A DNA stretch of 64,000 bases, taken from Methanofervidicoccus sp. A16 (GTDB lineage Archaea > AGJL01 > Methanococci > Methanococcales > Methanococcaceae). The notes below the pieces were generated by a model. That model worked only from the letters and a program-made list of their open reading frames with translations. It ran no database searches and was not told the DNA's origin. The translations under genes were made by a program, and so were the position numbers. Location of the stretch: NCBI RefSeq assembly GCF_003351865.1, contig NZ_CP022242.1, forward strand, positions 1,364,001 through 1,428,000, written 5' to 3'. Below, piece by piece: positions 1 through 64,000 of this stretch (the stretch's first letter is position 1; the number at the start of each line of letters is the position of its first letter).

Positions 1-1884
1 CTTATTGGATACGTTGATCTTAAGAGGGAAGAGGGAGGGGAACAGGTTAAACTCGATATGTTCTTAGGGGAGGGAGAGGTTAATCATATCGTTGAGAGGA
101 TAAAGGTAGTTAAGGAGTTAAAACCATACCTTAAAAAAATAGCAAAATCCTTAGATATGGAGGGGGATATTTTAAAGGAAATCGAAGAGTTAAATAGAAT
201 TCTCTCTAAAGATAAAATTAACTGGGGGGATCTTAAAAGGGTTTTAGAGGTGAAGGAGAAGTTAATAACCATACTTATCGCCTCTTTAAACTCCAAATAC
301 GCAATACCTTTAAATGAGTTGTTGAGGGATATTACAGAGATCTTTAATCAGAAGTTAGATGAAAAATTTGCAGAGGAGTATGGAATTGACTTAGAGGATT
401 TAAAGAAGGTAAAAACGTTCCATTGGATCTTCGAGTTCCCAGAGGTGTTTTTAGAGAGGGGAGGGTTTGATGTTGTTATTGGGAATCCGCCTTATGGGAA
501 TACTCTTAGCCAAATAGAAAAAAATATATGCTACGATTATTCTTCAGCTGCAAATGAAACTGCAGCTGTTTTTGTTGAGAGAATTATTCCATTAAACAGG
601 GGGAATGGATATTTTTCTTTTATTATAACTTATGCAATAACATTTCATAAAGGTTTATCAGGAGTCAGAAATATGATTTATAAAAATTATAAGGAGTGTA
701 TTATATCTACTTTTGATAGAGATAAATGCAGGTTCTTTGAAGGAATGTCACAGTCAGTTTCTATAATATTATGTAAAAAGAAGGTGCCTTACTCTCAAGG
801 ACAATTTTACACATCCAAAATGTTTAGGAGAATGCCTGAAATTGATAAAATAGAATATCAACTTGCTAATGATTATCTTTTAGGTGAAAAAATCGGAGTT
901 CCATTCTCAGATCCGCACAGGTTGCCAAAAATAGGCGATAAATTAACTTTAGAAATTTTAAAAAAAATATTAACAAATAATAATTGTGTAAAAGATATCT
1001 TATTAAATAATTCAAATGATAAAATATGGATAAGAAAAACAGGAAATTATTGGTATAATGCTTGGAATATTAAACCATATGATGGAGAAGCTATTACTCC
1101 TATATCTGTAGCTAATGGTTATAAATATTTCTTATTATTGCTTATAAATAGTAGTCTTTATTATTTATGGTTTAGAATATATGGAGATGGGCATAATATG
1201 ACATTAGATATAATGAAGGCATTACCCATTCCACCAAAAGAAAAAATAATTATTTCTAATAAACTCCTATCACATATTTCAAATCTTTTAATGGATTTCT
1301 TATTCTATAATTTTGATAAAGAACATAATCGGTTTAATACTTCTAATATTAAGCCACTCATAGACATTTGTGATATTCTACTTGGAAAGTTATATGGTTT
1401 TACAGAAGAAGAGATTGATTATATTTTAAATTATGACGATATTATAAGAAATGGCAGAAAAATACCCGTAATTCTTGATAGACTAATAGAAATTGTATTA
1501 TTTGATTGTCATATTAATAAAAATCTTTTTGATTATAAAATAATAAATTATATCATTTATGAACTTTACTTCAAAGAAAAATTCGCAGAAGATGGTTTAT
1601 ATCCAGAGCCAAAGGAGTACCTACTGGAAACAGTTTCAAAACTCCTCAAACCAATAAACTACGATAGATGGGCAGAGTTGTACTGGAAAAAACAGTTAGA
1701 AGAAAACATATCAAAAGATGAAGAGGAAGAACTTAAAAAATTAGAAGAAGAAAACCTAAAAACTATTAAAGAAGTTTATAATTCTATAAAAAACAATTCA
1801 GAAGTTAAAAAATGGATTGAAAAAATAAAATCCCATAAATGGGTTAAAGTGATAGAGGGCGAAACAGAAGAGGAAAAACTCTAA
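1..1884 (+). CDS. C-terminal part of an Eco57I-like restriction-modification methyltransferase (5' end outside window)
   Basis: The frame is open from base 1, so the gene starts before the window and about 627 codons are visible. The sequence shows the adenine-N6 methyltransferase catalytic motif in GNPPYG (near base 480), then FFEGMSQSVSIILCKKK and a later LPIPPKEK, features typical of Eco57I/type IIG-like enzymes where the target recognition region follows the methylase core. A Lys/Glu-rich helical tail ends the protein. The middle (about 490-1560) is visibly more A+T-rich than the start of the gene, as is common for exchangeable specificity regions. The role is inferred: methylating, and perhaps cutting, a specific DNA site. 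Any nuclease domain would lie in the missing N-terminal part. No partner gene is visible downstream. Confidence 0.8.
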   Translation, partial: LIGYVDLKREEGGEQVKLDMFLGEGEVNHIVERIKVVKELKPYLKKIAKSLDMEGDILKEIEELNRILSKDKINWGDLKRVLEVKEKLITILIASLNSKYAIPLNELLRDITEIFNQKLDEKFAEEYGIDLEDLKKVKTFHWIFEFPEVFLERGGFDVVIGNPPYGNTLSQIEKNICYDYSSAANETAAVFVERIIPLNRGNGYFSFIITYAITFHKGLSGVRNMIYKNYKECIISTFDRDKCRFFEGMSQSVSIILCKKKVPYSQGQFYTSKMFRRMPEIDKIEYQLANDYLLGEKIGVPFSDPHRLPKIGDKLTLEILKKILTNNNCVKDILLNNSNDKIWIRKTGNYWYNAWNIKPYDGEAITPISVANGYKYFLLLLINSSLYYLWFRIYGDGHNMTLDIMKALPIPPKEKIIISNKLLSHISNLLMDFLFYNFDKEHNRFNTSNIKPLIDICDILLGKLYGFTEEEIDYILNYDDIIRNGRKIPVILDRLIEIVLFDCHINKNLFDYKIINYIIYELYFKEKFAEDGLYPEPKEYLLETVSKLLKPINYDRWAELYWKKQLEENISKDEEEELKKLEEENLKTIKEVYNSIKNNSEVKKWIEKIKSHKWVKVIEGETEEEKL

Positions 1885-2010
1885 ATTTTTGAATATTTTT
1901 TAAATATATTTTAATTTATAATTAATATTTTTATAAAAATAATTATTAAAAAAATAAAAAATAGTGTTCTAATTGAGGAGTTAGAAATAATTAAAATTAT
2001 TAAAATAAGA

Positions 2011-2032
2011 AAGGCATATATTTAAAAATTTA
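2011..2032 (+). promoter_or_regulatory. Candidate TATA box for pheS
   Basis: The stretch GGCATATATTTAAAAATTT is a good match to an archaeal TATA element and lies about 135 bases before the pheS start codon, which would give a long leader. There is no experimental support, and A+T-rich DNA produces such matches by chance. Confidence 0.3.
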
Positions 2033-2162
2033 AGGGCCTATAATGAAGTAAGTTATGGAGAGATTCTATAAAAAAATAATTTCTATAAAGTAGAGAGGAA
2101 AATAGTATATCACGTTGATCTCACATTTTACATCCCTACACCTATAAACATTAAGTGATACC

Positions 2163-3665
2163 ATGGAGTTGCACATAGACGAGAAAAAACTTCTAAAGAT
2201 ATTCCAAGACACTGGAAAAGAGGAGATACCTGTCGAGGAGTTATCCAAAAACGAACTTATGGGATCTGAGACAAAGGTTATGAGAAGTGCCCTATGGCTC
2301 TCAGGTAAGGGGTTAGTAGATATTGTAGAGAGGAAAAGAAAATATGTAAAACTAACAGAGAGAGGGGAAAAAACCTTAGAGGAGGGACTCCCTGAAAGGA
2401 AGATAGCAGAGTACCTTAAGGAGAAGGGCATTACATCTATCCCTGTAAAGGACATCAAAGATATCCTAGATAGATCAGAGATAAACCCTGCACTTGGACA
2501 CCTAAAAAGAAAAGATATCGCCAAAATCGAGAAAGGGATTGTACACTTTAAAAGTTTAGACTATAGAGATGAGGAGGAAGAAGTACTTAAAAATATCAAA
2601 ACAAATGGCAGTATAGAAAAATACTCTCCTGAGATTCTAGAGGTACTTAAAAAGAGAGGACTTATTGAGGTAGAGGAGATAACGGAGAGATCTATTAGAT
2701 TGACTGAAAAAGGTAAGGAATACATAAAAGAGCCTATAGAGATTAAGGAGGAGATCTCCCAACTAACAAGGGAGGATATCATCACCGGTAGATGGAAAGA
2801 GTGCTATATCAGGCCCTACGACGTAGAAGTTCCCACAGAGGAGGTTTATCCTGCAAAGTATCATCCATTAACTAGAGTGATATATGAGATTAGGGAAGTG
2901 TTATTAAGTATGGGATTCAAGGAGGTAAAGAGTCCAATAGTGGAGACAGAGTTCTGGAACTTCGATGTACTCTTTGAACCTCAGGATCACCCTGCTCGGG
3001 ATATGCAGGACACCTTCTTCTTAAAGTATCCTAAAAGTGGAAAGGTGCCTGAGGAACTTCTAAGGAAGGTTAAAGAGGTACATGAAAGAGGTACTGTAGA
3101 TGGGAGGAGGATATCCAAGGGATGGAACTATAGGTTTCAGGAGGAGATATCTAGAAGAACAGTTTTAAGGACCCATACTACAGTATCCTCTATTAGATAC
3201 TTGGCGTCCCTATCCCAGGAGGAGAGGGAGAAACCTCATAAGGTATTCTGTATCGATAGAGTATTTAGAAACGAGGCCATAGACTACAAACACCTACCTG
3301 AGTTCTACCAGTGTGACGGTATAGTTATGGATAAGGATGTTAATTTCGATAACCTTATTGGAATATTGGTGGAGTTTCTAAGAAAATTAGGCTTTGATCG
3401 GGTTAGAGTTAGGCCTGCATACTTCCCATTTACAGAACCATCCTTAGAGGCAGAGGTCTATCTAGAGGGCAAAGGTTGGCTCGAGATATTGGGGGCAGGT
3501 ATATTTAGGCCTGAAGTCCTTGAGCCCTTAGGTATAGATAAACCTGTACTGGCCTGGGGAATTGGATTAAGTAGGTTGGCGATGCTTAAGTTGGGGTTGA
3601 AGGATATAAGGGAACTACATAGGAACGACTTGAAATGGTTGAAAAGTGTTAGGTATGCACCTTAG
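2163..3665 (+). CDS. pheS: Phenylalanyl-tRNA synthetase alpha subunit
   Basis: This 500-residue protein is the alpha (catalytic) chain of the heterotetrameric class II enzyme that charges tRNA-Phe. The N-terminal 190 residues or so hold small winged-helix DNA/RNA-binding repeats (two VKLTERG/IRLTEKG strands), as in archaeal and eukaryotic PheS. Class II motif 2 is seen around residue 367 ([14 protein letters not shown]) and motif 3 around residue 466 ([13 protein letters not shown]). The ATG follows a GTGAT ribosome binding site. The beta subunit gene is not adjacent, as is usual in methanogens. Length fits the archaeal family. Confidence 0.96.
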
Positions 3666-4001
3666 TTTTTAATAATATAATAATATTTAATATTAATAAT
3701 CAATTATAAAAGAAGACTAAAAATTCTTAAAAAGAGAAGTTAATAAAATCCTGTCCTACTTCTCTAATACTCAATGTAGAATAGATAATTGGGATAGATT
3801 TTACTTTTTTACCTTGTATTTACTCTTTAATAAACATTTTTTAAGATTTTCTATTTTTAATGTTGATTATTTTTTTATTATAAGTATAAACAGTTAATAT
3901 TTAATATATAAATAATTGTAATAAATAATAAAAAAAAGAGTAGAAATCCAATTACCTTTTCTCACTGAATACTCAACTTCAATTTTTTATATTGGGATAT
4001 A
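3666..4001. other. Intergenic gap pheS-cbiF
   Basis: This gap of about 335 bases is A+T-rich. It holds one copy of the degenerate repeat C (about 3726-3790) and T-rich runs after it. No gene or stable RNA is evident. Confidence 0.6.
3726..3790 (+). repeat. Degenerate intergenic repeat C, copy 1
   Basis: The copy contains AAATCCTGTCCTACTTCTC followed by CAATGTAG, matching the reverse complement of the copy at 23625-23700 over about 65 bases with several mismatches. Function is unknown. Confidence 0.55.
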
Positions 4002-4769
4002 ATGACAAGAAAAGTAATAATAGTAGGTGCAGGACCTGGAGATCCTGAGTTGATAACTTTAAAGGGAAAGAAAGCCATAGAGGAAGCAGATATTATCGTA
4101 TATGCAGGTTCTCTTGTAAATAGGGAGATCCTAAAATACAACAAGAAAAACGCTAAGATCTACAACAGTGCAACTATGGATCTGGAGGAGATAGTTAAGG
4201 TTATGGTAGAGGGGGTGGAAAAGGGTTTAAAGGTAGTAAGACTCCACACTGGAGATCCCTCTATTTACGGTGCAATCAAGGAGCAGATAGATGAGTTAAA
4301 GAAGTACAATATAGATGTTGAGATAATACCTGGGGTAACTTCCCTATCTGCAGCGGCAAGTTCTTTGAAGGTAGAGTTAACACTTCCAAAGGTATCTCAA
4401 ACTGTTATAATTACGAGACCTGAAGGAAGAACACCGATGCCTGAGAGGGAGAATTTAAGGGAGTTGGCTAAACATGGATCCACTATGGCCATATTCTTAG
4501 GAGTAAGTATGATAGATAAGGTTGTATCTCAATTGATAGAGGGAGGATATAGGAGAGATACTCCAGTTGCAGTAGTATATAAAGCCTCCTGGAAAGAGGA
4601 GAAGATCGTTAGAGGTACATTGGAGGATATTGTTCCTAAGGTTAAGGAGGCAAATATAAGAAAAACTGCATTGATAATAGTGGGTGATGTACTGGATCCA
4701 AAAGATTACGATTATTCAAAACTTTACGATAAGGACTTTGAAACGGAGTATAGAAAAAGGAAGTTATAA
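4002..4769 (+). CDS. cbiF: Cobalt-precorrin-4 C11-methyltransferase
   Basis: This 255-residue SAM-dependent tetrapyrrole methylase (CbiF/CobM) adds the C-11 methyl group in cobalamin-type corrin synthesis. The sequence has the N-terminal GAGPGDPELITLKG signature, VYAGSLVN, the HTGDPSIYGA loop and PGVTSLSAAA, all diagnostic of the family. Methanogens need corrinoids for the methyltransferase Mtr. The ATG has a GGGATAT Shine-Dalgarno-like sequence just upstream. No other cobalamin gene is nearby; scattered cobalamin genes are usual in Methanococcales. Confidence 0.95.
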   Translation: MTRKVIIVGAGPGDPELITLKGKKAIEEADIIVYAGSLVNREILKYNKKNAKIYNSATMDLEEIVKVMVEGVEKGLKVVRLHTGDPSIYGAIKEQIDELKKYNIDVEIIPGVTSLSAAASSLKVELTLPKVSQTVIITRPEGRTPMPERENLRELAKHGSTMAIFLGVSMIDKVVSQLIEGGYRRDTPVAVVYKASWKEEKIVRGTLEDIVPKVKEANIRKTALIIVGDVLDPKDYDYSKLYDKDFETEYRKRKL

Positions 4770-4770
4770 A

Positions 4771-4957
4771 ACCTCAATTCCCATTAAGTAATGATTTAAA
4801 TAATAAACAATAAATATAATAAAAAAAATTAAAATATAATACCTTTAATGAAATTAATAATAGCAATCTTTATCTCTTATTTTGATTTTATACCTTTTCT
4901 TATACTTTTATTATAATTATTATTTTTATCAGAATTTTTTAATGGAAATTAAAGTTT
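4771..4957. mobile_element. Degenerate MITE-like element, B-type remnant
   Basis: The left end reads ACCTCAATTCCCATTAAG and the right end TTTAATGGAAATTAAAGT, a decayed inverted pair like those of the better preserved copies. The interior has TCTCTTATTTTGATTTTA, as in B-type cores, but lacks most of the core. No target duplication is visible. It starts two bases after the cbiF stop codon. Confidence 0.55.
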
Positions 4958-4979
4958 ATTTTTTACTTAATTAGTTATT

Positions 4980-5465
4980 TTATTTCCCATCACATATGTT
5001 AATTATAACCTCTTTTAGTTTATCTAACCCATCCCCCCTAAGTCCAGAACCTTCAATTATACAGTGGCAACTTTTACAGTACTCTCTAATTTCATCTAAC
5101 AGTTTATCGAGTTGTTCCCTATCTGCTATATCTATCTTATTCACAAATATCAAATAAGGTACTCCCATACTCTCTAAAGTATCTATTATCTCTTTATCCC
5201 TTTCTATTACCCCTCTACTCCCATCCAATACTACAACAGCGAAATCAACACCTGCAAGAGTTAATTCCCTCATAAACTGAAAACGTTCCTGGCCAGGAGT
5301 ACCAAAAATATGGATCTTCTTTCCATCTAATACCAAGTTCCCATAATCTATGGCCACAGTAGTACCTTTATAATCTGTTTTTCCTATTTTATCAAGTATA
5401 CTTTCCATTATTGTAGTTTTTCCAACATTCTCTACACCTAAAATTACAACTTTCCAATTTCCCAT
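4980..5465 (-). CDS. Small Ras/Rab-like archaeal GTPase
   Basis: This 161-residue P-loop GTPase has a G1 motif GVENVGKTT near residue 10, a G3-like segment FGTPGQERF, and a G4 motif NKID. These place it among the small archaeal GTPases related to the Ras/Rab/Arf families. The G3 aspartate position is changed (FGTPGQ instead of DxxGQ). It lies downstream of, and on the same strand as, the Hmd paralogue; from memory the equivalent pair in Methanocaldococcus jannaschii is MJ1338-MJ1339, so the association looks conserved. The start has a GTGAT site. Cellular role unknown. Confidence 0.85.
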   Translation of the reverse strand: MGNWKVVILGVENVGKTTIMESILDKIGKTDYKGTTVAIDYGNLVLDGKKIHIFGTPGQERFQFMRELTLAGVDFAVVVLDGSRGVIERDKEIIDTLESMGVPYLIFVNKIDIADREQLDKLLDEIREYCKSCHCIIEGSGLRGDGLDKLKEVIINICDGK

Positions 5466-5602
5466 AGTATCACTGTATATTCATAACCTGTATTTTCTAA
5501 TACTTTATTAATTTCTAATAAAAAATAATATCCTCTTATTTCTACAATACCTAAAAAAGAGATTTTTGATATTCAATTCATTAATATTAAAAAAATAAAA
5601 AA

Positions 5603-6628
5603 TTAATTCATAAAGAGTTTTCTCCTACTCCTCTCGATGACACCCTCTGCTGCCCTCTCCCCCATCATACCTTTTATCTCCTTTACAAGTGCCTGGGATG
5701 CCACAGGTGTTGTTGGGTTTATTTTAATATCTTTGGACTTTTCTATCAATTCTTCGTCTATGTTGTTTAATACATCTAATGCTACCTTTAATCCCTTCTG
5801 ATCTTCTAGGAGATTCATAGAGGAAGCGCTCTTTATAACCAACTCTACATTGAGGGCTTTTAAAAGACCATGAATTCCAGATGTCTCCACTATAGAGGCT
5901 AAGGTCTGGAGTGCCATAACTATCTGCTGTTCCACCATCTTCTTGGGCGCACCAATAACTTTTCTACCTACCTTGTAGTACTCTAAAATCCCTGCCAGTG
6001 CTATAGCAGTTGTAAGTACTCCCATATCTGAGACTGCAGATACCACATCTATAGGCTCTATATAGGCTTTTTTACCGATACTTTCCACCAGTTGAATACA
6101 CCTATTCAACTGCTCTTCTGTTAAATACTCCTTTCCATCTAAGGAGGTACAACCTATAACATAGTGATCATGTTGAGGTGTACCTGGAACTGCAGCAGGG
6201 TGCATTGATGAGATACCTATATCTTTTCTCTCTCTTAGTTCATACTTAAGGCATGAATACAGGGCGATTGGAGAAATGGTACAGGTGGTTAAGATTATTG
6301 CATCCCTTGGTAGATAGGGTATTATATTCTTGGCAATATTTATAGTATAACGTCCAAAGGGTGTAAATAGTATATGTACCTCTCCATGCTTTCCAGCCTC
6401 TATATCGTCGTTAGTAACTTTTACTCCTGTCTCCTCAATCTTCTCCCACATATCTTCGCTAAGCATGTTTCTATTAGGTTCTGCAAGTACAACATCATGT
6501 CCTCCTTCGGCGAACTCTATGGCCATTCTACTTCCACCATATGGAGGTTCCCCTCCAAAGAGTTCTGGAAGTTTAAGTTTGTTGATATAGAGGTTTTGAT
6601 TACCTGCGCCGTATATTGAAACTTTCAT
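5603..6628 (-). CDS. Hmd paralogue (HmdII/III type, MJ1338-like)
   Basis: This 341-residue protein is related to the [Fe]-hydrogenase Hmd, which reduces methenyl-tetrahydromethanopterin with H2. It has an N-terminal dinucleotide-like fold (SIYGAGNQNLY). The cysteine in LTTCTIS corresponds to the Hmd cysteine that binds the iron of the FeGP cofactor, and the histidine in SSMHPAAVP corresponds to a conserved active-site His. The position of Hmd His14, needed for H2 cleavage, is not histidine here. It therefore probably binds FeGP or a related ligand but is not a normal hydrogenase. The MJ1338 protein has been reported to associate with prolyl-tRNA synthetase. Start supported by AGGTGAAAATATG. 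Confidence 0.88.
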   Translation of the reverse strand: MKVSIYGAGNQNLYINKLKLPELFGGEPPYGGSRMAIEFAEGGHDVVLAEPNRNMLSEDMWEKIEETGVKVTNDDIEAGKHGEVHILFTPFGRYTINIAKNIIPYLPRDAIILTTCTISPIALYSCLKYELRERKDIGISSMHPAAVPGTPQHDHYVIGCTSLDGKEYLTEEQLNRCIQLVESIGKKAYIEPIDVVSAVSDMGVLTTAIALAGILEYYKVGRKVIGAPKKMVEQQIVMALQTLASIVETSGIHGLLKALNVELVIKSASSMNLLEDQKGLKVALDVLNNIDEELIEKSKDIKINPTTPVASQALVKEIKGMMGERAAEGVIERSRRKLFMN

Positions 6629-6717
6629 ATTTTCACCTAAATACTCTTTTATTAAAATTAGATATTATTGTTTATAATAATTCTTATAAAAATAGTTATC
6701 AAAATAATTAAAAATAT

Positions 6718-6998
6718 AAAAAAGAACCTTAGTTCCCACCAAGTAGTGATTAAAAGAACAATGAAAACAATCAATATAAAAAATATCTTAGGATCTTTCT
6801 GAACACTTAGGTAAGATAGAATATCTCATTCTGAATTCCTGTATTAGAAGATATTTAGAGGATCATTTTTCTTCATTCTTCTTTTTAAATTTTTCTGTTT
6901 TTTAAATATTATTCTTTATTTTTTATTTTTATTAATTTTTATAATTATTTTTATTATTCTTTAAACTATTCTTTTGATGGGAACTAGGGTAAAAAAGA
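6718..6998 (-). mobile_element. MITE-like element, A type, with 8 bp target duplication
   Basis: The element proper is 6726-6990. The left end is ACCTTAGTTCCCACCAAG and the right end CTTTTGATGGGAACTAGGGT, forming terminal inverted repeats. A direct repeat AAAAAAGA flanks it (6718-6725 and 6991-6998). The A core (about 6790-6880) contains GATCTTTCTGAACACTTAGG. There is no open reading frame. Orientation is opposite to the copies at 28479 and 51148. Confidence 0.85.
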
Positions 6999-7180
6999 TT
7001 ATTAATACCAATTAAAAGAGAAGATATAACTATTCCAAATCTTTCTGAATACCAAAACACTAACAAAAAATCTACCATATTCTGTTAGAGAAAATCCATC
7101 TTTTCCAATGTTCAAGAATAAAGAAGAGAATTAATCTATTTTGTTTTACTTTTTACCCATTAACACCTTTTTTAATATTT

Positions 7181-8116
7181 TTATGAAATATTTAATTCCC
7201 TTCTCAACTCTCCCATAGTAGACCGCCTCTCTGCAAAGGCGTCATGTCTATGGATGCTCTCCTTGTTAATCTGTCTAACTAACACCTGGGTATCGTCAGG
7301 CAAATATTTAAACTCCTCTACTATTCTCTTTATCATCTCTCTTGCACAATCCTCAACGAATTTTGGATTTCTATGGGCAGTCTCTACCACATGCGCCTCA
7401 TCAACCCTCTTCAGTAGTTCATATACCTCTCCACTCATGGACTTTCTTATAATCTCTATAATCTTCCCAATACTTACATTGTAGCCCTCTGGAACCTCTA
7501 TCATTACCGTTCCTATACCTCTCTGATTATGGGTTGCAACAACTACAGCATCTAGTATCTTTTCTATATCCTCATCTGAAAATCCTTTCTTTTTCAAATT
7601 CTGGACAGTTTTCTCCTTTAGGAGATTCTGGGCACAGGGACAGGCTGTAATACCTACAACCTCTGCACCAACCATCTTCTTAATATGAATGTTTCCCTCA
7701 TTGTCCTTTATTCCGTAGGCCCTACCTATGATCTTACATATTCCTTGTGAGGGTTTGTTAGTTATGGGAGATCTCTCCTCTAGAACGTAATCTCCATACA
7801 TAAGAACCTCTGCCCTTGTTGCATATTCATGCCTCTCAAAGAGTTTCTTTACAATATTTACACACAACTCCTCTATTCCGTAGATCTCCTTGACTACCAA
7901 CTTCTCTATAACCTCCTCGATAACCTCTGGACTTCTAGACATATGTATGCCCTTCTGGGAACTTGGCAAGTCTACAAATACCTCAAAGGTTGGAAGTAGT
8001 ATTATAGGCCTCTTGTTTTTTCTATGTATCTTTACAAGTTTCTTTAAGTTGATGATCCCTACCCTTGTTAGAGATATTTTGATCTCAGGTTCTGTAGCCT
8101 GGACATCACAGAACAT
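7181..8116 (-). CDS. mptA: GTP cyclohydrolase MptA (methanopterin biosynthesis)
   Basis: This 311-residue protein belongs to the type IB-like, Fe(II)-dependent GTP cyclohydrolase family that makes 7,8-dihydroneopterin 2',3'-cyclic phosphate, the first step to tetrahydromethanopterin. The sequence shows DVQATEPEIKISLTRVG at the N-terminus, GITACPCAQN with paired cysteines mid-protein, and HRHDAFAERRSTMGEL near the end, characteristic of the MptA/FolE2 group. The ATG follows AAGGTGTCATT. It starts 9 bases after the stop of the S16 protease gene, so the two are probably co-transcribed. Confidence 0.93.
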   Translation of the reverse strand: MFCDVQATEPEIKISLTRVGIINLKKLVKIHRKNKRPIILLPTFEVFVDLPSSQKGIHMSRSPEVIEEVIEKLVVKEIYGIEELCVNIVKKLFERHEYATRAEVLMYGDYVLEERSPITNKPSQGICKIIGRAYGIKDNEGNIHIKKMVGAEVVGITACPCAQNLLKEKTVQNLKKKGFSDEDIEKILDAVVVATHNQRGIGTVMIEVPEGYNVSIGKIIEIIRKSMSGEVYELLKRVDEAHVVETAHRNPKFVEDCAREMIKRIVEEFKYLPDDTQVLVRQINKESIHRHDAFAERRSTMGELRRELNIS

Positions 8117-8125
8117 AATGACACC

Positions 8126-9979
8126 TTAATTGTTATTTTTCCCAATAAAGTACCCTAGCAGAACTCCACAGAATAGACCTATAAATAAATATGCAATATC
8201 TATAACTACAGCATAGAACCCATGGTTATTTACAGAACAAATTGTCCCTGGAGAGGAACTTAAATTTCGCAAAATAAAGAAGTTTCCCTCTCCTGTATAG
8301 TTGTGATTGATTTCCTTAAGTATATCTATATCCATCTGGGCGTAGGCTATGCTGTATTTGTAGTAGAGAGCCTTATAAAAGGTATTGTTAAAGGAGTTGG
8401 CGTATTCATAGTACCCCATAGCACTTACTGGTAGGTATCTATACTTACCCATTACTTTGTATATTCTCTTCTCTGCTCTCTCTTTTAGATAATCTGTGTC
8501 TGTATTGTAGTTAAGATACGTAGTAGCATACACGTAGGCATCTATACTCTCTGTTATGGAGAGAAGATACTCTCCCTTTTCATAGTACTCCTTAGCCTTA
8601 TCCAACTTTTCCTCAGCATCTTCTATAAGTCCAGTTTCAGGTAGTACCATGGAACAGTAGAGGACTACTACCTCGGCGTTATCGAGGTACTTCTGGGCTA
8701 GGGGCATCAGTTGGTACTCATCTATGTGCTCACCATCTGGAAGAATACCTTCATCTGATGAGAGTCCCAGCCACCAAATAGCACTTTTTCCTCTCCATTT
8801 TCCATAGGAGGCGTACTCTATGGCAGAGAAAGGATTATCGTTGTAGTATTCCTTCCAGGCCTTATCTATTAGATCTTCACTTTCATAGATTCTACTCTTA
8901 GATGCCAAAATATACTCAAAGTTATTCTTAGTAAGTTTTTTATTTTTAATTATTTTCTTTTTATTTTCGATATCTTCCTGTATATTTATCAAGTAATTCT
9001 TTAAATAACTTCTTTTATCAGTACTCTCAATATAGTTTAAGGTGGTGTTTATAGTCTCAAGATTGATCATAACTCCAAAGGCCTTTGAGGTGGCAGCATA
9101 GTAATAACCTTGAGAGTATAACTTCTTCGCCATTTTTAAATCATTACTACATTCTTTCAGTCTCTTCTTAAGGTTCGTCTCCATCTGATAGTTCAGTCCA
9201 ACGTTAAGGTTGTTATTCAATCTATCATTTACATAGTTATAACTATTCTCAGTAAGTTTTAATACCTCATCTGCAAGATTTTTCATCTTTCTCCTATAAG
9301 CCTCCTCAAGTATAGGATTAGAAGTGTAGTTCTCCTCAACTAAGGTGTAATTTGTAAAGTAGTAGATAGCGTCGTATATACTCCTAACCTCAACAACCTT
9401 TACTCCTAATTTTTTTCCATACTCTACCACATCAATAGTGGTATTACCACCTTCAGTAGATAGACCCTCTAAAGTAACGTATCGCTCTCCGTAAGGTATT
9501 AAGAAGTACCTGGCACCTGCCACCTTGGCAGCCTTTAACTTCTCCAATATTCCTCCTACAGGTCCAATACCTCCATCTGGGTATATCATCCCTGTCATCA
9601 TAACGTCCCTATTGATACTCCAGTTGTTCAACTCTGCAATAGTGGCCACACAGAGGGCACCTCCTGCCGAGGGACCTCCAACTATTGGAACTTTTGATCT
9701 CACTATATAGTACACATCGTAGTCCTTCTGATTCTTATTACATACGTCAAATGCCACCTTTGCAGCAATTCTCGCTGAACTCTGCATATCCATCTCAGTT
9801 ACTGGTAGTGTATCTATAAAGACATGGCCGCTTCCATTGGATACCCTTACATCGATGTTGATAGTAGTTCCTACATATCCATAATCTGTTTTAGAAACTG
9901 CTGGTACTGTTATAGTTACATCTCCAAAGGCTATATTGAGGAAGATAGATATTAAGAGAAAAAGTAGATACTTTTTCAT
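8126..9979 (-). CDS. Secreted or membrane-anchored Lon-like (S16) serine protease
   Basis: This 617-residue protein begins with a signal peptide (KKYLLFLLISIFLNIAFG) and ends with a hydrophobic segment (about residues 590-612) before a short basic tail, so most of it should face outside the membrane. Residues about 25-220 form an S16 protease domain: the catalytic Ser is in GGPSAGGALC and the catalytic Lys in KLKAAKVAGARYFL. No AAA+ ATPase domain is present, unlike Lon. The remaining 350 residues are rich in Tyr, Lys and Glu and look helical. It is upstream of mptA in a likely operon. Substrate unknown. Confidence 0.85.
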   Translation of the reverse strand: MKKYLLFLLISIFLNIAFGDVTITVPAVSKTDYGYVGTTINIDVRVSNGSGHVFIDTLPVTEMDMQSSARIAAKVAFDVCNKNQKDYDVYYIVRSKVPIVGGPSAGGALCVATIAELNNWSINRDVMMTGMIYPDGGIGPVGGILEKLKAAKVAGARYFLIPYGERYVTLEGLSTEGGNTTIDVVEYGKKLGVKVVEVRSIYDAIYYFTNYTLVEENYTSNPILEEAYRRKMKNLADEVLKLTENSYNYVNDRLNNNLNVGLNYQMETNLKKRLKECSNDLKMAKKLYSQGYYYAATSKAFGVMINLETINTTLNYIESTDKRSYLKNYLINIQEDIENKKKIIKNKKLTKNNFEYILASKSRIYESEDLIDKAWKEYYNDNPFSAIEYASYGKWRGKSAIWWLGLSSDEGILPDGEHIDEYQLMPLAQKYLDNAEVVVLYCSMVLPETGLIEDAEEKLDKAKEYYEKGEYLLSITESIDAYVYATTYLNYNTDTDYLKERAEKRIYKVMGKYRYLPVSAMGYYEYANSFNNTFYKALYYKYSIAYAQMDIDILKEINHNYTGEGNFFILRNLSSSPGTICSVNNHGFYAVVIDIAYLFIGLFCGVLLGYFIGKNNN

Positions 9980-10267
9980 GTTTTATCTACCTCTTTGTTT
10001 AAGTTTTTTAAATAGAGATAATAAAAGTAATAAATATTATAAAAAATATTATTATAAATGTAGTGTAAATACAGTTGTGAGCCCTTTTTTGGTTATTAAA
10101 ATAGGTTTATCGATCTTCCCAGTGAAAGGAAAAAAGAGGTTTTAAAGATTTATAGTAATCTATTTTTTATTATTACTATAAATGTCTATTATTTTAACGA
10201 TAATCACTCTTAGAATATCCTAAAATCAATAAAAGAACTCTCTCCTTATACTTATTCGGTGAAAATT

Positions 10268-12001
10268 ATGGATTATGATCATATGTTCCATATTGCCAAA
10301 AAAGTGGTAGATAGTATTGAAAAGGGAGTAAAACCTCTAATTGGATGGGAGAGATCTGACGAAGTGGTAAAAATTGGGGCAGATGGTACTCCAACTAAGA
10401 GAATAGACGTAATTGCTGAGAACATTGCAATAAATTCCATCGAGAGGCACTGTAGTGCAGTACTTATAAGTGAGGAGATAGGGATTAAAAAGGTGGGAGA
10501 TGGACCACCAGAGTACCTTATTGTATTAGATCCTATAGACGGCACATATAACGCATTGAACAATCTTCCTATCTATTCCGTCTCTATAGCTATAGGTGAG
10601 ATACCTAGGAGAAATAGAGATATTGATGCAATAAAAAGTATGGATATAAGAGATCTGGAGTTAGGAATGGTAAAGAATATTGCAACAGGAGAGATATACT
10701 ACGGAAGGGCTAATAAGGGTGCTTATATCTTAGAGAAAAATGAGAAGGAATGGAAAAGAATAAAGGTATCTGATACTAAAAATTTGAAGGATGCTTCAGT
10801 AGGTGTCTTTGCCTACGGTTTAACAACTAATACACTGAATTTTATAAAGGATAGAAAGGTAAGGAGGATAAGGATATTTGGCTCTGCAGCCTTGGAGATG
10901 TGCTATGTGGCCAGAGGAGCCTTAGATGCATTTATAAATGTAAACGAAACTACACGACTATGCGATATTGCAGGGGGCTACGTTATACTTAGGGAATCTG
11001 GAGGGGTTATTACCGATAGGGATGGAAGACCCTTAAATATGAGATTGGATGTGAAGGAGAGGACATCTTTAATATGTTCAAATAGAACACTCCACAGGAA
11101 GTTAGTAGGTATATTTGGGAACAAGTGGGCACTGAAACCTACAAAGTTTGGAATAATATCTCGGATAGATAGGGAGGAAGCATTAGATCTCGTTGTTCAG
11201 ATTATTGATTATTTAGAATCTAAAGGTGTAGGCTATCTCTTAGAGGAGGAACTCTATAAAACTTTAAAGGATAAGATGGATATAGATAGATACGACTGTA
11301 AGGTGATGGAGGATATTAGAGAAATATCCCATATGTTGTCCATAGGTGGCGATGGTACTGTATTAAGGGCATCGAGGCTGATAGGTGGAAACGAGGTACC
11401 TATAATCAGTATAGATATGGGTACCGTTGGTTTTCTTACAGAGTTCAGTAGGGATGAGGTATTTAAGGCTATAGATATGGTTATAAGGGGAAACTACGAG
11501 ATCGAGAGGAGAACTAAATGTAGTTGTGTAGTTAAATTCAGGGAAGAGGAGAGGAAAGATTATCGTCAGAAAGTACTCCCAGATGCCTTAAATGAGGTAG
11601 TGCTGATAACGAAAAGTCCTGCAAAGATGATACACTTTGAGGTATATATAAATGGAGAGTTTGTAGAGGAGGTTAGGGCAGATGGAATTATAGTATCAAC
11701 TCCAACAGGTTCAACTGCCTATTCTTTAAGTGCAGGAGGTCCTATATTAGAGCCCTCAATGGATGCCTTTGTAGTAGTACCTATATGTCCCTTTAAACTC
11801 TTTTCCCGTCCTATCGTAGTAGATGGAAACTCCGAGATTTTAATAAGGATACTGAGAAAATCTGTACTGGCAGTGATAGATGGAAATGTAGAGGAGACTT
11901 TAAAAAAGGGAGATGAGGTTGTACTTAGAAAGTCAGATGCCTACGCCTATTTTGTTAAAGGTAGGAAATTCTACAGTAAATTGAAAAAGTTGGGAAATTG
12001 A
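10268..12001 (+). CDS. Bifunctional NADP phosphatase / NAD kinase
   Basis: This fusion of about 577 residues joins an inositol-monophosphatase-like domain (residues about 1-255; DPIDGTYNALNN near 88, and CDIAGG later) to an NAD kinase domain (about 270-577; GGDGTVLRA near 360, TPTGSTAYSLSAGGP). In Methanocaldococcus the same architecture (MJ0917) both phosphorylates NAD and dephosphorylates NADP. The ATG at 10268 is preferred because GGTGA lies 5 bases upstream; the in-frame GTG at 10259 is inside that site. It stands alone, divergent from the protease gene. Confidence 0.93.
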   Translation: MDYDHMFHIAKKVVDSIEKGVKPLIGWERSDEVVKIGADGTPTKRIDVIAENIAINSIERHCSAVLISEEIGIKKVGDGPPEYLIVLDPIDGTYNALNNLPIYSVSIAIGEIPRRNRDIDAIKSMDIRDLELGMVKNIATGEIYYGRANKGAYILEKNEKEWKRIKVSDTKNLKDASVGVFAYGLTTNTLNFIKDRKVRRIRIFGSAALEMCYVARGALDAFINVNETTRLCDIAGGYVILRESGGVITDRDGRPLNMRLDVKERTSLICSNRTLHRKLVGIFGNKWALKPTKFGIISRIDREEALDLVVQIIDYLESKGVGYLLEEELYKTLKDKMDIDRYDCKVMEDIREISHMLSIGGDGTVLRASRLIGGNEVPIISIDMGTVGFLTEFSRDEVFKAIDMVIRGNYEIERRTKCSCVVKFREEERKDYRQKVLPDALNEVVLITKSPAKMIHFEVYINGEFVEEVRADGIIVSTPTGSTAYSLSAGGPILEPSMDAFVVVPICPFKLFSRPIVVDGNSEILIRILRKSVLAVIDGNVEETLKKGDEVVLRKSDAYAYFVKGRKFYSKLKKLGN

Positions 12002-12410
12002 TAAAATAGAAGATGGATAACATTAAATCATTAACTATTTTTTATATTTTTTTATTGGATATCCTAAAAAGATCTTCTTATAACTATGTTCTAATTGTAA
12101 ATCACTTGTTTTATGCCCTCTAATTAAGGAGTTAACAGGATCTGTTCCTCAGTGCTTTGAGATACCTTAAAAAATAACATTTCTTTTTATATGTTTTATT
12201 TTAAAATAAACATTTAAACCTTCTATAATAAAAATTATTAAAATTATTATAAAAAATAAGAATATAAAATTTCCAATACATTTAAACGTTCAAGAGCATT
12301 TTGAGGAGAATAATACCGATTTCACCAATTTTCATAAATGTTTATTCTTTTATAAAAATAGTAGAGATTTTATTTTGTTTTTATTCATTCTTATTAATTT
12401 TATAAAATTT
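12002..12410. other. Convergent intergenic gap
   Basis: These 409 A+T-rich bases lie between two convergent genes. I see no gene, no clear copy of the A, B or C repeats, and only loose T-rich stretches that could end transcription. Confidence 0.6.
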
Positions 12411-13505
12411 TTACTGGGATCCTTGATGGTTGCTATTTATACCTCTTTTCCTCTTCAACTCCACAAGTTTCTTAATAACCTCTAAATCTACATCCTCCTC
12501 GATTGAGATATATCCATTTCTATGGGCCCTGTCTATAAACCCTTCACCCCAAGGTGTCCTTACAAGTACAGTGGAGAACCCAAGAGGTGTTCCCACGTTT
12601 CCAACGGATATGTCTGCAGTGATCCCTGTGAAATCCCTACAAACTTTACAACCTACTCTCATAGCATGTTCTATATCCTTTAGGTTAAGTCTAACTGTAT
12701 CTCCATTTATAAGGGTAATCCTCAACTCTCCCTTTACTATCTCCATCTTCCGCACTGTCCAAGGTTCGATATTTCTCTCCTCAAGTATCTTTATCATCCT
12801 ATCGTAGTCGTAGGTCTCGAAACAGAAGAGCCCTATCTTCAGTCTTATGGCATCTTTAAATGGTCTTAGTAGATCGTTGTTTGAGGACATTATTTGATAT
12901 ATTGCATTCATTACACAGGGAGTTCCCACCACTGCTAATCTTTTCAGTTTTTTATTCATTACAGCATCCTTAAGGGTTCTAAGTATAGGGACATTCCAGT
13001 TGTACTTACTCCCAGCAGCTTCTATAACCTCCTCCTTTGATGTGGCAAGATAGGGCTCTGGTTCCAAGGTCCATTTATCCTCTCTCATAACCAGTGCTCC
13101 ATCTATCAACCCTTCGTCGAAGGCGTTGGCAAGTATTGCTGTTACTACTCCTCCATTCTGGGCGTTCTTTACCTCTATCTTTGCCTTAGCCCTGTATTTT
13201 TTTAATATCCTACCTAAACCAGATTTAGTGTTTGGAATATGAGATTTCTCCGTCCTTGGACAGGAGTCGTAACAGGCTCCACATCTTACATCGTAGAGTG
13301 TAGTTTTACAGAATTCTGCAGATACTGGATGCTCTACACTCTCCACAGGTACTATAATGCAGGCACATTCATCACATACGAACTTTACAGGACTTTCCTC
13401 CTTGAAGTATATGTTATCCACAGGACATACTGAGACACAGGCCCCACATCCTGAACATATATTCTTATCCCACACTTCCTCCTTTAGATTTAAATAGGAC
13501 TTCAT
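12411..13505 (-). CDS. FrhB-like F420 oxidoreductase subunit linked to glutamate synthase
   Basis: This protein of about 364 residues starts with ferredoxin-type cysteines (CSGCGACVSVCP), has further cysteine clusters (CDECAC, CGACYDSCP), and then an FrhB/FpoF-type domain with NAQNGGVVTA and CKVCRDFTGITADISVG. FrhB-family proteins bind FAD and Fe-S clusters and exchange electrons with coenzyme F420. Its place at the end of the glutamate synthase run suggests it feeds electrons from F420H2 to the synthase; that is inference from context. The ATG at 13505 is chosen because AAAGGTGGA lies just upstream; the GTG at 13514 is inside this site. Confidence 0.88.
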   Translation of the reverse strand: MKSYLNLKEEVWDKNICSGCGACVSVCPVDNIYFKEESPVKFVCDECACIIVPVESVEHPVSAEFCKTTLYDVRCGACYDSCPRTEKSHIPNTKSGLGRILKKYRAKAKIEVKNAQNGGVVTAILANAFDEGLIDGALVMREDKWTLEPEPYLATSKEEVIEAAGSKYNWNVPILRTLKDAVMNKKLKRLAVVGTPCVMNAIYQIMSSNNDLLRPFKDAIRLKIGLFCFETYDYDRMIKILEERNIEPWTVRKMEIVKGELRITLINGDTVRLNLKDIEHAMRVGCKVCRDFTGITADISVGNVGTPLGFSTVLVRTPWGEGFIDRAHRNGYISIEEDVDLEVIKKLVELKRKRGINSNHQGSQ

Positions 13506-13523
13506 CCCTTCCACCTTTATCTT

Positions 13524-14309
13524 TTATCTTAAATCATGGGTGTATAACTTCCCAAAGGGTCTCTTAGATACTGGTGCTATCTTGGTATACTCTGAGTTTA
13601 TCAGTTTCTCCCTTATATCTTCATTTAAGTTGAAATAACTACAGAACTCCTCGATATATCCTTTTATTTTTTCCCTATCCTTCTCTGTGAACTCCTTAAT
13701 ATCTGCCGCCACACCAAGTTGGAACTCCTCTATCTCCCCCCTTATGTAGATACTTCCCCCATGGATACCTGTCCCTATCATCCTCCCCTTAATCTTTCCA
13801 AGATCCTTTCCTTCTTTATCTATATTCAGCACCAATATCATACCTCCAGCCATATACTCCCCTAAAAAATCCTTAGCCCTACCTCCTATAACCAGTACTG
13901 GAAACTTATCCTTATACTCCTTCATATGGATACCACTTCTATAACCAACGTCATCCCTTACAAATATCTTACCCCCTCTCATGGAGTGCCCAGTTACATC
14001 CCCTCCACTTCCATGGATTATGATCTTACCATCGTCCATAGTGTTTCCCGGCGCATGCTCTGTATTACCGTAGACTATAATAGTGGGACCACTCATGAAC
14101 ATCCCAAGGTCTCCCCCAGGTACCCCGTAGATCTCTATTGTTAGATCCTTCTTTTGAAGGCCGTTTCCTATGTATCTCTGCCCTAAAACATTTTTTAAGA
14201 GGATCTTTTTTACCTTGGGGTTTTTATCCAGCACCTCATGGATCTTTTCGTTTAACTCTCTATAGTTCATATCTTTAGCATCTATTACAACTACCTCGTC
14301 ATTTTCCAT
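13524..14309 (-). CDS. Glutamate synthase GXGXG-domain subunit
   Basis: This protein of about 261 residues corresponds to the C-terminal beta-helix (GXGXG, alpha subunit domain 3) of large glutamate synthase, here a separate polypeptide. Repeated Gly-rich turns are seen: GVPGGDLGMFMSGP, GNTEHAPGNTMDDGK, GSGGDVTGHSMRGGK, GIHGGSIYIRG. The same fold occurs in formylmethanofuran dehydrogenase subunit C, but position next to the other synthase parts settles the assignment. The ATG at 14309 follows AAGGTGGAAGTT; the GTG at 14318 lies within that site. The FrhB-like gene follows 18 bases later. Confidence 0.93.
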   Translation of the reverse strand: MENDEVVVIDAKDMNYRELNEKIHEVLDKNPKVKKILLKNVLGQRYIGNGLQKKDLTIEIYGVPGGDLGMFMSGPTIIVYGNTEHAPGNTMDDGKIIIHGSGGDVTGHSMRGGKIFVRDDVGYRSGIHMKEYKDKFPVLVIGGRAKDFLGEYMAGGMILVLNIDKEGKDLGKIKGRMIGTGIHGGSIYIRGEIEEFQLGVAADIKEFTEKDREKIKGYIEEFCSYFNLNEDIREKLINSEYTKIAPVSKRPFGKLYTHDLR

Positions 14310-14483
14310 AACTTCCACCTTAAAAAATTAAAATTATAGTCATACCTTTCATGAACCTATAGGGGAGTAAAATCCTGCTATAATGGCCAATATTGGACTT
14401 ATCACCTGGGAGTCCTTTTTTATTATCCTTTAATTTTTATCTAGTTATTTTCAATTATTCCCATAATAATAATTATTTTTTTA

Positions 14484-16016
14484 TTAAAATCCAGCATGTT
14501 TAATTCCTAAAGCCTTCAATTCCACTTCATTTAATCCAACACCTCTTAATCTGTCTCTATTACCTCTTAAACTCTCTATGGCATTAATTCCTGCCGCTCC
14601 AAGTAACTCCTTGATCTCGAGAGTCCAGGCCTTTATAAGATTTGCTACCCTTCTAGCCCCCTCTTCTACATCTAACCTATTAACTAACTCAGGTCTCTGT
14701 GTTGCAATACCCCAGGTACACTGTCCAGTGTAGCACCTACCACATACCCTACAGCCCATAGCTACCATTGCTGCAGTTCCAATATAGACTGCATCAGCCC
14801 CAAGGGCTATAGCCTTAAACACATCTGCAGAGTTCCTAATACCTCCACTGGCTATAATACTTACCTCGTTTCTAACGCCCTCCTCCCTAAGTCTCTCATC
14901 AACTGCAGCAATTGCCATCTCTATAGGTATTCCAACATGATCCCTGAATACCTTTGGAGCTGCCCCTGTACCCCCTCTAAATCCATCTATTACAACTGCA
15001 TCTGCATCTGATGTAGCAATACCATTTGCAATGGCTGCTACGTTATGTACTGCTGCAATCTTCACAAAGACAGGCTTCTTCCACCTTGTAGCCTCCTTCA
15101 AACTCCTTACCAACTGGGCAAGATCCTCTATGGAGTAGATATCGTGATGTGGGGCTGGAGATATGGCATCACTACCTTCAGGTATCATCCTCGTCATAGA
15201 AACCTCTGCAGTTACCTTCTCCCCTGGTAGATGGCCACCTATTCCAGGTTTTGAACCTTGCCCTATCTTTATCTCAATTGCAGCCCCTCTGGTTAAGTAA
15301 TCTACATTTACCCCGAACCTACCACTTGCCACCTGGGTAATTATGTGATCAGCATATGGATAGAGTGCCCTGTGGAGTCCTCCCTCTCCAGAACCCATAT
15401 AGGTTCCACACTCCTTAACAGCCTTTGCCATTGCTAGGTGAGCATTTAGGGATAGGGCCCCATAGGACATATGGGCTATCATGATAGGAGTCTCCAACTT
15501 TAAATTAGGTGCTATCTTAGTTTTTAACTTGGCCTTCTTAATTTTCTTACCGTCTATTTCCTCCTCCACAAATTCAAATTCTAATTTTTTCGGTTTTTTC
15601 CCAATGTAGGTCCTTAACTCCATAGGTTCTCTAAGGGGATCTATAGATGGGTTGGTAACCTGACAGGCATCCAGTACTATACGATCGAAATAGATGGGGT
15701 ACTCCTTAGCATTTCCCATACCACTTAGCAATACACAACCAGTCTTAGACTGATTTATAATATCTTCTCTCACTTCTGCTGTCCAAAGTGGATGATCTCT
15801 CCAACATGTTATATTTCTCCTTACCGTTATAGCATCTCTTGGACACATAACTACACATCTCTGACAGGCTCCACATCTGTTAGGGTATATAACTATTCTA
15901 TCCTTCTCCTTCCTATAAACTCCCCAGGAGCATTCCACTACACATCTCCCACAGAGCATACACCTATCTCTATCTATCTCTACCTTGTACTTTGGTGGAA
16001 CTGCTGAGGGTATCAT
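14484..16016 (-). CDS. gltB: Glutamate synthase FMN/Fe-S domain subunit (archaeal type)
   Basis: This 510-residue protein carries the synthase domain that converts 2-oxoglutarate and ammonia to glutamate on FMN. The N-terminus has two ferredoxin-type cysteine sets (CMLCGRCVVECSW, CGACQRCVVMCP). The FMN-binding barrel is recognisable from GEGGLHRALYPYADHI, QGSKPGIGGHLPGEKV, SPAPHHDIYSIEDL and DGFRGGTGAAP, and the Fe-S cysteines from GCRVCGRCYTGQCTWG. The amidotransferase and GXGXG domains are separate neighbours, as in archaeal glutamate synthases. RBS GGAGTG precedes the ATG. Confidence 0.95.
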   Translation of the reverse strand: MIPSAVPPKYKVEIDRDRCMLCGRCVVECSWGVYRKEKDRIVIYPNRCGACQRCVVMCPRDAITVRRNITCWRDHPLWTAEVREDIINQSKTGCVLLSGMGNAKEYPIYFDRIVLDACQVTNPSIDPLREPMELRTYIGKKPKKLEFEFVEEEIDGKKIKKAKLKTKIAPNLKLETPIMIAHMSYGALSLNAHLAMAKAVKECGTYMGSGEGGLHRALYPYADHIITQVASGRFGVNVDYLTRGAAIEIKIGQGSKPGIGGHLPGEKVTAEVSMTRMIPEGSDAISPAPHHDIYSIEDLAQLVRSLKEATRWKKPVFVKIAAVHNVAAIANGIATSDADAVVIDGFRGGTGAAPKVFRDHVGIPIEMAIAAVDERLREEGVRNEVSIIASGGIRNSADVFKAIALGADAVYIGTAAMVAMGCRVCGRCYTGQCTWGIATQRPELVNRLDVEEGARRVANLIKAWTLEIKELLGAAGINAIESLRGNRDRLRGVGLNEVELKALGIKHAGF

Positions 16017-16036
16017 CTTACACTCCTCCTCATCTT

Positions 16037-17119
16037 TTACTCAATTCTAACAATTACAGGGGTCCCAGCATCGGGCATCTCTACCTTGTCTAACTCAGGA
16101 CATATCCTCCTTATAGCGGCCTCCTCACTGGATACAAATACTAAATCATCCTTCTCCGCGGCTACAAGAGGTCTAAGTTTTATCCTGTCTGTAAGTCCTA
16201 TCATGGTGTTGTTTTTCTCTATATCTCCATTCATGAATACCATTCCCTCATGGGTCCCCACCACTATAGCAAAGGGCCCATTTAGGGCTGCTGGACCGTA
16301 GGTCATCCTTATGGCCTCATGTATCTTTCTCTCCTCCTCATCCATTCTATCTATCTCATCCCAGAACCTAGGTGCTATGGCACTTAGGGCGTACTCTACA
16401 GGTAGTTTATGCTTCCTAATGAGGAGGTCGAAGATATAGGCTACAACCTCAGTATCTGTGAACATCCTACACTTGTAGCCAAAACTCTCTACATATCTCT
16501 TATTTGTACCGTAACTTGTTATCTCTCCGTTATGTACTACAGACCAGTTGAGTATATTGAAGGGATGAGCACCTCCCCACCATCCCCTTGTATTTGTAGG
16601 ATACCTTGCATGGGCCAACCACATATAACCCTCGTACTCATCTAACCTGTAGAACTCTGCTACCTCTTTAGGCCATCCTGTCGCCTTGAAGACCCCTAAG
16701 TTCTTACCACTGGAGAATACAAAGGCTCCACTGACCTTGTCATTTATCTCCATTACTATATTTACCATTAGATCGTTCTCAATATCCTTGTAAGAGTCAT
16801 GGAAGTGGTAGAAAAACCTCCAGGGGATAAACTCTTTTTTTAAGACCCCCTCTTTTACAGGGATCTCCTCATCCTTTATAACAACTCCATACTTTCCAAG
16901 TATACTTTTTACCCTATCTATTATCTTGTGATATGTAGGAGTATTCTTTAAGAAGACGTGGAGAGCGTAGTAATCCTCATAATCAGGATAGATCCCATAA
17001 CCTACGTATCCTGAACCTTGTCCATTTCCTCTCTCCTTTAAACTATCCAACGCTATCGCTATTTTATCTCCCCTTATCAACCTCTTCTTTCTACTTATAA
17101 ATCCTATAATGCCACACAT
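16037..17119 (-). CDS. Glutamate synthase glutamine amidotransferase subunit
   Basis: This 360-residue class II glutamine amidotransferase starts MCGIIGFI, so Cys2 becomes the N-terminal nucleophile that takes ammonia from glutamine. [18 protein letters not shown] and [10 protein letters not shown] are the glutamine-binding segments of the GltS/PurF type. It is the first gene of the run and is 20 bases ahead of the synthase subunit, which it would supply with ammonia. RBS GGAGGGTT. PurF itself is a different gene at 29457-30824. Confidence 0.94.
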
Positions 17120-17242
17120 ATTAACCCTCCATTTAAGTAATGTGGATAAAAAGAGTTGTTATAATGAAAGTACTTAAGTTTTAGTTTATTGTAAAAATAT
17201 AAAAAATTATTTATATTATAAAAATTTTATTATGGTTTTAAC

Positions 17243-17929
17243 ATGGAGTATAGGAGAATATATGATAGTAAAATAATAGAAAGGGGCAAAAAGTACTATA
17301 GTAACAACCTAGTAAAATACTGTGTAAAGTTTAACAACAAACTATACGGTAAGGTATTAGGAGGAGAACTGTACAATACTGTTGTAAATTTGAAGGATTT
17401 CTCAGGTATCTGCTCCTGTCCCTACAGGTACAACTGTAAACATGCCTATGCGCTAATAGAGGCTTTCTTAAACAATGATTATATAGATGGAGATAAAGTA
17501 TTTGAAGATTTAAAAGGAGAATCAAAGGAGAAAATACTGGAGATCTTAAAGAATATAGTTGTAGAGTACAACCTATGGGAGGCGATCATCAAAAGAGAGA
17601 ACAGTCTCTTAGAGGAAGGTCGTTCTATTTTAAAACTTATTCCCTACGAGAGAAAAAATGTTTATACATTTAGATCATTTCTGAAAAATAGGTTTTTAAA
17701 GAACTCCAAGGACGAGGAACTACTTATACTTTTGGAGGAGGTATTATCCTCCTCTTATTTTGAGGATGAAGATCTATACGATATACTAGATATGATGCTT
17801 CAGGAGATATTCGAGAGAAAAAATAGGAAAATTATAGAGAAACTATTTACCCTGGCAAAAAGATATAATATACTGTGGTTTGTAGAGGAGTATTACTACG
17901 ACTACATAGATGAGGACTTGGGAATATAA
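17243..17929 (+). CDS. SWIM zinc-finger protein
   Basis: This 228-residue protein has the SWIM zinc motif CSCPYRYNCKHAYAL (CxCx(n)CxH) around residues 56-70. SWIM domains bind DNA or protein and occur in archaeal and bacterial helicase-linked and stand-alone proteins. The rest is acidic, charged and probably helical, with no recognisable enzyme domain. It lies between the glutamate synthase run and rtcB without a close operon partner. The ATG has no strong ribosome binding site. Function unknown. Confidence 0.82.
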   Translation: MEYRRIYDSKIIERGKKYYSNNLVKYCVKFNNKLYGKVLGGELYNTVVNLKDFSGICSCPYRYNCKHAYALIEAFLNNDYIDGDKVFEDLKGESKEKILEILKNIVVEYNLWEAIIKRENSLLEEGRSILKLIPYERKNVYTFRSFLKNRFLKNSKDEELLILLEEVLSSSYFEDEDLYDILDMMLQEIFERKNRKIIEKLFTLAKRYNILWFVEEYYYDYIDEDLGI

Positions 17930-18265
17930 AAATTCTTATCCTATTAAAAAATACTTGATAAGAAAATTATAATTATTAAAAATATTTTTAAAAGAAAATG
18001 AATACTAAATGAAGCGAGATAAGTTTCTTTACAAGATCCCTATTATAATTTCCATTTCTTTTATAAAATCATTTATTAGGAGTTAAGGTATAAAAATAAT
18101 TATAATCTAAAAAATATTATTATAAAAAAATATAAAAAATCTTATTCCACTTCTCTAGTAGTAAAACTGTTCTAAAGAATAATATCTCCAACCTCTTTTA
18201 TAATATTTATACCTTAATCTTTTACTTATTTATTATCAAATATTATCAAAAATTAAGGTGATACC
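17930..18265. other. Intergenic gap before rtcB
   Basis: This gap of 336 A+T-rich bases contains a weak, partial match to repeat C around 18140-18190 (ATTCCACTTCTCTAGTA). The GGTGAT ribosome binding site of rtcB lies at its end. Nothing else is recognisable. Confidence 0.5.
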
Positions 18266-19708
18266 TTGGAGGATATACTAGTTAAAATCGATGAATATAT
18301 CTGGGAACTTCCAAAGGGGTATAAGGAATGTATGCTAGTTCCTGGAAGATTGTATCTAAACGATGAACTTGTGGAGCAGTTGGAGAGGGAGGTATTAGAA
18401 CAGGTGGCAAATGTGGCCTGCCTTCCTGGAATTCAGAAGTACTCTCTTGCCATGCCAGACTGTCACTATGGTTATGGGTTCTGTATAGGTGGGGTTGCAG
18501 CATTTGATGAGAAAAGTGGTGTAATAAGTCCAGGAGGAGTAGGTTTTGATATAAACTGTGGTGTTAGACTTATAAGGACAAACCTTACAAGGGAGGAGAT
18601 CCAGCCTTATATGAAGGAGTTAGTTAAGACCCTCTTTAGGAATATACCCTCAGGTTTAGGTAGTAAGGGAAAGATAAGATTAAGTAAGGGAGAGATAGAC
18701 GAGGTACTGGAGGAGGGAGTCTACTGGGCAGTTAGAAATGGCTACGGATGGAAGAGGGATGTTAAGTATATAGAGGAGAATGGATGTGTAAGAGAAGCCG
18801 ATGCCTCCCTAGTATCTGACAGTGCTAAGAAGAGGGGGCTACCTCAGTTAGGTTCCCTCGGTAGTGGTAATCACTTCTTAGAGATCCAGTACGTAGACAA
18901 GGTATTTGACGAGAAGGTTGCAAAGGTATACGGTGTTGAAAAGGATCAGGTATTGGTGATGATCCACAGTGGTTCAAGGGGATTAGGCCATCAGATATGT
19001 GCAGATTACCTTAGGTACATGGAGAAGGCCGCTAAAAAGTACGGTATAAAACTACCAGATAGACAGTTGGCATGTGCTCCAATAACCTCGGAGGAGGGTA
19101 TAAGATACTTTAAGGCCATGAACTGTGGTGCAAATTACGCCTGGACAAATAGGCAACTTATAACTCATTGGGTAAGGGAGAGTTTCGAGGATGTACTAAG
19201 GATACCTGCAGAGGATCTGGAGATGGATATTATATACGACGTAGCCCATAACATAGCAAAGAGGGAGGAACATAAGGTAGATGGTAAATTGAAGAAACTA
19301 ATGGTACATAGAAAGGGTGCTACAAGGTCCTTCGGTCCAGGTTGTGAGGATATACCTGCAAAGTATGAAAGTGTTGGCCAGCCTGTCATACTCCCAGGAG
19401 ATATGGGAACTGCATCCTATCTAATGCATGGTACAGAGAGGGCTATGGAGGAGACCTTTGGATCCACTGCCCATGGAGCTGGGAGAGTTCTCAGTAGGGC
19501 TAAGGCACTGAAGATCTACAGTTCAAAGGAGATCAAAAGTAAATTGGAAGATATGGGTATATACGTTATGGCCGATTCTAGAGGTGTTCTTGCAGAGGAG
19601 TGTCCTGACGCTTATAAAGATATTGACATCGTGGCAGATATAGTCCATAATGCAGGTATATCTCTGAAGGTTTGTAGAATGAGACCTATGGGTGTTATTA
19701 AGGGTTAA
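18266..19708 (+). CDS. rtcB: RNA-splicing ligase RtcB (intein-free)
   Basis: This 480-residue protein is the GTP/Mn-dependent ligase that joins tRNA exon halves after intron removal, forming the bond through a 3'-phosphate. Cys98 in GFDINCGVR binds Mn, GSGNHFLEI and [13 protein letters not shown] are core motifs, and the histidine guanylated in catalysis is in GSTAHGAGR (about residue 403). Length equals that of ordinary RtcB; the M. jannaschii homologue is interrupted by an intein, which is absent here. The TTG start is supported by GGTGATACC directly upstream. Confidence 0.96.
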
Positions 19709-19756
19709 AAATAAATAACAATTATTATAATAATAATTAAAAATTAAAAGATAACT

Positions 19757-20326
19757 ATGGAAGAGACTCATAGAGAGAATAGGTTTAAGGTTGTAATGAT
19801 AGGACCTGAGAACTCAGGAAAATCTGCACTGGTGAACGCTATCTTTGGTAGGAATATCTCAAGGGTTTCCGAGGTTGGAGGTACTACTAAGAACCCTGTT
19901 AGAAAGTTCTGGGGCAGGTTAAAGTATGGCAGATCTAAGAGACATCCAAAGATGGTAAATGTAATGTTTGTGGATCTAGGAGGACTCTTTGCAGGGGAGA
20001 AGAGATCTCCTGTAATGGTTGGAAGGGTGTTGGAGAGAACATATAAGGAGATAGAGGATGCAGACCTTATAATCCACGTTATAGATGGAGAGAAGGGACT
20101 ACTTAAGAGTTTTGAAAAGATACATCACAACCTCAAATTCCGTTATCAAAAACCTATTATAGTGGTAATAAACAAGTGTGATCTATTAGATGCTGAGGGA
20201 AGGGAAGAGTTAAAAAGGTACGTTGAAGATAGGTTAGATAACCGGTGTATCTTCACATCTGCAGTAACCTACGAGGGAATACCTGATCTGATAAACACTA
20301 TTATTAATATCTTAAAAAAGTATTAA
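19757..20326 (+). CDS. Era-like small GTPase
   Basis: This 189-residue P-loop GTPase has G1 GPENSGKSALVNA near residue 14, G2-like GGTTKN, G3 DLGG, and G4 NKCD. This motif set and order are those of the Era/TrmE-like group, which often act in ribosome or tRNA maturation, but no C-terminal KH or other effector domain is present. A basic stretch (GRLKYGRSKRHPK) may contact RNA. It lies 48 bases after rtcB and 20 bases before sepF, so transcription may be shared. Role unknown. Confidence 0.82.
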   Translation: MEETHRENRFKVVMIGPENSGKSALVNAIFGRNISRVSEVGGTTKNPVRKFWGRLKYGRSKRHPKMVNVMFVDLGGLFAGEKRSPVMVGRVLERTYKEIEDADLIIHVIDGEKGLLKSFEKIHHNLKFRYQKPIIVVINKCDLLDAEGREELKRYVEDRLDNRCIFTSAVTYEGIPDLINTIINILKKY

Positions 20327-20346
20327 TTTAAAGAAGTGGTGAGGAT

Positions 20347-20772
20347 ATGGTATTTAAATCCCTTATGGAACTCCTAAAAGGAAAGGAGAAAAATGTAGAA
20401 CTTGAAAAAAAACCTAACAACGGTATCTTATCAGTTGAGAGGTATGAAGAACTCCCTGTAGAGTTAGATATTGACGAAGAAGAGAATATCATTAGGATAA
20501 AAGTTTTAGATCTAGAGGATCAGAAGGATGCCAACGAGATATTGATCTGGGTGGAGAATGGATGTATAGTAATTGCAAATACCTTGGATCTGGAGAAGAA
20601 TATAGATGAAAAATATCTGCATGTCATTAAATATCTAAGGGATGAAACAATAAAAATGGGAGGTAAGATTGTTAGGGTATGTAGCAACAAGATACTGGTA
20701 CTACCTAGAAATGTAATAATAGAGAAGGCTATTAAGGAGAGGGAAGAAGAAAATAAGAATAATAAAAAATAA
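20347..20772 (+). CDS. sepF: Archaeal cell-division protein SepF
   Basis: This 141-residue protein has a short N-terminal amphipathic helix (VFKSLMELLKG) of the kind that binds the membrane, a charged linker, and a C-terminal beta-rich domain with IRIKVLDLED and RVCSNKILVLPRN. Archaeal SepF anchors FtsZ to the membrane; several methanogens with FtsZ carry it. The start follows GTGGTGAGGAT. It ends exactly where the convergent argF gene ends. The assignment relies on recognised fold-level similarity in a poorly conserved family, hence moderate confidence. Confidence 0.75.
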   Translation: MVFKSLMELLKGKEKNVELEKKPNNGILSVERYEELPVELDIDEEENIIRIKVLDLEDQKDANEILIWVENGCIVIANTLDLEKNIDEKYLHVIKYLRDETIKMGGKIVRVCSNKILVLPRNVIIEKAIKEREEENKNNKK

Positions 20773-21693
20773 TTAGTCTTTAGAGTAAATATATTTAAAT
20801 ATAGCCTTTTGTATGTGGAGCCTGTTCTCTGCCTCATCGTATACTACAGAGTGTTCTCCATCTATCACATCATCTGTTATCTCCATACCTCTATTTGCAG
20901 GGAGACAGTGCATTACAATGACGTCATCCTTTGCATAACTTAGAAGTTTCTCATTAACCTGGTAGGGAGGGAATACCTTTTTAACCTCCTCTAAATTCTT
21001 GTTTCTATCACTCATACTTATCCATACATCTGTATATACAATATCTGCATCCTCAACAGCCTCTATAGGATCGTTAGTCAATGTTAAACTACCCTCTCCA
21101 TATCTCTCTATAATCTCAAAACTCTTCTTTACAAACATCCCATTTGGCTCATAGCCCCTTGGAGTGGCCACGTATACATCCATCCCAACTAAGGAACCTC
21201 CTATCATCAGTGAATTACAGATATTGTTCCCATCTCCCAGGAAGGAAAGTTTAAGACCTTTGAATTTACCTTTATACTCATATATCGTTAGTAGATCTGC
21301 AAGTATCTGACAGGGATGAGAGAGATTACTGAGGGCGTTTATAACAGGAACACTTCCATACTCTGCCAACTCCTCTAAAATCCGATGATCTTTTACTCTT
21401 GCAACAATACCATGGACGTATCTACTTAAAACTCTAGCAGTGTCCTTTATACTCTCTTTTTTCCCTAGATGAGTTTCTCCAGCATTTAGTATTAAAGAAT
21501 GTCCTCCCAACTCCCTTATTGCTATGTCGAAACTTACCCTAGTTCTAGTAGAGGGACTTTCAAATATCATCGCTATAGTTTTGCCCTTCAATATGGGGTC
21601 CTCCTCCCCCCTATGTTTTTTAAAGTAAATACCATCTTCTATGATATTGAGAACATCTTCTCTCTCCAACTGATAGAGCGTCAGTAAATGCAT
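20773..21693 (-). CDS. argF: Ornithine carbamoyltransferase
   Basis: This protein of about 306 residues makes citrulline from ornithine and carbamoyl phosphate in arginine synthesis. The carbamoyl-phosphate loop [10 protein letters not shown] (about residues 46-55), [12 protein letters not shown], and the ornithine-binding HCLPANRG are all present. The ATG at 21693 is preferred because GAGGTGATCC lies directly before it; an in-frame upstream start at 21720 would bury that site. The stop is immediately adjacent to that of sepF on the other strand. Confidence 0.95.
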
Positions 21694-22203
21694 AGGATCA
21701 CCTCTTTTGTCTATTGACAAGTACTAAGAAGTGAGTTTCTCTCTTTCGTAGATTGCCTATGGATTATTTTTCTAAACTAGGGATACGTTAGTTTTTGATT
21801 AACAGGATTTTTTTGTATGACTTTACATACTATCAAAAAAAGTTGTCAAAAATATAAGATTATATATAAAAATAAAATTAAAACAATATACTATAAAAAG
21901 ATATAATATCTCCTTGAATACTTTTGAGCCTTTTAGAAAAAACTGTTAGATTCTTATTCTGTTAATATTTTTATAATTAAGATTATTATTCGTTTTTATA
22001 TATTATTATTTATCATTTTTAAATCATTACATCGATGTTAAAATTAGGATTTTTATTACTTCAGTGAAGAAGAGGTTTATTATAAACTATTCCTTATTTA
22101 AAATTCTGATATCTTGCTGTTTTAAGTGCCTATACTTAGAATTATAACTTTTATATTTTAAAATTTATATATAAAAATATTTATTAAATATCACGGTGAA
22201 ATT
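21694..22203. other. Divergent intergenic region argF / tRNA methylthiotransferase
   Basis: These 510 bases separate two divergent genes and must hold both promoters. A+T-rich stretches such as ATATATAAAAATATTTATT near 22165 may be the TATA region for the rightward gene. No RNA gene or A/B/C repeat is recognised. Confidence 0.5.
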
Positions 22204-23466
22204 ATGAAGATCTATATAGAGGGATATGGGTGCACCTTAAACACTGCAGATACCAAGATCATAAAAAATTCACTGAAATCCTTTAAAGATCTCCAGATAG
22301 TGGATAACTTAGAGGATGCTGATGTTGTAGTTATCAACACCTGTGTAGTTAGACTGGAAACTGAGAACAGGATGCTCTCTAGGATAGAGTACTTCAGATC
22401 CCTAAACAAAAAAGTTGTAGTTGCAGGGTGTATGCCAAAGGCTCTAAAGGAGAAGGTTATAGATAAGGCAGATCTTCTTATAATGCCTAGAGAGGCCCAC
22501 CTAAGTGGAGAGATGATCTATAGATACTTCAGAGATAAAACAGTATCTAGGCCCTTAAATGTGAATATAAATGAGAAGTTAAAATATCTGAAACCTGAAG
22601 GTTTGATTATGCCCCTTCCCATTGCCGAGGGATGTGTTGGAAGATGTACATACTGTATAGTGAAGGTTGCCCGTGGTGATCTCCTCTCCTACGATAGGGA
22701 TCTCTTAGTTAAAAAGGCGAAGGAGTATGTAGATAGTGGTGTAAAGCATATACTTATAACTGCCCAGGATACTGCATGCTACGGATTTGACAAGGGATAC
22801 ACTCTTCCGGATCTACTGAACGATATAATATCTTCAGTTGAAGGTACCTACACCATGAGAATAGGGATGATGCACGCCAAGAATGTACCTAAGATATTAG
22901 ACGATCTTTTGGAATGTTATAGAAGTGATAAGGTGGCAAAATTCTTACATCTACCTCTTCAGAGTGGAGATGATAAAGTACTAAAAGATATGAAGAGAGA
23001 CTACACTGTAGATGAGTTTATAGACATAGTTAAGGAGTTTAAGAGGAAGGTAAAGGATCTTAACTTCAATACAGATATAATCGTTGGATTCCCTACAGAG
23101 AGTGAGGAGAACTTTGAGAATACTTTAGAGGTGCTGAGGAAGATAAAACCTGACTACATCCATGGGGCTAAATTCACTCCAAGGAGACATACATTAGCCA
23201 GTAAAATGAAACAGATTGATACCAAGATAAGGAAGATGAGATCGAGGATCTTAGATAGATTAAGAAGAGAACTTAGTTATGAGAACAATAGAAAGTATAT
23301 AGGCAAAACTTTAAGGGTGCTTATTACCGAGAAGGGAAAGGGTATCGCCCACAACTGTAAAGTAGTAAAGTTTAACTGGGAGGATGATTTAAAGGTTGGA
23401 GACTTTATAGACGTAAAGATAACAGATGCTAAAACCTTTGGATTGTTTGGGGAGGTATTATGTTAA
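22204..23466 (+). CDS. tRNA t6A37 methylthiotransferase (e-MtaB/CDKAL1 type)
   Basis: This 420-residue radical SAM enzyme adds a methylthio group to N6-threonylcarbamoyladenosine at position 37 of tRNA. The N-terminal methylthiotransferase domain has conserved cysteines (GYGCTLN, NTCVVR, AGCMPK) for the auxiliary Fe-S cluster. The radical SAM cysteines are in EGCVGRCTYC (Cys144, 148, 151), and a C-terminal TRAM domain follows (GKTLRVLITEKGKG). The archaeal/eukaryotic e-MtaB group is favoured over MiaB by the GYGCTLNTAD start. RBS CGGTGAAATT. Confidence 0.92.
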   Translation: MKIYIEGYGCTLNTADTKIIKNSLKSFKDLQIVDNLEDADVVVINTCVVRLETENRMLSRIEYFRSLNKKVVVAGCMPKALKEKVIDKADLLIMPREAHLSGEMIYRYFRDKTVSRPLNVNINEKLKYLKPEGLIMPLPIAEGCVGRCTYCIVKVARGDLLSYDRDLLVKKAKEYVDSGVKHILITAQDTACYGFDKGYTLPDLLNDIISSVEGTYTMRIGMMHAKNVPKILDDLLECYRSDKVAKFLHLPLQSGDDKVLKDMKRDYTVDEFIDIVKEFKRKVKDLNFNTDIIVGFPTESEENFENTLEVLRKIKPDYIHGAKFTPRRHTLASKMKQIDTKIRKMRSRILDRLRRELSYENNRKYIGKTLRVLITEKGKGIAHNCKVVKFNWEDDLKVGDFIDVKITDAKTFGLFGEVLC

Positions 23467-24088
23467 TGGAATCTTATAATTATAGTGGTAAACAGAAGTT
23501 TTTAAACTAAACATGGAGAATCTTAAATAAAAAAATAATAAAAATAATAATTATAAGAAAAATAAATTAAAATAAAAAATCTTAAAAGGTTAATAAATAA
23601 TAAATACAGATAAGAAGTAAATAAACTCCTATCCCCTAGACTACATTGGGTACTGGAGAAGTAGAATAGGATTTCTGTAATCCCCTCTTAGAAGTTTTTT
23701 ACCTTTTTTACTATCAATTTTTACTGTTCTTTACTCTCTCTAATTATTTTTATTATTATTTTATTACAGTTTAAAAGTTATGTTCTTGACTATAAAAGGA
23801 GCAGAAAGAATTAATCTCGTCGTTATTCTTAGAAGGCTCTGAACACTGGGAAGAATGAGAGAGGATCCTCTTAATCCTTTTCCTTAGAAACATTTTTATG
23901 GATAGAACCCTATAAACGAAAAAATCTAACTTTTAGAGAAAGGCAATTCCTTCTTTTTACCTTTAACTTTATTTTATTACAATAATATAATAATATTTAT
24001 AATTCTTATGTGCTTAACTATTAATATATAAATAATTTTTATAAGAATTATTGTAAAAAAATAAGATATTACTATAAGGTGAGAAAAT
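23467..24088. other. Intergenic gap with repeat C
   Basis: These 622 A+T-rich bases hold repeat C at about 23625-23700. The stretch around 23840-23890 (GGCTCTGAACACTGGGAAG, GAGAGGATCC) weakly resembles an A core but has no inverted ends. No gene was recognised. Confidence 0.5.
23625..23700 (-). repeat. Degenerate intergenic repeat C, copy 2
   Basis: On the minus strand it reads AAATCCTATTCTACTTCTCC followed by CAATGTAG; on the plus strand CTACATTGGGTACTGGAG leads to a small hairpin GGATTTCTGTAATCC and then T-runs. It matches copies at 3726 and 29290. Confidence 0.6.
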
Positions 24089-24853
24089 ATGATAGACACT
24101 CATATCCACTCAGATACAAGACCATACGAAGACTTTGAAAGGATGGCACTCTCCTTAGATGGAGTAATTACCTTGGCCCACGATCCCTTAAAGCCCTACT
24201 CTATGGATGTACTTAGAGCCCACTTTGATAGGTTGATAGAGGGTGAAATAGAGAGAGGAAAGAAGAACGGTTTAAAGGTATTCATCTGCTTAGGTATTCA
24301 CCCCAGAATGATACCTCCAGATGTAAATTACAGTATGTTAAAGGAGTATTTAAAAAATAAACATGTAGTAGGTGTTGGAGAGATAGGTTTAGAGAAGGGT
24401 AGTAAGGAGGAGATAGAGGTTTTTGAAAAACAGTTGTTGATAGCCCAGGAGTTGAATCTACCTGCAGTTGTCCATACTCCTAGGAGAAACAAAAAGGAGA
24501 TTACAAAGACCATATTGGAGGTTATCGACTCCTTAGGTTTAAAGAAGGAGATGGAGAGAAGAATAGTAATAGATCACTGCAATAGGGAGATAGTTCCAAT
24601 GGTCTACGACACAGAGATGTATTTAGGACTCACTGTACAACCTGGTAAGTTGGCACCTGGTGAGGCAGTGGATATAGTGAAGGAGTACGGAGGAGAGAGA
24701 TTCCTATTAAATAGCGACTCCTCTTCGGCGCCCTCTGATGTTTTAGCAGTACCGAGGACAGTTCTAAAGATGAAGATAGAGGGGATAGAGGAAGAGATTA
24801 TTAAAAAGGTGTCTTATATAAACGCTAAGGAGTTGTTTAATTTAAAGGTTTAA
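24089..24853 (+). CDS. TatD-family metal-dependent hydrolase
   Basis: This 254-residue TIM-barrel hydrolase has the N-terminal metal motif [35 protein letters not shown], and a DHCNRE histidine, matching the metal ligands of TatD-related nucleases and amidohydrolases. [12 protein letters not shown] holds the late Asp. The family includes DNA exonucleases and uncharacterised archaeal members; the substrate here cannot be told. RBS AAGGTGAG. An element end begins right at its stop codon. Confidence 0.85.
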
Positions 24854-24906
24854 CCCTTAGTTTCCATTAAGATTGTTAATTAGAAGAATGATAATAAAAA
24901 TGATTA
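24853..24906. mobile_element. Isolated element left end
   Basis: ACCCTTAGTTTCCATTAAG followed by an AGATTGTTAATTAGAAG-like segment matches the left ends at 34123 and 37336. No matching right end is identifiable, so this is a truncated piece adjacent to the intact element that follows. Confidence 0.5.
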
Positions 24907-25550
24907 TTATAATAAACCCTAGTTCCCATCAAAAGGATAGTTTAAAGAATAATAAGAATTATAAAAATAATAAGATAAAAAATGTAGAAAATGTTTAAAA
25001 ATAAAAAACTTCTATTTATCTCAAATACAGAAATTTTAACAAAGAAGATTGGGGGAGAATAACCCTCCGAATACCCTCTAATACAGGGATTCAGAGTAAG
25101 ATCTCCTATCTTACCTAAGTGATCAGAAAGATCCTAAAGATATTTAACATTAACCTGGTTCCCATCAAAATTGTAAGAAGAATAATAAAAATAATGATTA
25201 TTATAATAAGAATAATAAATAATAAGAATAATAAAAATCTTAATGAGGAATAATAATAAAATGTAATAAAATTTGGATACTGGATAAACAAGTGATTATC
25301 ACTTTGATGGAAAGTAGGGCATTAATAATAACAACCTGCTAAGAATGATCTGTCTCACTTCCATTTAGTATCTTAGAGTATCCCAGGAGAGATTATCTTT
25401 TATTTTGAGTTTAATACCTTCTTTTTATTACTTTTATTATAATTATTCTTATCAGAATTTATTGATTATTTCATTATGATTTTTAGTTTAATAATTATTT
25501 TTTTATTATTTTTTAATTACTACTTGGATGGGAACTAAGGTTTATAATAA
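24907..25550 (+). mobile_element. MITE-like element, A type, split by a second element, with 9 bp target duplication
   Basis: The element is 24916-25541. The left end is ACCCTAGTTCCCATCAAAAG and the right end CTACTTGGATGGGAACTAAGG. The 9 bp repeat TTATAATAA flanks it at 24907-24915 and 25542-25550. The A core is at about 25055-25150; the element then breaks off and resumes near 25462 with a TTATTTCATTATGATTTTTA tail found in other A copies. The intervening 0.3 kb is a B-type element. Confidence 0.8.
25153..25460 (+). mobile_element. B-type element nested inside the A element
   Basis: It starts with ACCTGGTTCCCATCAAAATT, carries a further end-like sequence TTTGATGGAAAGTAGGGC at 25303-25320, and a B core from about 25335 (CTGCTAAGAATGATCTGTC, then TATCTTAGAGTATCCCAGG). 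It ends in TTATCAGAATTTATTGA without a proper right terminus. Boundaries on the right are approximate. Confidence 0.6.
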
Positions 25551-25619
25551 GAATAATAAAGATCTTAAGAGTAATAACAATAAAATAATTCTGAAGGGAG
25601 AGAGATAAAAAAGTGAATA

Positions 25620-25882
25620 ACCTTATTTCCATCAAATTAATAATTTAAATATAATAAAAATAATAAAAAGATTAAGAAAATATTAAAATAAAAATATAAT
25701 ATCTAATAATCTAACAAAATTAATAACATCAAACTGTTAGGAAGGATCTGCTCCACTTCTATAGTATCTTAGAGTATTCCAGGAAAAGATTATCTATCTC
25801 TTATTTTGGTTTTAATACCTTCTTTTTATTACTTTTATTATTATTGCTATTCTTATTAGAATTTTTTGATGGGAATTAGGGT
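25620..25882 (+). mobile_element. MITE-like element, B type
   Basis: The left end is ACCTTATTTCCATCAAATT and the right end TTTTTTGATGGGAATTAGGGT, 263 bases in all. The B core lies at about 25735-25830 (GTTAGGAAGGATCTGCTCCA, TATCTTAGAGTATTCCAGG). No clear target duplication is seen. No coding potential. Confidence 0.75.
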
Positions 25883-25927
25883 TAGAATAAAATTAATGAT
25901 TATAATAAAATAAAGAATTAACAAAAG

Positions 25928-25985
25928 AGATAAAAGAGAAATCCTATCCAACCCCCTCCAGTACTCAAATAACCTAGAGAATAAA
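25928..25985 (+). repeat. Degenerate intergenic repeat C, copy 3
   Basis: AGAAATCCTATCCAACCCCC followed by TCCAGTACTCAAAT is a partial match to the C consensus, with an insertion relative to the copies at 3726 and 23625. Confidence 0.45.
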
Positions 25986-26213
25986 GGTTATATTTTACTT
26001 TTTAAACTGTTATATTCCTTATTTTAGTTATTAGTTATAATTTATTATTATTTTTTTAGTAATAACTGTTTTTGTTCGCGACTCTATTATTATTCTTAAC
26101 TATTACTTTGACTGAAATATGTTATTCTTTTTATTTTATTTCATCACTACAATTAATTTTATATATTTTTTATATTTTTTTATTTTTATCATCATATTAA
26201 AGGAGGTATTTAA

Positions 26214-27062
26214 ATGAAGTTGGATTACAAGGTTCTGGCACTTATTCCCATAATACTAACTTTAATCTCAGGAGTGATCATATATACAATGGGATTGAAG
26301 GAGAGTGTAGATGTAAGTGGAGGTGTGGAGATAACAATTACCGCTCCTAAGGATGTAGATGTGAAGAAATTAAAGGAGTATCTTCCTCCAGGTGTTGAGG
26401 TAAAGAAATCCCTTTCTCCATCTGGAACCTTTATTATAATAAGGGCTGGGAGTGATGTAAATACTGAGGAGATCCTAAATGGGTTAAAAGAATTCTTCCA
26501 GGTATCTAACTTGGAAGAACTGAAGTACTCCCAGAAGGAGATAAGTCCTATATTGAGTAAGAGGTTCTGGAGCGATGGATTAAAGGCCATCGCCTTTGCC
26601 TTTCTATTTATGGCTGTTGTTGTGTATTTAGTATTTAGGTCTCCTGTACCATCCCTGGCGGTGATCCTCGCCGCAATATCTGACATAGTTATGGCATTAG
26701 GTTTTATGAGCCTCTTTAGTATACCTGTCTCTACAGCAACAATCGCAGCCCTACTTATGCTTATAGGATACAGTGTAGATACAGATATACTACTAACTAC
26801 AAGGGTACTGAAGAGAAAAGTTGGAAACATAGAGGATAGGATAAAGGAGGCCATGAAAACTGGTATAACTATGTCCTTAACTACTATAGTGGCCATGTTA
26901 GTACTCTACTTAGTGGTCACCTATTTAGTACCTGCAGCGATCCTACTGAGGGATATAGCACTGGTTATACTCTTTGGTTTGATTGCAGATCTACTGACAA
27001 CCTGGCTGACGAACGTTGGTATATTAAAGTACTATCTTGTAGAGTATAGAAAAGGAGAATAA
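26214..27062 (+). CDS. secF: Protein-export membrane protein SecF
   Basis: This 282-residue integral membrane protein belongs to the RND-related SecDF accessory complex of the Sec translocase. A first transmembrane helix (about residues 6-26) is followed by an external domain, then five hydrophobic segments with the conserved SVDTDILLTTRVL loop. The order secF-secD is that of archaea. RBS AAAGGAGGTATTTAA is strong. SecD starts 20 bases downstream. Archaea have no SecA, so the complex probably assists export without it. Confidence 0.94.
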   Translation: MKLDYKVLALIPIILTLISGVIIYTMGLKESVDVSGGVEITITAPKDVDVKKLKEYLPPGVEVKKSLSPSGTFIIIRAGSDVNTEEILNGLKEFFQVSNLEELKYSQKEISPILSKRFWSDGLKAIAFAFLFMAVVVYLVFRSPVPSLAVILAAISDIVMALGFMSLFSIPVSTATIAALLMLIGYSVDTDILLTTRVLKRKVGNIEDRIKEAMKTGITMSLTTIVAMLVLYLVVTYLVPAAILLRDIALVILFGLIADLLTTWLTNVGILKYYLVEYRKGE

Positions 27063-27082
27063 TTTACCATTGAGGGATAAGG

Positions 27083-28255
27083 ATGGATATACTGAAGGAT
27101 AGTAAAGTATTGGTACTGGTTGTGTCAGTAATACTCTCTATACTGATAATCGCCTTTAAGGGGATATCCTTTGGGGTAGATCTAAGTGGAGGTACCGTTA
27201 TAGTACTGAAAACCAGTGAGCCAGTATCCCAGGAGAATATGACTGTAATTACCGAGGTACTAAGAAGTAGGTTGAATGCTTACGGTTTAAGTGATATTAC
27301 TATCTACTCTAGGGGTAGCGATGAAATTGTAGTTGAGATCCCAAAGGATGCTGATGTGGAGAGAATAAAGAAGATATTAACTCAACAGGGAGTATTTGTA
27401 GCAAAGATCGACAATAAAACTGCCTACACAGGAAGGGATATAGAGTACGTAGAGGAACCAAAGTTAACACCAAATGGCTACGGAGTGGTACTTAAGTTAA
27501 CAGAGGAGGGTGCAAGGAAGTTTGCAGAGGTGGCCTATGGAAAGGGTGGCCACAGAGTAGAACTCTACATGGACGGTAAGTTGATAAGTGCTCCAGTACT
27601 ATCTCCAGGTTTGGCAGATGGAAGGCCCCATAGGGATCAGATAATTACAGTTGCAGGGAGCAATCCTACTAAGGAAGAAATTGATGAGGCATGGGCTATC
27701 TATACCGCACTTAAATCAGGTTCTCTTCCAGTGAAGTTGGAAATAGAGTATATAAATACCATATCTCCAACCTTAGGAGAGGAGTTTATAAAAGGAGCGT
27801 TAATAGCAGGTTTCTTTGCATTCCTTGCCGTAGGAACTGTTATAGCATTTAGGTATAAAAAACCTTCAATTGTAATTCCTATACTTATTACCTGCGCCTC
27901 TGAGATTTTAATCATACTTGGAGTGGCATCTCTGATAAATTGGAAACTGGATCTGGCATCTATTGCAGGTATTATAGCCTCTGTAGGTACTGGAGTGGAT
28001 GATCAGATCGTCATCACCGATGAAACCCTGTCTAAGGGATCAAAAAAGATTAAAAGTAGTATCAAGAGGGCGTTCTTTATAATATTTGCAGCTGCAGGAA
28101 CTACAATCGCAGCAATGCTTCCACTCTTTGTAATGAGTATAGGGATGTTAAAAGGATTTGCAATCACCACAATAATTGGAGTACTTATAGGAATATTTAT
28201 TACCAGGCCAGCATTTGCAAGGATAATCCAGTACATTGCTAAGAGAGAGTTTTAA
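27083..28255 (+). CDS. secD: Protein-export membrane protein SecD
   Basis: This 390-residue membrane protein has an N-terminal helix, the conserved GVDLSGGTVIVLK motif after it, a large external P1-like domain (about residues 40-230), and a C-terminal cluster of five helices containing GVDDQIVITDE, equivalent to the SecF loop. It forms the SecDF complex with the upstream gene product. It is shorter than bacterial SecD, as in other archaea. RBS GAGGGATAAGG. Confidence 0.94.
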   Translation: MDILKDSKVLVLVVSVILSILIIAFKGISFGVDLSGGTVIVLKTSEPVSQENMTVITEVLRSRLNAYGLSDITIYSRGSDEIVVEIPKDADVERIKKILTQQGVFVAKIDNKTAYTGRDIEYVEEPKLTPNGYGVVLKLTEEGARKFAEVAYGKGGHRVELYMDGKLISAPVLSPGLADGRPHRDQIITVAGSNPTKEEIDEAWAIYTALKSGSLPVKLEIEYINTISPTLGEEFIKGALIAGFFAFLAVGTVIAFRYKKPSIVIPILITCASEILIILGVASLINWKLDLASIAGIIASVGTGVDDQIVITDETLSKGSKKIKSSIKRAFFIIFAAAGTTIAAMLPLFVMSIGMLKGFAITTIIGVLIGIFITRPAFARIIQYIAKREF

Positions 28256-28269
28256 ATTTTTTATTTTAA

Positions 28270-28478
28270 ACTTTAATTCATCAAAGTTAATAATTTGAAT
28301 AATAATAAAAATAAGAATAATAAAACTGAAATTATAATAAAAATTAATAATAGCAACTGTTAGGAAGGATCTGCTCCACTTCCATAGTGTCTTAGAGCGT
28401 CCTAGAAGAGATATTATTTATCTCTTATTTGGATCTAAATACCGTCTTTTTATACTTTTATTTTTTTATGATTATTAT
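28270..28478 (+). mobile_element. B-type element, right end missing
   Basis: It begins ACTTTAATTCATCAAAG shortly after the secD stop and has a B core at about 28355-28450 (GTTAGGAAGGATCTGCTCCA, GTCTTAGAGCGTCCTAGAAG). It is cut off by the start of an A-type element. Confidence 0.65.
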
Positions 28479-28830
28479 ACTCTAGTTCCCATCAAAATGA
28501 TAATTTAAAGAATAATAAAAATAATTATAAAAAAATAATTATGATAAAAAAGAAAATTTAAAAATAAATAATAAAATAAAAATGTTTAAAAAATAAAAAA
28601 CTTCTATATTTCAGATACAAAAATTTTAAAAGAAGGTTGGAGGAATGATCCTTTGAAGATCTTCTAATATAGGAATTCAGAAATAAGATATCCTATCTTA
28701 ACTAAGGGTTCCGGAAAGATCCTAAGGATATTTAATGATTTTTATATTTGGTTATTTTCATTATGATTTTTATTATAACAATTTATTATCTTTTTATTAT
28801 TTTTTAATCACACTTGGTGGGAACTAAGAT
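28479..28830 (+). mobile_element. MITE-like element, A type, full length
   Basis: This 352-base copy has left end ACTCTAGTTCCCATCAAAAT and right end CACACTTGGTGGGAACTAAG. The core at about 28640-28740 includes GGAATTCAG, CTATCTTAACTAAGGGTTCC and GATCCTAAGGATATTTAATG. It interrupts two B-type sequences. No clean target duplication. Confidence 0.75.
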
Positions 28831-29186
28831 ATTTAAATAATAAAAAACTGGGAAAATATTAAAATTTAATGTCTTATAATATTTATAATAAAATTAATAA
28901 CATCAAACTGTTAGGAAGGATCTACTCCACTCCATAGAGTATCTTAGAGTATCTTAGAACGTCTCAGGAGATTGTCTTTTATTTTGATTTTAATACCTTC
29001 CTTTTATACTTTTATTTTTTTTATGATTATTGTTATTCTTATCAGAATTTTTGATGGGAAGTAGGGTTTATTTATTTTTTATTATAATAATAAATCATTA
29101 TTCATTATTCTTATAATCACTACTTGGATGGGAACTAAGGATATATTATTATTTTTTATCAGAATTTTTTTGATGGAAATTAGGGT
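28831..29186 (+). mobile_element. B-type element without left end, followed by two stray right ends
   Basis: A B core (about 28905-29000, GTTAGGAAGGATCTACTCC) ends in TTTTTGATGGGAAGTAGGGT at 29067. Two more terminus sequences follow: CTACTTGGATGGGAACTAAGG to 29140 (A right end) and TTTTTTTGATGGAAATTAGGG to 29186 (B right end). This is a stack of remnants. Confidence 0.65.
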
Positions 29187-29289
29187 AAAGACGATATTAA
29201 TTATACTAAACAATAACCAATCTAAGATCTTAAATAAAAAATAACAATAAAGAATAAGTAAAATCAAAAAATAAGAATTAACAGGTAAA

Positions 29290-29365
29290 AAGTGAAACCT
29301 ACATTAAGTACTGGAGAGGACGGGATTTCTATTAATTCTCCTTCTTAAGAGTTTTTATCTCTTTT
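29290..29365 (-). repeat. Degenerate intergenic repeat C, copy 4
   Basis: On the plus strand CTACATTAAGTACTGGAGAGG and GGGATTTCTATTAATTCTCC match the copy at 23625-23700, again followed by T-rich runs (TTTTTATCTCTTTTTTTCTC). It lies just beyond the purF stop. Confidence 0.55.
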
Positions 29366-29456
29366 TTTCTCTCTTTTTTCTTTATCTAATTATATTTTTA
29401 CTTTTTTATTATTAATTTTATTATTATTTTTTAATCATTACTTTATTATTTTTTTT

Positions 29457-30824
29457 TCACTTACAACAGAACTTACAGGATACATCAGTTGGATACTTTC
29501 CTGTGACACAGGCTAAACAGAGATCCTCCCTTCCTATACCTTTTATCAGCCCCTGGACACTGAGATAACCTAAGGAATCTACATTTAAATACCTTCTTAT
29601 CTCCTCTAGGGATTTAGAACTGGCTATTAACTCCTCCTTAGTTGGCATATCTATACCGTAGTAGCAGGGGGAGATGATCCTTGGAGAACCTACCCTTAAA
29701 TGTACCTCCCTTGCTCCAGCCTTTCTTACCATATTTACTATCCTCTTAGAGGTTGTGCCTCTCACTATACTATCGTCGATTAATATCACCTTTTTATCTT
29801 TTATTATAGGCTTTACAGGGTTCAATTTCAACCTTACAGCGAGATCCCTCTCTTCCTGAGATGGAAGAATAAAGGTTCTACCTACGTATTTATTCTTAAT
29901 CAGTGCCTCGTAGTAGGGAATACCTAACTCCTCAGAGTAACCTATAGCAGAGGTGATTCCAGAGTCTGGAACAGGAGATACAATATCTCCCTCACAGGGC
30001 TCCTCCTTAGCAAGTATCTCTCCTAACTTCCTCCTAACGTTATAAACACTTATACCATCTATTATAGAATCAGGTCTGGCGAAGTAGACGTACTCAAACA
30101 TACATGTAGATCCTTTTGGATCCTCTCCTATCCTGTAGGTCTCAATGCCATCCCTGTTTATCATTATCACCTCTCCTGGACAGACATCCCTTATAAGTTC
30201 TCCATTTATAACATCTAAACCACAACTCTCAGAGGAGATGTAGTAGTTATCCCTTTCATCCCTCCCTATACATAAGGGTTTAAAACCATGAGGGTCCCTA
30301 ACTGCGATAAGACTGTTGTTGTAGAGAATAACAAGGGAGTAGGCACCTACAATCTTCTTTGAAACCTCCTCTATGGATTGGATGATATCTCCAGTCCTAA
30401 GTAGTTCCTTTACAAGGAGATGGGCTATAACCTCAGAGTCTGTTGAGGATGTAAATATATGGCCTTGTTTTTCTAACTCCTTCCTTAGAATATGGGAGTT
30501 TAGAATATCTCCATTGTGGGCTACCGCCAAATTTCCAAGGGAACTATTTACAATGAATGGCTGGCAATTTTCAAGGAAGGTGCCTCCTGTAGTAGAGTAT
30601 CTAACATGGCCTATACCTACCTGTCCCTTGAGGGAGTTTATTATCTTCTTATTGAATACCTCCGATACCAATCCAAGACCCTTATAACTGTAAATACTAT
30701 CTCCATTACTTACAGCAATCCCTGCACCTTCCTGTCCTCTATGTTGTAGTGCATAGAGACCGTAGTATATCCTTTTAACTACATCCTCTCCTGAGAAGGA
30801 GTAGACACCAAATATCCCACACAT
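29457..30824 (-). CDS. purF: Amidophosphoribosyltransferase
   Basis: This 455-residue enzyme makes 5-phosphoribosylamine from PRPP and glutamine, the first committed step of purine synthesis. It starts MCGIFGVYS, so Cys2 is the glutaminase nucleophile after Met removal; GHVRYSTTGG and AHNGDI complete the amidotransferase domain. The PRPP-binding loop is VILIDDSIVRGTTS (about residues 345-358). C-terminal cysteines (CLACVTGKYP, CKFCC) fit the Fe-S-containing subclass. RBS GTGATATC. It is divergent from rfcL. Confidence 0.96.
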   Translation of the reverse strand: MCGIFGVYSFSGEDVVKRIYYGLYALQHRGQEGAGIAVSNGDSIYSYKGLGLVSEVFNKKIINSLKGQVGIGHVRYSTTGGTFLENCQPFIVNSSLGNLAVAHNGDILNSHILRKELEKQGHIFTSSTDSEVIAHLLVKELLRTGDIIQSIEEVSKKIVGAYSLVILYNNSLIAVRDPHGFKPLCIGRDERDNYYISSESCGLDVINGELIRDVCPGEVIMINRDGIETYRIGEDPKGSTCMFEYVYFARPDSIIDGISVYNVRRKLGEILAKEEPCEGDIVSPVPDSGITSAIGYSEELGIPYYEALIKNKYVGRTFILPSQEERDLAVRLKLNPVKPIIKDKKVILIDDSIVRGTTSKRIVNMVRKAGAREVHLRVGSPRIISPCYYGIDMPTKEELIASSKSLEEIRRYLNVDSLGYLSVQGLIKGIGREDLCLACVTGKYPTDVSCKFCCK

Positions 30825-31213
30825 GATATCACATGATGTTTTTGGTTTTTATAAGCCCATAAAGTTATAGATAATTACGTTAAATTCCTGTTCAATATAT
30901 AGTTTTTAAAAATTATAATAAAAGCCTTAGACAAAAATTGTTTAATTAAACAACTATTGATGACCTTGTATTAATAAGTGTAATTATAAAAATAATTCAA
31001 AAAATAAAATTGACTTTTTATAATTTTATCATCTTCTCATTGTAATCTTGTTCCTCTTTTTTATTTTTTAACAACTTTATTTTTTATTATTTTTATAATA
31101 ATTATTATTTTATTTTAAAAAACTATAAAAATTAGTAAAATGTTTATTAGAATTAGATATTTTTATTTCCCTCTCTTTATTCTCTTTTCTTTAATAATCT
31201 TTCTGGTGATTAC
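30825..31213. other. Divergent promoter region purF / rfcL
   Basis: These 389 bases must contain both promoters. A TATA-like stretch, on the minus strand AAAAACTATATATTG near 30890-30905, could serve purF; rfcL candidates are less clear because the region is almost all A/T. No RNA gene or repeat copy is recognised. Confidence 0.4.
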
Positions 31214-32686
31214 ATGAATTGGGTTGAGAAGTACAGACCGAAAACCTTAGATGAGGTGGTTGGTAATAGGGAGGCTAAAGAGGAGTTAAAAAGATGGATA
31301 GAGGATTATATCAGTGGTAAAGATAGAAAACCTCTACTCCTTGTCGGCCCCCCTGGATGTGGTAAAACAACAATGGCTAGGGCACTTGGAAGGGATTACA
31401 ATTTCGATATAATAGAATTAAATGCAAGTGATAACAGGAGTGCCGAAGTTATCAGGAGTATCGTAGGAAATGCTTCAGGATCTAAATCTATCTTTGGTAA
31501 AAAGATACTTGTAGTACTGGATGAGGTAGATGGGATATCAGGAAGTAGTGATAAAGGTGGTTTAAAGGAGATACTGAAGATAGTAAAGACTGCAAAGAAT
31601 CCAATAATAATGACTGCAAACGATATTTACAAACCATCCCTTAAACCTCTCAGGGAGATTTGTAAAGTTATCAACTTAAGGCCCATACCTACAAGTGTAA
31701 TCCTCACCGTCTTAAAAAAGATTGCACGTAATGAAGGTTTAGATGTAGATGAGGAAACCCTCAAAGTTATAGCGAGACATGCCGAGGGAGATCTGAGGGC
31801 TGCAATTAACGATCTGGAATCTTTGGCACTTGGAGGGAGTTTAAATCTAGAGGATGCTAAGAAACTAGATAATAGGAACGTTGAAAAGACCATCTTTGAT
31901 GCTATAAGAATGATACTGAAAACTACAAACTACAATATCGCACTACTTGCACTCTGGGATTTAAAGGAGGATCTTGAAACCCTGGAGGAGTGGCTGGCTG
32001 AAAACATTCCAAGGGAATATAAAAAGATGGAAGAGGTTGCCACTGCCTACGACTACCTCTCAAAGGCAGATCTCTTCTTAGGAAGGGCAAATAGGAGACA
32101 GAATTACAGTCTCTGGAGATACGCTTCAGGTCTTATGAGTGCTGGAGTGGCTCTTGCAAAGAAGGAAAAGTACAGAGGGTTTACACCATATGTAAGGCCA
32201 AAAGTATTTACTAAACTACTACAGACTAAATCTGAGAGAGATATTCTAAAGAAGATACTTTCCAAGATCAGTTCAAAAACCCATGTATCCACTAAGAGGG
32301 CGAAGGAGGATCTACATTATCTATCTACTATATTGAAGAACGATCCTAACTTAGGAGCCCAACTTGTAGATTTCTACGAATTTACAGAGGATGAGGTGGA
32401 ATACCTAACAGATAAGAACACTGCTAAGAAGATATTTAAGATACTTAAGGATAAAGAAAAGAAAACTGAAAAGATAGAGAAAAAGGAAAAAGTTAAGGAT
32501 ATTAAAGAGGATAAGGTAAAAATGAGGGAGATAGATAAAAGAGAGGTTGAGAAAAGGGAGGAAACTAAAGATATCAAAAGTGATAAAATAAAAAAGAAGG
32601 ATGAAGATAAAAAGAAAAAGGAAAAAGAAAAGGATAAAAAAGAGACTAAAGGAAAACAGATGACGTTGGAGGCATTCTTTCAATGA
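31214..32686 (+). CDS. rfcL: Replication factor C large subunit
   Basis: This 490-residue AAA+ protein is the large subunit of the clamp loader that puts PCNA on DNA. Walker A GPPGCGKTTMA begins near residue 44, Walker B-like VVLDEVDG near 100, and an RFC box LRPIPT follows. After the AAA+ and collar regions, residues about 410-475 are an extreme Lys/Glu repeat, and the C-terminus has a PCNA-interacting peptide QMTLEAFF. RBS TGGTGATTAC. Its last 7 bases overlap the convergent radical SAM gene. Confidence 0.96.
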   Translation: MNWVEKYRPKTLDEVVGNREAKEELKRWIEDYISGKDRKPLLLVGPPGCGKTTMARALGRDYNFDIIELNASDNRSAEVIRSIVGNASGSKSIFGKKILVVLDEVDGISGSSDKGGLKEILKIVKTAKNPIIMTANDIYKPSLKPLREICKVINLRPIPTSVILTVLKKIARNEGLDVDEETLKVIARHAEGDLRAAINDLESLALGGSLNLEDAKKLDNRNVEKTIFDAIRMILKTTNYNIALLALWDLKEDLETLEEWLAENIPREYKKMEEVATAYDYLSKADLFLGRANRRQNYSLWRYASGLMSAGVALAKKEKYRGFTPYVRPKVFTKLLQTKSERDILKKILSKISSKTHVSTKRAKEDLHYLSTILKNDPNLGAQLVDFYEFTEDEVEYLTDKNTAKKIFKILKDKEKKTEKIEKKEKVKDIKEDKVKMREIDKREVEKREETKDIKSDKIKKKDEDKKKKEKEKDKKETKGKQMTLEAFFQ

Positions 32687-34008
32687 GACAACTCTCCTAC
32701 AAATATGCCATCTTTAGTACTAAGTATCCTTACCTTAACCTCCTTTCCTATCCATTTTTCAGGGTTCTCTACATTTATTATCTGTATAAGTCTATCCTTG
32801 GCACATCCAATTACCTCTCCCTTAATTCTCCCATCTAGTATAACCTTAGTTTTAACTTTACTATTTACTTTAAATGGTATAGGAAACCTCTTTCTCCTAT
32901 GGTTTCCAAAGGCTTTGGAGAGTGGAGTTATCAGTTGGATATCTATACCTTTTTTCCTGTACTCCTCTTCGTAATTTCTCAGTAGTTTATAGAACTTCTT
33001 AAAATTCCATAACTTCATCCTCTTCATCCTTCTACCAAACTGGTATATCTGACACAGTTGAACTCCAAGTATTGGATCCTTTCTACCTGTGATAGGGTTT
33101 ATAGTATTTTGAGGGCTCCTCCTCTCCAACTCTACAGCGTAATCTATCACCCTTTTGAACTCCTCATCGTTTATACCTGGGAGGAGGATAGGTGCTATCA
33201 GAAGGTGTATCTTTGTATTCTTGATGTACTCCGCTATCTCCAATATACCTTTTATATCGTAGGATCTACTACCTGCCAAACCTCTACTCATCTTTTCATC
33301 TATGGCGTTTATGGAGAGGTTTATCCTGTGTAGTCCTGCCTCCTCCAACTCATCTATCAACTTATAGGTTAAACCTACTCCATTTGTCTGGATAGTTACT
33401 ATCCCATCTCCCTTACTGTTGATCTCATGGAGATGTTGTACAAGATCTGGGAGAGGATGGTAGAGTGTTGGCTCCCCCTGTCCATCTAAGTGAGCCTCTA
33501 GGTGTTTATTACCTTTAACCTCCACTATTTTCAGGTACCACTTCAACAGGTGATCCATATCTACGTAGTAGTCGTTCTTTCTTGTTTTAGAGTACCTACC
33601 CTCATCAACGGAGCAGAAGGGACAGTTTATGTTGCAACCACATAGTCCTCTAACTTGAATTATGTTTGTACCTCTATCTATTAAGCCAAAGGCTGTATGT
33701 CCCAGTAGAGGCACTGGATCGCAGATATAATACGTTTTTCTACCAGTTATTTTACTTTTCATACCTTGAGAGATGGAGAGTGAAATTAGATTAAGGATAC
33801 TCGCCTTAAGGGAGTGTAATTTGTACTCTGTTGTTTTACCTTCTATTAGGAGTTTGTTATCCTCTAATTGATATGGATGATTAAGTATTTTGTCTAGAGG
33901 TAGGGAGATCTCGTAATTCTTACAAATCTCAATATTTAAGGTATCACCTTTTAATTTAACATCAGTTATCATTTTAAATTCGTTGAAATCTATGAGTAAG
34001 TTTTTCAT
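32680..34008 (-). CDS. Radical SAM protein with C-terminal TRAM-like domain, uncharacterised
   Basis: This 442-residue protein has the radical SAM triplet in CNINCPFC (with an extra Cys in LCGCNINC), followed by a typical DGQGEPTLY (GGEP-like) SAM-binding segment and TIQTNGVGLT. The N-terminal 100 residues are a separate beta-rich part, and the last 65 (VKTKVILDGRIKGEVIG to VGEL) look like a TRAM/OB-fold RNA-binding unit. That combination suggests RNA modification, but I cannot name the substrate. RBS AAAGGTGTATCT. It overlaps rfcL tail to tail. Confidence 0.8.
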   Translation of the reverse strand: MKNLLIDFNEFKMITDVKLKGDTLNIEICKNYEISLPLDKILNHPYQLEDNKLLIEGKTTEYKLHSLKASILNLISLSISQGMKSKITGRKTYYICDPVPLLGHTAFGLIDRGTNIIQVRGLCGCNINCPFCSVDEGRYSKTRKNDYYVDMDHLLKWYLKIVEVKGNKHLEAHLDGQGEPTLYHPLPDLVQHLHEINSKGDGIVTIQTNGVGLTYKLIDELEEAGLHRINLSINAIDEKMSRGLAGSRSYDIKGILEIAEYIKNTKIHLLIAPILLPGINDEEFKRVIDYAVELERRSPQNTINPITGRKDPILGVQLCQIYQFGRRMKRMKLWNFKKFYKLLRNYEEEYRKKGIDIQLITPLSKAFGNHRRKRFPIPFKVNSKVKTKVILDGRIKGEVIGCAKDRLIQIINVENPEKWIGKEVKVRILSTKDGIFVGELSH

Positions 34009-34113
34009 AGATACACCTTTTAATTTCTGTTCTTAGTGAAAATTGTAAAAATTTTAAGTTAAAAATAAAAAATTTATAAAAAAGAAGGAAATATTATATA
34101 TAATAGTAAAAAA

Positions 34114-34451
34114 TTTAATATTACCTTAATTCCCATCAAGACTGTGATTAGAAGAATAATAAAAATAACAATCATAATAAAAAATAATAAAAATCTTAAG
34201 AGGAATAATAAAATAAACCTTAATTCCTATCAAAGTAACGATTTAAATAATAAAAAGATAATAAAGTTAATAATAGCAACCTGTTATAAAGGATCTACTC
34301 TACTTCCATAGTATCTTAGAGCGTCCCAGAAAGATTATCTCTTATTTTGATTTTAATACATTCTTCTTATATTTTTAGTTTTTATTCTCATTTCTTATTT
34401 TATTATTATTTTTTATATTATCATTTTGATGGGAACTAGGGTTTTAATATT
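34114..34451 (+). mobile_element. MITE-like element, B type, with 9 bp target duplication and a second internal left end
   Basis: The element is 34123-34442, flanked by TTTAATATT at 34114-34122 and 34443-34451. The left end is ACCTTAATTCCCATCAAGAC and the right end TTTTGATGGGAACTAGGGT. A second left-end sequence ACCTTAATTCCTATCAAAG begins at about 34217. The B core is at about 34285-34370 (GGATCTACTCTACTTCC, TATCTTAGAGCGTCCCAG). Confidence 0.85.
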
Positions 34452-34656
34452 GATTAAATAAATTAAGGTATAAAAGATAAAATCTTTTATATGACTATTA
34501 AATTCATAAGATTAAGTAAAAAGGATCTTTACTTTCTAATGGTTATTCTTTTTAGATTCTAATTTTATTTTATTTGAAACACTTTAAGAGAACCATAATT
34601 AAGATTCTGCCCTCCAACGTTCACAAACATCCTAGAGGAACAATAATTTAAAAATC

Positions 34657-35118
34657 CTATTCCAACTCTCCTAACACTACCTCCTTAACCTTCTCCTCTT
34701 TATTCTTAGGAGAGAATATCTTAAAGTTTATCACTATTCTTACCACATCATCTCCATCAACTAAATCACACTCTCCAAGATAGGCCTTCTGTTTATTAAA
34801 TCTAAGATATATTTTACTTTTCTCTATTCTTAAATCTATATCTCCCTTTAACATATTTACATTTTTCTCCTTGGATTTTATTAAATCCATAATACGTTTA
34901 AATATCTTCTTAGCCACTTTGCTCTTATTTATGGTGATTGTATGGATCTTTATTGGATTTCCGAAACATCCTTCATTTTCAACTGTCTCGATATATACAT
35001 CTTCCTCATCAATATCTTCTGGTAAAAAGTAGATCATAGCCTCCAATACCTTGTCATCGTCCTCTGTAGCGTGAGATATGGTAGAGATTTGGATATTAGA
35101 TATATCTACCTTTGACAT
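34657..35118 (-). CDS. RNA-binding protein of the DUF54 / predicted exosome subunit family
   Basis: This protein of about 153 residues matches my memory of the COG1325/DUF54 family, small RNA-binding proteins encoded in many archaea and predicted to work with the exosome. IQISTISHATEDDDKVLEAM at the N-terminus and YLRFNKQKAYLG in the second half are typical. It is highly charged and has no enzyme motif. Start is uncertain: the ATG at 35118 has GGGATG upstream, while the ATG at 35124 would add two residues. It is divergent from ftsY. Confidence 0.7.
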   Translation of the reverse strand: MSKVDISNIQISTISHATEDDDKVLEAMIYFLPEDIDEEDVYIETVENEGCFGNPIKIHTITINKSKVAKKIFKRIMDLIKSKEKNVNMLKGDIDLRIEKSKIYLRFNKQKAYLGECDLVDGDDVVRIVINFKIFSPKNKEEKVKEVVLGELE

Positions 35119-35211
35119 GTGCATCCCTTTATTTTTATTTAATTATTTATAAATATTATAATCATATTTTCCATATATTTTTTAAACTTTAACTATAAAA
35201 ATGGTGATATC

Positions 35212-36339
35212 TTGTTCAAAAGTTTGAAGGAAAAACTGAATAAAACAATATCTAAATTAAGTGATATGATTTACTCAAAGGGAGGGAGTAAGGAGGAGAC
35301 GGAAGATAAAAAAGACATAGAGAGTACAACTGTAAGTGAGAAAAAAGTTGGGAGTTTACCTAGTGATGTAAAAAAGGAGGATAATAAAAAAGAGAGTAAA
35401 GAGAAAGTTGATAAAAATATAGGCTTCTTCGATAGATTTAAGATAACTAGAACAATAAAAAAGGTTCTTGGAAAGGAGGTTGTGCTAACTGAGGAGGATG
35501 TAGAGGAAGTTTTAGAGGAGTTGGAGTTGGAATTGTTAGAGGCTGATGTGGCCTACGAGGTTACTGAGAAACTTATTCAATCCCTGAGAGATCAGTTGAT
35601 AGGTAAGAAAATCGGACCTAAGGATGATCCTGAGAAGGTAATTACAGAGGCCCTGAAGAACGCTATAAAGGAGGTACTATCTCAAAAGACTATAAATATA
35701 TATGAGGTTATCGAGGAGAAAAAAAAGAAAGGAGAACCTACAGTTATTCTTTTCGTCGGGATAAATGGGACTGGGAAAACCACCACAATAGCAAAACTTG
35801 CATACCTACTGAAGAAGAAGGGTTACTCTGTAGTCTTGGCGGCAGGCGATACCTTTAGGGCTGGTGCTATAGAACAACTTGAAGAACATGGTAAAAGAAT
35901 AGGTGTTAAGGTAATAAAACAGGTTAGGGGGGCTGACAGTGCGGCAGTAATCTACGATGCTATTGAGCATGCAAAGGCGAGAGGTATAGATGTGGTACTG
36001 GCAGATACTGCAGGGCGACAGGCCACAAATGTAAATCTCATGGAGGAGATCAGAAAGGTTGTAAGGGTAACAAAGCCTGATTTAGTAATATTTGTAGGAG
36101 ATGCCCTCACAGGTAACGACGCCATAGTACAGGCTGAAGAGTTCAATAGGGTTGTAGATTTTGACGGCGTTATTCTAACAAAGGTGGATGCAGATGCCAA
36201 AGGTGGTGCTGCACTCTCTATTGCCTATGCCATTGGAAAACCTATTTTATTCTTGGGAACTGGACAGAATTATGAGGATTTAGAAGAGTTCAGTGTAGAG
36301 TGGATGATAGATAAACTGTTTGGTGATAGAAAAGAGTAG
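35212..36339 (+). CDS. ftsY: Signal recognition particle receptor FtsY
   Basis: This 375-residue SRP GTPase docks ribosome-SRP complexes at the membrane. The first 75 residues are Lys/Glu-rich, as in other FtsY N-termini that contact the membrane. The NG domain has G1 [10 protein letters not shown] near residue 183, [17 protein letters not shown], and [10 protein letters not shown]. It is told apart from SRP54 by lacking the M domain. The TTG start is supported by GGTGATATC just upstream. Confidence 0.95.
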
Positions 36340-36434
36340 ATAGTGATTTTTAATATTTTTTCCGGAATCCTACTTTACTCTTTCAACTGTGTAGAATATC
36401 TAAGAGGATAAGATAAAAATTACAGGCGATATTT

Positions 36435-36935
36435 ATGATAAAAGTACTAGATGCCTCTTCTTTTATCCATGGATACAACCCATCCTTAGAGGAAGGAGAG
36501 CACTATACAACGAATAGTATAGTTGAGGAGGTAAAGAGTAAGAGAGATATTATCCACCTTGCCCTGGAATATGGAAAGTTATTTATCAGAGAGCCTAAGA
36601 GAGAGACTGTAGAGATGGTAAAAAGAGTCTCTGTAGAAACTGGAGACACTCTATCCCAGAGTGATATAGAGATACTTGCATTAGCCATAGATCTAGGTGG
36701 AGTACTTTATACCGATGACTACGGCCTACAGAATGTAGCGAGAAAACTCTCTGTCCCGTTTAGACCTATTCTATCTAAGGGTATAAGGAAGGAGTTGAGA
36801 TGGAGGTTGGTATGTAAGGGATGTAAGAAAATATACAGAATAGATCACAAAGAGGATATCTGCGAGATCTGTGGGAGTCCCTTAGAGAGAAAAATGATTA
36901 AAAAAGATAGGAATTATAAGAAATATGACAAATAA
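36435..36935 (+). CDS. nob1: Endoribonuclease Nob1 (PIN domain plus zinc ribbon)
   Basis: This 166-residue protein has an N-terminal PIN nuclease domain (LDASSFIHGY with the first catalytic Asp, later acidic SQSDIEILALA and YTDDYGLQNVA) and a C-terminal zinc ribbon (CKGCKK and CEICG). This is the architecture of archaeal Nob1, which trims the 3' end of 16S rRNA. It is about 95 bases after ftsY on the same strand. RBS AGGCGATATTT is a slight variant of the local consensus. Confidence 0.92.
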   Translation: MIKVLDASSFIHGYNPSLEEGEHYTTNSIVEEVKSKRDIIHLALEYGKLFIREPKRETVEMVKRVSVETGDTLSQSDIEILALAIDLGGVLYTDDYGLQNVARKLSVPFRPILSKGIRKELRWRLVCKGCKKIYRIDHKEDICEICGSPLERKMIKKDRNYKKYDK

Positions 36936-37335
36936 TAAAATAACATTTTCTATTAAAAAATATTATGAAAAAATTAAAAGATTAATAATTATTATTAAAA
37001 ATAAAAAAAGTATTTAAAAATAAAAAATCCTATTATCTTAATAAAAATAATAAAAATATAAATGAAGAGAATATTGCAGACTCCTAATGATGACAATTAT
37101 TTTTTATTGGAAATTTTTATTATTTTTATATAAATCTTTGTATTATCGGGAGAGATTTGATAAAGGTTATATTTCCTTCCCCAGCGTTCAAAGTAGTCAA
37201 AGGGATAATAGCTAGAATTTTATACTTTGTTTATGATTATTTTTTAAAATATTTTATTATTTCTAATAAAAAATAAAAAATATAATAGAGCTAAAGGTTC
37301 TTCTTACATTTTAAGATAATTATTTTAATTATTAT
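36936..37335. other. Intergenic gap after nob1
   Basis: These 400 A+T-rich bases hold no recognised gene. A G+C-richer patch at about 37180-37215 (CCTTCCCCAGCGTTCAAAG) weakly resembles patches at 34613 and 7110 but I cannot show a common repeat. Confidence 0.45.
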
Positions 37336-37619
37336 ACCCCGGTTCCCATCAAGATTGTGATTAGAAGAATAATAATAAAATATGGTTATTATAATAAGAA
37401 TAATAAAAATTTAAAAGTAATAACAATAAAAAGGGATAGAGATAAAAATAAACCTTCCTTCCCATCAGTAGTGATCAATGAAAATAATCAGTATTTGGAT
37501 ATTCTAAGATCTTTCCGAACACTTAGGTAAAAATCTTTTTCTTATTTTTTATTATTTATTATTATTTTTATAATTATTCTTATTATTCTTTAAACTATTC
37601 TTTTGATGGGAATTAAGGT
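37336..37619 (-). mobile_element. A-type element remnant inside a longer element end
   Basis: The outer left end is ACCCCGGTTCCCATCAAG; a second left end, ACCTTCCTTCCCATCAG, begins at about 37452. The right end is CTTTTGATGGGAATTAAGGT. Only part of the A core remains (GATCTTTCCGAACACTTAGG). Flanks share AATTATTAT loosely but not as a clean duplication. Confidence 0.65.
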
Positions 37620-37651
37620 TTTAAATTATTATTATTTTTATTATTTTATTT

Positions 37652-38596
37652 TTAAATATCCTTTACCTCCTCCCAGCAGGCCTTTAAAACCTGGACAGAG
37701 TGTCTAAAGGTTTCAAGTTCCTCGGGGCTTATCTTTATAGGTACTATCTCCTCAATACCTTTTTTACCTAACTTAACTGGCACCCCTATGCATATACCAC
37801 TTATACCGTCTATCTCTCCATCTAAGTATGTAGATAGTGTCAATACCCTCTTGTCGTCGTTGATTATCGTTCTTATTACATTAACCACCGCAGAGGCAGG
37901 ACCGTACTCCGATCCCCCTTTTAACTTAATTATCTCCTCTCCCCTATTCTTTACAAGTTCCACTATCTCCTTATAGGGCAAATTCTCAAAACCAGGCATC
38001 CTACTTATAGGTATCCCTCCAATAGCAGTTGCACTTAAAAGGGGCACCATTGTATCTCCATGCTCCCCTATTATCCTCGTCCTAACCTCCCCTATATGTA
38101 CCCCGAAGTACTTTGCAATAGATACCTTAAACCTCATAGAGTCTAAGTGAGTACCTAATCCAAATACCTGGCTCCTGTCGTAGCCACTCTCAAAGAGTGC
38201 CTTCTGAGTCATAATATCTACAGGGTTTGTTACTATGAACAACTTGGTATCACAGGTTTTAGATATGTCCTTAACGTAGTTCTTGATAATCTTTGCATTT
38301 ATCTTTGCAAGATCTAACCTGGACATTCCATCCTTCCTCGGCACCCCTGCAGAAATCACTGTAATCTCACTACCATCTACAGCATCTGGGATCTCCTTAT
38401 CACTGTAGATTTCTATCTCTGCATCCCTGGACTCTGCTGCAAGGGCATCGTACATATCCATCCTAATACCCTCTAATTTTTTTAGAGATTTCTCCCTGGA
38501 TATAAGAACTATATGTTTTATAATAGGATCTCTTGCAAGTAAAAAGGACACTGTAGATCCTATCCTTCCAGAGGCTCCAATAACTGATATCTTCAT
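37652..38596 (-). CDS. mdh: Malate dehydrogenase (LDH/MDH family)
   Basis: This 314-residue NAD(P)-dependent enzyme has the dinucleotide loop GASGRIGS at the N-terminus, the VTNPVDIMT segment, and the catalytic histidine in GEHGDTMVPL. It resembles the MJ0490-type enzyme of methanogens, which reduces oxaloacetate to malate (and may act on sulfolactate-type substrates). That fits an incomplete reductive TCA pathway together with the fumarase beta gene in this window. RBS AGGTGGAAGG. Confidence 0.92.
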   Translation of the reverse strand: MKISVIGASGRIGSTVSFLLARDPIIKHIVLISREKSLKKLEGIRMDMYDALAAESRDAEIEIYSDKEIPDAVDGSEITVISAGVPRKDGMSRLDLAKINAKIIKNYVKDISKTCDTKLFIVTNPVDIMTQKALFESGYDRSQVFGLGTHLDSMRFKVSIAKYFGVHIGEVRTRIIGEHGDTMVPLLSATAIGGIPISRMPGFENLPYKEIVELVKNRGEEIIKLKGGSEYGPASAVVNVIRTIINDDKRVLTLSTYLDGEIDGISGICIGVPVKLGKKGIEEIVPIKISPEELETFRHSVQVLKACWEEVKDI

Positions 38597-38755
38597 CCTT
38601 CCACCTGTAATACTTTTGGATAGAAAATATTAAATATTATTACTAATAGTGTTAGTATTAATACGATTATCTTTAGAAAGTAATATATAGTTAAAGTTTT
38701 TTTTAACATATCTAAAGTATACTTTAATAAATACTATATCTAGGAGGTTTTTACT

Positions 38756-38974
38756 ATGGAAAGGGATAATAGAACCCCAGATATAGAGGAGATAGATATT
38801 TTAGCTATTGGATTACTACTCACAGCCCCTATGATGTCTGAGTACGAGATGAGATGTATCGTATGCAAACTGAAAAAAATAGCAAGAAAAAAGAAGATGG
38901 CAAATTACAAAAGTGTCAATGAGATATTAGACGACTGGGCTAGTAGAGCCTACCAGTTAACTATGAAGTACTAA
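38756..38974 (+). CDS. Small conserved-looking hypothetical protein
   Basis: This 72-residue soluble protein has an acidic N-terminus, a hydrophobic helix (DILAIGLLLTAPMM), two cysteines (CIVC), and a basic segment (KLKKIARKKK) that could bind nucleic acid. A strong AGGAGG ribosome binding site lies before the ATG, supporting expression. I do not recognise the family. It is convergent with the short membrane-protein gene that ends 2 bases away. Confidence 0.7.
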   Translation: MERDNRTPDIEEIDILAIGLLLTAPMMSEYEMRCIVCKLKKIARKKKMANYKSVNEILDDWASRAYQLTMKY

Positions 38975-38975
38975 C

Positions 38976-39113
38976 TTACCAACCCATTAGGAAGTAAGGT
39001 ATAAGGGAAAGTATCATAATTATTCCTATGAATATAGTTAATAACTTCTTTAATTCTTTATCTTTATAATTTTTATTACTTTTATTATATTTATTTTTAC
39101 CTCTCCTTTTCAT
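38976..39113 (-). CDS. 45-residue single-span membrane protein (candidate)
   Basis: The ATG at 39113 lies inside the last codons of the CYTH gene, in another frame, and the ORF runs to a TAA at 38976. The first 24 residues are very basic and Asn-rich (MKRRGKNKYNK and on); then comes one hydrophobic helix (LLTIFIGIIMILSLIPYFL) ending in MGW. GAGGGATATCC before the ATG matches the local ribosome binding site style, and the stop sits right against the convergent 72-residue gene. Translational coupling with the CYTH gene is likely. Function unknown; could be chance, but the layout argues for a gene. Confidence 0.55.
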   Translation of the reverse strand: MKRRGKNKYNKSNKNYKDKELKKLLTIFIGIIMILSLIPYFLMGW

Positions 39114-39666
39114 GGATATCCCTCAGTTCCAGGTAAGATAACCTTACCAGTCTCTTCTCACTGATATTTAAGGATTTAATTAGATTCATAAGATCCTTCA
39201 TAGCCTCTTCTCTCTCAGATTCAGATTTAACAGTTTTTTCAAATTCGGCAAAGTATCCTATCCCCTCCACCTCGTCAATAGACACAGTTATATCTTCACT
39301 GTTTTTGTATATCTCCCTTATCTTCTTAATTGGAGGTAGTGGTTTAAATCCAAGTTTTTCCAGTATCACCTTGGTAACATCTCCGTCATTTACAATAACC
39401 TGATACTCCTCCCTAGTCTTTGATTTATCGTCTATCTTTGGCCCTTTGTAGGTTAAATAGTAATTTATATACTTCTTGTAGAAATCTACAGATTTCCTTA
39501 CCCTAAGTGCCTCGTCAGTTTTTCTAAAATCCCTATCTATACCGTTAAAGTAGGTATCGATTTCTTCAATTTTAGTATATTTTTTAAATCCTAAATTTTC
39601 TAGATTACGGGTAAGATTTGGTATTTCATCTTTCTCCAATCTAACTTTTAACTCTACTTCGATCAT
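39097..39666 (-). CDS. CYTH-domain protein (class IV adenylate cyclase / triphosphatase fold)
   Basis: This 189-residue protein has the CYTH signature ExExK in EVELKV at the N-terminus, DTYFNG, ALRVRKS, LTYKGPKID and SIDEVEGIGYFAEFE, which line the triphosphate tunnel. Members are class IV adenylate cyclases (CyaB) or inorganic/thiamine triphosphatases; archaeal ones are mostly unproven. Its ATG overlaps the stop of the ACT-domain gene by four bases, so the two are translationally coupled. Confidence 0.85.
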   Translation of the reverse strand: MIEVELKVRLEKDEIPNLTRNLENLGFKKYTKIEEIDTYFNGIDRDFRKTDEALRVRKSVDFYKKYINYYLTYKGPKIDDKSKTREEYQVIVNDGDVTKVILEKLGFKPLPPIKKIREIYKNSEDITVSIDEVEGIGYFAEFEKTVKSESEREEAMKDLMNLIKSLNISEKRLVRLSYLELRDIHEKER

Positions 39667-40097
39667 AATACCACCAAACTTTTAATATAGGGCTTTAACA
39701 CCTTCCTTAACTCCTCCACATCCACGTTCTCTATCTCAAGCCATATGACCACATGATCCTTCTCCTTTTCAAGGGTTGTAGATAGTATATTGCCCCCTAT
39801 CTCCGATATCTTCGAGGATATATCTGCCAGTAATCCTATTCTATCCTCAGCTACGATCCTGATCTTCCTAGTTAGCAAACTGATATAGCCCTTCTCTATT
39901 AGATATCTCCCCTCCTCTGTTAAATAAACTCCTCCATTTTTACCCTTTTTTGTAATTACTAAACCTAAATCCCTCAAAACTCTTATGTATCTATCTACAT
40001 TCTTCGGATGTAGATTTAACCTATTGGAGATCTCTCTAACTGTGTTGCACTCAGTTAGAAGTTCCATTATTTTTTTAGTTGTGCCCTCAACTTTCAT
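39663..40097 (-). CDS. Winged-helix / ACT-domain regulator
   Basis: This 144-residue protein combines an N-terminal winged helix-turn-helix (about residues 1-70; TVREISNRLNLHPKNVDRYI) with a C-terminal ACT domain (IRIVAEDRIGLLADISSKI), the small-ligand module usual for amino acids. It is probably a transcription regulator. Because it is coupled to the CYTH gene, it may control that gene or respond to the same signal, which is inference. RBS GGGAGG. It diverges from moaC. Confidence 0.82.
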   Translation of the reverse strand: MKVEGTTKKIMELLTECNTVREISNRLNLHPKNVDRYIRVLRDLGLVITKKGKNGGVYLTEEGRYLIEKGYISLLTRKIRIVAEDRIGLLADISSKISEIGGNILSTTLEKEKDHVVIWLEIENVDVEELRKVLKPYIKSLVVL

Positions 40098-40191
40098 CCT
40101 CCCACAGAGACATAACTTACTATATCGTAACTGTTATTTATTATTAATTATTACTTTGTTATTAATTTTAACAGTTTAAAAAGGTGAAAAG

Positions 40192-40650
40192 ATGTTAACC
40201 CATGTGGATGAAAAGGGAGTGAAGATGGTAGATATCTCAGATAAGGAGGATAAACATAGGGAATGCATTGCAAGAGGCTTTATCAAGTTGAAACCCTCTA
40301 CAGTGGAGGCGATCTCTAAGGGAGAGATAATAAAAGGGGATGTGCTAACTACAGCCCAGGTTGCAGCGATAATGGCAGTAAAGAATACCTCAAATATAAT
40401 TCCCTTATGCCATCCTATTCCTATAACTGGAGTAAATGTTGAATTTAAAATAGAAAGAGACGGTATAGAGGTGGAGGTAAGGGTAAAAACTACCTATAAA
40501 ACAGGTGTGGAGATGGAGGCACTTACAGGTGTTTCAGTAGCACTTCTAACAATATGGGATATGGTAAAATCTATTGAAAAGGATGAAGATGGGCAGTATC
40601 CAGATACTGAGATACGTAGTATAAAAGTTGTAAGTAAGGTAAAGGAGTAA
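40192..40650 (+). CDS. moaC: Cyclic pyranopterin monophosphate synthase MoaC
   Basis: This 152-residue protein makes cyclic pyranopterin monophosphate in molybdopterin synthesis, needed for formylmethanofuran and formate dehydrogenases. The sequence has [43 protein letters not shown] and [20 protein letters not shown], all family-specific. RBS AAAAAGGTGAAAAG. Dph2 follows after 10 bases. Confidence 0.95.
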
Positions 40651-40660
40651 GGTTGATAGG

Positions 40661-41623
40661 ATGTGGGACTTGGAGAGGGATAGGGTTATAAGAGAGATAT
40701 TAAGGCATAAGGGAAAGAGAATACTCTTCCAGGCTCCTGAAGGGTTGAAGTTAGAGGTTGAGAGGGAGATAGAGGAGATAAGGAGGTACTTTAAAGATAG
40801 AGGTAGGGAGGATATAGAACTTATAATATGGGGTGGTAGTGCCTTTGGAGCCTGTGATGTATGTGATAGGGAGGGAAGTTATCTAAATGTGGATCTTATT
40901 ATACACTATGGACATGAGGAATTGCCTTACGTAAGATCGGAGATACCTGTTGTCTATATTCCAGTTTATTACAAACCTGATAGGGAACATCTGATGGAGA
41001 TATTCAGGGATATCGATAGAATACTTGAGGAGTACGGAGATCCTGTAATAACTACTACGGTGCAGTTTAAAAGGATCCTTGAGAGGTACAATCCCTATTT
41101 AGTACTTGGGTGTAGGGCAAATATAACCTTGGAAGGGGATAGGGATATCCTTTATATAGGAAGTGGGAGGTTTCACCCATTAATGCTGGCATATAAGTTT
41201 AGAAGGGAGGTACTTACATACAACCCTATAACGAGGGAGTTCTCGAAGATAAGGAGAGATGAGGTCGAAGGTTTTATAAAGAGGAGGCTGGGAGTAATAT
41301 CTAAATTGCATTTAAATCCTCCGAGGAAAATCGGAGTTGTACTATCTACAAAGAAGGGCCAATGTAGAATTCATGTGTTTGAGAGAGTAATTAAAATACT
41401 TAGAGAGAGAGGTATAAAATATATTCCTATAGTGTTAGACAATATAGCCCCTGAAAATCTAATATACAATGTAGACGCCTACGTTGTATGTGGCTGTCCA
41501 AGGGTGGTGTTAGACGATTATATCAACTATAAGAAGATACTTTTGACACCTAAGGAGTTTGAAATGTATATAACTGGCAATTTCGATTATCAGTTGGATG
41601 AAATATTGCCTGAGGATTTTTAA
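40661..41623 (+). CDS. dph2: Diphthamide biosynthesis enzyme Dph2
   Basis: This 320-residue protein is the archaeal enzyme that transfers the aminocarboxypropyl group of SAM to a histidine of elongation factor 2. Three separated cysteines that bind its 4Fe-4S cluster are seen in FGACDVCD, VLGCRANI and VCGCPRVV, one per repeat of the fold. LFQAPEGLK near the N-terminus is typical. It is the second gene after moaC and probably co-transcribed. Confidence 0.92.
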   Translation: MWDLERDRVIREILRHKGKRILFQAPEGLKLEVEREIEEIRRYFKDRGREDIELIIWGGSAFGACDVCDREGSYLNVDLIIHYGHEELPYVRSEIPVVYIPVYYKPDREHLMEIFRDIDRILEEYGDPVITTTVQFKRILERYNPYLVLGCRANITLEGDRDILYIGSGRFHPLMLAYKFRREVLTYNPITREFSKIRRDEVEGFIKRRLGVISKLHLNPPRKIGVVLSTKKGQCRIHVFERVIKILRERGIKYIPIVLDNIAPENLIYNVDAYVVCGCPRVVLDDYINYKKILLTPKEFEMYITGNFDYQLDEILPEDF

Positions 41624-42256
41624 GTAGGTGAATATTCATAAAGAACATGTTAAGAACATAACATTATTAAAATTAAAATAATAATTATAAAAAATATATT
41701 AAAGTTAAAAAAATAATAAAAGAAATTAATAAATATAAAAAAGGAACAAAAATTCTCTTAAGAAAAGGGTTTAACAGAAATCCTGCCCTACTCCTTCACT
41801 ACATACTATAAACCTGAGGATAAAGTCATAATTTAACTAATATATATATATATTTTTATTATTTTTATTTTTATTATTTTAAGTATTAACAGTTTTTTAG
41901 GGTCTTTATTTTTTTTAATTTCAATTATTTTTCTATTATTTTAATTATTATTTAAGATCTCGATATTATTATATATGATTTAAAAAAGTTTTATTTTATT
42001 TTTGTAATAAATCAGAAAAATATAAAATCTCAAAAAAATTGCTATCTACTTAAGAAAGAAGAAAATGACAAAGGTTGGAAGAATAAAAGAGTAAAATCTC
42101 ACCGTTATCTCTTGGAATACCCTTAGTCCTGTAAATTCCGCTGACCCCCTTTTTCAGGATTTTTTACTCTTTTTTATTTTATTTTTATTATTCTTTAAAA
42201 TTTATTATAAAAAGTTAAAAAATAAAAAGTCAAGTAGTTATGGAATATAACTTCCC
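41624..42256. other. Convergent intergenic gap dph2 / hdrB
   Basis: These 633 A+T-rich bases hold repeat C at about 41760-41815. A G+C-richer patch is at about 42105-42165 (CTTAGTCCTGTAAATTCC, GCTGACCCCC), in which TCCTG and CAGGA could pair around a loop before T-runs; this may be a terminator for dph2. No gene recognised. Confidence 0.45.
41755..41815 (+). repeat. Degenerate intergenic repeat C, copy 5
   Basis: ACAGAAATCCTGCCCTACTC followed by CACTACATACTATAAACC matches the first half of the C consensus. Confidence 0.45.
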
Positions 42257-43153
42257 TTATCCTTTCAGTCCCAACTTCTCAAGTACTGGATCACAGGATA
42301 TAAAGTGTAGATCCAGTGCAACATCCTCAGGTTTCATACCCATAGCAAGACCTAACAACTGGGAGTAGTGTATAACTGGCAACGAATACTCCCTTCCAAA
42401 TTTCTCCTTTATCTCTATCTGCCCTCTATCAAACTGTAAGTGGCAGAATGGACATACCTCTGTAATACAGTCTCCTCCAGCATTAATTACATTTCTTATC
42501 TTTGTCTCTGTAATCTTCAGTGCAGTCTCCAAGTCTCTAGCCCTTACACCTCCTCCAGCACCACAGCACATCTGTTTATCTGGGTAGTATATAGATTTGG
42601 CACCTATAGCCTCCACAAGAACGTCAAAGGATTTTGGCCTCTCTGCACTCTCTAAATTTTTTATATCAGTTGGTTTCAAGTAGTGACATCCATAATGAAC
42701 TGCCACGTTTAAGTCCAACGGCCTTACAACCTTCTCCCTTATGGCGTCTGGGCTGTAGTCGAAGTAGAGTACCTCTGGCAGGTGTCTAACACGTACCTTT
42801 CCCTTGTACTCGTAGCCGTACTTTGAGAGGATCTTATTTACTTTCTCCCTTGCTCTCTCGTTCTCATGGAGTATGTGGTTTGCCTCGTAGAGGGAACCGT
42901 AGCAACCGTTACAGATAGTTAGTATATCCAGTCCCCTCTCCTCTGCAACACAGAGGTTTCTTCCTGCAAGGGTTAGCCATGTTAGTAGGTCGAAGGAACC
43001 AAATACTCCTGGAGCAGGACAACAGGATGCCTTCTCAAAAGGATACAACTTTATACCTAACTTATCCAACGCCTTATAGGTTGCACTCTCTATACCTGGA
43101 TACCTGTTAGGTGCAATGCATCCTAAGAAGAACAAAAACTCTAACTCCTTCAT
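42257..43153 (-). CDS. hdrB: CoB-CoM heterodisulfide reductase subunit B
   Basis: This 298-residue subunit carries the heterodisulfide-reducing site of HdrABC, which reduces CoM-S-S-CoB, the last step of methanogenesis. Two CCG domains are visible: [12 protein letters not shown] with CCPAPGVFG, and [10 protein letters not shown] with QMCCGAGGG, which bind the noncubane Fe-S clusters. It follows hdrC by 11 bases. The hdrA gene is not in the window; separate location is usual in Methanococcales. RBS AAGGTGAAACT. Confidence 0.96.
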
Positions 43154-43164
43154 AGTTTCACCTT

Positions 43165-43752
43165 TTAATTAATCTCTGTCCAGTCCTTAGTTTCAATCTC
43201 TTCTAACTCCTTAGTTTCAGGGCTGATACCTGCATTTTTACAGAATTCAGTATCTTCCATAACTCCCCTTATATGCTCCAGTACCTCAGGATACTTGTAG
43301 GTTGTTGGAGGTACTTCACTTAAACCTAACTTCTTTCTAACCTCTTTCATTTTATCGTTTATAGGTACTGCATGACCAGTTAAAAATACGTAAAGTGCAG
43401 TTTTTCTATGGGCAAGGGCAACATACCCCATCTGGAATGCTATATTTCTCATAGCCTTAATAATTTCTGTAATCTTCACATCCCTTGGACATCTCTCGTA
43501 GCAGGTATAACATGTAGTACATTTCCAGAGATCTTCACTTTTTATATAATCTCCGTATCCAAATATGGCAGCCCTTATTAATTTTCTCGTTCTGTACGCA
43601 GTTATTCTTCCACTTGGACATCCTCCTGTACAGGTTCCACACTGGTAGCACCTGGTAAAGGATCTTATTACATCCTCCTCTCCTATCTTTTTTCCAATCT
43701 CTACTAATTTCTCTGGAAGTTTTGGATTGAAATCTTTGACACTTATAACCAT
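43165..43752 (-). CDS. hdrC: CoB-CoM heterodisulfide reductase subunit C
   Basis: This 195-residue iron-sulfur subunit passes electrons from HdrA to HdrB. Two 4Fe-4S motifs are seen: [14 protein letters not shown] (about residues 35-48) and [12 protein letters not shown] (about residues 78-89). It is the first gene of the hdrC-hdrB pair. RBS GGGGTGATATC. Confidence 0.95.
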
Positions 43753-44014
43753 GATATCACCCCTATTGATGTATGAAGGGAGATATATTTAAATGATATT
43801 TGTTGACATCTTTCTATAATACAGGTGTATAAACCCTTTAGTTATAGTTATGGATTATTTATTTTTTCAATATTTTTAACTAAATAATAAAATCCTTAAT
43901 TTCTATTGGATCAGTAATTAAAAAAATAATAAAAATTTTTTAGATTTATTATATTAATTTAAAAAAATTAATAAAAGAGATATAAAAAAGAAAAGAGAAA
44001 TCATTAAAAATTAT

Positions 44015-44440
44015 CAATATCTACCTTAATTCCCATCAAAGTAACGATTTAAATAATATTTAAATAATAAAAATAAGAATAATAAAAAGGACTAGAAAAA
44101 ACCTTAGTTCCCACCAGTAGTGATTAAAAGAATAATGAAAATGATAATCATTATAATAAAAATCATGATTAAAATAACTAGTATAAAATCTATATAAAAA
44201 CTATTGAATATCCTAAGACCCTTCCGAACCCTTAGATAAGATAGGAGATCTTATTCTGGTATCCACTATATATTAGAAGGTATTCAGAGGATCATTCTCC
44301 TCCAATCTTCTTTTTAAAATATTTTATATCGGAGATAATAGAAGTTTTCTATTTTTTAAACATTTTTTTATTTTTTATTTTTATTATTACTCTTATTATT
44401 TTTTAAACTATCCTTTTGATGGGAACTAGGGTCAATATCT
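44015..44440 (-). mobile_element. Composite MITE-like element with 8 bp target duplication
   Basis: CAATATCT flanks the whole unit at 44015-44022 and 44433-44440. The outer left end ACCTTAATTCCCATCAAAG (44023) is B-like; a second left end ACCTTAGTTCCCACCAG starts near 44100; the right end is CCTTTTGATGGGAACTAGGGT (44432). A full A core lies at about 44205-44310, with the hairpin TAAGATAGGAGATCTTA. Confidence 0.85.
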
Positions 44441-44648
44441 ATCTTTTTAGAACATTATCTAAAAAATATAAAACCAAATCTATTTAGGAAAAAACATTCT
44501 CTCCTCCAAAATATTCAAGAGTATATAAAGAGGTTTTATTCTCAAAAATTTTATTAATTTATGTCTTAATTATTTTATTATAATTTCATAATTTTTAAAT
44601 AGAAAGTAGGATATAAAAATCAAAAATTAATAATATATAAATCTCTAA

Positions 44649-45377
44649 TTATATGCTTAGAAGTGTTAAAAACCAATATATCACCACTGCAGAGATGCAT
44701 CCCACTATTGTACATATAAAGTTAACATGTTCATTGTTCAGCAGCCCTTTCCTCTCAAAGAGCGCTCCAGAGATGCTATCTGAGAGGTTTCCTAAGATAC
44801 CTGATATAGTACCAACTACGACAAGATAGAAGTTGTTAAACAGTAAAGCGGCTAAAAGTCCTATGAGGAGACCACCTATCAAACCTGCAACAGTACCTCC
44901 TAACGTTATACCTCCATCAGTACCTTTTTCAACCTTTTCAAAGGTAGTTATCAATATTGGAGTCTCCTCAGATAGGACTCCTAACTCGGAAGAGAATGTA
45001 TCTGAAGTAGCGGCAGCTATAGCACCCACGTATCCAACGAGAGCTGTGTTGTAATCTAGGATGCCAATAATATACATTATCACTATTAAAATCGCCACTA
45101 ACCCATTTGCTAGCACATTTTTTAAGGATCTTCTACACTCGTAAAGTTTCATAGATTCTTTTTTAGAACATCCTACTCTACTGACTAAACTACCTAACAC
45201 TAAGAAACTTAATATTATCAACAACCATTTTATATCTGTCCCCATAAGTATAATAAAGGCCATAAGGGTGGAGACTACTACACCGATATCGTCCAAGTAG
45301 TTCTTCTTCTTTATTATATAGGCTAAAATTACCACCACAACAAGGGTATATATAAATTTTATATATATATCCATCAT
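44649..45377 (-). CDS. DUF92 family integral membrane protein
   Basis: This 242-residue protein has about six to seven hydrophobic helices and the family motifs AAATSDTFSSELG and KGTDGGITLGGT. The DUF92 (TIGR00297) family includes plant phytyl-phosphate kinase VTE6, so a prenyl-phosphate or lipid-phosphate kinase role in archaeal lipid metabolism is possible but unproven. The start has GGTGAAAG followed by two adjacent ATGs (45377 or 45374). Confidence 0.85.
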   Translation of the reverse strand: MMDIYIKFIYTLVVVVILAYIIKKKNYLDDIGVVVSTLMAFIILMGTDIKWLLIILSFLVLGSLVSRVGCSKKESMKLYECRRSLKNVLANGLVAILIVIMYIIGILDYNTALVGYVGAIAAATSDTFSSELGVLSEETPILITTFEKVEKGTDGGITLGGTVAGLIGGLLIGLLAALLFNNFYLVVVGTISGILGNLSDSISGALFERKGLLNNEHVNFICTIVGCISAVVIYWFLTLLSI

Positions 45378-45482
45378 CTTTCACCAGAGGATTAAAGTTG
45401 TTTCAACCTTATGCACAATATGAAATAAAATATAATTTTAATAAATATCCCGATGTTTTATAAAAAGAATACGGTGATATCC

Positions 45483-46748
45483 ATGGAGAGCGGTAATAGA
45501 GAAAAGGATCTTTATCTATTTAAAAAAACTATTAAGGAGTTGAAGAGTAAAAAAGGAAAAGGTACTGAGTTGATAAGTCTCTATATACCTGCAAGAAGGA
45601 GAATATCTGATGTTGCCCAGTACCTAAGGGAGGAACTCTCCCAGTCCTCTAACATTAAAAGTAAAACAACGAGGAAGAACGTTCAGTCTGCAATTGAGGC
45701 AATTCTCCAAAGGTTGAAACTTCTAAAAGAACCCCTTGAGAAGGGAGTTATTATATTTTCAGGAATGGTTCCCAGGGGAGGGCCAGGGACTGAGAAGATG
45801 GAAACCTACGTTTTGGAGCCACCTGAACCTATAAAGACATTTATATACAGATGTGATTCCCAGTTCTATACGGAGCCCTTGGAGGACTTCCTAGAGGAGA
45901 AGGATGTATACGGTATCATACTTATAGATAGAAATGAGGCTACAATTGGGATAGTCAAGGGTAAAAATATTCAGATACTGAAGAGACTAACCAGTGGAGT
46001 TCCTGGAAAGTTCAAGGCTGGTGGACAATCTGCAAGGAGGTTGGAGAGGCTGATAGATGACGCTGCACACCAGTTTATGAAGAGGGTAGGGGAGTATGCA
46101 AATGAGGAGTTTCTACCTCTACTGAAGGAGAAGAAGTTAAAGGGCATACTTGTAGGAGGTCCTGGAAATACGAAGATCGAGTTTGTAAAGAAGGGATATC
46201 TCAACCATGAATTGAGAAAAATAGTTATCGATACATTTGATATATGCTATACTGAGGAGTTTGGAATTAGGGAACTGTTGGAAAAAGCCTCTGGTGTTTT
46301 AAGAGATTTAGAGTTGATGAAGGAGAGGGAAGTTGTTCAGAGATTCTTCAAAGAACTTATAAAGGAGGACGGTGGCCTCGCAGCCTACGGTGAAAAGGAG
46401 GTTATGAGATATCTCCAGATGGGTGCCGTAGATACCCTTATCATTACCGATAACATAAATATGTCCAGGGTAACTGTAAAGTGTAACAACTGTGATTTTG
46501 CCCAGGAGGTAAATGTGAAAAACGATGAACTTCCAAAATTTGAAGAGGATCTTAAAACGAAATCCTGCCCACAGTGTGGTGGGATGTTGTATATCGCCGA
46601 TAAAGAGGACATTATCGAATACTTTGCAAAACTCTGTGAAGAGACTGGAACAACCTTGAAAATAGTGTCTACAGATACTGAAGAAGGTAGTCAGATATAC
46701 AAGGCATTTAAAGGTATAGCTGCTATTTTGAGGTATAAGTTAGATTAA
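45483..46748 (+). CDS. prf1: Peptide chain release factor aRF1
   Basis: This protein of about 421 residues ends translation at all three stop codons. The stop-codon-reading NIKS motif is at about residues 57-60, the GGQ loop that triggers peptide release at about 180-182 (FKAGGQSARR), and a C-terminal zinc-type minidomain has CNNC and CPQCGG. The ATG at 45483 is chosen because CGGTGATATCC lies directly before it; an upstream in-frame ATG at 45453 has no such site. Confidence 0.95.
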   Translation: MESGNREKDLYLFKKTIKELKSKKGKGTELISLYIPARRRISDVAQYLREELSQSSNIKSKTTRKNVQSAIEAILQRLKLLKEPLEKGVIIFSGMVPRGGPGTEKMETYVLEPPEPIKTFIYRCDSQFYTEPLEDFLEEKDVYGIILIDRNEATIGIVKGKNIQILKRLTSGVPGKFKAGGQSARRLERLIDDAAHQFMKRVGEYANEEFLPLLKEKKLKGILVGGPGNTKIEFVKKGYLNHELRKIVIDTFDICYTEEFGIRELLEKASGVLRDLELMKEREVVQRFFKELIKEDGGLAAYGEKEVMRYLQMGAVDTLIITDNINMSRVTVKCNNCDFAQEVNVKNDELPKFEEDLKTKSCPQCGGMLYIADKEDIIEYFAKLCEETGTTLKIVSTDTEEGSQIYKAFKGIAAILRYKLD

Positions 46749-46896
46749 ATTTTAATAAATACCCTTTAATTTCTAAGAAAATAACAATATATTTTATAAT
46801 AATTATTTAATATTTTTATATATAGAATTTTACATATATTACTTTCTAGTAGAAATGACATTTATATAAAAATTGCTCTAATTTACAGGTGAAGAT

Positions 46897-49800
46897 ATGG
46901 TATTTTTATCCGAAATACATCTAAAAAATTTCAAATCCTTTAAAGACATTAAATTAAAGATACCTCCGGGATTTACCGCCATAGTAGGACCAAACGGCTC
47001 TGGAAAATCTAACATTGTAGATGGGATATCCTTTGTTCTGGGAAAAACCTCTGCAAGATCCCTAAGGGCTGAACGATTTAACGAGTTGATCACCTACCAC
47101 AGGGGGAAAAGAGCAGAATACGCCGAGGTAATACTGTTTTTTGACAACAGAGACAGAAAGATACCGGTAGATTCAGATAAAGTAGGCATCTCCAGGAAGG
47201 TAAAGTTGAAGGGGGAGAATAACTACTACCTTATTTGGTACGAGGAGAAAGTGGAGGATGGTGAAAAAAAGTTTATTGAGAGAAGGAGAAAGATTAGAAA
47301 ATCTGAGGTAATGGATATATTCAGTAGGTTATCCCTTGGTGGAGAGGGATTGAACGTTATACTTCAGGGAGATGTTACGAAAATAGTGGAGATGTCTCCA
47401 AAGGAGAGGAGGAAACTCTTAGATGAGATAAGTGGGATCTCAGAGTACGACGAAAAAAAGGAAAAGGCTCAGAGGGAGTTAGAAAGGGCTAGGGAGTACA
47501 TAGAGAGGATAGATATAAGGATAAAGGAGGTAAAAAGTAATCTAGATAAACTTAAAAGGGAGAAGGAGGAGGCTGAGAGATACATAAAACTAAGTGAGGA
47601 GTTGAAAACTGCCAGGTATGTTTTAACATCTAAAAAAGTAGAGGAGTTGAAAAAGAAGATAAAGGACATTGAGAAAAATATAAAGGAACTGGAGGGATCC
47701 AGAGAGAGGTACATTGAGGAATTAGAGGAGATAGAAGGTAAGATATCTAACTTAAGGCATAAGTTGGATAATGTAGTTGAAGAGTTGAAGGAGAAGGGAA
47801 ATGAGGAGATCTTGGAGTTACACAAAACTATAAGGGAACTTGAGTTAACCCTTGAAAGTGATAGGAAGAACCTCGACAACACATTGAATGAATTAAAGAA
47901 TAGTAAATTACAGTTAAAAAATAAAAGAGAGGAGTTAGATAGTACCAGAAGAAAGGTTGAAGAGTTGAAAGAGGAGATACTAGAGAAAGAGAGGGAGTTA
48001 AAATCTATAGAGGAGAAGATAGAACTTCTAAAAAGTGAGAGAGACTCCTTAAAATCTAAGATAGAGAGATGGGAAACTCGTATAAATATACTTAAAGGGA
48101 TGGAGGGGAAACTTACAGAGAAGTTCAACACCTATCAGAGGGAACTTCACAGGTTAAGGATGGAGTTAAGTAAAGTCCTTGGAGATATAGATAGAAAATC
48201 CTTCCAGATATCCCAAAATACAGAGAGGATAGAAAAACTTAGGAAAGAGTTAGAGGCATTGGAGAATGAGGAGTTAGATACTAAGTCTATCTACAGGGAG
48301 TTGGAGGATGTATCTGTGGAGTTGGAACTGTTGAAGAGGAAGGTAGAGAAACTTGAGGAAGAGAAGAAAAAACTTCAAAGGAGAAGGGAGGAGTTATACA
48401 GTGAATACGCTAAGGAAAATGGGAGAATTAAGGCGTTAAAGGAGATGGAGAATTACACCATAGACAACACAGTAAGGAGAGTATTGGAGGCTAACCTTCC
48501 AGGAGTTGTAGATATGGTGGGAAACTTAGGAAAAACGAAGGAGAAGTATAAGGTGGCAATAGAGGTTGCAGGGGGCAGTAGGTTGAAGTATATCGTAGTT
48601 AGAAGTATGGAGGATGGTGTCAGGGCTATAGAGTACCTTAAGAGGAACAGGTTGGGTAGAGCCACATTCCTACCTATGGATAGAGTAAAAGGTAGGGAAC
48701 CAGAACATATCTTAGAGGAAGGTGTAGTGGGAAGGGCTATCGATCTAGTGGAGTTTCAGGAGGAGTACAGAGGAATATTCAACTACGTATTTGGCAACAC
48801 CTATATAGTTAAGGATCTAAGAACTGCCAAGGAACTTTCAAAAAAATACAGGGCCAGATTTGTATCCCTCGAGGGAGACGTTATAGAACCTTCAGGTGCT
48901 ATGGTGGGAGGTAGTGTTAAGCCCTCTGCCAGTATAAAGGTTGAAATAAACACTGAAAAACTTGAGAGGATCAAAGAGGAGTTGGAGGATATAGAGGAGA
49001 GGTTAAATGGTAGAGATGGGTTGATAGTTCAGATAGAGAGACTAAATGAAAGGATAAACTACTACTACAGTAAAAAGTTGGAGTTGGAGGGTAAATTGGA
49101 GTTTATAAGAGATAGGGAGAGAAGAAAGATAGAGACTGTAAGGGAGTACAACAGAAAAATAGAAGAACTTCGAACTATCAACAAAAAACTTCAGGAAGAG
49201 TTGAAGGAGTTGGAGAAGTTGAAGGAAGAGTTAGAAGGCAAGATAGAGGATCTGGAGAAAAAGGTGGAAGAGACTATCAGTAAAAGGGAGGATATATTAA
49301 AGGAATTGAAATCCTACGAGGACTCTACAGTTATAAGAAGAATCAGAGAGTTGGAGGAGGAGATAGGGAAACTGGAGAGGAGAAGAGATACCTTAAAGAA
49401 CGATATAAAAGGAAATAAAAAACTAATAGAGGAAGTCCTTATTCCAAAGATAGAAGAGACTAAGGAAAAAATAGAGGAGTTAAATAAAAAGATAGAGATA
49501 CTAGAGAAAAACGTTGAATTCTACAGAAACAGTATTGAAAAGGGAGCTAAAACCTTGAGAGAGAAGAGGGAGAGATATTTAAGGCTAAGTGAGAACCTAA
49601 ATGAACTTACAGAGAAAAAGGAAAAATACGAAAATGAAATAAAAACACTTTACAGTAGAAAAAAGATACTCTCAGAAAAGATCGAGGATATAAATAGGGA
49701 GATAAATAAGTTATCCCTAGAGAAGGTTAAATGGGAGACTAAGTTAGAGGAGGAGGAAAAGAAACTCTTAGAAATTGTGGGAGATCTACCTAAGGTGGTG

Positions 49801-50526
49801 GCGGATAAATTAGAGAAAATGGAAGTTGAGGAGTTGGAGAGATATATTCAAGAAGTTGAAACAGCCATCAAAAAACTTGAACCTGTAAATATGAGATCTA
49901 TTGAGGACTATAGATACATAGAGGAACGTTATAGGGAACTACTCTCTAAGAGGAAGGAGTACGAGAAGGATGAAGAAAAATATCTCCAACTAATCCAGGA
50001 GGTTGAAAGAAGGAAAAAAGAGGTATTTATGGAGGTATTTAGAAAGGTATCTAAAAATTACGAGGATATTTATAAGAGTATTGGAGGTAGAGGAAGATTG
50101 AGATTGGAGAATCCAGAGAATCCATTTGAAGGAGGACTCTTAATAGATGCCTCTCCACAGAATAAGCGACTTCAAAGTTTAGATATGATGAGTGGAGGGG
50201 AGAAATCCCTAACGGCGCTGGCCTTTTTATTTGCTATTCAGAGGTTGACACCTGCCCCCTTCTATGTTTTAGACGAGATAGATGCTACATTAGATACTAA
50301 AAATGCAAGTTTAATAGGAGATATGATAAAGAATGCCTCAAAGGAATCCCAGTTTATAGTGATATCCCACAGGGAGCAGATGATAAGTAGGGCGGATACT
50401 CTGTATGGTGTTTATATGGAGAATGGAATAAGCAAGGTAGTTGGAATAAGGTTGGATCTGGAGGAGGGTAAAAACAATTCTCAGGGAGATATAGTTATAG
50501 GTAAAACGACCTGTGCTAAAGAATGA
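46897..50526 (+). CDS. smc: Chromosome segregation ATPase SMC
   Basis: This 1209-residue protein has an ABC-type head split between the ends: Walker A GPNGSGKSN at about residue 31, signature MSGGEKSLTAL near 1099, and Walker B FYVLDEIDATLD. Two long coiled coils (about 165-510 and 665-1040) flank a globular hinge with GAMVGGSVKPS at its end. It would work in chromosome compaction and segregation. It extends about 40 residues past the usual end, with a Gly/Asn-rich tail. RBS ACAGGTGAAGAT. No ScpA or ScpB gene is adjacent. Confidence 0.97.
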   Translation: MVFLSEIHLKNFKSFKDIKLKIPPGFTAIVGPNGSGKSNIVDGISFVLGKTSARSLRAERFNELITYHRGKRAEYAEVILFFDNRDRKIPVDSDKVGISRKVKLKGENNYYLIWYEEKVEDGEKKFIERRRKIRKSEVMDIFSRLSLGGEGLNVILQGDVTKIVEMSPKERRKLLDEISGISEYDEKKEKAQRELERAREYIERIDIRIKEVKSNLDKLKREKEEAERYIKLSEELKTARYVLTSKKVEELKKKIKDIEKNIKELEGSRERYIEELEEIEGKISNLRHKLDNVVEELKEKGNEEILELHKTIRELELTLESDRKNLDNTLNELKNSKLQLKNKREELDSTRRKVEELKEEILEKERELKSIEEKIELLKSERDSLKSKIERWETRINILKGMEGKLTEKFNTYQRELHRLRMELSKVLGDIDRKSFQISQNTERIEKLRKELEALENEELDTKSIYRELEDVSVELELLKRKVEKLEEEKKKLQRRREELYSEYAKENGRIKALKEMENYTIDNTVRRVLEANLPGVVDMVGNLGKTKEKYKVAIEVAGGSRLKYIVVRSMEDGVRAIEYLKRNRLGRATFLPMDRVKGREPEHILEEGVVGRAIDLVEFQEEYRGIFNYVFGNTYIVKDLRTAKELSKKYRARFVSLEGDVIEPSGAMVGGSVKPSASIKVEINTEKLERIKEELEDIEERLNGRDGLIVQIERLNERINYYYSKKLELEGKLEFIRDRERRKIETVREYNRKIEELRTINKKLQEELKELEKLKEELEGKIEDLEKKVEETISKREDILKELKSYEDSTVIRRIRELEEEIGKLERRRDTLKNDIKGNKKLIEEVLIPKIEETKEKIEELNKKIEILEKNVEFYRNSIEKGAKTLREKRERYLRLSENLNELTEKKEKYENEIKTLYSRKKILSEKIEDINREINKLSLEKVKWETKLEEEEKKLLEIVGDLPKVVADKLEKMEVEELERYIQEVETAIKKLEPVNMRSIEDYRYIEERYRELLSKRKEYEKDEEKYLQLIQEVERRKKEVFMEVFRKVSKNYEDIYKSIGGRGRLRLENPENPFEGGLLIDASPQNKRLQSLDMMSGGEKSLTALAFLFAIQRLTPAPFYVLDEIDATLDTKNASLIGDMIKNASKESQFIVISHREQMISRADTLYGVYMENGISKVVGIRLDLEEGKNNSQGDIVIGKTTCAKE

Positions 50527-51139
50527 TAATATTTCGTTTTCGTTAAATAAAAAATAATTATTAATTAAAAATTTTAATAAAAATGATCAAAATAAAAAAG
50601 ATCTCTTAGATCTTGGAAAAAGGAGGGTTGGATTTCCAATAGGGTTCAGTAATATAAGTCTTACAAACACATTAATCATTTTCTATGATAATGTAAAACT
50701 TCTATTAATGAAAATTTTATTTTTTCAATTATTTAGGGTTATATTCTTTTTTATTAACTTATTAAGATTTTTTTTATTTTTTAATTAACCTTTGATATAA
50801 TCGTATATTTCTATTTTTTATTAAAAAATAATAATTATTATAATACAATAAAATAATTAAGAAGTTGTTTAAAATAAAAAACTCCTAATTTTTTGCCTTA
50901 AAAAATATAAAATTTTAAAAATAAATCTTGTTAAACGTTAAACAGATAGGCATTTACTTACCCTAAACATTGAAGAGTATTGATCCAAGGAGATTTTTTA
51001 TTTATCCATCATAAATTATAATATGTTGTTCATAAAAACTGTAATTTTAATTTTTTAATTAATAATTTAATGTAATAAATAGTATATTTTAATATCACTT
51101 TTAATGAGAAATTGTCAATATTATTTTAATAGAAATCAT
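50527..51139. other. Convergent intergenic gap smc / topA
   Basis: These 613 very A+T-rich bases precede the A element at 51148. I see no gene; GGAGGGTTGGATTTCC near 50622 and ACATTGAAGAGTATTGATCC near 50967 are the only G+C-richer patches. Confidence 0.5.
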
Positions 51140-51484
51140 ATTCTTAGACCCTAGTTCCCATCAAAGGGATAATTTAAAGAATAATAAAAATAATTATAAA
51201 AATAAAAAATATAAAGAAAAGGTTTAAAAAACAGAAACTTCTATTATCCTAGATAATAAAATTTTAAAAAGAGGATTGAAGGAGAATGACCCTCCGAATA
51301 CCCTCTAATATAGGTATTCAGAATATGATCTCCTATCTTACCTAAGTGTTCAGAAAGATCTTAGGATATTTAATGATTTTTTATATATAGGTAGACTGAT
51401 ATTTTCATTATGATTTTTATTACAATAATTATTATTTTCATTATTCTTTTAATCGCTACTTGGTGGGAGTTAAGGTATTCTTAG
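51140..51484 (+). mobile_element. MITE-like element, A type, with 8 bp target duplication
   Basis: The element is 51148-51476 with left end ACCCTAGTTCCCATCAAAGG and right end CTACTTGGTGGGAGTTAAGG. ATTCTTAG flanks it at 51140-51147 and 51477-51484 (9 bp if the shared T is counted). The core at about 51275-51370 has CCTCTAATATAGGTATTCAG and CTTACCTAAGTGTTCAG. It lies about 30 bases beyond the topA stop. Confidence 0.88.
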
Positions 51485-51515
51485 ATAATTTTTTAAACAT
51501 TTTATAAATTAATTT

Positions 51516-53420
51516 TTACCCACCTTTTTTTCCTATATTCCCAATATACCTACATTTTGGATAGTTAGAACACCCTAAAAACTCTCCGTACTTACTCCTT
51601 CTAACTACAAGATTCCCTCCACACCTTGGACACTTTTTAGAGTTCTCTATATTTTCATCCTCTTCCATCCTCTTTATCAACTCTCTTCCAATATCAGCCT
51701 CTCTACTCTTAACTTCCTGGAGTATCTTCCTCAATCTCTCCTCAGCCATCTTTAAAACATCTTCTTTCTTCATTTCTCCTTTCTGTACTTTCTCCAGTTT
51801 GTCCTCCATATCCCTTGTCATCCCTTCCTCTACTATCTCGGGGCAGTACTTCTTTAAAGTCTCAATTACAGCCATACCTAAGTTGGTTACCCTAAGATGT
51901 CCCTTCTCCTCAACTACGTAACCTCTCTTTATAAGTTTTTCTACAATCTCCGCCCTTGTAGATTTTGTTCCCAATCTCCTCCTTTCTAACTCTTTAATAA
52001 TAGAGGACATGCTGTATCTCTTAGGAGGTTTAGTTTTTTTCTCCTCTAGTTCTATCTTCTTAATAGATACAATATCTCCCTCTCTGAAATTGGGAATCTC
52101 CTTCTCTTCAAAGTTGCTGAAGTAGTATATTTCATGCCAACCATTATATAAGGTTCTGGCACCACTGAGTTTAAACAACTCACCACCTATATCTAGATGT
52201 ACCTCTATATACTCCCTCCTCATATCGTCCCAGAATGCACTCAAAGTCCTTCTAACTATAAGATCGTAGACCTTCCTCTCCTTAGAAGTTAGAGGCTCCT
52301 CAGGTACATCTACAAAGTGTATTGCAGGATGGGCAGGATCCTCCTTCTTACCTTTAACAGGCTTTCTACTTTCTTTAAGTATTCTTTCAGCGTATTTTCT
52401 GTACTCCTCAATTTCACTTATTTTTTCCAACATATTTTTTAGATACTTCCAGTTATCAGGAAGTTTCTGGGAACTTGTTCTTGGATAGGAACAGTATCCC
52501 TTTTCGTAGAGTTTCTGGGCAATCTCCTGGGTTTCCTTTGGAGAGAGTTTATATATCCTATATGCCTCCCTCTGTAGAGTTCCCAAGTCGAAGGGAGGAA
52601 GAGGTTTTATACTTCTTTCCCTTCTTTTCACCTTTAGAACTTTACCCTCTTTTTTATCCTTTATCTTACTGTATATCTCCTTTGCCTCTTTTTCATCCCA
52701 AAATTTCTCCCTACTATGGATAGCCTTTATATCCTCTTCCAATATTCCCTCTATTACCCAGTACTTTCTACTCTGGAAGTTCTTTATTTCCCACTCCTTC
52801 TCCACTAAAAAGGCTAAGGCTGGACCTTGAACCCTTCCGGTGCTCATTGTTCTCCATCTATTTACAGCCTTGAGAGATTGCATAAGGGCTCTTGAGACGT
52901 TGATACCGTAGTACCAATCTAACTTATGCCTACTCTCTCCAGCATCTACGAGACCAGAGTCTATCCTATCTGGGTTTTCATATGCCCTTATTATCTCCTC
53001 CTTTATTAAACTGGAGAATCTCATTCTCTTTGCATCTCTTCTTCCACAGATGTGATAGAGGGCATGATAGCCTATCAACTCTCCCTCAATATCCCAATCT
53101 GTCGCTATATAGATATCATCTACATCCTTTGAGAGTTTTTTTAAAGTGTCTATGTACTTCTTTACGTACTCCTTTCCCTTTACCGTCCATGCAGGTACCC
53201 ACCTAACATCGAATACTGGATACTCTCCAAATCTCCTATTTTTATTCTCTTCCTCCAATGTAAAGAGATGTCCAACTGCAGAGGCTACGATGATCTTCTC
53301 TCCCTTCCTCTCTACCTCGTAGTAAGGTACTCCCTTGTAGGATCTCTTTTTTACCTTTCCTAGAGCACTACCTATTTTCTTCGCAACCTTAGGTTTCTCG
53401 CAGATTATTAACTTTGTCAT
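51516..53420 (-). CDS. topA: DNA topoisomerase I (type IA)
   Basis: This protein of about 634 residues relaxes DNA by passing one strand. The TOPRIM domain is N-terminal (LIICEKPKVAKKI, ATDWDIEGELIGYH), and the catalytic tyrosine is Tyr312 in YCSYPRTSS. MSTGRVQGPALA is another core motif. One zinc finger ends the protein (CPRCGGNLVV, GCSNYPKCRY). The ATG at 53420 is preferred, with GGGATTG upstream; the TTG at 53426 would be within this spacing. Confidence 0.95.
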   Translation of the reverse strand: MTKLIICEKPKVAKKIGSALGKVKKRSYKGVPYYEVERKGEKIIVASAVGHLFTLEEENKNRRFGEYPVFDVRWVPAWTVKGKEYVKKYIDTLKKLSKDVDDIYIATDWDIEGELIGYHALYHICGRRDAKRMRFSSLIKEEIIRAYENPDRIDSGLVDAGESRHKLDWYYGINVSRALMQSLKAVNRWRTMSTGRVQGPALAFLVEKEWEIKNFQSRKYWVIEGILEEDIKAIHSREKFWDEKEAKEIYSKIKDKKEGKVLKVKRRERSIKPLPPFDLGTLQREAYRIYKLSPKETQEIAQKLYEKGYCSYPRTSSQKLPDNWKYLKNMLEKISEIEEYRKYAERILKESRKPVKGKKEDPAHPAIHFVDVPEEPLTSKERKVYDLIVRRTLSAFWDDMRREYIEVHLDIGGELFKLSGARTLYNGWHEIYYFSNFEEKEIPNFREGDIVSIKKIELEEKKTKPPKRYSMSSIIKELERRRLGTKSTRAEIVEKLIKRGYVVEEKGHLRVTNLGMAVIETLKKYCPEIVEEGMTRDMEDKLEKVQKGEMKKEDVLKMAEERLRKILQEVKSREADIGRELIKRMEEDENIENSKKCPRCGGNLVVRRSKYGEFLGCSNYPKCRYIGNIGKKGG

Positions 53421-53615
53421 AGTCAATCCCTTAAAATCATAATTAAACCATAAATATTATATAACATTGAAAGAAACCTATTTAACATTTCAGAAGTATT
53501 TTAAACATATTTATATTTAATTTAATGGATATGTTTTAGAAAAAATTTTTAAAGTATTAACTGTCTTAAAAATATTTACTATAATTATTAATAACCTCTC
53601 TTTCTGGAGGAGAAT

Positions 53616-55082
53616 ATGATACTCATTATAGGTTATGGTTCTTTTGGTCGTAAAGTTGTAAACTATGCTAAAAACTTAGATAGAGTAAGAGTAATAGATA
53701 AAAACCCAACAGTCTTCGAGTCTGTAGATAAGTTAGACTTTGAATACATCGTAGGAGATGCCTGTGAAAAAGAGATCCTTCTGAAGGCTGGTGTTAAAGA
53801 GGCAGATACTGTATTAATACTTACCAACGACCATACAGCAAACAAAAAGATAGTAGAACTGATAAAAGAGTTAAATCCTACAGCCTATTTAATTGCCAGG
53901 GGTATTCCTAAGTATCCAGATCTATATTCTGGGATTCAGGTAGATAGGGTAATATATCCCATTGATTGTGCTGCCAAGGAGATAATATCTGAAATAGAAA
54001 AATCTAAATTGAGAAAAAGATTGATGGATTTAGAAAAGGTGATACTGGATTTAAAGTTGAAACATGGAATTACGATGGACGTGGATAACTTAAAGGAAGG
54101 TGGAGTTAACAACGATAGTAGTATATCTTTTTTAATACTAATGCACAACAATCCAGATCCAGATTCCATAGCCAGTGCAATGGCTCTGAAGAGGATACTT
54201 GAGAGATGGAAGGTAAGGGCAGACATAGGTTATGGAGGGAGGATAGAATTTGACGAAAATAAGGCCATGGTCAATTTACTTGGTATAAAGTTAATACCAA
54301 TCGAGGATATAGATATTAACAAGTACGATGGTATTGCAGTTGTAGACACTTCCTCCTCAAAACTACTTCCTATAAATCCAGAGCGTGAGATAGATATTCT
54401 AATAGATCATCATGAGAACGGAGATTTAACTGCGAAATATATGGATATAAGGCCAGATATTGGAGCAACTGCTACGATAATGTTGGAGTACTTAAATGAG
54501 TTAAATATTACTCCAAAACAGGATTTGGCAACAGCACTCTACTATGCCATATGTTCAGATACCAACTACTTTAGAAGAAAGACTTCTAAAAAAGACTTTG
54601 AGGCTGCAGGATACCTACAGGATCTCATGGATCCAAAAACCTTAGAGATGATAGAGAACCCTGAGATGGATACTGAAACTATGGAGATTCTTGCAAGATC
54701 TATTTTAAATAGAAAGGTAGTTGGAAGTAGTATAGCCCTATCCTATGTCGGCACTATTAAAAACAGAGGAGCATTGGCCAAGGCTGCAGATTTCTTACTT
54801 AAGATGGAAGGTATAACCACAACCTTTGTATTTGGGATATCTGAAAATAAAATATACATAAGTGCCAGGACGAAGGATCTGAGGATAGATGTAGGAGAGA
54901 TTATGAGAAGGGCCTTTGGAGGAGGAGGACATCAAAAGGCTGCAGCGGCGAGTATAGATCTTGGAATATTTGAATCTGTCTCAGATAAGGACTCACTTAG
55001 AAAATTAGTTGAGGAGGCCATACAGACTAAGATATTGACGGTGATGGGAATAAGTGAGGAGGAGGAAAAGGTTAAAAGTTAA
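53616..55082 (+). CDS. RCK (TrkA-N) / DHH phosphodiesterase fusion
   Basis: This 488-residue protein has an N-terminal nucleotide-binding RCK domain (IIGYGSFGRKV, VIDKNPTVFES, VGDACEKEIL) as in potassium channel regulators, followed by a DHH domain (HNNPDPDSIASAMALK at about 177, DTSSSKL, LIDHHENGD at about 263) and a DHHA1 domain (FGGGGHQKAAAAS). DHH-DHHA1 enzymes of this form hydrolyse oligonucleotides or cyclic di-AMP. Fusion to RCK suggests a link between potassium or nucleotide sensing and c-di-AMP turnover; this is inference. RBS CTGGAGGAG. Confidence 0.85.
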   Translation: MILIIGYGSFGRKVVNYAKNLDRVRVIDKNPTVFESVDKLDFEYIVGDACEKEILLKAGVKEADTVLILTNDHTANKKIVELIKELNPTAYLIARGIPKYPDLYSGIQVDRVIYPIDCAAKEIISEIEKSKLRKRLMDLEKVILDLKLKHGITMDVDNLKEGGVNNDSSISFLILMHNNPDPDSIASAMALKRILERWKVRADIGYGGRIEFDENKAMVNLLGIKLIPIEDIDINKYDGIAVVDTSSSKLLPINPEREIDILIDHHENGDLTAKYMDIRPDIGATATIMLEYLNELNITPKQDLATALYYAICSDTNYFRRKTSKKDFEAAGYLQDLMDPKTLEMIENPEMDTETMEILARSILNRKVVGSSIALSYVGTIKNRGALAKAADFLLKMEGITTTFVFGISENKIYISARTKDLRIDVGEIMRRAFGGGGHQKAAAASIDLGIFESVSDKDSLRKLVEEAIQTKILTVMGISEEEEKVKS

Positions 55083-55365
55083 TAGTATTTTTTAATATGT
55101 CTCATTTTCTTCTTTTATTACTATTTAGAAACCTTTTTATTTGGATTTTAACTTTATTTTTAATCCTATTAGAGTTAACTATTAAATACCCTACTGAGAC
55201 AATTTCCTCATCGATCAGGCTGACTTTGGGGGTGTTTCAGGAAAATATAGGGAATTTCTGGATAACTTCAATTTAAATAATATTTTTTAAATATTAAACT
55301 AGTATAAAAATAATGATTATTATTTATAACTAATTTTTTATTATTTATTTTTATCAGGTGATGCT

Positions 55366-55722
55366 ATGAAAAAATTCACTATTTTACTAATAATTTTTAC
55401 AATATTGCCCTTAAGTCTCGCCTGGAACGACTGTTCCTACGGGATAACAAACTCCTCCTGCCACTTTCCAGGATACTGTTCAAGATATATAGATACAAAT
55501 AACAACAACATCTGTGATCATAGTGAGCCAGCACCAGAGAGTATAGGAGATCCTAGGGGAGAAGATACAAACGCCTCTGAAAGTAAATTGTCGAATAATT
55601 CCATCTTTAGAAATGATGATCAAGATGAAAAACCCCTTATTGATAAAATAATAGAGTTTCTATTTATAGAGGTTGATCTCAAGGAAGTATTGTTAAGTCT
55701 GTTAGAGGGGGTATTTAGATAA
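55366..55722 (+). CDS. Small secreted protein with Cys-rich, calcium-loop-like motif
   Basis: This 118-residue protein starts with a clear signal peptide ([18 protein letters not shown]). The mature N-terminus holds [16 protein letters not shown] and then [12 protein letters not shown], which resembles a Ca-binding loop between cysteines. From memory, the same module (C-P-Y-G ... D-x-N-x-N-x-I-C-D-x-S) is found attached to NapH/YccM-like membrane Fe-S proteins. The rest is acidic and ends in an amphipathic helix. RBS CAGGTGATGCT. The NapH-like gene lies downstream, now separated by an inserted element. Confidence 0.75.
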
Positions 55723-55895
55723 AAGATGAAATTTTTGTAATATGAACAAAAACTATTTAACTAAAAAGACAATTCCTTAAACTATTTTTAAAAACCTCTA
55801 ATAAAAATATTATAAAAATAAAATCAAATGAACACTGAAAAAAATAATAAATATAGAATTTTTTTACTTCTTTTTTATTTAATTAGTATAGATGA

Positions 55896-56164
55896 TAGTT
55901 AATAACCCTAATTCCCATCAAAAGGATAGTTTAAAGAATAATAAAAACAATAAAGATTTTAAAATAAAACTTCTATAACCCAGATATAACATTTTAAAAA
56001 GAAGATTGAAGGAGAAAATCTTCTGGATTATCTTTAATACAGGAATTCAGAATGAGATATTCTATCTTACCTAAGGGTTCGGAAAGATCCTAAGGATATT
56101 TTTATATTGGTTATTTTCATTCTTCTTTTAATCACTACTTGGTGGGAACTAAGGTTAGTTAATA
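55896..56164 (+). mobile_element. MITE-like element, A type, with 9 bp target duplication, just before the NapH-like gene
   Basis: The element is 55905-56155 with left end ACCCTAATTCCCATCAAAAG and right end CTACTTGGTGGGAACTAAGG. TAGTTAATA flanks it at 55896-55904 and 56156-56164. The core is at about 56005-56100. At 251 bases it is shorter than other A copies, with a deletion in the right arm. Confidence 0.88.
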
Positions 56165-56183
56165 ATTTTTATTGGGTGGCAAG

Positions 56184-56903
56184 GTGCTGAAGATATACAA
56201 ATTCTTTAAGGAGCATCTACAATCAGTAAGAAAGTTGATACAACTACTGTTTTTTGTCTATTTTATATATTCATCTAACTTGTGTCTATGTGTATTAGGT
56301 GTGATAGAGAAGTTTATTTTAATGAGAGATTTCTATCTAACTTCTACCTTAGTTGTCCTCTTACTTACCCTTATCTTAGGTAGGGTGTTCTGTGGATGGG
56401 TATGTCCTCTCGGATTTATATTTGACATTACCTATAAGTTGAGGATGAAGGTTTCCAATTTGAAGTTCCTCCCAACAGTTCCAGAGAAGATCCACAGTAA
56501 GTTGATCTATCTAAAGTATATATTATTAATATTATTTTTATATTTAACTTATAAATTATCAATTTATGCATTCTGTAAGGTATGTCCCCTTGGTACCTTA
56601 ACAAACCTCTATGGAACTGTAATATCTATAATACTCCTTGTATTTTTCTTAATTATGGGATTTGTATATCCTATGTTCTTCTGTAGATACTTCTGTCCAA
56701 TAGGGGCGTTGTTAGGTATATTTTCAATTAGACCCTTATTTAAATTAAAAATTGATAATGAAAAATGTGTAAATTGTAAGTTATGTGATAGAAAATGTCC
56801 AGTACAGATAGAATTAACGAAAAATATACCTCAACATGAGTGTATAAGATGCTTTGAATGTAAAACCGCCTGTAATAAGGATGCTGTTAAGTTCGGGATT
56901 TAA
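56184..56903 (+). CDS. NapH/YccM-like polyferredoxin membrane protein
   Basis: This protein of about 240 residues has four to five transmembrane helices, with two copies of the CxxxCP pair typical of NapH-type proteins (FCGWVCPLGF and FCRYFCPIGA), a CKVCPLG loop, and a C-terminal cytoplasmic domain with two 4Fe-4S motifs (CVNCKLCDRKCP, CIRCFECKTAC). Such proteins move electrons across or along the membrane. The GTG at 56184 has GGGTGG just upstream; a TTG at 56172 would add four residues. The electron partner is unknown. Confidence 0.82.
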   Translation: MLKIYKFFKEHLQSVRKLIQLLFFVYFIYSSNLCLCVLGVIEKFILMRDFYLTSTLVVLLLTLILGRVFCGWVCPLGFIFDITYKLRMKVSNLKFLPTVPEKIHSKLIYLKYILLILFLYLTYKLSIYAFCKVCPLGTLTNLYGTVISIILLVFFLIMGFVYPMFFCRYFCPIGALLGIFSIRPLFKLKIDNEKCVNCKLCDRKCPVQIELTKNIPQHECIRCFECKTACNKDAVKFGI

Positions 56904-57002
56904 TCTAAAAAATAAAAATTAGGACCATGCCTAAAACCTACTTCTATATAAATTATAATCAAATCCTCAGTATATAAACATAAAAACTTAAATAAAAAGA
57001 AC

Positions 57003-57052
57003 TTTCCTGCTATCGTAGTCATACCGGCGTAGAGATGCTTTTTATCCCTTAT
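57003..57052. other. G+C-richer island in an A+T-rich gap
   Basis: The stretch around CGTAGTCATACCGGCGTAGAG is clearly richer in G and C than its surroundings, and TATA-like CAGTATATAAACATAAAA lies about 35 bases before it. Small stable RNAs of hyperthermophiles often look like this, but no tRNA fold, C/D box pair or strong hairpin is seen. Confidence 0.25.
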
Positions 57053-57151
57053 ATAATATTTCTACATAAGAAACTAATTTCGTTTCTTAGATGACTATAA
57101 TTTATAAATAATAAATAATTAAAATTAATAATAAAAATTTTTTATAAAATT

Positions 57152-57415
57152 ATGTTAAAAAAACTGATAAACAAGATAATTTGGCATCCTAACTATTCTC
57201 CCGAAGATTACGAGATAGTATATTTGCATAGAGAGGAAAGGGACGGTAAATATTGTAATATTAAAAAGATAGTCCCAATAGATAAGATAAGTATTAAAGG
57301 ATCCTTTATAGTATTTGAAAGAGGTTGTGAAACTACATCTATCCCACTCCATAGGATACTTGAGATCAGAAACAGAAAGACTGGAGAGGTTCTATATAGA
57401 AAGAGTACAAGATAG
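57152..57415 (+). CDS. DUF504 / MJ1316-type RNA-repair domain protein
   Basis: This 87-residue protein matches the small MJ1316 family: IWHPNYSPEDYEIVYLHRE, then KKIVPIDKI and SIPLHRILEIRN. The family has been linked by domain analysis to recognition of cyclic phosphate or other RNA ends. The ATG lacks a clear ribosome binding site, so a leaderless transcript is possible. The CBS-ParB gene starts 12 bases later. Confidence 0.85.
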   Translation: MLKKLINKIIWHPNYSPEDYEIVYLHREERDGKYCNIKKIVPIDKISIKGSFIVFERGCETTSIPLHRILEIRNRKTGEVLYRKSTR

Positions 57416-57427
57416 GAAGGGTCGTCT

Positions 57428-58228
57428 ATGGTTAAAGTGGAGGAGTATATGACGAGGAATGTATGTTATGTCAGTCCAGAGGATACTGTGAGAGATGTAA
57501 TTGAACTTATTAAGAAAACATCCCACGATACATTTCCTGTGGTTTCTAAAGGGAAAGTAGTGGGTATTGTCTCAGTTCACGATCTAATAGGTAGGGATGA
57601 GAATGAGAGGATAGAGAATATAATGGTTAGAAGAGAAAAGATGATAACTACTAGGCCAGATGCTAATATAAGGGATGTTGGAAGGTTAATGTTTAGGACA
57701 GGGTTTTCAAAACTGCCTGTTATAGACGAGGAAGATAGACTATTGGGTATAATCACCAACACTGACGTTATAAGATCCCAGATAGAGAAAACTACTCCAG
57801 AGAAGTTGAATAAGATAGTGGACGCCTATAGAAAGTTGGGATTCAATGTTAAGGTGTATACAGATACCATTCCAGTGAATAAAATCAGGCCAACCCAGGG
57901 TAAGATCTACGAGGATGAATTGCAGGGTAGAATATACGAGTTGAAGAGGGGCCTCGCTGAGCCCATAATTGTTATAAAGAAGAAGGATAGAGACGATCAG
58001 TACATCCTTGTAGATGGACACCATAGGGCTGTCGCCTGTAATATCCTTAAGATCCCTACATTGGAAGCCTACGTTATAGAGATCGATACAGATAGAAAGT
58101 TAGGGATAGAGAGAACTGCCGACAGTTTAGGTTTAAAATCTATCGAGGATATCGAGATAGTTGATGAGGAGAACAACGACTCCTGTGGAATATACGAACT
58201 TACATCGAAAAGAAACCATATAACTTGA
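57428..58228 (+). CDS. CBS-pair protein with ParB-like domain
   Basis: This 266-residue protein has two CBS domains (about residues 5-55 and 70-125; [47 protein letters not shown]) that normally bind adenine nucleotides, followed by a ParB/Srx-like domain ([15 protein letters not shown] and [14 protein letters not shown]). ParB-like domains bind or hydrolyse nucleotides. The gene is four bases ahead of the CoA-pathway ligase gene, so it may sense nucleotide or CoA status; that is inference. Confidence 0.85.
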
Positions 58229-58232
58229 TACT

Positions 58233-59015
58233 ATGAATATCCCAAAGAGCCATCCAAGGTATAAATCCCTCCTAAATAGAGAGAAGATAGTTGAGGCGTT
58301 AGATAGAGGAATACTTGCAAAGGCAGGCCTTATAGCCCATGGTAGAGGGGAGACCTTCGACTACCTCATAGGAGAGAAGACTACAGATATTGCCCTAAGG
58401 GCTATAAAAACTGCCTCTGCCATGTTGGTACTGGCTGAGAACCCTGTCATCTCAGTTAACGGCAATACAGTGGCATTGGCTAGGGAGGAGATCGTTAAAC
58501 TTGCAGAGGAGTTGAATGGGAAGATTGAGGTGAATCTATTTTATAGAAGTGAGGAAAGGTTGAGAAGGATTAAGGAGTTCTTCGAGGAGGATCCTGTTAT
58601 TAGGGAGAAAATAAGAAAGGGTAAAATTAAGATCTTAGGGGTAGAAGATGCCAACAAACAGATACCTAACTTGGAGAGTGCAAGGGGAAAGGTTTCCCAG
58701 GAGGGAATATACTCTGCAGATGTTGTCCTTGTACCCTTGGAGGACGGAGACAGAACTGAGGCTCTTGTGAAGATGGGCAAGAAGGTAATATCCATAGATC
58801 TAAATCCACTCTCTAGAACTGCCCAGAGATCTACAGTTACCATAGTAGATGAACTAACTAGATGCCTGCCACTTCTTAGGAAGTATGTTAAAGAGTATAA
58901 GAACCTAGGTAGGGAAGAACTCCAGAGAATTGTAGAGGAATTCGACAATAGGAAAAATTTAAAAGATATGCTGGATCATATATACAACAGGTTGAGGAAT
59001 TTACAATTCAATTAA
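58233..59015 (+). CDS. 4-phosphopantoate--beta-alanine ligase
   Basis: This 260-residue protein belongs to the archaeal phosphopantothenate synthetase family, which condenses 4-phosphopantoate with beta-alanine in the archaeal route to coenzyme A. The sequence features [42 protein letters not shown], and [21 protein letters not shown], which fit that family. It is tightly spaced between the CBS-ParB and DUF116 genes. There is no pantothenate kinase gene here. Confidence 0.9.
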
Positions 59016-59030
59016 AAATATGTGAAGAGC

Positions 59031-59681
59031 ATGTTTTTTGATGGGTTGGGGTTGTCAGGTTTCTTAGAAGTTTTAGGAATACTGGCAGCTTTAATTATAC
59101 TCTTAGGGTTTATCATAGTACTTACAACTTTAATACTTGGATATTTCCTAGTAAAGAGAAATAAATTACTCTTTCCAGAGGTATTTTTATATATAATGGA
59201 TAACTTCCATCCTATACTTTTAAAGTTATGTCTAATGGTAGGTACAGAGGACACATTCTACAGGATAGGTATAGACTTCTACAACAGGTACTACTACCAA
59301 CCCTTTAAGAACGCCGAGAGGAAAGTACTTATACTTCCTCATTGTTTAAGGGATATAAAGTGTCCTGCCAAGTTGGGAATAAACGGTGTAGAGTGTGTTT
59401 TCTGCAAAAGATGTCCCTTAGGATATATAATAAAAGTTGCTAAGGAGAACAACTACGAGGTATATATAATCCCAGGCTCTACATTCATAAAGAGAATATT
59501 AAAAGAGAAGAAACCTACAGGAGTTTTTGGTGTCTCCTGCTACAGGGATCTCTTCTACGGTATGAACTACCTATCTAGAAAGGGCATACCTGTACAGGGA
59601 CAACCTCTTTTAAAGGATGGTTGCATACGTACCTCTGTAGATGTTGAGGAGTTAATTACAAGGATAAAAGATAACAGGTGA
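59031..59681 (+). CDS. DUF116 membrane-associated Cys-rich protein
   Basis: This protein of about 216 residues has one long or two short N-terminal transmembrane helices (about residues 5-40) and a cytoplasmic part rich in conserved cysteines: [33 protein letters not shown]116 is a widespread but uncharacterised family; the cysteines suggest metal or Fe-S binding. GTGA at 59022-59025 is a likely ribosome binding site for the ATG at 59031; the same GTG could itself be the start. It is in the run from the CoA ligase to the ArsA-like gene. Confidence 0.8.
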
Positions 59682-59685
59682 TAGA

Positions 59686-60696
59686 GTGCTATCTAAGATC
59701 AAGGATACATTAAAGAACATAACTAAGAAAAAGTTGGAGCAGGAGGGTACAAAGTATATTATGTTTGGAGGTAAGGGAGGAGTAGGAAAGACCACCATGA
59801 GTGCTGCAACTGGTATATACTGTGCAGACCAGGGATTAAAGACTGTTATAGTATCTACAGATCCTGCACACTCTTTAAGGGATAGTTTTGAGCAGGAGTT
59901 TGGCCATGAACCTACTAAGGTAAAGGAAGTAGATAACCTCTACGTTGTGGAGATAGATCCTCAGAAGGCCATGGAGGAGTATAAGGAGAAGTTGAAGAAG
60001 CAGTTAGATGAGAATCCTATGCTTGGAGGTTTGTTGGAGGAACAGATGGAGATGGCAGCCCTATCTCCAGGAACTGATGAGAGTGCAGCCTTCGATGTAT
60101 TCCTTAAATATATAGACAACAACGACTTCGATGTAGTTATATTCGATACTGCTCCAACTGGACACACTTTGAGATTCTTAGGTTTACCTGAGTTGATGGA
60201 CAAGTATATGACGAAGATGATCAAGTTTAAAAAACAGATCAGCGGAATGATGAAGATGATGAAGAAGTTGATGCCCTTCAGTGGAGGAGATGAAGACATA
60301 GATTACGACAAAGTCCTGAAGGAATTAGAGGAAATGAAGAGGAAGATCACCAGAGCCAGGGAGATACTTGCAGATCCAAATAGAACTTCCTTTAGGTTGG
60401 TAGTAATACCTGAGGAGATGAGTATATTAGAGAGTGAACGGGCGATGAAGGCTCTCGAGAAGTACAACATACCTATAGATGCAGTTATAGTAAATCAGGT
60501 TATACCTGAGGACGTTGAATGTGATTTCTGTAGATCTAGGAGAAAACTTCAGATGGGTAGGTTGAAGATGATAGAGGAGAAGTTTGGAGATAAGGTTATA
60601 GCCCATGTACCTCTTTTAAAGACAGAGGCTAAGGGTGTAGAAACCCTCAGGGAGATAGCCAAGATACTCTACGGTGATAAGGAGAACAATAGTTAA
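59686..60696 (+). CDS. ArsA/Get3-family ATPase
   Basis: This 336-residue P-loop ATPase has the deviant Walker [27 protein letters not shown], and [14 protein letters not shown]. The CDFCRSRR CxxC motif is the zinc-binding pair of Get3-like dimers. A Met-rich helix ([16 protein letters not shown]) matches the client-binding region of Get3. A role in tail-anchored membrane protein delivery is more likely than arsenite export, because it is single-domain and no ars genes are nearby. The GTG start has AGGTGATA upstream. Confidence 0.92.
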
Positions 60697-60715
60697 TTAC
60701 TTTTTTATAAAAGTA

Positions 60716-60910
60716 GGTTTTAAATTCTATTCATCAAAAAGCAGATAAAATTTATTATTTAATTTTTTAAACTAATTATTAAAATTATTAAAAAATAATA
60801 AATATTAATCTTTTTTTGGAAATATCTTAAATTACTGTAAGTTATTTAGTGAGTTTTTAAAATAAGTATAATTATTTATTTTTTATTGCTTTTCGATGAG
60901 AATTAGGGTT
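60716..60910. mobile_element. Relic of an inverted-repeat element overlapping a gene end
   Basis: The left end TTAAATTCTATTCATCAAAA and the right end TGCTTTTCGATGAGAATTAG form a decayed inverted pair (both followed inward by a GCA/TGC). The right end lies inside the C-terminal codons of the DUF356 gene. No core is recognisable. Confidence 0.5.
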
Positions 60911-61285
60911 TTTAATATTGTTCTCACCTTTCTCCTCTCTATCTTTACTCTTGTAAAAGCCCTTTAACACTGGCATCTTAGGAAGATCCCTCATTAAATA
61001 ATGGTAAGGCTCGTACCTCTCACTTATAACCACTATGTGTGCAGGTGGATGTATCTTCCTTATTCTGTCAATTGCCTTTGGTGCACTCTCCTGGATTCTA
61101 ACTAAACAGGCTCTCTTACAAGGTTTTTTAATACTTCCAAGTATATGTCTCAAAATCTCGTCTGCAGCCTCTGGGACTATGATCCTCGGTTTTCCAATGA
61201 TTGTAAGTTTTCCATGTCTGTGAATATCTGCAAGGGCGTTTTTGATCTTCTTGTAGTTGTCTCCTCTAATTAGTAGTAGAACCAT
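60872..61285 (-). CDS. DUF356 family protein
   Basis: This 137-residue protein matches the methanogen-specific DUF356 family: VLLLIRGDNYKKIKNALADI, GKPRIIVPEAADEILRHILG, VRIQESAPKAIDRIRKIHPP, VVISERYEPYHYL. Function unknown. The last 18 or so residues (GENNIKNPNSHRKAIKNK) are low-complexity and are encoded in part by the end of an inverted-repeat relic. RBS AAGGTGAAATT. It lies 9 bases after the Nif3-like gene in the same run. Confidence 0.82.
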   Translation of the reverse strand: MVLLLIRGDNYKKIKNALADIHRHGKLTIIGKPRIIVPEAADEILRHILGSIKKPCKRACLVRIQESAPKAIDRIRKIHPPAHIVVISERYEPYHYLMRDLPKMPVLKGFYKSKDREEKGENNIKNPNSHRKAIKNK

Positions 61286-61294
61286 AATTTCACC

Positions 61295-62041
61295 TTAAAA
61301 GTCCAAAGTTATTACCTCTACACCTAACTCTTTAAGGTAATTTGAAAAATACTTCAATCCATAAACTTCAGTGCCGTAGTGTCCTCCATCTATAACGCAA
61401 AGGTTTAGGTCCTCCGCCAGTATTCTTGCATGGTGTGTTAGATCACCTGATATATAAACATCTGCCACCTTAGACACGTACTCTATATTTTTCTGGGACA
61501 GTCCATAACCTGAGAGTACAGCCACCTTTAAGATGTCCCTATTCTTTACAACTTCACTGTTTATAACTGTAGGATTTTTACAGATATATCTCTCTGTAAT
61601 ATCTAATATCTCCTCTAAATCTCCCTCGTAGATTCCCACCCTTCCCAGTCCATTCTCGTATAGATACTTTACATCCTTTAAATTGTAGAGTTCAGCCAAG
61701 GCGTCGTTTAATCCCCCTTCACAGATGTCCAAATTGGTATGTGCAGAGTAGAGAATAATATCCTTACTTATTAGTTTCTTCAGTTTTTCGTAGATTATTC
61801 CCTCGAAGTTTTTTACTCCATCCTTTAAAAGTGGATGATGGGTAAATAGAAAATCCACTCCTTCATCAACAGTTCTCTTTATAACCTTCAATGAAGGATC
61901 CAGTGCTACACCTATCTTTTTAACAGGTTTCTCTAAATCTCCTCCAACTTGAAGTCCTGTATTGTCTCCCTCTATCGCCAGATCAGGTGGGGCAAACTCT
62001 TCAATGAAAGATATCACATCCCTTGCCAGTACCTTCTCCAT
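61295..62041 (-). CDS. Nif3-like dinuclear metal-centre protein
   Basis: This protein of about 248 residues belongs to the Nif3/YbgI family (MJ0927 in M. jannaschii). Metal ligands are visible in LFTHHPLLKDG, YSAHTNLDICEGGLN and GDLTHHARILAE plus a late GGHYGTE. The family is often mis-annotated as GTP cyclohydrolase I; the real reaction is unknown. The ATG at 62041 shares its A with the TGA stop of the methyltransferase gene, so they are coupled. AAGGGTGAAGTG precedes it. Confidence 0.88.
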   Translation of the reverse strand: MEKVLARDVISFIEEFAPPDLAIEGDNTGLQVGGDLEKPVKKIGVALDPSLKVIKRTVDEGVDFLFTHHPLLKDGVKNFEGIIYEKLKKLISKDIILYSAHTNLDICEGGLNDALAELYNLKDVKYLYENGLGRVGIYEGDLEEILDITERYICKNPTVINSEVVKNRDILKVAVLSGYGLSQKNIEYVSKVADVYISGDLTHHARILAEDLNLCVIDGGHYGTEVYGLKYFSNYLKELGVEVITLDF

Positions 62042-62682
62042 CACTTCACCCTTTTAGCAGTTATTAACTGTATCTCCTCATAGAAGAATCTCATAACTGC
62101 AGTTTTTTCACCTTTAAATCCGTATCTCTTCAACATTTCAAAGGTTCTCCTCTCTCCAGTTAGGGAGGACTGTACTATCTGAATTATCCCATCCTCCTTT
62201 AAATACTCTCCAACCTCCGAGATGAATCTATCCAATACCTTCCTTCCATCGATCCCTCCGTCAAAGGCGTAGTTTATACAATCCTTTAATTTCTCCTCCT
62301 GAGAGGTTGGGAGGTAAGGTGCATTAAAGAGGATAACGTCAAATTTATCTATATTAAGATTTTCCATTATTCTATCCATACCCTTAAATAGATCGCTCTG
62401 AAAGAAAAATACTTCTCTACCTACTTCTAAACCGTTTAACTCTGCATTTTCCTTACTTAACTCCACTGCATAGGGATTTATATCTACTCCCACAGCAACA
62501 TCACAGCCCTTTTTCACTGCATTTATAGTTTGTATGCCAGTACCTGTCCCCATATCTAAAACCTTCTTACCTCTAACATCCACCAAGTTATCCATGAGGA
62601 GGATACTGTCCTCTGCAGGTTCATACACTAAGGGATGAACCTTTAAAACAATATCCCTTATCTTTATCACTCCCCCCATCAT
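62041..62682 (-). CDS. HemK/PrmC-related methyltransferase
   Basis: This protein of about 213 residues is a class I SAM methyltransferase with VLDMGTGTGIQT, VGVDINPYAVELSK and the catalytic tetrad NAPYLP (an NPPY variant). It resembles the archaeal/eukaryotic HemK2 (Mtq2) branch, which methylates the GGQ glutamine of release factors; aRF1 is elsewhere in this window. The start is uncertain: ATGs at 62682 and 62679 follow GTAGGGAT, while 62715 would overlap the PUA gene. Confidence 0.83.
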   Translation of the reverse strand: MMGGVIKIRDIVLKVHPLVYEPAEDSILLMDNLVDVRGKKVLDMGTGTGIQTINAVKKGCDVAVGVDINPYAVELSKENAELNGLEVGREVFFFQSDLFKGMDRIMENLNIDKFDVILFNAPYLPTSQEEKLKDCINYAFDGGIDGRKVLDRFISEVGEYLKEDGIIQIVQSSLTGERRTFEMLKRYGFKGEKTAVMRFFYEEIQLITAKRVK

Positions 62683-62686
62683 ATCC

Positions 62687-63166
62687 CTACTTAAGGTTCC
62701 AGATGGCATCTCCAACGTAGTGGAGGGTTTTTATAGCCCTACCTCTATTGGAGTTTTTCATCGTAACTCCATCCATCAACGCCCTACCAACTATAAGAGG
62801 TTTGTTGTGGGTTTCATCTACTGCAAAGACCATGTCTCCCTCCTTAATATCCTCATCTGCATCTACTATACCTGGAGCCATAACATCTGCCCCCTTAACT
62901 AAGAACCTCACAGCGCCCATATCCACCACAACCTTTCCCCTCTCTATATTGTACTTCATTATACAGTGAAGTGTAGGGTACAATTTATCCTCTACCTTGA
63001 AAAGGGTAGGTTCTCCATCTATGAGCATTACCTCGTAGTTATCTACTACTAAAACCTCGCCTTTAACCTTCTTAGGGATCTCCACTCCAAAGGCGTCTCT
63101 CAACTCCTCCAATACCTTTTTCAACTCCTTCTTTTTTAAATGATGTCTCCTCTTTATCTCCAACAT
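62687..63166 (-). CDS. PUA-domain RNA-binding protein (MCT-1/Tma20-like)
   Basis: This 159-residue protein has a basic N-terminal part (MLEIKRRHHLKKKELKKVLEEL) and a C-terminal PUA domain (VVVDMGAVRFLVKGADVMAPGI, GRALMDGVTMKN). The layout matches archaeal homologues of MCT-1/Tma20, which act in translation initiation or ribosome recycling. GGTGAG sits directly before the ATG, so initiation at the following TTG is possible. The fumarase gene precedes it by 7 bases. Confidence 0.85.
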   Translation of the reverse strand: MLEIKRRHHLKKKELKKVLEELRDAFGVEIPKKVKGEVLVVDNYEVMLIDGEPTLFKVEDKLYPTLHCIMKYNIERGKVVVDMGAVRFLVKGADVMAPGIVDADEDIKEGDMVFAVDETHNKPLIVGRALMDGVTMKNSNRGRAIKTLHYVGDAIWNLK

Positions 63167-63173
63167 CTCACCG

Positions 63174-63755
63174 TTAAATCAACTCTTTAAGTTTTCTCAT
63201 TACCTCCCTATTTACCTCCTCGTAGATACTCCTCCCATGGGAATCCATTGCAACTATTAAGGGACCGAAGTTTTCAACCTCAAGTTCCCATATAGCCTCT
63301 GGCATACCTAACTCCTCTAGATATACTCCCTTTACATCTACCACTGCATCTGCAAGTAGTGCTGCACACCCTCCAGGGGCGGCGAGGTAGACAACTCCAT
63401 ACTCTTTAAAGACATTTAGTAGATCTCCCTTCATTCCTCCCTTCCCAACTATGGCAGAGATGCCAGTAATCCTTATAAAGTCCTCCTCTACCTCGTTCAT
63501 CCTTGCAGAGGTTGTAGGTCCTATGGATACACATCTCCATCTATCTCCTACTTTTTTCATTATTGGTCCAGCGTGGTATATCACACCATCCTTTAACTTA
63601 TTTACGATCTCCTTTATATCCTCTCTATCGGACCCCCTTATAATATTTATATGAGCCTCATCCCTACCTGTATATATCCTTCCATTGAGATAAACTATAT
63701 CTCCAACCTTCAATTTATACACTGTATCCTTTGATATAGGGGTTTTTAACTTCAC
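63174..63755 (-). CDS. fumB: Fumarate hydratase class I, beta subunit
   Basis: This 193-residue protein is the beta part of the Fe-S (class I) fumarase, split into two genes in archaea. GDIVYLNGRIYTGRDEAH, IYHAGPIMKK, IGPTTSARM, GKGGM and LAAPGGCAALLAD are diagnostic. The alpha-chain gene is not in the window. Together with malate dehydrogenase it forms part of the incomplete reductive TCA pathway. The GTG start is supported by GGTGAAAAT. Confidence 0.94.
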   Translation of the reverse strand: MKLKTPISKDTVYKLKVGDIVYLNGRIYTGRDEAHINIIRGSDREDIKEIVNKLKDGVIYHAGPIMKKVGDRWRCVSIGPTTSARMNEVEEDFIRITGISAIVGKGGMKGDLLNVFKEYGVVYLAAPGGCAALLADAVVDVKGVYLEELGMPEAIWELEVENFGPLIVAMDSHGRSIYEEVNREVMRKLKELI

Positions 63756-63840
63756 ATTTTCACCATAGATTTATATATTTTATTAATAATTATAATAATA
63801 ATCATCATTTAAAAATATTTAAAAATGATTAGGTGAGAGG
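63756..63840. promoter_or_regulatory. Divergent promoter region fumB / eIF2-alpha
   Basis: This gap of 85 bases separates two divergent genes and must hold at least the proximal signals of both. On the minus strand AAATATATAAATC (about 63768-63780) is a good TATA box candidate for fumB; TTTAAAAATATTTAAAAAT (about 63809-63827) could serve the rightward gene. Confidence 0.45.
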
Positions 63841-64000
63841 ATGAGAAAGGATTTCCCAGAGGAGGGAGAGTTGGTTATAGGTACAGTTGTAGATGTTAAA
63901 CCTTATGGGGCATTTGTAGAGTTGTTGGAGTATCCAAATAGAGAGGGAATGATTCATATATCTGAGGTATCCTCTGGATGGGTAAAGAATATAAGGGATC
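63841..64000 (+). CDS. eif2a: Translation initiation factor 2 alpha subunit (3' end outside window)
   Basis: The first 53 residues are visible: [19 protein letters not shown], then [20 protein letters not shown] and SGWVKNIRD. This is the S1 domain of archaeal aIF2-alpha, which with beta and gamma subunits carries initiator tRNA to the ribosome. RBS TTAGGTGAGAGG. The gene continues past the window edge. Confidence 0.92.

Follow-up and report, generated by a model that had tools for sequence, protein, structure and literature searches.

The sequence at 51148-51476 of the analysed stretch raises the question whether it is a transposed unit and, if so, which enzyme moved it. The whole stretch, here called the window, comprises 64,000 nucleotides and equals positions 1364001-1428000 of a single contig of 1,504,113 bases (99.94% complete). 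Genes for archaeal phenylalanyl-tRNA synthetase, RFC large subunit, aRF1, topoisomerase I and SMC were found in it and mark the host as an archaeon, probably of the Methanococcales. The neighbours of 51148-51476 are SMC (46897-50526) and topA, encoding DNA topoisomerase I (51516-53426).

The element and its copies in the window

A sequence-only reading had described inverted ends at 51148-51476 and flanking ATTCTTAG on both sides, which proved correct to the base. Both target-site duplications (TSDs) were read directly.

51140-51147, no strand: left TSD ATTCTTAG, 8 bp
51148-51476, plus strand: MITE copy with core of subfamily I, 329 bp; inverted ends ACCCTAGTTCCCATCAA and ACCTTAACTCCCACCAA
51477-51484, no strand: right TSD ATTCTTAG, 8 bp

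Five other copies with differing duplications had also been named, and all five were recovered exactly. This needs one slight qualification: the copies at 24907-25550 and 44015-44440 are composite or extended, not simple. The other copies in the window are as follows.

6726-6990, minus strand: MITE copy, subfamily I, 265 bp; TSD AAAAAAGA at 6718-6725 and 6991-6998
24916-25541, plus strand: composite MITE, subfamily I core and subfamily II core, 626 bp; TSD TTATAATAA at 24907-24915 and 25542-25550
25621-25882, minus strand: MITE copy, subfamily II; no clear duplication
28479-28828, plus strand: MITE copy, subfamily I, in a group of additional ends that reaches 29186; no clear duplication
34123-34442, minus strand: MITE copy, subfamily II, 320 bp; TSD TTTAATATT at 34114-34122 and 34443-34451
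37336-37619, minus strand: diverged MITE copy with degenerate ends; no clear duplication
44023-44432, minus strand: extended MITE, subfamily I plus 78 bp past the inner end at 44101, 410 bp; TSD CAATATCT at 44015-44022 and 44433-44440
55905-56155, plus strand: MITE copy, subfamily I, 251 bp; TSD TAGTTAATA at 55896-55904 and 56156-56164; site unoccupied in the relative G014

The two core subfamilies, I (51148 type) and II (34123 type), have mainly the ends and A/T-rich subterminal DNA in common. Most elements measure 222-410 bp. The ends start with ACC and consist of a 17-bp core, followed by a weaker A/T-rich extension. The composite form of both subfamilies was also detected at L124:3982-4676 (TSD ATTTTTAT), and the extended form of 44023-44432 recurs at L127:16057-16455, likewise with different duplications. 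Each enlarged form thus seems to have been transposed as a whole. Nesting was observed as well, with an element at L126:11089-11473 lying inside 10864-11695 and carrying its own 10-bp repeat. Nearest copies typically differ by 15-25%, suggesting mostly old insertions; the closest pair seen, 34123-34442 and L126:4411-4732, differs by about 4% (95.7% identical).

A second dispersed intergenic repeat family, which does not have the ACCYTARTTCCC ends, is located in the window at 3719-3887, 23499-23797, 25889-26073, 29224-29435 and 41649-41921. It was also found in G014 (L152:1365-1582 and L153:2988-3246).

Target duplications, copy number and empty sites

Family statistics were obtained from 464 kb (31% of the genome), made up of the window and twenty stretches of 20 kb sampled systematically 70 kb apart. 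Inverted ends within 2.5 kb of each other were treated as linked pairs; for the unlinked control, a left end was paired with a right end from another stretch. Of the 107 linked pairs, 25 are flanked by exact direct repeats with a length of 7 bp or more, peaking at 8-9 bp. In the control, the flanks of which are equally AT-rich, such repeats were measured for 0.7% of 3826 pairs, corresponding to about 0.8 expected in 107. The earlier claim that the site-specific duplications can hardly be chance is borne out by this excess. For 24 sampled elements with ACCYTARTTCCCAYCAA inverted on both sides, the repeats are 7-11 bp long (mode 8-9).

That no copies exist outside the window had been named as one of two findings that would speak against transposed units, and it is contradicted by the genome-wide search. 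With at most one mismatch, ACCYTARTTCCCAYCAA gave 348 matches in the 1.50-Mb genome (175 on the plus and 173 on the minus strand), and none were obtained with the reversed pattern as control. At most two mismatches yielded 130 ends in the 464 kb of window and sample. Hence, the genome holds roughly 170-210 elements, derived either from 348/2 or from about 421/2 as scaled from the sample. According to profile searches the family makes up 4.0% of the sampled DNA and about 17% of the sampled non-coding DNA. A sizeable part of the non-coding DNA of a small archaeal genome is accounted for by one element family, the helper enzyme of which has decayed. The ends occur in 9 of the 22 genomes of the taxonomic family and are commonest in the window's own genome (G000), G014 and G016.

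The orthologous gaps in relatives were compared in search of empty sites, as had been proposed. For one family member that is not in the window, L125:5305-5570 (genome 986305-986570, TSD AATCTTTT), three relatives have an exact single-copy site. The flanks of this member, joined with one copy of the target, align continuously across the insertion point at 88-90% with G008, G018 and G012, and the empty sites differ from the joined flanks by a 1-base indel within the target. Base resolution was reached for this element only; at L115:15202-15512 no precise empty site was obtained, the flanks being too diverged. In the window, the element is missing from relatives at two sites, without base resolution. 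At 44.0-44.4 kb, 837 bp lie between the aligned flanks in the window versus about 20 bp in G018, G011 and G012, and at 55.9 kb 466 bp versus 20 bp in G014, which is about 90% identical in the genes. The intergenic DNA at both sites is too turned over to display a single target copy. For the 51148 site the neighbouring gene order in the closest relatives is unlike that of the window. In the gene-order comparison of its surroundings, SMC and topA were located on separate contigs in G008 and G014, and topA is followed by a different gene in G018 and G012.

These results bear on the reading of the copies as intergenic repeats with a function (structured RNA or REP/BIME-like), flanked by direct repeats that arose by chance in AT-rich DNA. 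Such a reading would fit the location of the copies, nearly all of which are intergenic (about 1% of the element bases overlap ORFs), as well as the very AT-rich flanks and the G+C content of the TSDs of 8%. It is opposed by the excess of TSDs over the unlinked control and contradicted by the exact empty site. Furthermore, the cores gave neither a consensus fold as RNA (-2.0 and -0.8 kcal/mol) nor an Rfam match, and a structured RNA was rejected for them on these grounds. No tRNA was detected either. We consider this explanation extremely improbable.

IS982 genes with the same ends and the question of the helper

The elements had been described as non-autonomous and MITE-like, and their short length, their multiple copies and the interiors without transposase homology agree with this. 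Transposase genes bounded by the family ends were searched for as suggested; an intact one was detected in G020, a frameshifted one in G017, and a decayed fragment in the own genome. The element of G020 (L041:1501-2544, 1044 bp) has the ends ACCGTAGTTCCCATCAA and ACCCTAATTCCCATCAC, which bound an intact ORF of 260 aa. The protein matches NF033520 (transpos_IS982, E 4.5e-37) with 128 bits, slightly under the NCBIfam cut-off of 130, and the DDE domain PF01609 (E 3.6e-10). In G017, which belongs to the window's own genus, an element of 942 bp (L062:1477-2418) has like ends and a repeat of 7 bp (TTAAATT); its IS982 gene is frameshifted. The ends of the IS982 family start with AC, and its inverted repeats are about 18-35 bp long.

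In the own genome, searches with the transposase protein and the IS982 model detected no intact IS982 gene but only one decayed fragment. This pseudogene, at about 218.0-218.3 kb of the contig (L065:1374-1731), is the remnant of an IS982 C-terminus and runs into an end, ACCCTAGTTCTCATTAC; over its last part it shares 70% identity with the C-terminus of the G017 transposase. Thus, the mobilising enzyme, formerly placed elsewhere in general terms, almost certainly belongs to the IS982 family, with elsewhere meaning another lineage or the past rather than an intact gene detectable on the own chromosome. Since the helper gene has decayed, the family is probably immobile now.

A transposase of another family may also have moved the elements, the shared ends then being coincidental or convergent. 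The interiors of the MITEs show no homology to the IS982 gene. In addition, the two intact IS982 copies of G020 (L041 and L056), which are 100% identical, have no direct repeat, and the other copies in this genome have direct repeats of at most 6 bp (6 bp for L069). Given intact copies without repeats of 8-9 bp, the G020 transposase would be no more than a candidate for making such duplications. On the other side, the ends agree at 15-16 of 17 positions with those bounding IS982 genes in relatives, and the decayed IS982 copy of the own genome has nearly the same terminal sequence. Transposase searches of the own genome covered PF01609, the IS982 model and the transposase protein; the one with PF01609 gave no match, and hence no other candidate. 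Taken together, a mover other than IS982 seems unlikely.

With a probability of roughly 0.93, the elements are MITEs that were mobilised in trans by an IS982-family transposase, the helper having decayed since. We infer from sequence both this transposase as the mover and a cut-and-join mechanism. An IS982-family DDE transposase would recognise the ends of about 17 bp and join the element to a staggered, AT-rich target, and the repair of the gaps would produce the duplication of 8-9 bp. The elements, encoding nothing recognisable, would be moved in trans; about 170-210 copies have accumulated, nearly all between genes. Some would have been enlarged by nesting or by taking up an adjoining end and then moved as a composite, and the helper gene would have decayed later. 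The family is thereby tied to IS982, as a case of a MITE burst apparently outliving its transposase.

The origin of the interiors was considered as well. No transposase coding homology was detectable inside them by tblastn, and an interpretation as deleted IS982 genes was rejected for this reason. The IS copies detected thus did not give rise to the MITEs by simple internal deletion.

Known MITEs and the CRISPR arrays of a relative

An IS982-derived MITE was already described for the Cardinium endosymbiont of Oedothorax gibbosus (PMC9769881). Both systems are short (about 240 bp in Cardinium, about 250-410 bp in the archaeon), have IS982-family ends and no transposase gene, and are mobilised in trans. 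In the bacterial Cardinium the MITE derives from parental IS982 copies that are still present intact. Here the host is archaeal, the parental gene is decayed, and nothing in the interiors can be recognised as an IS982 remnant. The MITEs SM1-SM4 of Sulfolobus solfataricus P2 (reviewed in PMC10969869) are also archaeal, multi-copy and non-autonomous. They belong to other hosts and families and reach 25-44 copies per family, whereas about 170-210 elements with two core subfamilies and one common set of ends were found here. Putative MITEs of Staphylothermus marinus (PMC2678158) are archaeal repeats of about 260 bp with inverted ends as well, but occur in 14 copies, and related transposase genes are still there. 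The MITE type is therefore already known; notable here are the copy number and the decay of the helper in the host. The open-access papers searched included none about IS982 MITEs of this order, which does not prove their absence.

Ends of the IS982 type were also observed at CRISPR arrays of the relative G021, in which about 12 arrays have a common leader of about 420 bp. No CRISPR arrays were recognised in the own-genome sample. Homologous leaders at nine loci in other genomes of the order gave two weak end-like matches (3 mismatches) and no bounding pair. At 295600-296671 of G021:C1 (L188:1601-2672) an array with its leader lies inside IS982-type inverted ends, with low-complexity outer repeats of 7 bp, TTTTATT. 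A second array with leader, at about 1280334-1281419 (L194:1835-2919), is enclosed by such ends and by outer repeats of 11 bp, TTATTCTCTTA; its right end is without the last six bases. Three more arrays have one end left (the right one at L189 and L190, the left one at L195). With at most one mismatch, 3 of the 5 end matches in G021 are located within about 550 bp of an array.

The arrays with bounding ends are suggestive of CRISPR-carrying elements of the same type. The transposition system that spread the MITEs may have transferred some CRISPR arrays to new positions as well, which we propose tentatively, at somewhat less than even odds. If true, this would be one route to the many small arrays with the same leader in these methanogens, and confirmation of the G021 versions would provide a concrete mechanism for the dispersal of CRISPR arrays.

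An open frame of 317 aa was furthermore detected in 16 identically scoring places of G021:C1 (e.g. 315945-316049). It matches the IS982 model weakly (E 0.006) and is probably another multi-copy insertion sequence.
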